From Nitratireductor alexandrii (lineage in GTDB: Bacteria; Pseudomonadota; Alphaproteobacteria; Rhizobiales; Rhizobiaceae): DNA of 37,500 nt. Below the pieces are notes generated by a model, which was not told where the DNA came from, did no database searches, and saw nothing but the letters and a program-made list of their open reading frames with translations. The stretch spans positions 1 to 37,500 of the forward strand of contig NZ_RBVY01000014.1 of the NCBI RefSeq assembly GCF_004000215.1. Direction: 5' to 3'. Made by a program: the position numbers and the translations under genes. Position 1 is the first letter of the stretch. The number at the start of each line of letters is the position of its first letter. Of the stretch, positions 1 through 37,500 are shown piece by piece.

Positions 1-38
1 GCGTCGATCACACGCTTGACCGGGACGAGGACTTTCAT
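1..38 (-). CDS. etfB: Electron transfer flavoprotein beta subunit, N-terminal fragment
   Basis: Only the first 12 codons are inside the window; the gene runs off its left edge. The start reads MKVLVPVKRVID, which I recognise as the typical N-terminus of EtfB/FixA. EtfB is the AMP-binding beta subunit of the heterodimeric flavoprotein that carries electrons from acyl-CoA and related dehydrogenases to ETF:ubiquinone oxidoreductase. An AAAGG lies about 11 bases upstream of the ATG. From general knowledge of Hyphomicrobiales, the adenosyltransferase/rhomboid genes often lie just upstream of etfB-etfA, which supports the call. The 190 bases between it and the rhomboid gene suggest its own promoter, but I could not identify one. 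Confidence 0.8.
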   Translation of the reverse strand, partial: MKVLVPVKRVID

Positions 39-227
39 GCGCTCAAAACCTTTCTGATGGATCGGATTTCGCGGCCTTTACCATTTGCGCGGCCGTTTCG
101 GCTAGTCCGATGCCGACATGCATCCCGAAAAACCGGCGTGGTCCGGGATGGGATCGCGCGGCGACCGGCCGCCATGGGGTCTAGTGGCGATTGACGTTCA
201 CGTCAATATTATCGCGAGACGAGCCCG

Positions 228-995
228 CTATTGCCGGCCCCAGCGCGGCTTGTCGGTGACGGCGGGGCCATCGGGTGCCGTGGTTTCGGCGGTCTTGACG
301 GCTTCTGGGGTTACGATCGCGCGGTCGAACAGCGGGACGCCGCGGCGGCGCATGATCAGCACCAGCCCGGCACCGGCGACGATGCCGCCGACATGGGCGC
401 CCCACGAGACCTGGGAATCGCCGCCGATCACCAGCATGGCGAACTGGAACAGCACCCACAGGATGAGCGGGATGAAGGCAGGAATGCGCAGCGGGATGCG
501 GCCGAAGGCCAGCACCCACAATTTGACGCGCGGATGCAGGATCAGATAGGCGGCGACGATGCCTGCGACCGCGCCCGACGCGCCGATCAGCGGCGCTTCG
601 GAGGACGGCGCGATCGCGCCGTGCAGCCAGGCGCCGGCGACGGCGCAGGCGAGATAGAAGATCAGGAAACGCCAATGGCCGAGCGCGTCCTCGACATTGT
701 CGCCGAACACCCACAAGAACAGCATGTTGCCGCCGAGATGGAAGATATTGCCGTGCAGGAAGGCGTAGGTGAGATAGGTCAGGTCCTCCGGCACCAGCAC
801 CAGTTGCGGCGGCAATTCGGCGACATCGTTGACCACCGCCGGCACATAACCCAGGCCGTAGGCGGCCGCGTGCATGGTGGTGTCGGACAGGGCGGTGAGG
901 AAATAGACCAGCACGTTTATCGCGATCAGCGCGATCGTGACATATTGAAGCTTGATATGTTTCAGGCTGTTGGCGTCGTGCAGCGGAATGAACAT
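228..995 (-). CDS. Rhomboid family intramembrane serine protease
   Basis: A 255-residue polytopic membrane protein, probably with six transmembrane helices. The catalytic elements of rhomboids are visible: HGNIFHLGGN at 81-90 (oxyanion/structural HxxxxHxxxN), GASG at 138-141 with nucleophile Ser140, and the second member of the dyad, His201, in SWGAHVGG. It should therefore be an active protease cutting transmembrane substrates in the inner membrane; the substrate is unknown. The start at 995 (MFIPLHD) was chosen because it begins just before the first hydrophobic segment, as in other family members; the 22 upstream in-frame residues look non-coding. It follows the cobalamin adenosyltransferase by 16 bases and is probably co-transcribed with it. 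The hydrophilic C-terminal tail of about 40 residues is cytoplasmic and variable. Confidence 0.9.
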   Translation of the reverse strand: MFIPLHDANSLKHIKLQYVTIALIAINVLVYFLTALSDTTMHAAAYGLGYVPAVVNDVAELPPQLVLVPEDLTYLTYAFLHGNIFHLGGNMLFLWVFGDNVEDALGHWRFLIFYLACAVAGAWLHGAIAPSSEAPLIGASGAVAGIVAAYLILHPRVKLWVLAFGRIPLRIPAFIPLILWVLFQFAMLVIGGDSQVSWGAHVGGIVAGAGLVLIMRRRGVPLFDRAIVTPEAVKTAETTAPDGPAVTDKPRWGRQ

Positions 996-1011
996 CGCCG
1001 GCCCCCCACCG

Positions 1012-1593
1012 TCAACGATTTGCCCCCGGCACCCATAACACGTCGGTCGCGCCGTTGTCATTGACCGCGCGGGCGGCCACGAACAGAAAATCGGACAACC
1101 GGTTGATGTAGCGCAGCGCCTGCGGGCCGACGGTTTCGTCCGGCATCGACGACAGCGCCACCATCAACCGCTCGGCGCGCCGGGTGACGGTGCGGGCCAG
1201 GTGCAGATACGCGGCCGCCGGCGCGCCGCCGGGCAGGATGAAGGAGCGCAACGGCGCAAGCGCGGCGTTGAGCTCGTCGATCTCGCCTTCGAGACGCGTC
1301 ACCTGGGAGGCGACGATGCGCAGCGGCTCGAATTCGACCTTGGCGCCGGTGTCGGGGGTCGCCAGATCGGCGCCGAGATCGAACAGATCGTTCTGCACGC
1401 GGGCCAGCATGGCGTCGATTTCGGCGTGATCGCGCGCGGTATGGAGCCGGGCGAGGCCGACGCAGGCATTGGCCTCGTCGACCGCGCCGAAGGCCTCGAT
1501 GCGCGGGTCGGATTTCGGTCGGCGCGCCCCGCTTACCAGGCCGGTGGTGCCGTCGTCGCCGGTGCGGGTGTAGATCTTGTTGAGCTTGACCAT
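1012..1593 (-). CDS. PduO-type cob(I)yrinic acid a,c-diamide adenosyltransferase
   Basis: 193 residues, the usual length for the PduO/MMAB family of ATP:cob(I)alamin adenosyltransferases. These transfer the adenosyl group of ATP to the cobalt of cob(I)alamin to make adenosylcobalamin in the cytoplasm. Visible motifs are the N-terminal ATP loop TRTGDDG (9-15), the RRAER helix (138-142) that contacts ATP phosphates, and NRLSDFLF (164-171). It is unrelated to the CobA/BtuR type despite the shared activity. It sits between the twin-transmembrane gene and the rhomboid gene on the same strand, in front of etfB. Coenzyme B12 is probably used here by methylmalonyl-CoA mutase or ribonucleotide reductase, neither of which lies in the window. 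Confidence 0.93.
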   Translation of the reverse strand: MVKLNKIYTRTGDDGTTGLVSGARRPKSDPRIEAFGAVDEANACVGLARLHTARDHAEIDAMLARVQNDLFDLGADLATPDTGAKVEFEPLRIVASQVTRLEGEIDELNAALAPLRSFILPGGAPAAAYLHLARTVTRRAERLMVALSSMPDETVGPQALRYINRLSDFLFVAARAVNDNGATDVLWVPGANR

Positions 1594-1650
1594 GTTCGTT
1601 GCGCCCTTTCCTTGTCGTCGGACAACGGGGTTTCGTGATCGGCGCCGGGC

Positions 1651-1842
1651 TCAGCCGCGGCTGAAATAAAGCGCCAGCACGATGAACACGAGCGCTATGA
1701 ACTGCAGGATAACCCGCGCCTGCATCAGCTTGTTGGAGGTGCTGCCCGACCCGCCGCGCATCATGTTGATCAGCCCGCGCACGAGCACGAAGGCGACCGC
1801 GACCATGAAGACGATGGCCAGGACGTTGAAGACGGAAGACAT
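1651..1842 (-). CDS. Twin transmembrane protein, HIG1-domain type
   Basis: A 63-residue protein with two hydrophobic helices (about 4-24 and 43-60) joined by the polar loop GLINMMRGGSGSTSNKLMQA (20 residues). This loop with its RGG and SNKLM elements is the signature of the bacterial HIG1-like twin-transmembrane proteins. Eukaryotic HIG1 proteins associate with cytochrome oxidase/respiratory supercomplexes; a similar role in the bacterial inner membrane is inference. It precedes the adenosyltransferase by 57 bases on the same strand and is a standing member of this alphaproteobacterial cluster. The ATG at 1842 is preceded by a GGAGAAACG ribosome binding site. Confidence 0.85.
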   Translation of the reverse strand: MSSVFNVLAIVFMVAVAFVLVRGLINMMRGGSGSTSNKLMQARVILQFIALVFIVLALYFSRG

Positions 1843-1881
1843 GGGCGTTTCTCCGAAAAAGGCGGTGCGGCCGTGGCGCGC

Positions 1882-2715
1882 CTAGGATTGGCGCGCCACG
1901 ACGCGGTAGAACAAGGAGGCGGGCAGGAGCCGCTTCAACAGCAGCCCCGTCCTGGCCGGCAGGGTGACGGGATAATGCGGTTTCGGGCGCGGGCTGTCGA
2001 GCGCGTGCGCCAAGACGGCCATCACCGCCTCGGGCCCCAGCTTGAACCGGGACTGGGTGCCACCGGCGCGCATGCGGGCGAGCTGGGCGCGGTAGGCGTC
2101 GCGGTGCGGCGAATTTTCCACGATCACGGTCTTCTCGAACCAGCCCAGCGCGGTGCTGGCGAAGCGCGAGCGGATCGGGCCGGGCTCGATCAGCGCGACG
2201 TGGATGCCGGAGCCGGCCAATTCGGCGCGCAGGCACAGCATCAGCCCCTCGAGCGCGTATTTCGACGCGACATAGGCGCCGCGATAGGATGCGGGAACCA
2301 GGCCGAGGATCGACGAGCAATGGACGATCCGGCCCCGGCCCTGCCGACGCATCGCCGGCACCAGACGGCGCGTGAGATCGTGCCAGCCGAAGAAATTGGC
2401 CTCGAACTGCTCGCGCAGCGCCGCGACGGGGAGGTCCTCGACGGCGCCGGGCTGGGCGTAGGCGCCGTTGTTGAACAGGGCGTCGATGCGCCCGCCCGTC
2501 CTGCCGAGTACGGCGTCGGCCAGGGCGGCGATCGAGTCGGGCTGTCGGTAATCGAGGTAAAAACTCTCGATGCCGGCGGCCTCGAGCGCGGCGATGTCGG
2601 CCGGCTTGCGCGCGGTCGCGAAAACCCGCCATCCGCGCCCGGAAAGGGCGTGCGCGCAATGGGCGCCGATGCCGCTCGAGGCTCCGGTCACGACGATCGT
2701 GCGTGCGTCCTCCAT
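1882..2715 (-). CDS. SDR family NAD(P)-dependent oxidoreductase
   Basis: Classical short-chain dehydrogenase of 277 residues. The Rossmann glycine motif TGASSGIG is at 10-17, the structural NNGAY at 82-86, the catalytic serine at 134/135, and the YxxxK pair is Tyr148-Lys152. The family reduces or oxidises a carbonyl/alcohol with NAD(P); Arg in TARKP (about 36) after strand 2 favours NADP(H). The substrate cannot be read from sequence. A C-terminal extension of about 45 residues after the usual core ends in a hydrophobic/basic segment that could touch the membrane. I start at ATG 2715 (MEDARTIVVTG), with AGAGGA 11 bases upstream; an in-frame ATG at 2742 would add nine residues. It diverges from the yihY-like gene. 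Confidence 0.85.
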   Translation of the reverse strand: MEDARTIVVTGASSGIGAHCAHALSGRGWRVFATARKPADIAALEAAGIESFYLDYRQPDSIAALADAVLGRTGGRIDALFNNGAYAQPGAVEDLPVAALREQFEANFFGWHDLTRRLVPAMRRQGRGRIVHCSSILGLVPASYRGAYVASKYALEGLMLCLRAELAGSGIHVALIEPGPIRSRFASTALGWFEKTVIVENSPHRDAYRAQLARMRAGGTQSRFKLGPEAVMAVLAHALDSPRPKPHYPVTLPARTGLLLKRLLPASLFYRVVARQS

Positions 2716-2810
2716 CCGGCCCAAATCCTCTTGCGGCGACAAACACGGCTTGCCAATAGCGCCGGAGGCTTCACATATTCGGGGGCGGGAAACAATCGTG
2801 GGAAGGATTT

Positions 2811-3662
2811 ATGCGCAGAATCGTCGCCGCGCGACGCATCCTGAACGACGCCGTTGGCCATTTCGACGCCGATGACGGCTGGTCGATGGCCAGCCATCTC
2901 GCGCTGTCGGCGCTGATGGCGCTGTTTCCCTTCCTGATCTTCGCCACCGCGCTGGCGAGCTTTCTGGGCGCGAGCGCGTTTGCCGAGACGGCGGTCCACC
3001 TGGTCTTCGATACCTGGCCGCAGGAGATCGCCGAACCGATCGCGCGCGAAGTCTTCAACGTCTTGACCGTCCAGCGCGGCGATTTCCTGACCGTCAGCGT
3101 GATCGCGGCGGCGCTGTTTGCCTCCAACGGCATCGAGGCGCTGCGCGTTTCGCTCAACCGGGCCTATCGCGTGACGGAGACGCGCTCGTTCATCTACCGG
3201 CGGCTGCAGAGCTTCGCCTTCGTGCTGATCGCGACGATGGGCTTCCTGGCGATCAGCGTGCTCCTGGTGCTGGCGCCGCTGGCCGCGCGCATCGCCGAGC
3301 GGCAATTTTCCTGGATCGGCCCCTATATGGGCACCATCACGCTGTGGCGCTACGTCATCGCCTCGTCGGTGATCGTCGTCGGCCTGGTGGCGGTGCATTT
3401 CTGGCTGCCGGCCAGCAAGCGGCGTTTCCAGGACGTGATCCCGGGCATCGTGCTCACCCTGATCGGCTGGCTGATCGGGTCGACGCTGTTTGCGGCCTAT
3501 CTGGAGCGGTTTTCGACCTATGTGTCGACCTATGCCGGGCTTGCCTCGATCATGATCGCGGTGATCTTCCTTTACATCGTGTCGGTGATCTTCATCCTGG
3601 GCGGCGAGTTCAACGCCGCCATCCGACGCTATCGCGAGGCCCGGGCGCGCATTCGCGGCTGA
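2811..3662 (+). CDS. YihY/virulence factor BrkB family inner-membrane protein
   Basis: 283 residues, about six transmembrane helices, matching the YihY/BrkB (Pfam Virul_fac_BrkB) family. Family marks include an N-terminal segment with DGWSMASHLALSALMALFPF, the ASNGIEALRVSLNRAYRV loop after helix 2 (about 104-121), and a C-terminal GGEFNAAIRR. Members were once misannotated as 'ribonuclease BN'; they are membrane proteins of unknown or transport-like function. GGAAGGA sits four bases before ATG 2811. The last 34 bases overlap the 3' end of the convergent EamA gene, an unusually long tail-to-tail overlap. A possible promoter is TTGCCA with CATATT 18 bases further on in the divergent spacer. Confidence 0.9.
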   Translation: MRRIVAARRILNDAVGHFDADDGWSMASHLALSALMALFPFLIFATALASFLGASAFAETAVHLVFDTWPQEIAEPIAREVFNVLTVQRGDFLTVSVIAAALFASNGIEALRVSLNRAYRVTETRSFIYRRLQSFAFVLIATMGFLAISVLLVLAPLAARIAERQFSWIGPYMGTITLWRYVIASSVIVVGLVAVHFWLPASKRRFQDVIPGIVLTLIGWLIGSTLFAAYLERFSTYVSTYAGLASIMIAVIFLYIVSVIFILGGEFNAAIRRYREARARIRG

Positions 3663-4519
3663 GCGGTCGCCAGCCCGACGCCGGCGGCCGCGATAGCCAT
3701 GCCCGCGATCTGCACCGGGGAGAGTTCCTCGCCGAACAGCGCCCAGGCCAACAGGGCGGTGACCGCCGGAACCAGGTAGAACAGCGACGCCACTTTCGAC
3801 ACCTCGCCCTGGCGCAACAGATACATCAGCAGGAAGATCGCGCCGATCGACAACACCAGCACCAGCCAGGCGAAGGCGAAGATCAACTCGCCGGTGACGA
3901 CGAAGGTCCCGGTTTCGAAGGCAAACGCGACCAGGGCCGTCAACAGGGTGGCGCCGAGATATTGGTAGAGCGCGCCGGTGGCCAGATCGAGATCGGTGAC
4001 GAAGCGCTTTTGCCAGACCGTGCCCGCGGCCATGCCGATGACGGCGAGGAACGCGGCCGCGAGATTGACCGGCGTGACGCCGCCGCCGATCGAGCCGAGC
4101 TTGGGGGCGAGCACGATCGCCACGCCGGCAAAGCCGATGGCGAGCCCGAGCCAGTGGCGGGGCATGATCCGTTCTCCCAGGAAAACGCCGGCCATGATGG
4201 CGGTGATCAGCGGCTGGAGGCCGACGATCAGGGCCGTCAACCCCGCCGGCAGGCCGTTGCGGATGGCCCAGAACACCCCGCCGAGATAGATGCCGTGCAT
4301 GAGCATGCCGGCGACCATGGAATGCCAGGCCTGGGCCCCGGCGCGCAGCCGGGCGACCCCGAGCAGCGGCAGCATGGCGGCCAGAAGCAGGAAGGTGATC
4401 GCCGAGCGCACCGCCAGGAAGCCGAACGGCTCCGACCAGGGCATGGCGTAACGCGCGCCGATGAAACCGGTCGCCCACAGGACGACGAACAGGGCGGGCG
4501 CGAGGCGTGACATGGGCAT
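3629..4519 (-). CDS. EamA/DMT family transporter
   Basis: A 296-residue membrane protein with about ten transmembrane helices in two EamA repeats. Repeat one ends near 130 with FLGERIMPRHWLGLAIGFAG, and repeat two has its equivalent near 265 (ALFGEELSPVQIAGMAIAAA). This is the drug/metabolite transporter superfamily, typically exporters of amino acids or other metabolites across the inner membrane. The substrate cannot be predicted. Two in-frame ATGs (4519 and 4513) are possible; the first is used here. It diverges from the small membrane protein at 4693. The spacer between them holds a nested repeat element (4600-4636) that could control one or both genes. Confidence 0.9.
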   Translation of the reverse strand: MPMSRLAPALFVVLWATGFIGARYAMPWSEPFGFLAVRSAITFLLLAAMLPLLGVARLRAGAQAWHSMVAGMLMHGIYLGGVFWAIRNGLPAGLTALIVGLQPLITAIMAGVFLGERIMPRHWLGLAIGFAGVAIVLAPKLGSIGGGVTPVNLAAAFLAVIGMAAGTVWQKRFVTDLDLATGALYQYLGATLLTALVAFAFETGTFVVTGELIFAFAWLVLVLSIGAIFLLMYLLRQGEVSKVASLFYLVPAVTALLAWALFGEELSPVQIAGMAIAAAGVGLATAQPRMRARASR

Positions 4520-4599
4520 GGTCTTGTTTGTCCTTGTCGGCGAAGCCGGTCGGGGATCCGTCCGGCTTGATCTGATCGCGGGCGTCGCGTCAAGAACCC

Positions 4600-4636
4600 G
4601 AGCCTAAGCAATTGGAAAGCAATTTCGACTAGGCTC
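4600..4636. promoter_or_regulatory. Nested repeat element in divergent spacer
   Basis: A perfect 7-base inverted repeat, GAGCCTA (4600-4606) and TAGGCTC (4630-4636), encloses a direct repeat AGCAATT at 4607-4613 and 4618-4624. The direct repeats are 11 bases apart, one helical turn. The element is in a locally AT-rich part of the 173-base spacer between the EamA gene and the small membrane protein gene. This layout suits a protein-binding operator better than a terminator, as there is no T-run. Function is inference. Confidence 0.4.
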
Positions 4637-4692
4637 CAGACGCCGCTTTCCACCGATCCAGTGTGGCGGTGCGCGGATACGGAGATCAAAAG

Positions 4693-4980
4693 ATGATCTG
4701 GAATCTCAGTTTCGGCTGGCTGTTCATGGCCGTTGGCACGGTGTGCATCCTGTCCTTCATTTTCGCGCTGGCGCTCAACGCCATCATCGGCCGCGACGGT
4801 TTCGGCCCGTTCGGCACGATGGCGGTCCTGACCGGCGGCTTCTTCGCGTCGATCTATGTGGTCAATGCCTACGGCGTCAGCCTGCGCCAGGTGCAGGACG
4901 CGGCCTTTGCCGGATTGGGCGGAGCCTTTGTCATCCTGCTGTTTCTTCTCCTGGTCAAGGGCGTCATTCGCCGGATCTGA
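4693..4980 (+). CDS. Small three-helix membrane protein, unknown function
   Basis: 95 residues, nearly all hydrophobic, with three predicted membrane helices (about 8-30, 40-58, 70-92) and short loops; it ends in the basic KGVIRRI, suggesting a cytoplasmic C-terminus. I do not recognise a family. ATG 4693 is supported by GGAGA seven bases upstream; the upstream in-frame ATG at 4663 has no such site. The last 17 bases overlap the 3' end of the convergent gluQRS gene. The spacing and the perfect hydrophobic pattern make it a real gene rather than a chance frame. Confidence 0.7.
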   Translation: MIWNLSFGWLFMAVGTVCILSFIFALALNAIIGRDGFGPFGTMAVLTGGFFASIYVVNAYGVSLRQVQDAAFAGLGGAFVILLFLLLVKGVIRRI

Positions 4981-5878
4981 GCGCGGAAGCGCCGGCCGCG
5001 CGCGGCAAGCCGACCATCCGCCTGATATCGCCGGGCCGCGCGCCACCGGCGCGCAGCGCCCCCAAGGCCGTGTCGCCCCGGCTTTTCGACAGTTTGCGCC
5101 CGTCGGCGTCGAGGACGAGGTCGTGATGCAGATAGGCCGGGACGGGCAGGCCGAGCAGGTCCTGCAACAGGCGGTGCACGGCGGTCGCGTAAAACAGGTC
5201 GCGCCCGCGCACGACATGGCCGACGCCCTGGATGGCGTCGTCGACGACCACGCACAGATTGTAGCTTGCCGGACTGTCCCGGCGCGCCAGCACGACATCG
5301 CCCCAGGCGCCCGGCTCGGCGCGCACGCGCCCGGTTTCGCCGGCCGGTCCGCCGCCGGCCTCGCTCCATTCGAGCGGCCCGGCAACCCGGTCCAGCGCGG
5401 CCTGCATGTCGAGGCGCCAGGAAAAGGCCTGTCCGTTGGCCATGCGCCTTGCCCGCTCTTTCGACGACAGCGACCTGTCGCCCGGCGGATAGAGGGGCGC
5501 GCCGTCGGGATCGCGCGGCCAGGGTTCGTGCCCGGTTTCGGTCTCGGCGATGAAGGCGCGGACCTCGCCCCGGCTCATGAAGGCGGGATAGACCAGTTCC
5601 GCGTCGATCAGCCGGTCGAGCGCGTCGCGATAGTCGCAAAAATGGTCCGATTGCCGGCGCACCGGCTCTTCCCATGACAGGCCGAGCCAGGCCAGATCCG
5701 CCAGGATAGCGGCCTCGTATTCGGGCCGGCAGCGTTCGGTGTCGATGTCTTCCATGCGCAACAGCATGCGTCCGCCGGCCGCCGCGCACAGATCGGCGTT
5801 GAGCAGCGCCGAATAGGCGTGGCCCAGATGCAGCGCGCCATTCGGGCTCGGCGCGAAGCGGAAGACGGGACCTGTCAT
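4964..5878 (-). CDS. gluQRS: Glutamyl-queuosine tRNA(Asp) synthetase
   Basis: 304 residues, the length of GluQRS: a truncated glutamyl-tRNA synthetase lacking the anticodon-binding domain. It activates glutamate and attaches it to the queuosine at position 34 of tRNA(Asp). Class I signatures are HLGH (17-20) and KLSKS (262-266); the N-terminus RFAPSPNGALHLGH is typical. The zinc site of the E. coli enzyme (CTC plus a later Tyr/Cys) is absent: the equivalent stretch is YPAFMSRGEVRAF (98-110) with no cysteine nearby. Whether this is a general feature of the alphaproteobacterial branch I cannot say. It diverges from the glycosylase gene, and its 3' end overlaps the small membrane protein gene by 17 bases. 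Confidence 0.93.
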   Translation of the reverse strand: MTGPVFRFAPSPNGALHLGHAYSALLNADLCAAAGGRMLLRMEDIDTERCRPEYEAAILADLAWLGLSWEEPVRRQSDHFCDYRDALDRLIDAELVYPAFMSRGEVRAFIAETETGHEPWPRDPDGAPLYPPGDRSLSSKERARRMANGQAFSWRLDMQAALDRVAGPLEWSEAGGGPAGETGRVRAEPGAWGDVVLARRDSPASYNLCVVVDDAIQGVGHVVRGRDLFYATAVHRLLQDLLGLPVPAYLHHDLVLDADGRKLSKSRGDTALGALRAGGARPGDIRRMVGLPRAAGASALRSGE

Positions 5879-6064
5879 GAACCTATCGGCGGCGGTTGGA
5901 CGGACATGAGGGCGATTGCTAGACTATCGCACGACAAACCGGAATGGGCGCGACGGGCGTTTTCCGCGCGCCGCAAGGGTCAATCGAGCCGCAAAGGCCT
6001 TGAAGCCGGACCCGTGGCCAATGCGGGTCGTCGGCGGGCTCCGGCTTTGGCGGAAGGAAAAGCC

Positions 6065-6733
6065 GTGCGCCGCATCAACGTTCTGGACGACGTCGAGATG
6101 GGCCTGGAGGCACTGTGCGCGCGCGATCCGCGCTTGCGGGGGGTGCGGGCCGTTGCCGGGGAGGTGCCGCTGCGCCGGGTCGAGCCGGGCTTTGAAAGCC
6201 TGGTGTCGATCATCGTGTCGCAACAGGTCTCGCGCGCCAGCGCCGACGCGATCTTCGCACGTCTTGCCGGCCTCGTGCAGCCGATGACGCCGCAGGCCCT
6301 GGCGGCGGCGGGCGACGATCTTTTTCGCCAGGCGGGCCTGTCCCGGCCGAAGCAGAAAACGCTGCGCGCCGTTGCCGGCGCGTTCGCGGAAAACGGGTTC
6401 GATCTCGACGCGGCTTGCCGGCTCGACGCCGAACAGGCGATCGCGCGGATGACGGCGCTGCACGGCATCGGCCCGTGGACGGCCGAGGTCTATCTGCTGT
6501 TCGCGTCGGGCCATCCCGATGTCTTTCCGTCCGGCGACGTGGCGCTGCAAAGTGCCGTCGGGCACGCTTTGGCGATCGATCCGCGGCCGAGCGCGCGGGC
6601 CCTGGCCGAAATCGCCGAATCATGGCGTCCCTGGCGCGGTGTCGCGGCACGCCTGTTTTGGGCCTATTATCGAGAAATGAAGGGGCGCGACGCGCTGCCG
6701 GCGGCCGTCAAACCCGCGACAACGGCACGTTAG
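6065..6733 (+). CDS. DNA-3-methyladenine glycosylase, AlkA/HhH-GPD type
   Basis: 222 residues with the helix-hairpin-helix GPD fold. It excises alkylated bases, chiefly 3-methyladenine and 7-methylguanine, as the first step of base excision repair. The hairpin LHGIGPWTA is at 132-140 and the catalytic aspartate is Asp158 in PSGDVALQ; SIIVSQQVS (48-56) is the family's typical first helix. I chose a GTG start at 6065 because AAGGA lies six bases before it and the family's N-terminus (RRINVLDDVEMGL) begins there. An in-frame ATG at 5906 would add 53 arginine-rich residues not seen in the family. It lacks the Ada/AlkA N-terminal domain. No Ada gene is nearby. Confidence 0.9.
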   Translation: MRRINVLDDVEMGLEALCARDPRLRGVRAVAGEVPLRRVEPGFESLVSIIVSQQVSRASADAIFARLAGLVQPMTPQALAAAGDDLFRQAGLSRPKQKTLRAVAGAFAENGFDLDAACRLDAEQAIARMTALHGIGPWTAEVYLLFASGHPDVFPSGDVALQSAVGHALAIDPRPSARALAEIAESWRPWRGVAARLFWAYYREMKGRDALPAAVKPATTAR

Positions 6734-6751
6734 GGGCTTTGCGCGGCATTC

Positions 6752-6766
6752 CGGCAACAGTTGCCG
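6752..6766. promoter_or_regulatory. Palindrome upstream of HNH endonuclease gene
   Basis: CGGCAAC-A-GTTGCCG is a perfect 15-base palindrome with a single central base, too tight to form a good hairpin, so an operator is more likely. A weak promoter pair follows: TTCACA at 6778-6783 and TTAGAT at 6801-6806, 17 bases apart. The site could control the HNH gene at 6848. Confidence 0.3.
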
Positions 6767-6847
6767 CATATAGCCGCTTCACATTCCTGACATGTGTCGC
6801 TTAGATTATCCGCGCCGTTCAGGTCCTCAGGAAAGGAGACGACGGAC

Positions 6848-7405
6848 GTGACGATTTCGGTGTCGCCGGACAGTCTGCCGGCCCTGGTGCTCAACGCCGA
6901 CTACCGCCCGCTCAGCTACTTTCCCCTGTCGCTGTGGTCGTGGCAGGACGCTATCAAGGCGGTGTTCCTCGACCGGGTCAACATCGTCGCCGAGTACGAC
7001 CATGCCGTGTCATCGCCGTCGTTCTCGATGCGGGTGCCCAGCGTGGTTTGCCTGAAGGCCTATGTGAAGCCGTCGCGCCATCCCGCCTTTACCCGGTTCA
7101 ACGTCTTCCTGCGCGATCGTTTCCAGTGCCAATATTGCGGCGCGCGCGAGGACCTGACCTTCGATCATGTCGTGCCGCGCCGTTGCGGCGGGGCCACGAC
7201 CTGGGAAAACGTGGTCGCGGCATGCTCGCCCTGCAACCTGAAGAAAGGCGGCATGATGCCGGCCCAGGCGCGCATGTGGCCGACCCAGACCCCTTTTCAG
7301 CCGACGGTCCACGATCTGCACAATAACGGTCGCCTGTTTCCGCCCAACCATCTGCACGAAAGCTGGATGGACTATCTCTATTGGGACGTCGAGTTGGAAC
7401 CGTAG
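6848..7405 (+). CDS. HNH endonuclease, chromosomal housekeeping type
   Basis: 185 residues. The HNH module is C-terminal: zinc ligands Cys94-x2-Cys97 and Cys126-x2-Cys129, the metal/catalytic core TFDHVVPRRCGG (104-115, Asp106-His107) and ENVVAACSPCN (120-130). The N-terminal part begins PALVLNADYRPLSYFPLSLW, a highly conserved block in this group of proteobacterial and cyanobacterial HNH proteins. They are single-copy chromosomal genes and not part of restriction systems; the biological role is not established. The GTG start at 6848 is supported by AAGGAG nine bases upstream; an ATG at 6794 in frame has none. It follows the glycosylase by 114 bases, and a DNA-repair link is only suggested by proximity. 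Confidence 0.88.
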   Translation: MTISVSPDSLPALVLNADYRPLSYFPLSLWSWQDAIKAVFLDRVNIVAEYDHAVSSPSFSMRVPSVVCLKAYVKPSRHPAFTRFNVFLRDRFQCQYCGAREDLTFDHVVPRRCGGATTWENVVAACSPCNLKKGGMMPAQARMWPTQTPFQPTVHDLHNNGRLFPPNHLHESWMDYLYWDVELEP

Positions 7406-7436
7406 GTTTGCAGCCGCAGTGTCGTCGCCGGCGGTC

Positions 7437-7889
7437 TCAGCGCCGTGCGCCCGTTTCTTGCGGAGCAGGCGTGGCGGCCGGCAGCGGAAACACCAGATCA
7501 TACACCCAGTTGAAGACGAACGCGTAGACCATGTAGAAAAGGGCGAACGAGACGTCCATCATCAAGGCCTGCAGCACGCCGACACCGAGATACCAGGCAA
7601 TGAACGGCAGCAGCACCAAAAGAAGCCCGATCTCGAAAAATACCGCATGCACGACCCGTATCGCCGGCGATTTGCGAACATCGCCCGCGAGGCGCAGCAT
7701 CGCGTGGTCGAACAAGAGATTGTAGGCGTAGTTCCACAAGGTGGCGATCGTGGCGCTGACAAGCGCGACGATGCCGATGTCGTGGATCGGTAAGCTAAAA
7801 AACCAGCCGCCAAGCGGCGTGACGATGATCAGACCGACAATCTCGAAGCTGATCGCGTGACGAATACGGTCCCCGGTGGTGCGCATCAT
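7437..7889 (-). CDS. PACE family efflux transporter
   Basis: 150 residues with four membrane helices in two repeats (bacterial transmembrane pair domains). Marks of the PACE family, whose type member is the chlorhexidine exporter AceI, include the conserved glutamate in helix 1 (HAISFEIVG, Glu16) and WNYAYNLLFD (about 52-61) at the end of helix 2. The second repeat mirrors it: HAVFFEIG and FNWVYDLVF. These proteins export cationic biocides or short-chain diamines using the proton gradient; natural substrates are uncertain. Start: tandem ATGs at 7889 and 7886 follow a GGGGG stretch. The tail after about 137 is low-complexity. It faces the HNH gene tail to tail. Confidence 0.85.
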   Translation of the reverse strand: MMRTTGDRIRHAISFEIVGLIIVTPLGGWFFSLPIHDIGIVALVSATIATLWNYAYNLLFDHAMLRLAGDVRKSPAIRVVHAVFFEIGLLLVLLPFIAWYLGVGVLQALMMDVSFALFYMVYAFVFNWVYDLVFPLPAATPAPQETGARR

Positions 7890-8033
7890 GCCCCCATTTC
7901 GTGTTTCGGGCCGTCCCGAACATAAATCCCGGATGGGGGAGGTCGTCCTCGCTTCGAAGGCCGATATAGGATTTCGCCCGGGTGATGCAAGCACGCCATT
8001 GCCCGGGCGGCAAGACGCAGGCCGGCCGGCCAA

Positions 8034-8573
8034 TCACGCTTGGCGGCTTGTGCCCCTTGCCGCGGCGCGCAGCGCGACAATGGCGAGCGCCAGGCTGGCG
8101 ATCGCGTTCCATCCCGCGAAGGACAGGCCCAGCACCCGGAGCGCGGCCTTGTCGCAGGAGGGCGGGATAACGGTGTTGATTGCGTCGAGAATGCCGCCTT
8201 CGCTCGAGGGCGGGGCGGCGACCACGCCGCAATCGGCCGGGCCGGCCCACCAGCCCCATTCGACGCCGGAATGGTAGATGGCGAGATAGAGCCCGTAGAG
8301 CATCAGGAGACCGCCGGCCGCGATCAGCAGCCTTACGATCCAGCCAGGCGCGCGCATCAGCGCGGCGGCGCCGGCGCCGGCCATCAACGGCACGCCGATA
8401 TAGTAGGGCATGCGCTGTTCCAGGCACAGCTTGCAGGGAATGTAACCGCCCAGATGCTCGAAGCCGAGCGCACCGCCGACGACGGCAGCCATCGCGGCGA
8501 ACAGAAAAAACGCCGTGGCGGCAAGCGCGCCGGAGCCGTTGGTGTTTGTGCGGGCCATGGGATCAGAAGACAT
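8034..8573 (-). CDS. Disulfide bond formation protein B (DsbB) family
   Basis: 179 residues, four membrane helices. DsbB reoxidises periplasmic DsbA and passes electrons to ubiquinone. The first redox pair is Cys47-x2-Cys50 in IPCKLCLEQR, with the conserved Arg54 for quinone binding. The second pair, on the periplasmic loop, is Cys115 (ADCG) and Cys140 (PSCDKAA). All four catalytic cysteines are thus present. The start at 8573 overlaps the 3' end of the yqaA-like gene by 11 bases, suggesting translational coupling; ATG 8558 (MARTNT) is an alternative. No dsbA is in the window. Confidence 0.92.
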   Translation of the reverse strand: MSSDPMARTNTNGSGALAATAFFLFAAMAAVVGGALGFEHLGGYIPCKLCLEQRMPYYIGVPLMAGAGAAALMRAPGWIVRLLIAAGGLLMLYGLYLAIYHSGVEWGWWAGPADCGVVAAPPSSEGGILDAINTVIPPSCDKAALRVLGLSFAGWNAIASLALAIVALRAAARGTSRQA

Positions 8574-9144
8574 ATTTCACGGCGACGAAACCGCCGATCA
8601 GGAGCACCATGAAAAGGGTGAAAAGAAGGCCGAGATTGCGTTCGATGAAGGTGCGGATCGGTTCGCCGAAACGGTAGAGCAGCCAGGCGACGAGAGTGAA
8701 ACGCAGGCCGCGTCCGATGATCGACACGACCAGGAAGGTCACGAGATTCAGCCCGGTGAAGCCGGAAAAGATCGTCAGCACCTTGTAGGGGAACGGCGTG
8801 ACGGCGGCAAACAGCACCCCCCAGCCGCCCCAGCGGTCATACCAGCCCTGGACCTTGGCAAAGGAATCCTCGGCGCCGTAGAAGGCCAGGATCGGCTGTC
8901 CGAGAAGTTCGAACACGAACGCCCCGATCAGGTAGCCAAGCAAGGCGCCGGCCACCGAGGCCACCGTGCACAGCGCGGCGTAGCGCAGCCATTTCGCGCG
9001 TTCGGCAAGCACCATCGGTATCAGCAAAACGTCCGGCGGGATCGGAAACACCGAGCTTTCGATGAAGGAAACGCCGGCAAGCGCCTTTTCGGCGTCGCGC
9101 GTGGCGGCCAGCGACATGGTCCAGTCGTAGAGGCGGCGAAGCAT
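8563..9144 (-). CDS. YqaA family (DedA/VTT-type) membrane protein
   Basis: 193 residues with about five hydrophobic segments, related to the DedA/SNARE-associated (VTT) superfamily. Family marks are the re-entrant ESSVFPIPPDVLLIP (28-42), the second re-entrant loop TPFPYKVLTIFSGF, and GRGLRF. DedA proteins are now linked to lipid scrambling/flipping and membrane homeostasis; the YqaA branch is not characterised. ATG 9144 is chosen for its AGGA seven bases upstream; a longer frame from 9186 would add 14 polar residues. It is immediately upstream of, and overlaps, the dsbB-like gene, a frequent pairing in this group. Confidence 0.87.
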   Translation of the reverse strand: MLRRLYDWTMSLAATRDAEKALAGVSFIESSVFPIPPDVLLIPMVLAERAKWLRYAALCTVASVAGALLGYLIGAFVFELLGQPILAFYGAEDSFAKVQGWYDRWGGWGVLFAAVTPFPYKVLTIFSGFTGLNLVTFLVVSIIGRGLRFTLVAWLLYRFGEPIRTFIERNLGLLFTLFMVLLIGGFVAVKYVF

Positions 9145-9274
9145 GGAAAAATCCTGTGAGCCAGAATGGTTCGATCCAACCCGCAAAGGCTCTAGAGCCC
9201 TTCATCGGCAAATGGAAGCGGTTTGCGCGCCGTCGGCGTCACCTTTTGAAAACAAGGTTTCCGGCACGGGGCAG

Positions 9275-9302
9275 TTGACGGACGGGGCCTCGGCCGTATA
9301 GT
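9275..9302 (+). promoter_or_regulatory. Promoter of tRNA-Leu gene
   Basis: TTGACG (9275-9280) and TATAGT (9297-9302) match the sigma-70 consensus at five of six bases each, with a 16-base spacer. Transcription would start near 9309, giving a leader of about 30 bases before the tRNA. This is the cleanest housekeeping promoter in the window. Confidence 0.7.
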
Positions 9303-9338
9303 CCGCAGCCGTCCGACCCTCGGTCGGCCGGCCTGAGG

Positions 9339-9423
9339 GCCCCTGTGGCGGAATTGGTAGACGCGCGCGACTCAAAATCGCGTTCCGCAAGGAGTGCTGG
9401 TTCGATCCCGGCCAGGGGCACCA
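9339..9423 (+). tRNA. tRNA-Leu(CAA)
   Basis: 85 bases with a complete class II cloverleaf. The acceptor stem GCCCCTG (9339-9345) pairs with CAGGGGC (9413-9419), followed by discriminator A and an encoded CCA (9421-9423). The anticodon stem CGCGA/TCGCG encloses the loop CTCAAAA, giving anticodon CAA, which reads UUG. The long variable arm (around TTCCGCAAGGAG) is typical of tRNA-Leu. The T-arm contains GGTTCGATCCC. It has its own promoter and stands alone between the yqaA-like gene and a small secreted protein gene. Confidence 0.97.
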
Positions 9424-9505
9424 TTTTGCATCGGCGAACGAAGCTGCCCGACAGCCTTCGGCGTTTCGCAACGATCCTCGACAGGCGTTAGCACATCCGT
9501 ACTAA

Positions 9506-9533
9506 TTTACCGTTTTCTTGAAGAACTTAAGAT
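9506..9533 (+). promoter_or_regulatory. Possible promoter of small secreted protein gene
   Basis: TTTACC (9506-9511) and TAAGAT (9528-9533) are separated by 16 bases, each matching four of six consensus bases. The region is clearly more AT-rich than its surroundings. The spacer contains TTCTT-G-AAGAA, a short palindrome that could be an operator half. Moderate to weak evidence. Confidence 0.35.
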
Positions 9534-9559
9534 GCGATTCCTCACAATGGAGGAAGAGC

Positions 9560-9847
9560 ATGAAATCCAAGATGTTTCTGTTGGCCGTGACGGCTCTTTT
9601 TTCCGGCCTCACGGTTGCCCAGGCGGCTTCCTACAAAGTGTCGTTTTTTCAGAACGGCCAGTGGAAGGGAGATATGGCTGGCAATGACGTCATGATCGGA
9701 AGCTGCACGGTAATCTATAATTTCCGCCGCCAGTGCAGTCCGCCGGTCAAATTCTACGGTTGTTCAAGCTCAAGCAATCTCTACAACACGGCCAGCTCGA
9801 AGAAATACAGCTACAAAATCTACAAGGACGGTCGCCAGATCTGTTGA
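9560..9847 (+). CDS. Small secreted cysteine-containing protein, unknown function
   Basis: 95 residues. A classical Sec signal peptide (basic MKSK, hydrophobic core, cleavage around AQAA at 20-23) leaves a mature protein of about 72 residues. It has four cysteines (in GSCTV, RQCSP, YGCSS and the very C-terminus QIC), likely two disulfides in the periplasm or outside. The rest is rich in Ser, Tyr and Lys, unlike the Ala/Arg-rich neighbours. Start: GGAGG lies about six bases before ATG 9560; an upstream ATG at 9518 lacks a site. Lower GC and its place just after a tRNA gene suggest acquisition by transfer. I recognise no family; a secreted inhibitor or adhesion/toxin-like role is possible but unproven. 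Confidence 0.7.
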   Translation: MKSKMFLLAVTALFSGLTVAQAASYKVSFFQNGQWKGDMAGNDVMIGSCTVIYNFRRQCSPPVKFYGCSSSSNLYNTASSKKYSYKIYKDGRQIC

Positions 9848-9857
9848 CGCATGAAGC

Positions 9858-9888
9858 CGTCGCCAGCGTGGCGGGCGGTCTGGCGACG
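9858..9888 (+). terminator. Hairpin after small secreted protein gene
   Basis: A perfect 9-base stem, CGTCGCCAG (9858-9866) and CTGGCGACG (9880-9888), with a 13-base loop, starts 11 bases after the stop codon. A T-run (9901-9905) follows only after 12 bases, so this may be an RNA-stabilising hairpin or an imperfect terminator. Confidence 0.4.
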
Positions 9889-9950
9889 ATGGTTGCGGTG
9901 TTTTTCGCTCGTTGACCGTCCAGTGTGCGGCGCTGGCGGAAAAAACCGCA

Positions 9951-9986
9951 CGGTCAGCCGGTAATGCCCCACCGGCTGGCCGTTTT
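9951..9986 (+). terminator. Rho-independent terminator
   Basis: A 12-base stem with one wobble pair (core CAGCCGGT at 9955-9962 and ACCGGCTG at 9971-9978), an 8-base loop and TTTT at 9983-9986. An A-run at 9940-9946 on the other side could let it work in both directions. It separates the secreted-protein unit from the acyl-CoA synthetase gene. Confidence 0.7.
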
Positions 9987-10081
9987 AAACTTGCCCCGGG
10001 TCGAGAAGGTTTGCGAAAACCGACCGTCCCGCTCCGTTGCGGGGCGGGTGTTGCGATGTCGAACGGGGCATGCCGAGGACG

Positions 10082-11722
<1,641 letters not shown>

Positions 11723-11738
11723 CCCGCGCCAGGGGCGC

Positions 11739-13022
11739 TCAGCGCCTGCCGATCAGTCCTTTGATGCGCCGGCGCAGGATGCGCGCCAGATTGCGGGTCT
11801 CGCGGTTCAAATGGATCTGTCCGGCGGCCTGGCGCACAAGGCGGTCGGTGTCGGGCGCAAGGCCGACGACCATGGTGCCCATTTCGCGCCGTTCGCTCCA
11901 CAGGCGGCTCATGATCGGGTGGTCGGGCACGGCACAGGAATCGGTCGCCTCGATATTGGGATCGTCCAGATGCTGGCGCGTGACCTCGATCATCAGCAGC
12001 GTGCCGGGAGAAAAGGCGGCGTGGTTTTCGTCATAGGCCGTCTTCCACGTATAGGCCTGGCCGGCCTCGACGAACACGATCAGGCTGGCGATCGCGGTGC
12101 CGTCGAGGCTGAGCGTGTGAATCCGGCACAGGTCGCGCTGCGCGAGCCGGTTTATCGCCTCGCGCGCGAAGGCGGCGCGATAGCGGTCGATCACCATTGC
12201 GGTGCGCTCGCGGCCCTTCCAGCCCGAAGCCTCCAGCGCCAGAAAGGTCTCGAGCGCGTTGCGGATCTCGTCGGGCTGGCGCGCCACCGAGTAGACGAGG
12301 TCGCCGGTTTCGGCGAGCCGGCGTTTCAGGCGGCGGAATTCGCGGAAATGATGCGGTTTGAGCGCTGTGCGCAGATAGGTCTCGGCATCGAGATCGCTGT
12401 CGAGGAAGGGGCGCATGCTGCGCGACGTGGTCACCACCGGCAGGTCGAGCCCCATGGCGGCGGTGCGGATCAGCCGGGCGACCGGACCGTCCATGCGCAG
12501 ATCGGGCAGGATCAGCACCCTGGGCAGGTTCAGGTGCTTGCGGCCCAGCATCGAGAAAAAGTCCTCGAGCACCCCGACGGGGTCGTCCCGATCGACCAGC
12601 GGCGTGCCGAGCGGGCCGAACGGGCTCGACCAGGTGCGCATCACCGGCACGCTCAACGGGACCGCGGGTTTCTCCACGGAAAAGGGCACCAGCAGGCGTA
12701 GCCGGTTCTTGTCCCTGTCGCCGTCGCGAATGACGGCCAGCCGCACCTCGCGGTCTTCCAGCCTGGGCATGGCCGGCGCCAGGAAGCGCGGATTGAAGAA
12801 AATATTGGGCTCGACCGTGCGCACGCACAGAAAGTCCAGCTCCTCGACGAGATCGAAACCGGCCGAGGCCGGATAGATCGCCAGGCGGCGCGGTGCCGCG
12901 CCGGGCCCCTGGGTCTCGATCTCGAGCTGCTGCTGCGCTTCGCCGCTGACGCCGGCAAGGTTGGCGATCAGCGGGCTCGACGCGCTGGCGCTGGTTTCCT
13001 CGATCAGGGGAATGGCGGCCAT
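11739..13022 (-). CDS. BioF2-like/CelD-BcsL GNAT acetyltransferase
   Basis: 427 residues. The C-terminal half (about 195-350) fits the Acetyltransf_6 (BioF2-like, formerly CelD/BcsL) GNAT domain: a basic helix HFREFRRLKRRLAETG, LETFLALEASGWKGRE (the typical strand-helix junction with the GWKG block), and the later AYDENHAAFSPGTLLMIEVT. Such proteins sit in exopolysaccharide or capsule loci and are thought to acylate sugars or sugar-linked intermediates in the cytoplasm. It starts one base after the flippase stop (TGATATG), with GAGG upstream, so the two are co-translated. The acyl donor and acceptor are unknown. A FemAB-like amino-acyl transferase is the main alternative within the same fold. 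Confidence 0.85.
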   Translation of the reverse strand: MAAIPLIEETSASASSPLIANLAGVSGEAQQQLEIETQGPGAAPRRLAIYPASAGFDLVEELDFLCVRTVEPNIFFNPRFLAPAMPRLEDREVRLAVIRDGDRDKNRLRLLVPFSVEKPAVPLSVPVMRTWSSPFGPLGTPLVDRDDPVGVLEDFFSMLGRKHLNLPRVLILPDLRMDGPVARLIRTAAMGLDLPVVTTSRSMRPFLDSDLDAETYLRTALKPHHFREFRRLKRRLAETGDLVYSVARQPDEIRNALETFLALEASGWKGRERTAMVIDRYRAAFAREAINRLAQRDLCRIHTLSLDGTAIASLIVFVEAGQAYTWKTAYDENHAAFSPGTLLMIEVTRQHLDDPNIEATDSCAVPDHPIMSRLWSERREMGTMVVGLAPDTDRLVRQAAGQIHLNRETRNLARILRRRIKGLIGRR

Positions 13023-13023
13023 A

Positions 13024-14433
13024 TCAACCTCGCGCTTCGTGCGATGACGGCAGAAACACCAGCATGACGATGCCGAGGCGGCGCCATACGGTGAAGGACA
13101 GGGCGAGCGCCTCGAACGCCATCGCGATCGCCGTCGCGATCGCCGCGCCCCACAGCCCGAATTCGGGGATGAGCATGAAATTGAGCGCGATGTTGAGCGA
13201 CAGCGCCAGGGCGTAGACCAGGGCGCACACATTCTGGTTGCCGGTCATGGTGAGCAGGCTTTCGGCCGGACCGACCGCCGCGCGCGCCACGACGCCGCCG
13301 ACGAGCACGAACAAAAGCGGATAGCCGGCGACGAATTCGGGCCCGAACAGCGACAGCATCGGCTTGCCGAGCAGGAGGACGGCGAGCGCCATCGCCAGCG
13401 ACGGCCAGAAGGTCCACGAGGCGGTCTCGCGCGCAAAGGCGCTCAGCAGTTCGGTGTCGCCTGCATGGGTGATGCTGGCGTAACGCTGGGCCACGCCGGC
13501 CTTGACGGCGAAATAGACGAAATGCACCAGCGCCAGGGTCTTTACCGTCGCGAAATAGACGGCGACCTGGTCCGGCGGCATGAAACGGCCGACCATCAGC
13601 ACGTCGGCATTGGTGAGCAGGAAGAAGAAGCTCTCGACCAGGAAGATCGGCATCGAAACCAGGACCCACTCGCGCAGCAGGAATTTGCGCGGACCAGGCT
13701 CCATGTGTCGGTCGACCCGTCCGGTCACCGAGACGAGCTGGATGATGGTGGTGGTGTAGGTGGCCATGATCGCCGCGATGATCGCGGTGATTGCAGAGGG
13801 CTGGAACCCGGCCAGGAGCGAGCCGCCCATGAAGGCCAGGATCAGCACGGGCCGGATCAGATAGGTCGGCGAAAGCGCGGAGATCGCCCAGGCATTGGCG
13901 CGCGACACGCCCTGGAGCGCGTCGGACAGCGAGATCATCGGCAGGCAGACGATGCCGAGATAGAAGGGGACGATGTAGTAGGATTCGAGCGAGGGGGCGA
14001 ACAGCCAGATGCCGATCGCGCCGATCGCGGCGACGATCGTGGAGGCGATCAGGACGAAAAGCCGGCTGGCCAAGAGGATGCCGCGCAATTCGGCAAGACG
14101 TCCCTTTTCGCGATATTCGGGAATGAAACGGATCACCGAGGTGTGGAAGCCGAGGCAGGAGAGATTGCCGACGATCACCATCGTGACCCAGACGAGGACG
14201 AAGATCCCGTATTCGAAACTGCCCATCCAGCGCGCCAGCAGGACCTGGCTGACAAAGGCGATGACGGCGTTGACGATGCGGATGAAGAAGGCGATCAGCG
14301 ACATGCGCCCGGCTTCGCCACGCCCGTCGGCGCCCGAAAGAACGGAGTCCACGAGGCCCAGCAGCGGGCGCGCGCGGAGCGCCAGGCGCTCCGGCAAAAG
14401 CCGTTCCGCAGTTGTGGCGGCGGAAAATCGCAC
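13024..14433 (-). CDS. Wzx/MATE-like polysaccharide flippase
   Basis: 469 residues with about 12-14 membrane helices beginning near residue 44, after a cytoplasmic N-terminal extension rich in Arg and Leu. It belongs to the polysaccharide biosynthesis/MVF superfamily (Wzx type), which flips undecaprenyl-linked oligosaccharides across the inner membrane. Visible marks are LLARWMGSFEYGIFVLVW in helix 1-2 and FGLWGAAIATAIA near the end. GTG start at 14433 with GGAGAG six bases upstream. The GNAT gene follows by one base; no polymerase, glycosyltransferase or export genes are in the window, so this is an orphan pair. A perfect inverted repeat (14466-14481) lies just upstream. Confidence 0.88.
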   Translation of the reverse strand: MRFSAATTAERLLPERLALRARPLLGLVDSVLSGADGRGEAGRMSLIAFFIRIVNAVIAFVSQVLLARWMGSFEYGIFVLVWVTMVIVGNLSCLGFHTSVIRFIPEYREKGRLAELRGILLASRLFVLIASTIVAAIGAIGIWLFAPSLESYYIVPFYLGIVCLPMISLSDALQGVSRANAWAISALSPTYLIRPVLILAFMGGSLLAGFQPSAITAIIAAIMATYTTTIIQLVSVTGRVDRHMEPGPRKFLLREWVLVSMPIFLVESFFFLLTNADVLMVGRFMPPDQVAVYFATVKTLALVHFVYFAVKAGVAQRYASITHAGDTELLSAFARETASWTFWPSLAMALAVLLLGKPMLSLFGPEFVAGYPLLFVLVGGVVARAAVGPAESLLTMTGNQNVCALVYALALSLNIALNFMLIPEFGLWGAAIATAIAMAFEALALSFTVWRRLGIVMLVFLPSSHEARG

Positions 14434-14465
14434 GCTTTACTCTCCGTTTTCCGTCCTCCGCTGCA

Positions 14466-14481
14466 TAAAGGACAACCTTTA
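14466..14481. promoter_or_regulatory. Inverted repeat upstream of flippase gene
   Basis: TAAAGG-ACAA-CCTTTA, perfect 6-base arms with a 4-base centre, 33 bases before the flippase GTG start. It is in a short AT-rich patch. The position suits an operator for the flippase-GNAT unit; the regulator is unknown. Confidence 0.35.
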
Positions 14482-14536
14482 AGAAACGGTTCGGGCGCCT
14501 GGAGATCGGGCTTGCGGCGGAAGGGCGCGCCGGCTT

Positions 14537-15409
14537 CTATTTCCCGTCCTGGTCCTTCAGCGCCTGGGCGAGCGACATCGTCGCCGACCCCGGCCTGGCC
14601 GGTTTCGGCTGCGAGGCGTCCGGTGCCCAGCCCGACAGCCAGATCAACGAAAAGGTGGCGCGCAGCCGTCCGTCCGGATCGGCAAAGCGCTCGGCATAGA
14701 GGTCGGCCGCGCGCAGGAACACCTGCTTGCCGGTCGGCCGTTTCAGCCGCCCGAACAGCGTGTTGGTGGCACCCATCTGCCGCAGGTCGCGCAGCAGCGC
14801 GAACATGTCGGCATAACGCACGGTGATGGTTTCGATATCGGCGACCGGCAGGGCGAAGCCGGCCCGCTGCAGCAAGGCGCCCGCCGCGCGGACGTCGGCG
14901 AAGGGCAGGACCCGGGGGCTGGCGCCGCCGGTGATTTCGGTCTCGGCCACCAGCAGGCAGTGGCGCAGTTCCTCCAGCGTGCCGGCGCCGGCGAAGGCGG
15001 CCAGAAACAGGCCGTCCGGGCGCAGGGCGCGGCGGATCTGGATCAGCGCGCCAGGCAGATCGTTGACCTCGTGCAGCGCGAGCAGGGACACGGCGAGATC
15101 CAGGCTTTCGGGCTTGAGCGGCAGGTGCTCGCCGTCGGAGACGAAGCCGGCGCCGCCTTCCAGAAACACCGGATCGGGCTCGATACGGCTCACATTGCCG
15201 GCGCGGCCCGAGGCGCGCATGGCCAGCGCGGCGTGCGGTGTCAGGCAGTGGATGGCGGCGCAGTCGGCAAAGCGCCGCTCCACCGTCGCCAGACGCTCGC
15301 CGAGCTCGTCGGCGGTGCGTTCCATCAAGAAGGTCGCGATCGGCCGCCCTCCGGCCAGAAGCCGCTTCTTGCGCGCGATCGCCAGCTCGAGGTCAAGGAT
15401 GTTTTCCAT
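14537..15409 (-). CDS. BioC/NDUFAF5-like SAM-dependent methyltransferase
   Basis: 290 residues with a class I methyltransferase core (about 45-220). It has an acidic SAM-binding position in SRIEPDPVF, the DGEHLPLKPESLDLAVSLLALHEVNDL block (motifs II-III) and LRPDGLFLAAFAG. The layout, including the N-terminal ATFLMERTADELGERLATV helix, matches alphaproteobacterial homologues of NDUFAF5, the mitochondrial complex I assembly factor that hydroxylates an arginine of NDUFS7; bacterial members are often annotated as BioC. The usual glycine-rich motif I is degenerate here (FADCAAIHCLT), so a real methyltransferase activity is doubtful. It diverges from comF with an 88-base spacer. Confidence 0.8.
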   Translation of the reverse strand: MENILDLELAIARKKRLLAGGRPIATFLMERTADELGERLATVERRFADCAAIHCLTPHAALAMRASGRAGNVSRIEPDPVFLEGGAGFVSDGEHLPLKPESLDLAVSLLALHEVNDLPGALIQIRRALRPDGLFLAAFAGAGTLEELRHCLLVAETEITGGASPRVLPFADVRAAGALLQRAGFALPVADIETITVRYADMFALLRDLRQMGATNTLFGRLKRPTGKQVFLRAADLYAERFADPDGRLRATFSLIWLSGWAPDASQPKPARPGSATMSLAQALKDQDGK

Positions 15410-15497
15410 CGAGGCCCGCCTGTGACATCAATCCTCGCCGGTCGAAGGAATGGCTGATGCCGCCTGGTTCTGGTAATTTGCCGGTCATGGGACCAGC

Positions 15498-16286
15498 GTG
15501 GTGAACCATCGGCTCGACGAGATCAAGCGTGCGGTGCGTGGCGGCGCCGCGCTGATCGGCACGCTCGCCTTTCCGCCGACATGCGCGGGCTGCCGCAAGC
15601 TGGTGGTGGAGCCCGGTACGCTGTGTGGCGAATGCTGGCGCGAACTGGCCCTGATCGAGCGTCCCTATTGCGAGGTGCTGGGCATCCCGTTTGGCTGCGA
15701 GATGGGCGACAAGGCGGTTTGTCTGGCGGCGATCGCGGAACCGCCGCCGTTTTCGCGTGCGCGTGCGGCCGTTGCCTATGACGGCGTGGCGCGCCGGCTG
15801 GTGCAGGGGCTGAAATTCCGCGACCGAACCGACCTGGCGCCCTGGATGGCGCGATGGATGGCGCGCGCCGGGGCCGAGCTTCTCGGCGACGCCGACATGA
15901 TCGTGCCGGTTCCGCTGCATCGGCGGCGTTTCCTCCTCAGGCGGTTCAACCAGGCGGCCGAACTCGGGCGCGCCATCGCCGTTCGGGCGGGGATCGCCTT
16001 CGAGCCGGAACTCGTGCTGCGCGCGCGCAGCACGCGCCAGCAGGTCGGCCTCGGACTCGCCGAACGCCACTCCAACGTCAGGGGCGCGTTCGCGGTGCCG
16101 GCGGCGCGGCGGGCCATGGTCAAGGGCCGGCGGGTGCTGGTCGTCGACGATGTCTACACCACCGGGGCCACGGTCAGCGCGGTCGCCCGCGCGCTGGTGC
16201 GGGCCGGGGCGGACGCGGTCGATGTGCTCACATTCGCGCGGGTTTTGTCGCAGGACTTCCGGGACGATGCGGCTGCCCCTATATAG
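15498..16286 (+). CDS. ComF family phosphoribosyltransferase-like protein
   Basis: 262 residues. An N-terminal zinc finger (Cys29, Cys32, Cys43, Cys46) is followed by a type I phosphoribosyltransferase domain with the PRPP loop VVDDVYTTGAT (215-225) and KFRDRTDL. ComF proteins help natural transformation in some bacteria, probably by handling single-stranded DNA, but most hosts, including this group, are not known to be competent, so the role is open. Two GTG codons (15498 and 15501) are candidate starts; no in-frame ATG is near. It heads an operon with grxC, the nitrilase and DUF1178. Confidence 0.9.
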   Translation: MVNHRLDEIKRAVRGGAALIGTLAFPPTCAGCRKLVVEPGTLCGECWRELALIERPYCEVLGIPFGCEMGDKAVCLAAIAEPPPFSRARAAVAYDGVARRLVQGLKFRDRTDLAPWMARWMARAGAELLGDADMIVPVPLHRRRFLLRRFNQAAELGRAIAVRAGIAFEPELVLRARSTRQQVGLGLAERHSNVRGAFAVPAARRAMVKGRRVLVVDDVYTTGATVSAVARALVRAGADAVDVLTFARVLSQDFRDDAAAPI

Positions 16287-16309
16287 GGGGCGGAAAACCG
16301 GAATTGGTC

Positions 16310-16576
16310 ATGGTTGATGTGACGATCTATACCCGCGCCATGTGCGGATACTGTACGGCGGCGAAACGGCTTCTGGACAAGAAGGGCGTCGCCTATGTCG
16401 AGCACGATGCGAGTTTTTCGCCGGAACTGCGCAATGAGATGATGACGCGTTCGGGACGCGCGACCTTTCCGCAGATCTTCGTCGGCGCGGTTCATGTCGG
16501 CGGCTGCGACGAGCTTTACGCGCTCGAGGAGCGCGGCAAGCTCGACACGCTCATCGCAAACGGCTCGTTCGTCTGA
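16310..16576 (+). CDS. grxC: Glutaredoxin 3
   Basis: 88 residues, a dithiol glutaredoxin that reduces protein and small-molecule disulfides with glutathione in the cytoplasm. The active site is CGYC (12-15, MCGYC) in place of the textbook CPYC. The cis-proline TFPQIF and the glutathione-binding GGCDEL are present. It starts 23 bases after comF and ends two bases before the first possible nitrilase start, so it is in the same operon. The Pro to Gly change at the second active-site position should raise the redox potential somewhat; this is inference. Confidence 0.93.
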   Translation: MVDVTIYTRAMCGYCTAAKRLLDKKGVAYVEHDASFSPELRNEMMTRSGRATFPQIFVGAVHVGGCDELYALEERGKLDTLIANGSFV

Positions 16577-16584
16577 GGATGGCG

Positions 16585-17451
16585 ATGAACGCTTTCAAGG
16601 CCGCGGTTGTGCAGATGCGATCGGGCATGGACCCGGCGCGCAACGCCGCTGATTTCGAAGCGCTGGTTCGCGAGGCCGCCGGCCGGGGCGTCGCCTACGT
16701 GCAGTCTCCGGAGATGACCGGCGCGCTGGTGCGCGACAGGCAGACGCTGCGGCGGATCGTCAAGGACGAGGCCGGCGACCTGGTGGTTGACGCGGCCAGA
16801 CGGCTTGCCGCGGAGCTTGGGATCGCGATCCACGTCGGTTCGACGGCGATCGCGTTGCCCGACGGCAAGGTCGCCAACCGGGCGTTCCTGTTCGACAGAA
16901 CCGGCGCGCTGGTGGCGACCTACGACAAGATCCACATGTTCGACGTCGACCTCGACAATGGCGAGAGCTGGCGCGAATCGGCAACCTACCAGCCGGGCGC
17001 GCGCGCGGTCGTGGCGCCGCTGGCCGGCGTCCCGTTCGGACTGGCCATCTGCTATGATCTGCGTTTTCCGCACCTTTTCCGCGCCCAGGCGCTGGCGGGC
17101 GCGGCGGTGCTGAGCGCGCCGGCGGCCTTCACGCGCCAGACCGGCAAGGCCCACTGGCACGTGCTGACGCGGGCGCGGGCCATCGAGAACGGGGCCTGGC
17201 TGATCGCCGCGGCCCAGGGCGGGCGCCACGAGGACGGCCGCGAGACGTTCGGCCATTCGGTGATCGTCGATCCGTGGGGCGCGGTGGCGGCCGAGATGCC
17301 TGGCGACGAGCCGGGCATCGCCCTTGCCGAGATCGATCCGCGCGCCAGCGCCGCCGCGCGCGCGAAAATACCCAATCTGCAGAACGCGCGCGATTTCGAT
17401 CTCGATATGCTCGCCGATGACGGCCTTTCGGCGCGGAGGGTGGCGTCTTGA
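16585..17451 (+). CDS. Carbon-nitrogen hydrolase (Nit-type amidase)
   Basis: 288 residues of the nitrilase superfamily with the full catalytic triad: Glu43 (SPEMTG), Lys115 (YDKIHMFD) and Cys156 (AICYDLRFP). The sequence is closest to Nit1/Nit2-type enzymes, which hydrolyse deaminated glutathione or omega-amidates; this fits its place directly behind a glutaredoxin gene. ATG 16585 has GAGG six bases upstream; ATG 16579 would place that site against the codon, so it is less likely. The stop overlaps the TTG start of DUF1178. The exact substrate is inferred from family and context only. Confidence 0.9.
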   Translation: MNAFKAAVVQMRSGMDPARNAADFEALVREAAGRGVAYVQSPEMTGALVRDRQTLRRIVKDEAGDLVVDAARRLAAELGIAIHVGSTAIALPDGKVANRAFLFDRTGALVATYDKIHMFDVDLDNGESWRESATYQPGARAVVAPLAGVPFGLAICYDLRFPHLFRAQALAGAAVLSAPAAFTRQTGKAHWHVLTRARAIENGAWLIAAAQGGRHEDGRETFGHSVIVDPWGAVAAEMPGDEPGIALAEIDPRASAAARAKIPNLQNARDFDLDMLADDGLSARRVAS

Positions 17452-17873
17452 TCCGGTTTTCGCTCCATTGCGACGCCGGTCACGACTTCGAAGCCTGGTT
17501 TCGCGGCAACGACGATTACGACGCCCAGGCCGCGCGGCATCTCGTGGCCTGTCCGCAGTGCGGCTCGACGAAGGTGGAAAAGACCCTGATGGCGCCGGCC
17601 CTGTCGACCGGCCGGCGCAAGGAGAAGCTGGCGCTGGCGGCCAATGCCGAGCAGAAGAAGGCGATGGCCAAACTGAAGGAACTGGCGCACAAGATGCGCG
17701 AGAACGCCGATTATGTCGGCGACAAATTCGCCGAGGAAGCGCGCAAGATCCATTTCGGCGAGACCGAGGCGCGCGGCATCTACGGCGAGGCGACGGCCGA
17801 GGAGGCCAAAGGGCTGGTCGAGGACGGGGTCGAGTTCATCCCGATCCCGGATTTTCCCGACGACAAGAACTGA
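17448..17873 (+). CDS. DUF1178 family protein
   Basis: 141 residues. It opens with a zinc-ribbon-like pattern, Cys8-x2-His11 (HCDAGHDFEAWF) and Cys35-x2-Cys38 (CPQCGS). A lysine-rich helix follows (about 57-90), then EARGIYGEATAEEAKGLVEDG and a conserved end FIPIPDFPDDKN. The function of DUF1178 is unknown; it is found widely in alphaproteobacteria next to the nitrilase. The start is a TTG at 17448 whose last two bases form the nitrilase stop; GGAGG eight bases upstream supports it. This overlap implies translational coupling. Confidence 0.9.
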   Translation: MIRFSLHCDAGHDFEAWFRGNDDYDAQAARHLVACPQCGSTKVEKTLMAPALSTGRRKEKLALAANAEQKKAMAKLKELAHKMRENADYVGDKFAEEARKIHFGETEARGIYGEATAEEAKGLVEDGVEFIPIPDFPDDKN

Positions 17874-17874
17874 A

Positions 17875-17891
17875 CCGCCCGCCGCGGGCGG
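17875..17891. terminator. GC-rich hairpin between convergent genes
   Basis: CCGCCCG (17875-17881) and CGGGCGG (17885-17891) form a perfect stem with a three-base loop right after the DUF1178 stop codon. There is no T-run on either side. It may slow polymerase from both directions, but it is not a textbook terminator. Confidence 0.35.
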
Positions 17892-17944
17892 CTGCCGCAC
17901 ACCCAACCGATCGGGAATCGGCCGGCCGCGGGGCCTGTCCGGCC

Positions 17945-18700
17945 TTAGCCGTCCGCGGGCTTCTTTTCGGCCAGGACCATGTAGTTGACGTCCATGTCGC
18001 GCGAACGCTGCCAGCGGTCGCCGAGCGGGTTGTAGACGACGCCGGTGCGGTCGACGACCCTCATGCCGGCCGCGTCAAGCGCGGCTTCCAGCTCGGCGGG
18101 CCGCACCAGCTTGTTGAACTGGTGCGTGCCGCGCGGAAGCCAGCGCAGCACGTATTCCGCGCCGAAGATCGCCAGGCCGAGCGCTTTCAGCGTGCGGTTT
18201 ATGGTGGCGACCACCATGATCCCGCCGGGCCTGACCATCTGGCTGCATTTGGCGAGGAACAGGTTCATGTCGGACACATGCTCGACCACCTCCATATTGA
18301 GGACGACGTCGAACTCCTCGCCCGCCTCGGCCAGCGCCTCGGCGGTGGTCGCGCGGTAGTCGATCTTCAGCTTGCCCTCGGCGGCATGCAGCTTGGCGAC
18401 CTCGATATTGGTTTCGGAGGCGTCGGCGCCCACGACTTCGGCCCCAAGCCGTGCCATCGGCTCGCACAACAGGCCGCCGCCGCAGCCGATATCGAGGATG
18501 CGCAGGCCCTGGAACGGCCGTGACGAGCGCGGATCGCGGCCGAAACGGGTTGCGATCTGGTCGCGGATATAGGCCAGGCGAACCGGGTTGAACTTGTGCA
18601 GCGGACGAAATTTGCCCTTCGGGTCCCACCATTCCGCGGCCAGGGCGGAAAAGCGTGCGACCTCGTCGGCGTCGATCGTCGTTGGTTGCGTCTCGGGCAT
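17945..18700 (-). CDS. ubiG: Ubiquinone biosynthesis O-methyltransferase UbiG
   Basis: 251 residues. UbiG carries out both O-methylations of ubiquinone biosynthesis (2-polyprenyl-6-hydroxyphenol and 3-demethylubiquinol) with SAM at the inner membrane. Motif I is LDIGCGGG (69-76), and the family's typical N-terminal [20 protein letters not shown] (17-36) and [10 protein letters not shown] (motif post-II) are clear. The [12 protein letters not shown] segment is also characteristic. GGAG nine bases before ATG 18700. It diverges from lysC with 246 bases between them, which hold a perfect 16-base palindrome. Confidence 0.95.
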
Positions 18701-18784
18701 CCGGCGGTCTCCTCTACGCCGGACATCAAGTCGGGTCCGACGCCGCCAAAGTCAAGACGCCAAAATTGTCACAGAGACAAAGCG

Positions 18785-18800
18785 TGTTCGCCGGCGAACA
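18785..18800. promoter_or_regulatory. 16-base palindrome between ubiG and lysC
   Basis: TGTTCGCC-GGCGAACA is a perfect, gap-free palindrome, 84 bases before the ubiG start and 146 before the lysC start. A second, shorter inverted repeat, TTGTC-ACAGA-GACAA, lies at 18766-18780. Neither is followed by a T-run. The arrangement suggests an operator; it does not match the direct-repeat GTTC-N7-GTTC box of alphaproteobacterial LexA. Confidence 0.4.
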
Positions 18801-18946
18801 GGACGGCGGGGCGCGGCGTCGGCTTGCGGACCCACCCCCTTTGCATTATGGAAACCGCGCATCGCGCCCCGTGCCACGGCGGCGTGCCTCTTTCAAATCC
18901 GTCCGCAGACTGCCGGGCGCATTCCGCTACAGGGTTCGACCGTTTC

Positions 18947-20200
18947 ATGGCGCGTATCGTGATGAAATTCGGCGGAACGTCCGTCGCCGACATCGATCGC
19001 ATCCGCATCGTGGCCCGCCATGTCAAACGCGAGGTCGATGCCGGTCACGAGGTCGCGGTGGTGGTGTCGGCGATGGCCGGCAAGACCAACGAACTCGTCG
19101 CCTGGACGCGCGAGGCCTCGCCGCTGCACGACGCGCGCGAGTATGACGCGGTGGTGGCGTCGGGCGAACAGGTGACGGCGGGATTGCTGGCGATCACCCT
19201 GCAGGCGATGGGCGTGCATGCGCGCTCCTGGCTCGGCTGGCAGATTCCGATCCGCACCGACAACGCCCACGGCGCCGCCCGCATCACCGACATCGACGGC
19301 TCGTTCCTGATCAAGCGCTTCGGCGAGGGCCAGGTGGCGGTGATCGCCGGTTTCCAGGGCATCGGGCCCGACAACCGCATCGCCACGCTCGGCCGCGGCG
19401 GCTCCGACACGTCGGCGGTCGCGATCGCCGCGGCGGTGGGCGCCGACCGCTGCGACATCTATACCGACGTCGACGGCGTCTACACCACCGATCCGCGCAT
19501 CGAGCCCAAGGCGCGCCGGCTGGCGCGCATCTCGTTCGAGGAAATGCTGGAAATGGCCTCGCTCGGCGCCAAGGTGCTGCAGGTGCGCTCGGTGGAACTC
19601 GCCATGGTGCACAAGGTCAGGACATTCGTCAGGTCGTCGTTCGCCGATCCGGAGGCGCCCGGCATGGGGGATTTCGACAATCCGCCCGGCACGCTCATTT
19701 GCGAAGAGGATGAAATCGTGGAACAGCAGGTCGTCACCGGCATCGCCTATGCCAAGGACGAGGCCCAGATTTCGCTGCGGCGCGTTGCCGACCGGCCCGG
19801 CGTCGCCGCCGGGATATTCGGTCCGCTCGCCGAAGCCAGCATCAATGTCGACATGATCGTCCAGAATATTTCCGAGGACGGTTCGCGCACCGATATGACG
19901 TTTACCGTGCCGTCGAGCGACGTCGACAAGGCGCTGGGGGTGCTGAACAAGGTACGCGAGACGATCGGCTTCGACGCGGTCCAGCACGAGACGGGCATGG
20001 TCAAGGTGTCGGTGATCGGCATCGGCATGCGCAGCCATGCCGGCGTGGCGGCCACCGCCTTCAAGGCGCTTTCGGAAAAGGGAATCAATATCCGCGCGAT
20101 CACGACGTCGGAGATCAAGATTTCGATTCTGATCGACGGCCCCTATGCCGAACTCGCCGTGCGTACTTTGCATTCCGTCTACGGGCTGGATAAGCAGTAG
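18947..20200 (+). CDS. lysC: Aspartate kinase
   Basis: 417 residues. It phosphorylates aspartate to 4-phosphoaspartate, the first step toward lysine (and diaminopimelate), threonine and methionine. The kinase domain starts with KFGGTSV (7-13) and includes GRGGSDTSAVAIA (nucleotide loop) and the DVDGVYTTDPR block. Two C-terminal ACT domains (from about 260) give feedback control by lysine/threonine. ATG 18947 is the first codon that yields the standard MARIVMKFGG start. The long leader of over 200 bases to ubiG may contain its promoter (TTGCGG...TATGGA near 18820-18850 is weak). ptsP follows by 75 bases in the order usual for Hyphomicrobiales. Confidence 0.97.
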   Translation: MARIVMKFGGTSVADIDRIRIVARHVKREVDAGHEVAVVVSAMAGKTNELVAWTREASPLHDAREYDAVVASGEQVTAGLLAITLQAMGVHARSWLGWQIPIRTDNAHGAARITDIDGSFLIKRFGEGQVAVIAGFQGIGPDNRIATLGRGGSDTSAVAIAAAVGADRCDIYTDVDGVYTTDPRIEPKARRLARISFEEMLEMASLGAKVLQVRSVELAMVHKVRTFVRSSFADPEAPGMGDFDNPPGTLICEEDEIVEQQVVTGIAYAKDEAQISLRRVADRPGVAAGIFGPLAEASINVDMIVQNISEDGSRTDMTFTVPSSDVDKALGVLNKVRETIGFDAVQHETGMVKVSVIGIGMRSHAGVAATAFKALSEKGINIRAITTSEIKISILIDGPYAELAVRTLHSVYGLDKQ

Positions 20201-20275
20201 ACCAATGATTTGAGCGCGACGCGGCCGCTGCGGCGATGTCCGCCCGGCGGGGACGCGGTCGTTGGAGAAACGCCG

Positions 20276-22552
20276 ATGCGCGAAATCGCCGGCAGCCCGC
20301 GCATATTGCTGAAGCGGCTGCGCGAGATCATGGCCGAAGCCGTGGAGCCGCAGGAGCGGCTCGACCGGATCGTGCGCGAAATCGCCGCCAACATGGTCGC
20401 CGAGGTGTGTTCGCTCTATGTGCTGCGCGCCGACGCGGTGCTGGAACTCTACGCCACGGAAGGCCTCAATCCCGGTTCGGTGCATCTGGCGCAATTGCGC
20501 CTCGGGCAGGGCCTGGTCGGCACGATCGCGGCGAGCGCGCGCCCGCTCAACCTTTCGGACGCGCGCAACCACCCCGCCTTCACCTACCTCCCCGAAACGG
20601 GCGAGGAGATCTACAATTCCTTCCTCGGCGTGCCGGTGCTGCGGGCCGGCCGCACGCTCGGCGTGCTCGTGGTCCAGAACAAGACCAACCGGCACTATGG
20701 CGACGACGAGGCCGAGGCGCTGGAGACGACGGCGATGGTGATCGCCGAAATGATCGCCACCGGCGATCTGCGGCGGCTGACGCGGCCGGGCATGGAACTC
20801 GACCTCAGCCGGCCGGTCAGCCTGACCGGAGCCGCCTTCAACGAGGGCGTCGGGCTTGGCCATGTCGTGCTGCACGAGCCGCGCATCGTCGTCACCGAAC
20901 TGTTCAACGAGGATGTCGACCAGGAACTGAAGCGCCTGGAAACCGCGCTCGGATCGCTGCGGCTGTCGATCGACGACATGCTTTCGCGCCGCGAGATCGC
21001 CTTCGAGGGCGAGCATCGCGCCGTGCTGGAAGCCTATCGCATGTTCGCGCATGACCGCGGCTGGGTGCGGCGGCTCGAAGAGGCGATCCGCAACGGCCTG
21101 ACGGCGGAAGCGGCGGTGGAGAAGGTGCAGTCGGACATGCGCGCGCGCATGCTGCACATGACGGACCCCTATCTGCGCGAGCGGATGAACGATTTCGACG
21201 ATCTCGGCTACCGGCTGCTGCGCCAGCTCATGGGTCGCGGACCGGAGGAAATCGCGGCCTCGCTGCCCAAGGACGCCATCATCGTCGCCCGCTCGATGGG
21301 GGCGGCCGAACTGCTCGACTATCCGCGCGACAAGCTGCGCGGCCTGGTGCTTGAGGAAGGCGCGGTCACCAGCCACGTGGTGATCGTCGGCAAGGCGATG
21401 GACATTCCGGTCGTCGGCCAGGCCAAGGGCGCGGTGTCGATGGCCGAGAACGGCGATGCGCTGATCGTCGACGGCGATGACGGCAAGGTTCACCTCAGGC
21501 CGCAGCCCGACGTCGAGGCGGCCTATGCCGAAAAGGTTCGTTTCCGGGCCAAGAAACAGCAGCTTTATCGCGAGTTGCGCGACCGGCCATCGGTGTCGAA
21601 GGACGGGATCGCGGTCGAGCTGATGATGAATGCGGGCCTGGCCGTCGACCTGCCGCAGCTCGCCGAAGCAGGCGCCGCCGGAATCGGGCTTTTCCGGTCC
21701 GAACTGCAGTTCATGGTGGCGGCGACCTTTCCCCGCGCCCAGGAGCAGGAAAAACTCTACCGCGAGGTGCTCGAGGCGGCGGGCACGAAGCCTGTGACCT
21801 TTCGCACGATCGATATCGGCGGCGACAAGGTTCTGCCCTATTTTCGCGGCGCGGAAAAAGAGGAGAACCCGGCGCTCGGCTGGCGGGCGATCCGTCTGAC
21901 GCTCGACCGCCCGGGGTTGTTGCGCACCCAGTTCCGGGCGCTGCTCAAGGCGGCGTCGGGCCGCGAGTTGCGGGTGATGCTGCCGATGGTGACGGAAATC
22001 GGCGAAATCGCCAAGGCGCGCGGCCTGATCGAGCGCGAGGTGCAGCAGCTGGCGCGGTTCGGCTACGCGCTGCCGACCAGCCTGAAGCTCGGTGCCATGA
22101 TCGAGGTGCCGTCGCTCCTGTTCCAGCTTCCCGAATTGATGCGGACGGTCGACTTCGTCTCGATCGGCTCCAACGATTTGTTCCAGTTCATGACCGCGAC
22201 CGATCGCGGCAACGGCCTGCTGGCGGGGCGTTTCGACCCGCTTTCGGTGCCGTTTCTGCGGGTCTTGAAATCCGTAATCGACGCCGGCCGGGAGGCCGGC
22301 AAGCCGGTGACACTGTGTGGCGAGCTCGCCAGCCGGCCGATTTCGGCGATGGCGCTGGTGGGGCTCGGTTTCCGGTCGATTTCGATGTCGCCGGCCGCGA
22401 TCGGGCCGGTCAAGGCGATGCTGGCCGATCTGCCGGTCGGCGCGCTCGAAGGGCTGATGGTGCAGATGATCGAGGCGAGCGCCGTCGACATGGACGTACC
22501 GGCCCGGCTTCGCGCCTTCGCCGCCGAATTCGACATTTCCTGCGAGACCTGA
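20276..22552 (+). CDS. ptsP: Phosphoenolpyruvate-protein phosphotransferase PtsP (EI-Ntr)
   Basis: 758 residues. An N-terminal GAF domain (about 20-165) is followed by the enzyme I modules: the N-terminal HPr-binding and phosphohistidine domain (about 180-400, active His367 in GAVTSHVV) and the PEP-binding TIM barrel with TLCGELASRP near the C-terminus. It passes phosphate from PEP to NPr and then EIIA-Ntr, a regulatory chain for nitrogen, carbon and potassium; the GAF domain senses glutamine/2-oxoglutarate in studied members. The residues after the active His (VVIVGKAMDIP) differ somewhat from the usual AIVARALGIP. ATG 20276 is supported by GGAGAA eight bases upstream. prfA starts three bases after its stop. 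Confidence 0.96.
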   Translation: MREIAGSPRILLKRLREIMAEAVEPQERLDRIVREIAANMVAEVCSLYVLRADAVLELYATEGLNPGSVHLAQLRLGQGLVGTIAASARPLNLSDARNHPAFTYLPETGEEIYNSFLGVPVLRAGRTLGVLVVQNKTNRHYGDDEAEALETTAMVIAEMIATGDLRRLTRPGMELDLSRPVSLTGAAFNEGVGLGHVVLHEPRIVVTELFNEDVDQELKRLETALGSLRLSIDDMLSRREIAFEGEHRAVLEAYRMFAHDRGWVRRLEEAIRNGLTAEAAVEKVQSDMRARMLHMTDPYLRERMNDFDDLGYRLLRQLMGRGPEEIAASLPKDAIIVARSMGAAELLDYPRDKLRGLVLEEGAVTSHVVIVGKAMDIPVVGQAKGAVSMAENGDALIVDGDDGKVHLRPQPDVEAAYAEKVRFRAKKQQLYRELRDRPSVSKDGIAVELMMNAGLAVDLPQLAEAGAAGIGLFRSELQFMVAATFPRAQEQEKLYREVLEAAGTKPVTFRTIDIGGDKVLPYFRGAEKEENPALGWRAIRLTLDRPGLLRTQFRALLKAASGRELRVMLPMVTEIGEIAKARGLIEREVQQLARFGYALPTSLKLGAMIEVPSLLFQLPELMRTVDFVSIGSNDLFQFMTATDRGNGLLAGRFDPLSVPFLRVLKSVIDAGREAGKPVTLCGELASRPISAMALVGLGFRSISMSPAAIGPVKAMLADLPVGALEGLMVQMIEASAVDMDVPARLRAFAAEFDISCET

Positions 22553-22555
22553 CCG

Positions 22556-23635
22556 ATGAGCTTCGTTGCGTCCGAGAGAATGGATCAGGTCCTGAAACGC
22601 TTCGAGATGATCGAGGCGCAGATGGCCGCCGGCCCCGAGCCCGAGGCCTATGTGCGCCTGGCTTCGGAATATGCCGAGCTGGAAAAGCTCGCCGGCGAGA
22701 TCCGCGCACTGCGCGGCGCGGAGGCCGAGCGCGAGGGGCTGGAAACGATGCTTTCCGATCCGTCGACGGACGCGGAGATGCGCGCGCTGGCCGAAGCCGA
22801 ACTGCCGGAGATCGAGGAGCGCATCAAGGCGTTGCAGCAAAGCATCCGGATCCTGCTTCTGCCCAAGGACGATGCCGACGACAAGAACGCGATCCTGGAG
22901 ATCCGTGCCGGGACGGGCGGCGACGAGGCGGCGATCTTCGCCGGCGATCTGTTTCGCATGTACGAACGCTACGCCGCCGGCCGCGGCTGGCGGGTCGAAC
23001 TCGTCTCGGCGAGCGAGGGCGATGCCGGCGGCTACAAGGAGATCATCGCCACCGTGTCTGGCAAGGGCGTGTTTTCGCGTCTCAAATTCGAATCCGGCGT
23101 GCACCGCGTGCAGCGGGTGCCGGAAACCGAGGCCAGCGGCCGTATCCACACCTCGGCTGCCACCGTGGCCGTGCTTCCCGAGGCCGAGGAGATCGACGTC
23201 GAGATTCGCAACGAGGACATCCGCATCGACACGATGCGCGCCTCCGGCGCTGGCGGCCAGCATGTCAACACCACCGATTCGGCGGTGCGGATCACGCATC
23301 TGCCGACCGGGATCACCGTCGTGCAGGCGGAAAAGTCGCAGCACCAGAACCGCGCTCGCGCCATGCAGTTGCTGCGCGCCAAGCTGTTCGACATCCAGCG
23401 CACCAAGGCGGCGGAGGAGCGCTCCGAATCGCGGCGCTCGCAGGTCGGCTCGGGCGACCGTTCGGAGCGGATCCGAACCTATAATTTTCCGCAGGGACGG
23501 GTGAGCGATCACCGCATCAACCTGACGCTCTACAAGCTCGACCGGGTGATGGAGGGCGATCTCGACGAGATCATCGACGCGCTGATATCGGACCATCAGT
23601 CCGCGCTTCTGGCCGACATGGCGCAGGATGGCTGA
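22556..23635 (+). CDS. prfA: Peptide chain release factor 1
   Basis: 359 residues. RF1 recognises UAA and UAG in the ribosomal A site and triggers peptide release. The GGQ motif is at 233-235 in [10 protein letters not shown], and the codon-recognition tripeptide is Pro189-Glu-Thr191 ([14 protein letters not shown]). It starts three bases after the ptsP stop and overlaps prmC by eight bases, so the enzyme that methylates its GGQ glutamine is translationally coupled to it. Nothing unusual in length or domains. Confidence 0.97.
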
Positions 23636-24509
23636 AGACGCTTTGCCGGCGTCCGCGCGCGATCTCGGCACGGTCCTGGCCGAAACCCGCCGCCGCCTGA
23701 ACGCGGCGGGACTCGGCGAGGCGGCCCTCGATGCCAGGCTGATCGTCGAGCATTTTTCCATGACACAGCGCATCGACGCGCTGCGCGATCCCGCCTTGCT
23801 GCTCGACGCGCGCACCGTCGCGGCGATCATGGCGGCTGTCGAACGGCGGCTTGCGGGAACGCCGGTGCACCGCATTCTCGGCTATCGCGACTTCTACGGA
23901 TTGCGGCTCGCCTTGTCGCCGGAGACGCTGGAACCGCGACCGGATACCGAGACGCTGGTCGAGGCGGTGCTGGCGGAGCTCGCCGGGGTCGTGGCGCGCA
24001 AGCGGGACTGCGCCATTCTCGACCTCGGCACGGGTACGGGCGCGATCGCGCTTGCGCTGCTGGCCGCGCTGCCGCAGGCGCGCGCGTGCGGCGTGGACCT
24101 GTCGGCGGAGGCTGCGAGGACCGCGATCGGCAATGCCACCCGTCTTGGAATGGATGGGCGGTTTACGGCCCATGTTTCAAACTGGTTTCGCGACGTGACC
24201 GGCGTTTTTGATGCAATCGTGTCCAACCCACCCTACATTACGTCCCGGGAGATGCGTGAGCTGCCGGTGGAAGTGGCCGGGCACGATCCCCATCTGGCGC
24301 TCGATGGCGGTGCCGACGGTCTCGACGCCTATCGCGTGATCGCCGCCGGCGCTGGTGCCCATCTCGATCGCGATGGCGTGGTCGGGGTGGAAATCGGCAG
24401 CCGGCAAAAAACGGATGTGGTCGCCGTCTTCGCCGCGCACGGCTTTAGCCTGCGTTCGGCGGCCCGCGATCTTGCCGGCCATGACCGGGCTCTGGTGTTC
24501 GGCTTATAG
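23628..24509 (+). CDS. prmC: Release factor glutamine methyltransferase
   Basis: 293 residues. PrmC N5-methylates the glutamine of the GGQ motif of RF1 and RF2. It has the N-terminal five-helix substrate domain (about 1-90), SAM motif I LDLGTGTG (131-138) and the catalytic NPPY (200-203) in [12 protein letters not shown]. The ATG at 23628 lies inside the end of prfA. A 305-base gap with a structured sequence follows before the DUF4167 gene. Confidence 0.96.
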
Positions 24510-24538
24510 GGCGCGGTTTGTGCCGTGCGAAAAAATAC

Positions 24539-24567
24539 TTGGCAAGGGTGATGAATATCGCTAGTTT
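24539..24567 (+). promoter_or_regulatory. Possible promoter in the prmC-DUF4167 gap
   Basis: TTGGCA (24539-24544) resembles a -35 box (five of six) and TAGTTT (24562-24567) a loose -10 box, 17 bases apart. The flanks are AT-richer than the coding neighbours. Transcription from here would give a leader of about 240 bases for DUF4167. Weak but positionally sensible. Confidence 0.35.
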
Positions 24568-24667
24568 CCGGCCACCGGATGAGACGAAGCAGGCAGTGCT
24601 GTATCGATTCGGTTCCAATGGAAACAAGCTGCCAATCGCGTGACGCGAAAGCGCTTCGTGTGGGGAT

Positions 24668-24719
24668 CGTTCGGCCAGGTAGCGCAACCGAAAGCGAGTT
24701 GGCAGCCAGCGGCCGAACG
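24668..24719 (+). promoter_or_regulatory. Possible structured RNA leader of DUF4167 gene
   Basis: The 305-base gap 24510-24814 holds no convincing gene. It does hold a perfect 9-base inverted repeat, CGTTCGGCC (24668-24676) and GGCCGAACG (24711-24719), enclosing a smaller CAAC/GTTG stem in its 34-base loop. The structure sits about 95 bases before the DUF4167 start and has no T-run after it. It could be a regulatory leader or a small RNA; neither matches a riboswitch class that I know. Confidence 0.35.
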
Positions 24720-24814
24720 GCGGTAGCTCGCCCATGCTCGATGGTAAGGCGGTCGCGACAAAGAGCGAAACCGCGTTCCCCTGTGTTCACGATGATTGCA
24801 AAAAAGAGAATCGG

Positions 24815-25564
24815 ATGAGGCCACAACAGCAGAACAGGCGTATGCGCGGTCGCAACAACAACCGCAAGGGCCCCAATCCTCTGACCCGGTCCTACGAAAG
24901 CAACGGCCCGGACGTGAAAATCAGGGGATCCGCGCAACAGGTTGCCGACAAATACACGGCGCTGGCGCGGGACGCGCAAAGCGCCGGCGATCGGGTGATG
25001 GCCGAGAACTATCTGCAGCATGCCGAACACTACAACCGCATCATCGCGGCCGCTCAGAGCCAGTCGGCTCAAAACAACGCGCCCCGCGACCAGCGCGACG
25101 ATTTCGACGAGGACGACGCGGACGAGCGCCAGGGCAACCAGAACAACGCTCCGGCACAGACGACCTCCGACAGCCAGCCAAAGGCGGCGCAGGACGGCCA
25201 GCAGGACGAGCGGCCGCAGACGCCGCGCGGTGGCGCCAAGGATGACGGCTCGGGCCCGCAGCCGGTGATCGAGGGCACGCCGGTCGAGGTCGCGATCGAA
25301 CAGGAAACGATCAAGACGGCCGCCGAGAAGCCCAAGCGGTCGCGGCGCGCCAACGGTTCGCCCCCTGCCGAGGAAGACGGCAAAGACGGCAAGGATGGCG
25401 AGGCGGCGGCACCGCGTCGCGCGCGGCGGCCGCGCCGCCCGCGTGCCAGCGATGCCGAAACCGCCGAGGCGGCCGCGCCGGCTCCGGCGAGCGCCGAAGG
25501 CGAGTCGCAGACCTCGTCGGAAGACGGACAGGGCGACCTGCCGCTGCCTGCCGCGGCGCAGTAA
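24815..25564 (+). CDS. DUF4167 domain protein, putative RNA-binding
   Basis: 249 residues. The conserved DUF4167 part is N-terminal (about 1-80): an Arg/Asn/Gln-rich start (MRGRNNNRKGPNPLTRSYES), then GPDVKIRGSAQQVADKYTAL and a helical MAENYLQHAEHYNRIIAAAQ. The remainder is low-complexity and probably disordered, with acidic stretches, a KDGKDGE repeat and a strongly basic block RRARRPRRPR (about 206-217). The domain is typical of Hyphomicrobiales and uncharacterised; the basic, RGR-like start suggests nucleic-acid binding. Its constant place after prfA-prmC hints at a translation-related role, which is inference. A strong terminator follows at 25593. Confidence 0.9.
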   Translation: MRPQQQNRRMRGRNNNRKGPNPLTRSYESNGPDVKIRGSAQQVADKYTALARDAQSAGDRVMAENYLQHAEHYNRIIAAAQSQSAQNNAPRDQRDDFDEDDADERQGNQNNAPAQTTSDSQPKAAQDGQQDERPQTPRGGAKDDGSGPQPVIEGTPVEVAIEQETIKTAAEKPKRSRRANGSPPAEEDGKDGKDGEAAAPRRARRPRRPRASDAETAEAAAPAPASAEGESQTSSEDGQGDLPLPAAAQ

Positions 25565-25592
25565 CCGGCCGCGGCGACGGCTCCAGGGTCAG

Positions 25593-25617
25593 AAGGCGGC
25601 GTTCGCGCCGCCTTTTT
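25593..25617 (+). terminator. Rho-independent terminator after DUF4167 gene
   Basis: AAGGCGGCG and CGCCGCCTT form a 9-base stem closed by a TTCG tetraloop (25602-25605), one of the most stable loops known, followed directly by a run of five Ts (25613-25617). It lies 29 bases after the DUF4167 stop and insulates clpB. Confidence 0.9.
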
Positions 25618-25670
25618 CGTTGGCGCGCCGGTGCCCGAATCGATTTCGCAGCGAAGTCCACGCGTCGCCG

Positions 25671-25699
25671 CTTGAGTGCGACGGATCGCATACCCATAT
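25671..25699 (+). promoter_or_regulatory. Sigma-32 (RpoH) type promoter of clpB
   Basis: CTTGAGT (25671-25677) and ACCCATAT (25692-25699), 14 bases apart, match the heat-shock sigma factor consensus CTTGAAA - N13-15 - CCCCATNT at all but a few positions. It lies between a strong terminator and clpB, as expected for an independently induced chaperone gene. Transcription should start near 25706, leaving a leader of about 87 bases. Confidence 0.7.
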
Positions 25700-25701
25700 C
25701 G

Positions 25702-25721
25702 GAAGCGAAGGGGTTCGCTTC
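25702..25721 (+). promoter_or_regulatory. Hairpin at 5' end of clpB mRNA
   Basis: GAAGCGAA (25702-25709) and TTCGCTTC (25714-25721) form a perfect 8-base stem with a GGGG loop, exactly where the clpB transcript should begin. It could stabilise the mRNA 5' end or be an operator at the start site. It does not cover the ribosome binding site, so a simple RNA thermometer is unlikely. Confidence 0.5.
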
Positions 25722-25792
25722 TCAAGAAGGGACCCGTCACCTCAACCGATCCGGCGCCGCGCAGGCGGGCCGGCAAGGAAACGGAGACGTCG

Positions 25793-28420
<2,628 letters not shown>

Positions 28421-28471
28421 ACGCCCGTCGACCTTATATCCGCTCCGGCCCGGTGCCGGCGCGCGCCAATG

Positions 28472-28502
28472 ACGCTCCTCCCCGCCGGGGAGGGGCGTTT
28501 TT
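28472..28502 (+). terminator. Strong Rho-independent terminator after clpB
   Basis: ACGCTCCTCCCC (28472-28483) pairs with GGGGAGGGGCGT (28487-28498): 12 pairs with one wobble and a GCC loop, followed by TTTTT (28498-28502). It lies 51 bases after the clpB stop and isolates the ABC transporter operon. Confidence 0.92.
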
Positions 28503-28556
28503 CGTTTGCCGGGGCGTAGGGCGAGGCGGGTGGCGCCGGAGTATTGTTGTACTGAT

Positions 28557-28572
28557 TGATTGTTGACAATCA
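28557..28572. promoter_or_regulatory. GntR/FCD-type operator of the ABC transporter operon
   Basis: TGATTGT-TG-ACAATCA is a perfect inverted repeat with 7-base arms. Its core TTGT-TG-ACAA fits the FadR-subfamily GntR pattern TNGTN(0-3)ACNA. It overlaps the -35 hexamer at 28563-28568, so binding would block RNA polymerase. The natural candidate regulator is the GntR/FCD protein encoded at the end of the same operon. A further TTGTA/TACAA pair flanks it at 28547-28551 and 28573-28577. Confidence 0.65.
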
Positions 28573-28589
28573 TACAAAATCGGTAAAAT
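28563..28589 (+). promoter_or_regulatory. Promoter of the ABC transporter operon
   Basis: A perfect TTGACA (28563-28568) inside the operator and TAAAAT (28584-28589, five of six) with a rather short 15-base spacer. Transcription would start around 28596, about 22 bases before the first gene. The short spacer suggests a weak or tightly controlled promoter. Confidence 0.55.
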
Positions 28590-28617
28590 CTGAAAACCGT
28601 CAATGGGAGCAACGATC

Positions 28618-29457
28618 ATGATCCACCATCTTCAATCCCGGCTGGCGGCCGTCGCCTTGGCGATCGTTGCCATGCTGGCCGTTTCGACCGGGGCCTTTTC
28701 CCAGGAAAAATCGACCTGGGACACGATCCAGGACAGTGGGGCGCTGCGCATCGGCGTCACCCAGGCGCCGCCGTGGTTCTTCAAGAATCCCGCCACCAAC
28801 GAATGGACGGGTCTCGGCGTATCCGTCGGCAACGCGATGGCCGAAGCGCTGAACGTGAAACTCGAGCCCGTCGAAGTGACCTGGGGCACGGCGGTGTCGG
28901 CCCTGCAGGCAAACCAGATCGACATCATGTTCGTGCTGGACGCCACGCCCCAGCGCGCGGTCGCGGTCGGCTTTCCGGCCCAGCCGCTGCTTTATTACGC
29001 GCTGGCGGTACTGGCCGACGACGAGTTGACGATCGAGACCTGGGACGATCTCAACAAGCCCGACATCAAGATCGCCGTGACGCAGGGCACAACGATGGAC
29101 AACTACGTCTCCGGGCGTCTGGACAAGGCGGAAATCCTGCGTTTCCCCTCCAATGGCGAAGCGGTCGCCGCCTTCCAGTCGAAGCGTGTCAACGCCGTGT
29201 CGCTGTTCCATCCGCCGCTGATCGCCATGCGCCAGAAGATCGGGCGCGGACAGATCGTTTTGCCCAAGCCGATCCGCCAGTCGACCTCGTCGGCCGGCGT
29301 GCGCCTGGAAGCCGATACACGCTTCCGCGATTGGGTGAACACGGCCATCTCCTACTACTACCAGACCGGCCAGACCCAGGAATGGTACGAGCAGTTCCTG
29401 AGCGAATACGGCGTCGACCCCGAAACGGTGCCGGCGATCCGTCGCGAGGACTGGTAG
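28618..29457 (+). CDS. ABC transporter periplasmic binding protein, polar amino acid family, atypical site
   Basis: 279 residues: a signal peptide (hydrophobic 9-26, cut near 28) and a family 3 (SBP_bac_3) binding domain. The arginine that holds the ligand carboxylate is present (Arg113 in DATPQRAV). The aspartate that usually holds the alpha-amino group (the second D in the GlnH-type RADAVLHD) is replaced: the aligned stretch is RVNAVSLF, putting Phe197 at that place and Asn192 at the first D. The ligand may therefore not be an ordinary L-alpha-amino acid. ATG 28618 is preferred over 28603 because GGGAG lies nine bases upstream. It is first in a six-gene operon with two permeases, an ATPase, an aminotransferase and a regulator. 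Confidence 0.9.
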   Translation: MIHHLQSRLAAVALAIVAMLAVSTGAFSQEKSTWDTIQDSGALRIGVTQAPPWFFKNPATNEWTGLGVSVGNAMAEALNVKLEPVEVTWGTAVSALQANQIDIMFVLDATPQRAVAVGFPAQPLLYYALAVLADDELTIETWDDLNKPDIKIAVTQGTTMDNYVSGRLDKAEILRFPSNGEAVAAFQSKRVNAVSLFHPPLIAMRQKIGRGQIVLPKPIRQSTSSAGVRLEADTRFRDWVNTAISYYYQTGQTQEWYEQFLSEYGVDPETVPAIRREDW

Positions 29458-29511
29458 CGCGGCCAAGGACGGGGCGCCGCGGCGCCCCGTCGCCACGGGC
29501 AGGAGCTGACG

Positions 29512-30192
29512 ATGGGGTATGAGTGGGACTTTGCGGTGGTTTTCCGCAATTACGACCTCTTGCTGCTCGGGCTTGTCAACACGCTCAAGGTCACGGGCCT
29601 GGCCTTGCTGTTCGGCGTGCCGCTCGGCCTGCTGCTCGCCTTGCTGCGCCTCTACGGAAACCGGGCGGTGCGGCTTCCCGTCGGATTCGTCATCGAATTT
29701 CTGCGCACGACCCCGCCAATTGCGCAATTGTTCTGGTTCTTTTTCGCAATGCCGATCCTGATCGGCGTCGAAATCGACCCGTTTCGGGCCTCGGTCTTGA
29801 CGTTTTCGCTGCAATCCTCGGCGTTTTTCGCCGAAGTTTTCCGCGGCGGCATCCAGTCGATCGATTCGGGCCAGTGGGAGGCGGCCAAGGCCATCGGCAT
29901 GAACCGCAACCAAACACTCGGCCGGATCATCCTGCCGCAGGCGGTCAAACGCATGATCCCGGCATTCCTGGAACGCGCCATCGAACTGATGAAAACGACC
30001 ACCCTGGTCAGCACGATCTCCTATGCCGACCTGCTTTACCAGGCCAACAGCATTGCCCAGTCGACCTACCGCACGATCGAGGTCTTCACGGTTGCCGCGG
30101 CGATGTATTTCGTCGTCATCCTGGCCTGTTCGATCGCGGTCCGGCGGCTGGAAAAACGTCTCGCGCGCAGCGGCGAGACGGTCGTGAACTGA
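29512..30192 (+). CDS. Amino acid ABC transporter permease 1
   Basis: 226 residues, about five membrane helices, HisM/HisQ type. The cytoplasmic EAA loop that docks on the ATPase is QWEAAKAIGMNRNQTLGRII (about 123-142) followed by LPQA. LRTTPPIAQLFWFFF (about 63-77) is the typical conserved helix of the family. It is the first of two different permeases, which should form a heterodimer in the inner membrane. It starts 54 bases after the binding protein gene and is followed after 11 bases by permease 2. Confidence 0.93.
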   Translation: MGYEWDFAVVFRNYDLLLLGLVNTLKVTGLALLFGVPLGLLLALLRLYGNRAVRLPVGFVIEFLRTTPPIAQLFWFFFAMPILIGVEIDPFRASVLTFSLQSSAFFAEVFRGGIQSIDSGQWEAAKAIGMNRNQTLGRIILPQAVKRMIPAFLERAIELMKTTTLVSTISYADLLYQANSIAQSTYRTIEVFTVAAAMYFVVILACSIAVRRLEKRLARSGETVVN

Positions 30193-30203
30193 GGGAGGGC
30201 GCC

Positions 30204-30869
30204 ATGGACCACAATTGGGATTTCGCCTCCGTCCTGGCCAACAAGACGCTGCTTTTGATCGGGCTGAAGAACACCCTGGTCCTGGGGTCGGTCTGCCTCG
30301 CGCTCGGCCTGTTCTTCGGTCTGTTCGTCGGCGCGGCGCGGTTTTCGGGAAAGAGCTGGCTTTATTATCCGGCCACGGCCTTCGTCGAACTGTTCCGCAA
30401 CACGCCCGTTCTCGTCCAGATCATGTGGTTCTTTTTCGCGTTTCCGATCATCGCGCCGTTCAAGATCGACGCCTTCACCGCCGCCACGCTGGGCCTGACC
30501 CTCAACACGGTGGCGTTTTCCTCCGAGATCTATCGCGCCGGGCTGCAATCGATCCACAAGGGACAATGGGAAGCCGGAAAGGCGCTGGGAATGAGCTACT
30601 GGCAGCAGATGCGCCGGGTGGTGCTGCCGCAGGCCGTGCGCCGGATGCTGCCGGCCTTCATGAACCGGGCGGTCGAACTGTTCAAGATGACCTCGCTCGC
30701 CTCGGTCATCGCCTATGGCGAATTGATGTACCAGGCCAAGGTGGTGTCGACGATCTCGTTCAATCCGATCGAGATGTATACCAGCGTGGCGCTGATCTTC
30801 TTCCTGGTGCTTTTCCCCGCAACGATCCTGGTGCGCCGCTTCGAGGCGCGCGACACATTCCGACGGTGA
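30204..30869 (+). CDS. Amino acid ABC transporter permease 2
   Basis: 221 residues, again five helices of the polar amino acid permease family, with LFRNTPVLVQIMWFFFAFPI (about 62-81) and the EAA loop QWEAGKALGMSYWQQMRRVV. It differs clearly from permease 1, so the channel is a heterodimer. ATG 30204 follows GGGAGG closely. Its stop TGA (30867-30869) overlaps a possible GTG start of the ATPase gene. Confidence 0.93.
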   Translation: MDHNWDFASVLANKTLLLIGLKNTLVLGSVCLALGLFFGLFVGAARFSGKSWLYYPATAFVELFRNTPVLVQIMWFFFAFPIIAPFKIDAFTAATLGLTLNTVAFSSEIYRAGLQSIHKGQWEAGKALGMSYWQQMRRVVLPQAVRRMLPAFMNRAVELFKMTSLASVIAYGELMYQAKVVSTISFNPIEMYTSVALIFFLVLFPATILVRRFEARDTFRR

Positions 30870-30874
30870 ACGCG

Positions 30875-31660
30875 ATGACAGAGGTTCTACGAATCGAGGG
30901 CTTGCACAAATCCTTCGCCGAACTGGAGGTTCTCAAGGGGATCGACCTGTCGGTGAACAAGGGCGAGACCGTGGTGCTCTTGGGGGCGTCCGGCTCCGGC
31001 AAGTCGACCTTGCTGCGCTGCGTCAATTTCATGGAAATCCCCACCAGCGGCCGCATCCACCTGGAAGGCAAGGCCATCGGCAGCGCCCGCAACGGCCGCG
31101 TCGCCTACGCGGAGCGGGAATTGACGCAGCTCCGGTCGCGCGTCGGCATGGTGTTCCAGCATTTCAATCTGTTCCCCCACATGACCGCGCTCGAAAACGT
31201 CATGGAGGGGCCGCGCACGGTGCTGAAATGCGATTCGTCCGAATGCCGCCGCCGCGGGGAAAAATATCTCGACAAGGTGGGGCTCGGCTGGAAGGCCGAC
31301 GCCTATCCGTCCCAGCTTTCGGGCGGACAGCAGCAGCGTATTGCGATCGCGCGCGCACTGGCCATGGAGCCCGAAATCATGCTGTTCGACGAGGCCACCT
31401 CGGCGCTCGATCCCGAACTCGTCGGCGAGGTTCTCGAAACGATGAAGGAACTGGCCGAGGAAGGCATGACGATGCTGATCGTCACGCACGAATTGGGGTT
31501 TGCCTACACCGTTGCCGACAAGGTGCTGTTTCTGTCCGAGGGCAGCATCCTCGAGCAGGGCACGCCGGCCGAGGTGCTGACCTATCCCCGCCAGGACGCC
31601 ACCAAAAATTTCCTCCGCGGCCACAATATGTTCCGCTTGCCCGAACCCCAGATTGACTGA
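30875..31660 (+). CDS. Amino acid ABC transporter ATP-binding protein
   Basis: 261 residues, GlnQ/HisP type. Walker A GASGSGKST (37-45), Q-loop VFQHFNLFPH (93-102), signature LSGGQQQR (148-155), Walker B IMLFDEA (168-174) and the switch histidine in IVTHE are intact. It powers the permease pair. ATG 30875 is chosen; an in-frame GTG at 30866 overlapping the permease stop would add three residues. A slightly unusual insertion between helices (PRTVLKCDSSECRRRG) carries two cysteines. Confidence 0.94.
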   Translation: MTEVLRIEGLHKSFAELEVLKGIDLSVNKGETVVLLGASGSGKSTLLRCVNFMEIPTSGRIHLEGKAIGSARNGRVAYAERELTQLRSRVGMVFQHFNLFPHMTALENVMEGPRTVLKCDSSECRRRGEKYLDKVGLGWKADAYPSQLSGGQQQRIAIARALAMEPEIMLFDEATSALDPELVGEVLETMKELAEEGMTMLIVTHELGFAYTVADKVLFLSEGSILEQGTPAEVLTYPRQDATKNFLRGHNMFRLPEPQID

Positions 31661-31668
31661 CCCTGACC

Positions 31669-32613
31669 ATGAACACCATCGATCGAATCGACAGCCGCAC
31701 CACCCACGATGCCGACGAGGACATCCGCAATCGCGATATCAAGATCTACGTCAACGGTGAGATCGTTCCGCGCGACGAGGCCAAGGTCTCGGTCTATGAT
31801 TCCGGGTTCATGCTCGGCGACGGAATGTGGGAAGGCATGCGCCTCTACAAAGGCAAATGGGCTTTTTTCGACGAACACATGGACCGCTTCTTCGATTCTT
31901 GCAAAGCGGTCTCGCTCGATGTCGGCACCGACAGGGCCGGCATTCTGGACGCCTTGACGCGGACGGCGCAAGCGAACGGGATGACGGACGACGTTCATTG
32001 CCGGCTGATGCTGACGCGCGGCGTCAAAGCGCGGCCGTTCCAGCATCCGCGCCTGTCGCGCTCGGGGCCCACGCTGGTGATCATCATGGAGCACTCGAAA
32101 CCCGTCGACAGCCTGCAGGGCCAGGGCATCCGGCTGGCCACCGTTCCCCAGGTGCGCGGCCTGCCGATGTCGCAGGACGCCAAATATAACAGCCATTCCA
32201 AGCTGAATTGCGTGATTGCGGCCCTACAGGCCGAACAGGCCGGCGCCGACGAGGCGCTGATGCTCGACCCGCACGGGTTCGTGAACACCACCAATGCCTG
32301 CAACTTCTTCATCGTCCGCCGCGGCGCGGTGTGGACCTCGACCGGGGATTACTGCATGAACGGCGTCACCCGGGCCAAGGTGATCGAGGTGTGTCGCGAA
32401 AACGGAATCCCGGTCTTGGAGAAGAATTTTTCGCTCTACGAGACCTACGGGGCCGAGGAGGCGTTTTTGACCGGAACGTTCGGCGCGCAGACACCGGTCG
32501 CCTCGATCGACGGCAAGCCGATCGGCGACGGCAACCGGCCCGTCATGGCGCGCATCCGCCAGCTCTACAAGCAACTGGTCGAGCGCAACATCGCGGATCA
32601 ATCGCATGATTGA
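31669..32613 (+). CDS. Class IV aminotransferase, atypical PLP pocket
   Basis: 314 residues of the fold-type IV PLP family (branched-chain and D-amino acid aminotransferases, 4-amino-4-deoxychorismate lyase). The Schiff-base lysine is most likely Lys172 in QDAKYNSHSKLN, and the phosphate-binding loops are MNGVTRAKV and TGTFGAQTP. The glutamate that binds the pyridine nitrogen (E in the usual VxExxxSN pattern) is Thr207 here: FVNTTNACNFF. The spacing from the lysine (35) fits Glu193-Lys159 of E. coli IlvE (34) with one inserted residue. It should move an amino group to or from a keto acid in the cytoplasm; the substrate is probably what the transporter imports. It starts eight bases after the ATPase stop and overlaps the regulator gene by eight. 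Confidence 0.87.
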   Translation: MNTIDRIDSRTTHDADEDIRNRDIKIYVNGEIVPRDEAKVSVYDSGFMLGDGMWEGMRLYKGKWAFFDEHMDRFFDSCKAVSLDVGTDRAGILDALTRTAQANGMTDDVHCRLMLTRGVKARPFQHPRLSRSGPTLVIIMEHSKPVDSLQGQGIRLATVPQVRGLPMSQDAKYNSHSKLNCVIAALQAEQAGADEALMLDPHGFVNTTNACNFFIVRRGAVWTSTGDYCMNGVTRAKVIEVCRENGIPVLEKNFSLYETYGAEEAFLTGTFGAQTPVASIDGKPIGDGNRPVMARIRQLYKQLVERNIADQSHD

Positions 32614-33325
32614 CAACACGCTGATCAAGCCGGTTTCCGACAGCACCCTGCGCAGCCGCACGGTCGACCAGATGAAGCTGCTGATCGTCTCGGGCGAGCT
32701 GCCGGCGGGAAGCCGGCTCACCGAAACGCGGCTGGCATCGGCCTTGGGCATAAGCCGCGGGCCGCTGCGCGAGGCGATCCGCGAACTGGTCGATATCGGC
32801 CTTCTGGTCAGCAAGCCCTATAAGGGGCTGTTCGTGCGCGAGGTGACGCGCGGCGATCTCGAAGAAATCTACTCGCTGCGCACCGCGCTGGAGCAGTTCG
32901 CGTTCAAGGAATGCTGGAGCAAACGCACCCCGGCCGCCCTCGCCGATCTGCGCAGGCGCAACGAAGCGCTCGCCGCCACCATAGAGGAGGGGACCAATCC
33001 GCTCGGCGCGATCGAGGACGAACTCCATCTGCACAGCTGGTGTTACGAAATGTCGAACCATCAGCTTCTGTTGCAAAGCTGGAACCGGCTGAAGCCGAAT
33101 CTGCAATTCTATTTCGCGATGCACCAGCAGGCGCATGCGCGCCGCGGCCCTTCGCGCCAGGCGCACGACACCTATATTCGCCTTGCCTCGGGCGACGATC
33201 TCGACGCGATGCTGGATCATCTCGCCGACCATATGCGCCAGGGCCTTCAGACCACGATCGGCTTCATCGAAACCGGCGAGCCGGGCCACGCGGCCAGGCG
33301 GGCCGGCGCCCGGACCGCGGACTGA
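32606..33325 (+). CDS. GntR family regulator with FCD domain
   Basis: 239 residues. An N-terminal winged helix (about 15-80; RLTETRLASALGISRGPLREAIREL is the recognition region) is followed by an all-helical FCD ligand domain (about 85-215). Likely metal ligands are Glu139, His143, His187 and His209; the first is usually Asp. FCD proteins are mostly repressors that release DNA when they bind a carboxylate effector. It overlaps the aminotransferase by eight bases, so it is made with the operon it probably controls through the operator at 28557. The C-terminus is Arg/Ala-rich. Confidence 0.92.
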   Translation: MIDNTLIKPVSDSTLRSRTVDQMKLLIVSGELPAGSRLTETRLASALGISRGPLREAIRELVDIGLLVSKPYKGLFVREVTRGDLEEIYSLRTALEQFAFKECWSKRTPAALADLRRRNEALAATIEEGTNPLGAIEDELHLHSWCYEMSNHQLLLQSWNRLKPNLQFYFAMHQQAHARRGPSRQAHDTYIRLASGDDLDAMLDHLADHMRQGLQTTIGFIETGEPGHAARRAGARTAD

Positions 33326-33414
33326 CGGGCGCCTGGCTTGCGCGCCGGCGCGCGCCTCTCCATAGTCCGTCGCAGACGACGGTGGCCGTGCGGCCGACCG
33401 AGAGGAGGCCGGCC

Positions 33415-33777
33415 CTGACACTCGATGAATACAACCGCTTTTGCACCGGGCTGCCCGCGACCACCCATGTCGTGCAGTGGGGCGGCGCGCATGTGTGGAA
33501 GGTCGGCGGCAAGGTGTTCGCGATTGCCGGCTGGACGGAAGGGGAGCACCTTGCCGTCAGCTTCAAGGTGTCCGAACTCGCTTACGAGGTCCTGCGCGAG
33601 CAGCCCGGCTGCCGTCCGGCGCCCTATCTCGCCTCGCGCGGCATGACGTGGATCCAGCGGGTTTCGTCGCAGAGCGTCGATGATGCCGCGCTTATGGACT
33701 ATCTCGCCGAAAGCCATCGCCTGGTGGCGTGCAAACTGCCGAAAAAGACGCAGCGGGCGCTCGGCCTCGAGGCGTGA
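33415..33777 (+). CDS. MmcQ/YjbR family protein, probable CTG start
   Basis: 120 residues of the YjbR fold, a CyaY-like alpha/beta protein proposed to bind DNA. Conserved blocks are LPATTHVVQWGGAHVWKVGG (16-35), GKVFAIAG and LPKKTQRALGL at the end. The family usually begins M-T-x-x-E-Y, and the only codon placed for this is CTG 33415 (read as MTLDEYNRFC), with AGGAGG six bases before it. In-frame GTGs at 33382 and 33388 lack a ribosome binding site and would add non-family residues. There is no in-frame ATG in this region. It follows the GntR gene by 89 bases; a functional link is not evident. Confidence 0.8.
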   Translation: MTLDEYNRFCTGLPATTHVVQWGGAHVWKVGGKVFAIAGWTEGEHLAVSFKVSELAYEVLREQPGCRPAPYLASRGMTWIQRVSSQSVDDAALMDYLAESHRLVACKLPKKTQRALGLEA

Positions 33778-33889
33778 GCGGCGCGGTCTTTCGCCATTTT
33801 CATGTCCGGTTCATCTGGAAGAAACCACACTGGCGGCTGGACGCCGCGCCTGCGCATAACGAGCAGCGCTTTTTTCTCGGAGACTGTCT

Positions 33890-35305
33890 TTGCCAAAACC
33901 CGGAACGATCCCGCTTCTCGCAGCTCTCGCCCTTGTCGTTCTTGCGCGTGCGTCCGCGGCGGTCGCCGCGATGCCTGTGACGGGGTTTGCCGAAGAGGAA
34001 GCGCGCTCTACTGCCGTGCCCGCTCTGCGATTGGCGCAAGGCGGCGATGTGGAGATTTTTTACGACCGGGCCGGCAACCGCGTCATCGTCGACGCCTATA
34101 CTGGCGAGGTGATCGCGATCGAGCGGCCGCGCCGGCTGCCGTTGCGCGAACGGCCCCTGCCGCGACGCGCCGGGCCGAGCCTCAACGATCCCGACGCGCT
34201 CGAGCGCTACCGGCGCTATCGCGAGCGCCAGCTCGGGCGGCCGCTGGCGCCGTTGCCGGACGAGCCGGCGCGCGATTATCGGCAGCCCTTTCCCGAAGAG
34301 GACGATTTCATCGCCCGGCGCCGGCTGCCCGCCATCGACGAGGACGGCGATCTCGCGCGCCGTGAGCCGCTTCCCCGTGATCGCCTGTCGGACGATCCGG
34401 TGACCGGGTCGACCCCGCGCAAGGACGAGGGCGCGACCGCACGGCCGCGCGGCCCGACCGGCGCGAGCGAGAACGTGGCCAGGCTGCAGGTGCTTCTCGA
34501 CCGGGCGGGCGTGTCGCCCGGCGTCATCGACGGCCGGATGGGCAGCAATGTGCGCAAGGCGCTGGATGCGCTTGCCGAGATGACCGGCGAACGGCTCAAC
34601 CCGGACGACACGGCGCTGATCGAGGCCGCGCTCGCCGATACCGGGGGGCCGGCCTTTTCGACCTACACGATCACCGCCGCCGACGCGGCCGGCCCGTTCG
34701 TGGCGTCGATCCCCGCCGACTACGGCGAAAAGGCCCGCATGGAGCGGCTCGGCTTCACGTCGACGGTCGAAATGCTCGCCGAACGTTTCCACATGGACGA
34801 AACCTATCTGCGCGTGCTCAATCCCGGCGCCGACTTTTCGCGACCGGGCACCCGTATCAAGGTTGCCGACCCGGGCAAGCCGCGCGCCGGCGCGGTCACC
34901 CGAATCGTCGCCGACAAGGGACGCGAGCAGGTCAGGGCCTACGACGCGGCGGGCAATCTGGTCGCCGCCTATCCGGCGACGATCGGTTCGGCCGACACGC
35001 CCTCGCCGTCCGGTACGGTGAAGGTGGAACGCATCGCCTTCGATCCCGAATACACCTACAATCCCAAGATCAATTTCAAGCAGGGCAACAACGACCGCGT
35101 GTTGACCATTCCGCCGGGGCCGAACGGGCCGGTCGGCACGATCTGGATTGCGCTGTCCAAGCCGACCTACGGTATTCACGGCACACCGGAGCCGGCGCGC
35201 ATCGGCAAGACCAACAGCCATGGCTGCGTGCGCCTGACCAACTGGGACGCGCACGAACTGGCCAAGATGGTCGCCAAGGGCGTGTGGGTGAGTTTCGTGG
35301 AATGA
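33890..35305 (+). CDS. L,D-transpeptidase with peptidoglycan-binding domain
   Basis: 471 residues, exported. Order: signal peptide (about 1-27), a long Arg/Pro-rich, probably disordered segment (about 75-190), a peptidoglycan-binding-like helical domain (about 193-235, VARLQVLLDRAGVSPGVIDG) and a C-terminal YkuD catalytic domain. The active site is HGTPEPARIGKTNSHGCVRL, with Cys446 as nucleophile and His444. It forms 3-3 crosslinks in the cell wall or anchors proteins to it, in the periplasm. A TTG start at 33890 is supported by GGAGA six bases upstream. The spacer of about 110 bases before it suggests its own promoter. L,D-crosslinks are common in Hyphomicrobiales, which fits. Confidence 0.92.
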   Translation: MPKPGTIPLLAALALVVLARASAAVAAMPVTGFAEEEARSTAVPALRLAQGGDVEIFYDRAGNRVIVDAYTGEVIAIERPRRLPLRERPLPRRAGPSLNDPDALERYRRYRERQLGRPLAPLPDEPARDYRQPFPEEDDFIARRRLPAIDEDGDLARREPLPRDRLSDDPVTGSTPRKDEGATARPRGPTGASENVARLQVLLDRAGVSPGVIDGRMGSNVRKALDALAEMTGERLNPDDTALIEAALADTGGPAFSTYTITAADAAGPFVASIPADYGEKARMERLGFTSTVEMLAERFHMDETYLRVLNPGADFSRPGTRIKVADPGKPRAGAVTRIVADKGREQVRAYDAAGNLVAAYPATIGSADTPSPSGTVKVERIAFDPEYTYNPKINFKQGNNDRVLTIPPGPNGPVGTIWIALSKPTYGIHGTPEPARIGKTNSHGCVRLTNWDAHELAKMVAKGVWVSFVE

Positions 35306-35413
35306 GCCAGCGCGCCGCCGGCCTTGCGAGGGCGCGGCGTGCGCGCCGTGTCGCGGCCAAGGGCTGGTCGTGGACCTCCAATTCCGATAGAGCGGGTTGG
35401 GAGGATCCCGCCG

Positions 35414-36976
35414 ATGGAGGCGCCTGTACCCGAGCTCTCGCCTGAGGAGACAGGCACGACGCGGCGTGTGTTCTGCCCGCCGCATGCGCGCAAATTCGTT
35501 CTCGTCTCCGCCATTCTCGCTTCGTCGATGGGGTTCATCGACGGTTCGGTGGTGTCGCTGGCCATGCCGGCGATCCGTGCCGACCTCGGCGGGACGCTGG
35601 TCGACGCGCAGTGGATCAGCAATGCCTACATGCTGTTTCTGTCGGCGCTGGTGCTGATCGGCGGCGCGGCCGGCGACGTGTTCGGCGTGCGCAACATCTT
35701 TCTTGCCGGGATCGGCCTGTTCATGGCGACCTCGCTGCTGTGCGCGCTATCGCCCGACGCCGACACGCTGATCCTGATGCGCGCCCTGCAGGGCATCGGC
35801 GCCGCGCTGATGGTGCCCGGCAGCCTGGCGATCATCGCGAAATCCTATCCGGCCCGCGAACGCGGGGCCGCGATCGGCATATGGGCGGCCTATTCGTCGC
35901 TGACGACGGCCGCCGGCCCTTTCCTCGGCGGCATGCTTTTGTCCTTCGGCCAGGACTGGATGTGGCGGCTGATCTTCGCCATCAACGTGCCGATCGGCCT
36001 GCTCACCATCGGCATGATCGTTCTGCGGGTGCCGCGCGACCGGCCGTCCGAGCGCCGCGCGCTCGACATTGCCGGCGCGGTTCTGGCCACCGGCGGGCTC
36101 GGCCTGATGGCCTGGGGGCTGACGGCGCTCGGCCTGCCGCCGGAGACGCGCGCCGCACCGCCGCTGGCATGGATCGGGGCCGGGAGCGCGGTGTTCGTCG
36201 CCTTCATCGTCTGGGAGGGCCGGGCGCGCGCGCCGATGGTCAAGCTTGAGCTGTTTCGCTCAAAAGCCTTTTCGGGCGCGAATCTGTACACGCTGGCGCT
36301 TTTTTTCGGCTTCGGCGCGGTCCTGTTCTTCCTGCCGATGACGCTGGTCTCGGCCTGGAACGCGCAGGAATGGGAGGCGAGCCTGATGTTCCTGCCCCTG
36401 TCGCTGCTGATCGCTTTTCTGTCGGGGCGTGCCGGGCGCCTGGCCGACCGGATCGGGCCGCGCCTGCCGCTGACGGTCGGCGGGCTGATGGTGGCGCTGG
36501 CCTTTGGCGGTCTCGCCGCGACCATGCCGTTGCGCCAGATGTGGCTGGTTACCCTGCCGATGCTGACCTTGATGGGGCTCGGCATGTCGATACTGGTCTC
36601 GCCGCTTTCGGCCGCCGTCATGCTGGCCACGCCCGACGAGGATACCGGGCTTGCGTCGGGCATCAACAACGCCGTTGCCCGCGCCGCCGGGCTGATGTCG
36701 GTCGCCGCACTGGGGGCGATGGCGGGGCTGGTGTTCGCGGCCCTGGCGCCGCAGGGCGCAGATGTCGCGTTCGGCGCGCTGCCGTCCGTGCCGCTCGACG
36801 CGGCGGCCGAACAACAGCGCGTCGCGGCGAGCGACCGGGCCTTTCAAGCGGTCGCCGTAACGGCGGCCGGGCTGTGCCTCGTCGCCGCGATCATCGCCTG
36901 GTTGACGCAGCCGCACTGGGCCGCGGGGGAAGGAGCCGTCCTCGACGGGGAGGCGGCGCCAGACCAAGCCGGATAA
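35414..36976 (+). CDS. MFS transporter, DHA2 (14-helix) drug exporter family
   Basis: 520 residues with about 14 membrane helices. DHA2 marks are the first helix with SSMGFIDGSVVSLAMPAI (about 37-54), the motif A region GAAGDVFGVRNIF (about 82-94) and motif C SLTTAAGPFLGGML (about 160-173). These proton antiporters export drugs, detergents or metabolites. ATG 35414 follows GGGAGG at 10 bases. It has no HlyD-type or TetR gene partner in the window. The substrate cannot be predicted. Confidence 0.92.
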   Translation: MEAPVPELSPEETGTTRRVFCPPHARKFVLVSAILASSMGFIDGSVVSLAMPAIRADLGGTLVDAQWISNAYMLFLSALVLIGGAAGDVFGVRNIFLAGIGLFMATSLLCALSPDADTLILMRALQGIGAALMVPGSLAIIAKSYPARERGAAIGIWAAYSSLTTAAGPFLGGMLLSFGQDWMWRLIFAINVPIGLLTIGMIVLRVPRDRPSERRALDIAGAVLATGGLGLMAWGLTALGLPPETRAAPPLAWIGAGSAVFVAFIVWEGRARAPMVKLELFRSKAFSGANLYTLALFFGFGAVLFFLPMTLVSAWNAQEWEASLMFLPLSLLIAFLSGRAGRLADRIGPRLPLTVGGLMVALAFGGLAATMPLRQMWLVTLPMLTLMGLGMSILVSPLSAAVMLATPDEDTGLASGINNAVARAAGLMSVAALGAMAGLVFAALAPQGADVAFGALPSVPLDAAAEQQRVAASDRAFQAVAVTAAGLCLVAAIIAWLTQPHWAAGEGAVLDGEAAPDQAG

Positions 36977-36997
36977 AATTACCGGGGTTGCCGCGAA

Positions 36998-37500
36998 TCA
37001 GCGGCTCGCCAGTTTCAGGGCGTCGCCGGTTTCGTCGGCCAGAAGCGCGTCGATGCGCTCGCGCTCGCTGTTGAAGGCGGCGAGCTCTTCCTTTTTCAGC
37101 ACCCGCCCGGTCGGCAGGCGCACGCGCATCGGATCCACCTTGGTGCCGTTGACGATCAATTCGTAGTGCAGATGGGGACCGGTCGACAGGCCGGTGGAGC
37201 CGACATAGCCGATCACCTGGCCCTGGCGCACGCGCGCGCCCGCCCGCACGCCCTTGGCGATCGCATTCTGGTGATTGTAGGAGGTCTTGTAGCCATTGGC
37301 ATGGCGGATGATGGTCTGGCGGCCGTAGCCGCCGGCCCAGCCGGCCTTTTCGACCTTGCCATTGCCGGCCGCGATGATCGGGGTTCCGCGCGGGGCGGAC
37401 CAGTCGACACCGGTATGCATCTTGCGGTAGCCAAGGATCGGGTGGCGGCGGCTGCCGAAGCCGGAGCGGAAACGGCCATTGGGCACGGGATTGCGCAGCA
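36998..37500 (-). CDS. M23 family metallopeptidase, C-terminal part
   Basis: The last 166 residues of a larger protein whose 5' part lies beyond the window; the frame is open to the edge (LRNPVPNGRFRSGFG continues upstream). It contains the LytM/M23 zinc site: the first His and Asp in HTGVDW and the HxH in GPHLHYEL. All zinc ligands are present, so it should be an active peptidoglycan endopeptidase in the periplasm. The C-terminal extension (about 45 residues) is helical and charged. It faces the MFS gene tail to tail with 21 bases between. GTG 37484-37486 is an internal codon, not a start. Confidence 0.93.
   Translation of the reverse strand, partial: LRNPVPNGRFRSGFGSRRHPILGYRKMHTGVDWSAPRGTPIIAAGNGKVEKAGWAGGYGRQTIIRHANGYKTSYNHQNAIAKGVRAGARVRQGQVIGYVGSTGLSTGPHLHYELIVNGTKVDPMRVRLPTGRVLKKEELAAFNSERERIDALLADETGDALKLASR

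Follow-up and report, generated by a model that had tools for sequence, protein, structure and literature searches.

The window (the whole stretch of 37,500 nucleotides that was analysed) contains six same-strand open reading frames (ORFs) encoding a solute-binding protein (SBP), permeases A and B, an ATPase, a class IV aminotransferase-fold protein and a GntR/FCD regulator. On balance we favour reading them as an importer that controls its own expression, takes up a carboxylate with no free α-amino group and serves a lysine-independent class IV protein. The polar-amino-acid-type ABC importer would take up a small carboxylate lacking a free α-ammonium group, e.g. a cyclic imino acid, a betaine or an ectoine-like amidine. 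The regulator, encoded by the last gene, would bind the palindrome at the head of the operon and be relieved by the imported compound or a product of it. Once imported, the compound would meet the class IV protein, in which the cofactor phosphate pocket is intact but the Schiff-base lysine and the ring-nitrogen glutamate are missing. This protein would most likely be an enzyme whose mechanism needs no lysine and whose substrate is imine-like or N-substituted.

The families of all six ORFs were confirmed with Pfam and NCBIfam profiles (Table 1). As the earlier note had described, the genes are tightly packed behind an operator, with gaps of 54, 11, 5 and 8 bases in operon order and an overlap of 8 bases between the class IV and regulator genes; the SBP ORF has an alternative ATG at 28603. 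Compared with one genome of the same genus, the six genes have dN/dS ratios of 0.035-0.105. Together with the association of regulator and site described below, this confirms the operon of six genes and its operator beyond chance.

Table 1. Features of the operon, with positions in the window
Feature	Position	Strand	Remarks
Operator	28557..28572		Perfect inverted repeat TGATTGT-TG-ACAATCA
Family 3 solute-binding protein (SBP)	28618..29457	+	R113 of TPxR kept; α-amino Asp column is F197
ABC permease A	29512..30192	+	Best NCBIfam model EhuC, 180.8 bits (cut-off 196.95)
ABC permease B	30204..30869	+	GlnP/EhuD-like, under both cut-offs
ABC transporter ATPase, polar-amino-acid type	30875..31660	+	Family profile match
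Class IV aminotransferase-fold protein	31669..32613	+	N174 in place of catalytic lysine, T207 in place of ring-nitrogen Glu
GntR-type regulator with FCD domain	32606..33325	+	Pfam; likely acts on the predicted operator 28557-28572

The operator is a perfect 7-2-7 inverted repeat. The 4.87 Mb assembly contains only two ATTGTNNACAAT sites, one of them the operator itself, and a control pattern read backward gave 0 sites. A TTGACA spotted by eye at 28563-28568 overlaps the repeat; a promoter scan listed no promoter on the + strand there. The regulator passes both family cut-offs (GntR wHTH 53.7 bits, cut-off 27; FCD 44.2 bits, cut-off 24.3). Across the related loci, the palindrome ATTGT-NN-ACAAT occurs in 27 of 29 with the regulator versus 1 of 105 without it (Fisher P = 7.5e-25, with loci that are not all independent and a pattern derived from some of the loci later counted). 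The rarity of the site in the genome and its co-occurrence with the regulator led us to reject a chance palindrome. The GntR/FCD regulator likely acts on this palindrome, and the proposal of self-regulation is supported by the co-occurrence. The second ATTGTNNACAAT site precedes a locus with amidohydrolase and ABC-importer genes that faces molybdopterin-dehydrogenase-like genes (names assigned by eye); in two genomes of the same genus that also have this site, another GntR regulator, again read by eye, adjoins it. We rejected a larger regulon, since no enzyme shared with the operon emerged.

An import function is supported, with the SBP (SBP_bac_3, 60.3 bits; cut-off 26.4), both HEQRo-type permeases (TIGR01726, 83.3 and 85.6 bits; cut-off 42.2) and the ATPase (ABC_tran, 128.1 bits; cut-off 25) all scoring above the family thresholds of a PAAT importer. 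The SBP retains the arginine that contacts the carboxylate and has lost the aspartate for the α-amino group, a column that is non-acidic in all 24 cassette SBP rows covering it (two of which are the same locus). The genome encodes ten further family 3 SBPs, of which eight carry Asp at this position and two carry Thr, both of the latter being EhuB or EhuB-like (ectoine). The suggestion that the ligand is not a common L-amino acid is therefore supported by inference.

The class IV protein matches Pfam PF01063 (Aminotran_4 fold) with 141.6 bits against a cut-off of 28.5. Its Asn174 occupies the column of the PLP-binding lysine of fold-type IV transaminases and Thr207 that of the glutamate contacting the PLP ring nitrogen. 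All 81 family members that were scored without selecting for the motif have Asn at the former and Thr or Ser at the latter column (71 found without the motif, including the protein itself, plus 10 more), versus Lys and Glu in all 21 true class IV paralogues. The phosphate-binding Arg and Thr residues, matched by alignment to the roles that the account in PMC12429042 gives for fold-type IV transaminases, are present: R73 and T234 are kept in all 92 aligned rows (71 family members and 21 paralogues), and position 270 is T or S in all 71 family members. Four new polar residues, D170, H176, N209 and Q125, are invariant in the same 71 sequences. A migrated catalytic lysine was rejected as a general rule because no lysine is invariant across the family: K120, the sole invariant lysine in alignment A1, is R in 3 of 71 members and K178 is R in 22 of 71. 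In a quick tree the lysine-less family forms one side of a single branch with a support of 99. The gene is under strong purifying selection (dN/dS 0.062 within the genus, more distant pairs being saturated at silent sites), and a pseudogene was rejected on this basis. Since the Schiff-base lysine and the ring-nitrogen glutamate are lost and no invariant lysine replaces them, the protein is, as judged from its residues, probably not a classical transaminase. Both ligand-contacting proteins thus depart from the canonical pockets, as the earlier note had stated; of its "unusual amino compound" the SBP without the aspartate supports a part, and the proposed transamination finds no support, because both catalytic residues are absent from every member scored.

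Eight other loci have these six genes in the same order, and variants are common; a surface-level literature search gave no named pathway for the gene set. The 158 distinct family genes include 41 with an ABC importer, 40 with an adjacent Sulfotransfer_5 gene and 0 with both; 69 have no importer, TAXI or sulfotransferase nearby, and the link to import is therefore not general. In a sample of the phylum 41 of 398 genomes (own included), about one in ten, encode a family protein, and at least 578 relatives found by pattern were confirmed among genome contigs; annotated plasmid records label the protein as an aminotransferase. Sulfotransfer_5 gave no match in seven of seven importer genomes tested and a match in three of three paired-type genomes. 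It was found nowhere in the own genome in a search with three positive genomes, in which 14 named control genomes gave no signal. A representative of the sulfotransferase had no PDB match at E 0.01. In plants or animals, 'aminotransferase-like' proteins probably fuse both domains; a surface-level literature search returned nothing usable on lysine-less fold IV proteins, their pairing with sulfotransferases or such fusions.

Within 6 kb of the family genes lie P5C-reductase-like genes (13 of 158 loci), OCD/Pyr2C-reductase-like genes (5 of 158) and MR/MLE genes (6 of 158). These neighbours fit imine or imino-acid chemistry; being ProC, OCD and MLE partners in a minority of loci, they may also reflect other steps, and the window operon has no reductase gene among its six ORFs. 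Two Rhodobacterales loci (L097 and L150) carry sulfatase, DapA-family and D-amino-acid-dehydrogenase-like genes; a hydroxyproline-type pathway was rejected as a clue to the ligand because two loci are too few to name a substrate. A sulfatase adjoins the class IV family gene in a few loci, one of them scoring over the choline-sulfatase cut-off. We tentatively raise the possibility that the class IV protein stands for a widespread lysine-independent enzyme family handling a sulfated or imino-type metabolite, paired with Sulfotransfer_5 in some genomes, with an importer, often under its own GntR switch, replacing the sulfotransferase in others and a sulfatase beside a few. The window would then be a minimal salvage form. 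If family proteins are not aminotransferases, many annotations and metabolic models hold a wrong reaction, and evolution would have put a fold known from a single cofactor chemistry to another, conserved use. The operator, the SBP and the regulator offer a direct route to the ligand.

The loss of lysine and glutamate with retention of the phosphate pocket could also be that of a pseudoenzyme, which would catalyse nothing and serve as a sensor, carrier or partner that binds PLP, another ligand bearing a phosphate, or the imported compound. Its partners vary from genome to genome (an ABC importer, TAXI, a sulfotransferase or none of them) and form no one fixed enzyme series, which is consistent with this. 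However, the new invariant polar residues and the strong purifying selection look like a working site, and the operon encodes no other candidate enzyme; we consider a pseudoenzyme rather unlikely. That the protein transaminates an unusual amino compound, as proposed earlier, is improbable. In favour are the fold, the Pfam match and the top NCBIfam models, which are those of branched-chain and D-amino-acid transaminases, although for all 18 models listed the score stays below the cut-off; the substitutions at both catalytic columns throughout the family and the want of any invariant lysine argue against it.

A lysine-less transaminase that carries out a half reaction with PMP or free PLP would account for the intact phosphate pocket, and lysine mutants of other PLP enzymes retain traces of activity. 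The ring-nitrogen glutamate is lost as well, however, and by the account in PMC12429042 this residue supports the protonated cofactor required for transamination, which makes such a half reaction very improbable. Least probable of all is that the operon simply imports ectoine/hydroxyectoine (Ehu) and includes one stray gene. The ATPase and permease A score close to EhuA (292 of 345.4 bits) and EhuC (180.8 of 196.95), and the SBP lacks the aspartate as EhuB does, but no part attains its Ehu cut-off (EhuB 67.1 of 190.9; EhuD 150.2 and 166 of 205.2). Moreover, 0 of the 6 ORFs match an ectoine-catabolism enzyme in Pfam or NCBIfam, and the same genome encodes a separate EhuB over the cut-off at 220.1 bits.

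The self-regulated importer with a lysine-independent class IV protein that we favour can be compared with several known systems. PDB entry 7z79, 'Aminotransferase, class 4', presumably from Variovorax, aligns with the class IV protein with 291.3 bits over residues 11-304, has Asn at the catalytic-lysine column and shares the motif NSHS[KR]LN, but differs in carrying the Arg-type motif of a more distant clade. A second relative, PDB 9j32, unlike both, has Lys at this column and looks like an engineered N-to-K form; a surface-level literature search found no paper on either entry. The fold-type IV transaminases (BCAT and D-amino-acid transaminase; e.g. PDB 5mqz and 1daa) share the fold, His70-x-x-Arg73, G-x-T234 and the phosphate pocket, whereas the class IV protein is without their Schiff-base lysine and ring-nitrogen glutamate. 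The Ehu ectoine importer is of the same class as that of the window and likewise has an SBP without the α-amino aspartate, but the window parts stay under every Ehu cut-off and have other companion genes. Finally, the gene pairs of an aminotransferase-like protein and Sulfotransfer_5 (40 of 158 loci) belong to the same lysine-less family, with a sulfotransferase instead of the importer.

The sequence of the operon's class IV protein sets it apart from a normal TRANSAMINASE. According to PMC12429042, fold-type IV transaminases hold PLP by a catalytic lysine, its ring nitrogen by a glutamate, and its phosphate by an arginine and two threonines (K158, E194, R61, T223 and T260 in the enzyme of that study). 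In the HMMER alignment with PDB 5mqz the catalytic-lysine column is occupied by Asn174 of the window protein. Members at E 1e-60 or better occur in 26 of 199 genomes of the host's family, own included, and all 26 carry asparagine at this column, while the host genome's three class IV paralogues have lysine there. In a 71-member set not picked by motif, comprising these 26, 16/20 plasmid matches and 29/40 other phylum-sample members, Asn174 and Thr/Ser207 are each present in 71/71, and ten more phylum-sample members, read later, show Asn and Thr/Ser in 10/10. True class IV paralogues have Lys at column 174 and Glu at column 207 in 21/21; the paralogue loci L037 and L224 were unplaceable and lie outside the 21, L037 having Lys in a separate reading. 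A larger tally (Asn at 116/116 loci) is biased, as 80 came from patterns, one containing that motif. The phosphate residues R73 and T234 are retained in 92/92 alignment rows, and each of the 71 members has T or S at position 270. D170, H176, N209 and Q125 are new invariants of the family, and no invariant lysine was found in the family alignments. The aminotransferase function assumed in the earlier note is not borne out, with Asn for Lys and Thr/Ser for Glu throughout the members scored.

In a quick tree, which comes with a long-branch warning, a single branch (support 99) divides the 71 members from the other sequences. When the search was extended to weak scores, in 11 genomes, no matches fell between E 1e-84 and 6e-35, and because this gap is empty the family looks discrete. 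It is present in 41/398 sampled phylum genomes, own included. The model strain Ruegeria pomeroyi DSS-3 has a member on its megaplasmid (SPO_RS21295, L138:7971-8930).

Features of the operon region in the window
Feature	Position	Remark
Terminator-like hairpin, strong	28471-28499	between upstream Clp-type ORF and operon
Candidate operator, inverted repeat TGATTGT-TG-ACAATCA	28557-28572	head of operon
Six-gene operon	28618-33325	binding protein, two permeases, ATPase, class IV protein, GntR/FCD regulator

The ORF reading of the window bears out the six ORFs, order and spacing described in the earlier note, with intergenic distances of 54, 11, 5 and 8 bases in gene order and the last pair overlapping by 8 bases; Pfam and NCBIfam agree on the gene families. 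By eye, the upstream ORF appears to encode a Clp-type chaperone and the downstream ORFs look unrelated. Terminator-like sites number 8, compared with 4.4 in shuffles. All six genes are under purifying selection, with dN/dS of 0.067 (binding protein), 0.035 and 0.087 (permeases A and B), 0.051 (ATPase), 0.062 (class IV) and 0.105 (regulator) for one same-genus pair, more distant pairs being saturated.

The search for this gene order elsewhere, as proposed in the earlier note, yielded eight other loci with the exact order: L118, L121, L065 (the same locus as L122), L113, L134, L135, L137 and L175. The binding protein of L113 can be read only in part, and class IV protein identity in this set goes down to 47%. 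Regulator-first variants occur at L132, L136, L140, L144, L151, L152, L153 and L238, and further variants have shuffled importer genes. Some variants also contain a P5C-reductase gene (the L140 copy scores 209.7, over the proC cut-off of 196.75) and a channel gene of the ClC type (233.3 with a ClcB-like model as its best, below the cut-off of 482); the latter follows the class IV gene at L140, L142, L144, L151, L136 and L238, most with a P5C-reductase-like gene near. At other loci the class IV gene accompanies a different ABC importer and an OCD-type reductase (scoring 263.3 against a cut-off of 322), an MR/MLE enzyme or a sulfatase. At L097:10933-18765 and L150:7936-13845 it is followed by sulfatase, DapA-family, D-amino-acid-dehydrogenase-like and further dehydrogenase genes, sets that resemble a hydroxyproline-type pathway; the L150 sulfatase is over the choline-sulfatase cut-off.

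Neighbours were counted for 158 distinct class IV genes. An ABC importer is within reach of 41 of them; at a distance of up to 300 bases, 8 have a TAXI binding protein and 40 a Sulfotransfer_5 gene. No gene combines two of the three, and 69 have none. For the 112 genes flanked by 3 kb or more the numbers are 34, 8, 21 and 49, respectively. Sulfotransfer_5 neighbours were noted in the locus sets L225-L235, L239, L240 and L099-L117. Sulfotransfer_5 matches were found in 0/7 importer genomes and 3/3 sulfotransferase-type genomes.

The operator core also lies upstream of the binding-protein gene in other cassettes. A regulator homologue is near the class IV gene in 29/134 loci; ATTGTNNACAAT occurs within 6 kb in 27 of these 29 and in 1/105 loci lacking the regulator (Fisher p 7.5e-25), the pattern having been scored after its core had been read off some of the same loci, which are not fully independent. 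Backward-read and permuted control patterns gave 0 sites, compared with 32 for ATTGTNNACAAT, in 2.29 Mb. Of the two exceptions, L082 lies on a contig that breaks off within the operon and L130 has the near-match GATTGTCAACAACC. Sites stand both in front of ABC cassettes and between divergent regulator and TAXI-type genes; since the site is common to both layouts, the regulator goes with the class IV protein and not with one transporter type. The host genome has one other ATTGTNNACAAT site (G000:C2:191124-191135, L171:9625), which by eye precedes an amidohydrolase/ABC importer locus facing molybdopterin-dehydrogenase-like genes. In genomes G068 and G152, with the same second site (L172, L173), another GntR regulator is read next to it.

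The best solved relatives of the binding protein are reconstructed ancestors of cyclohexadienyl dehydratase, followed by other family 3 binding proteins. R113, the Arg of TPxR, is retained. In LAO and GlnH structures an Asp holds the alpha-ammonium of the ligand; its column in the window protein has Phe197, followed by His-Pro. Among 25 cassette rows compared (L065 and L122 being a single locus), this column is acidic in 0 of the 24 covering it, L113 being gapped there, and the residues are F, V, Y or M. Ten other family 3 proteins of the host genome (E 1e-10 or better) have Asp in 8 and Thr in 2; of the Thr-type pair, one exceeds the cut-off of 190.9 for EhuB (ectoine), and the second, read only in part, reaches 147.3. 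The loss of Asp fits an ectoine-like ligand, because ectoine has no free alpha-ammonium. Both ligand-contacting proteins thus deviate from canonical pockets (Phe197; N174 and T207 in the class IV protein), as anticipated.

As the most likely mode of action we propose that the importer would take up a carboxylate lacking a free alpha-ammonium group, and that the regulator would let go of its operator in the presence of this compound or its product. The operon's only candidate enzyme is the class IV protein; its catalysis is predicted, and it would act on the imported compound by a mechanism without a Schiff-base lysine. The cyclic-imine reductases of some loci point to imino-acid chemistry, and partners of the sulfatase or sulfotransferase kind to sulfated metabolites; the window itself contains none of these genes.

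A literature search, with most subscription journals outside its scope, found no publication on PDB 7z79 or 9j32 and no published description of the family-wide lysine loss, the regulator/operator pair or the importer/sulfotransferase alternation. The fold, the importer class and the regulator class are already known. The importer is near Ehu, yet under all Ehu cut-offs. A lysine-less relative of the class IV protein has already been crystallised (7z79, 9j32), and since 9j32, the second entry, has Lys at that column, the depositors were probably aware of the loss.
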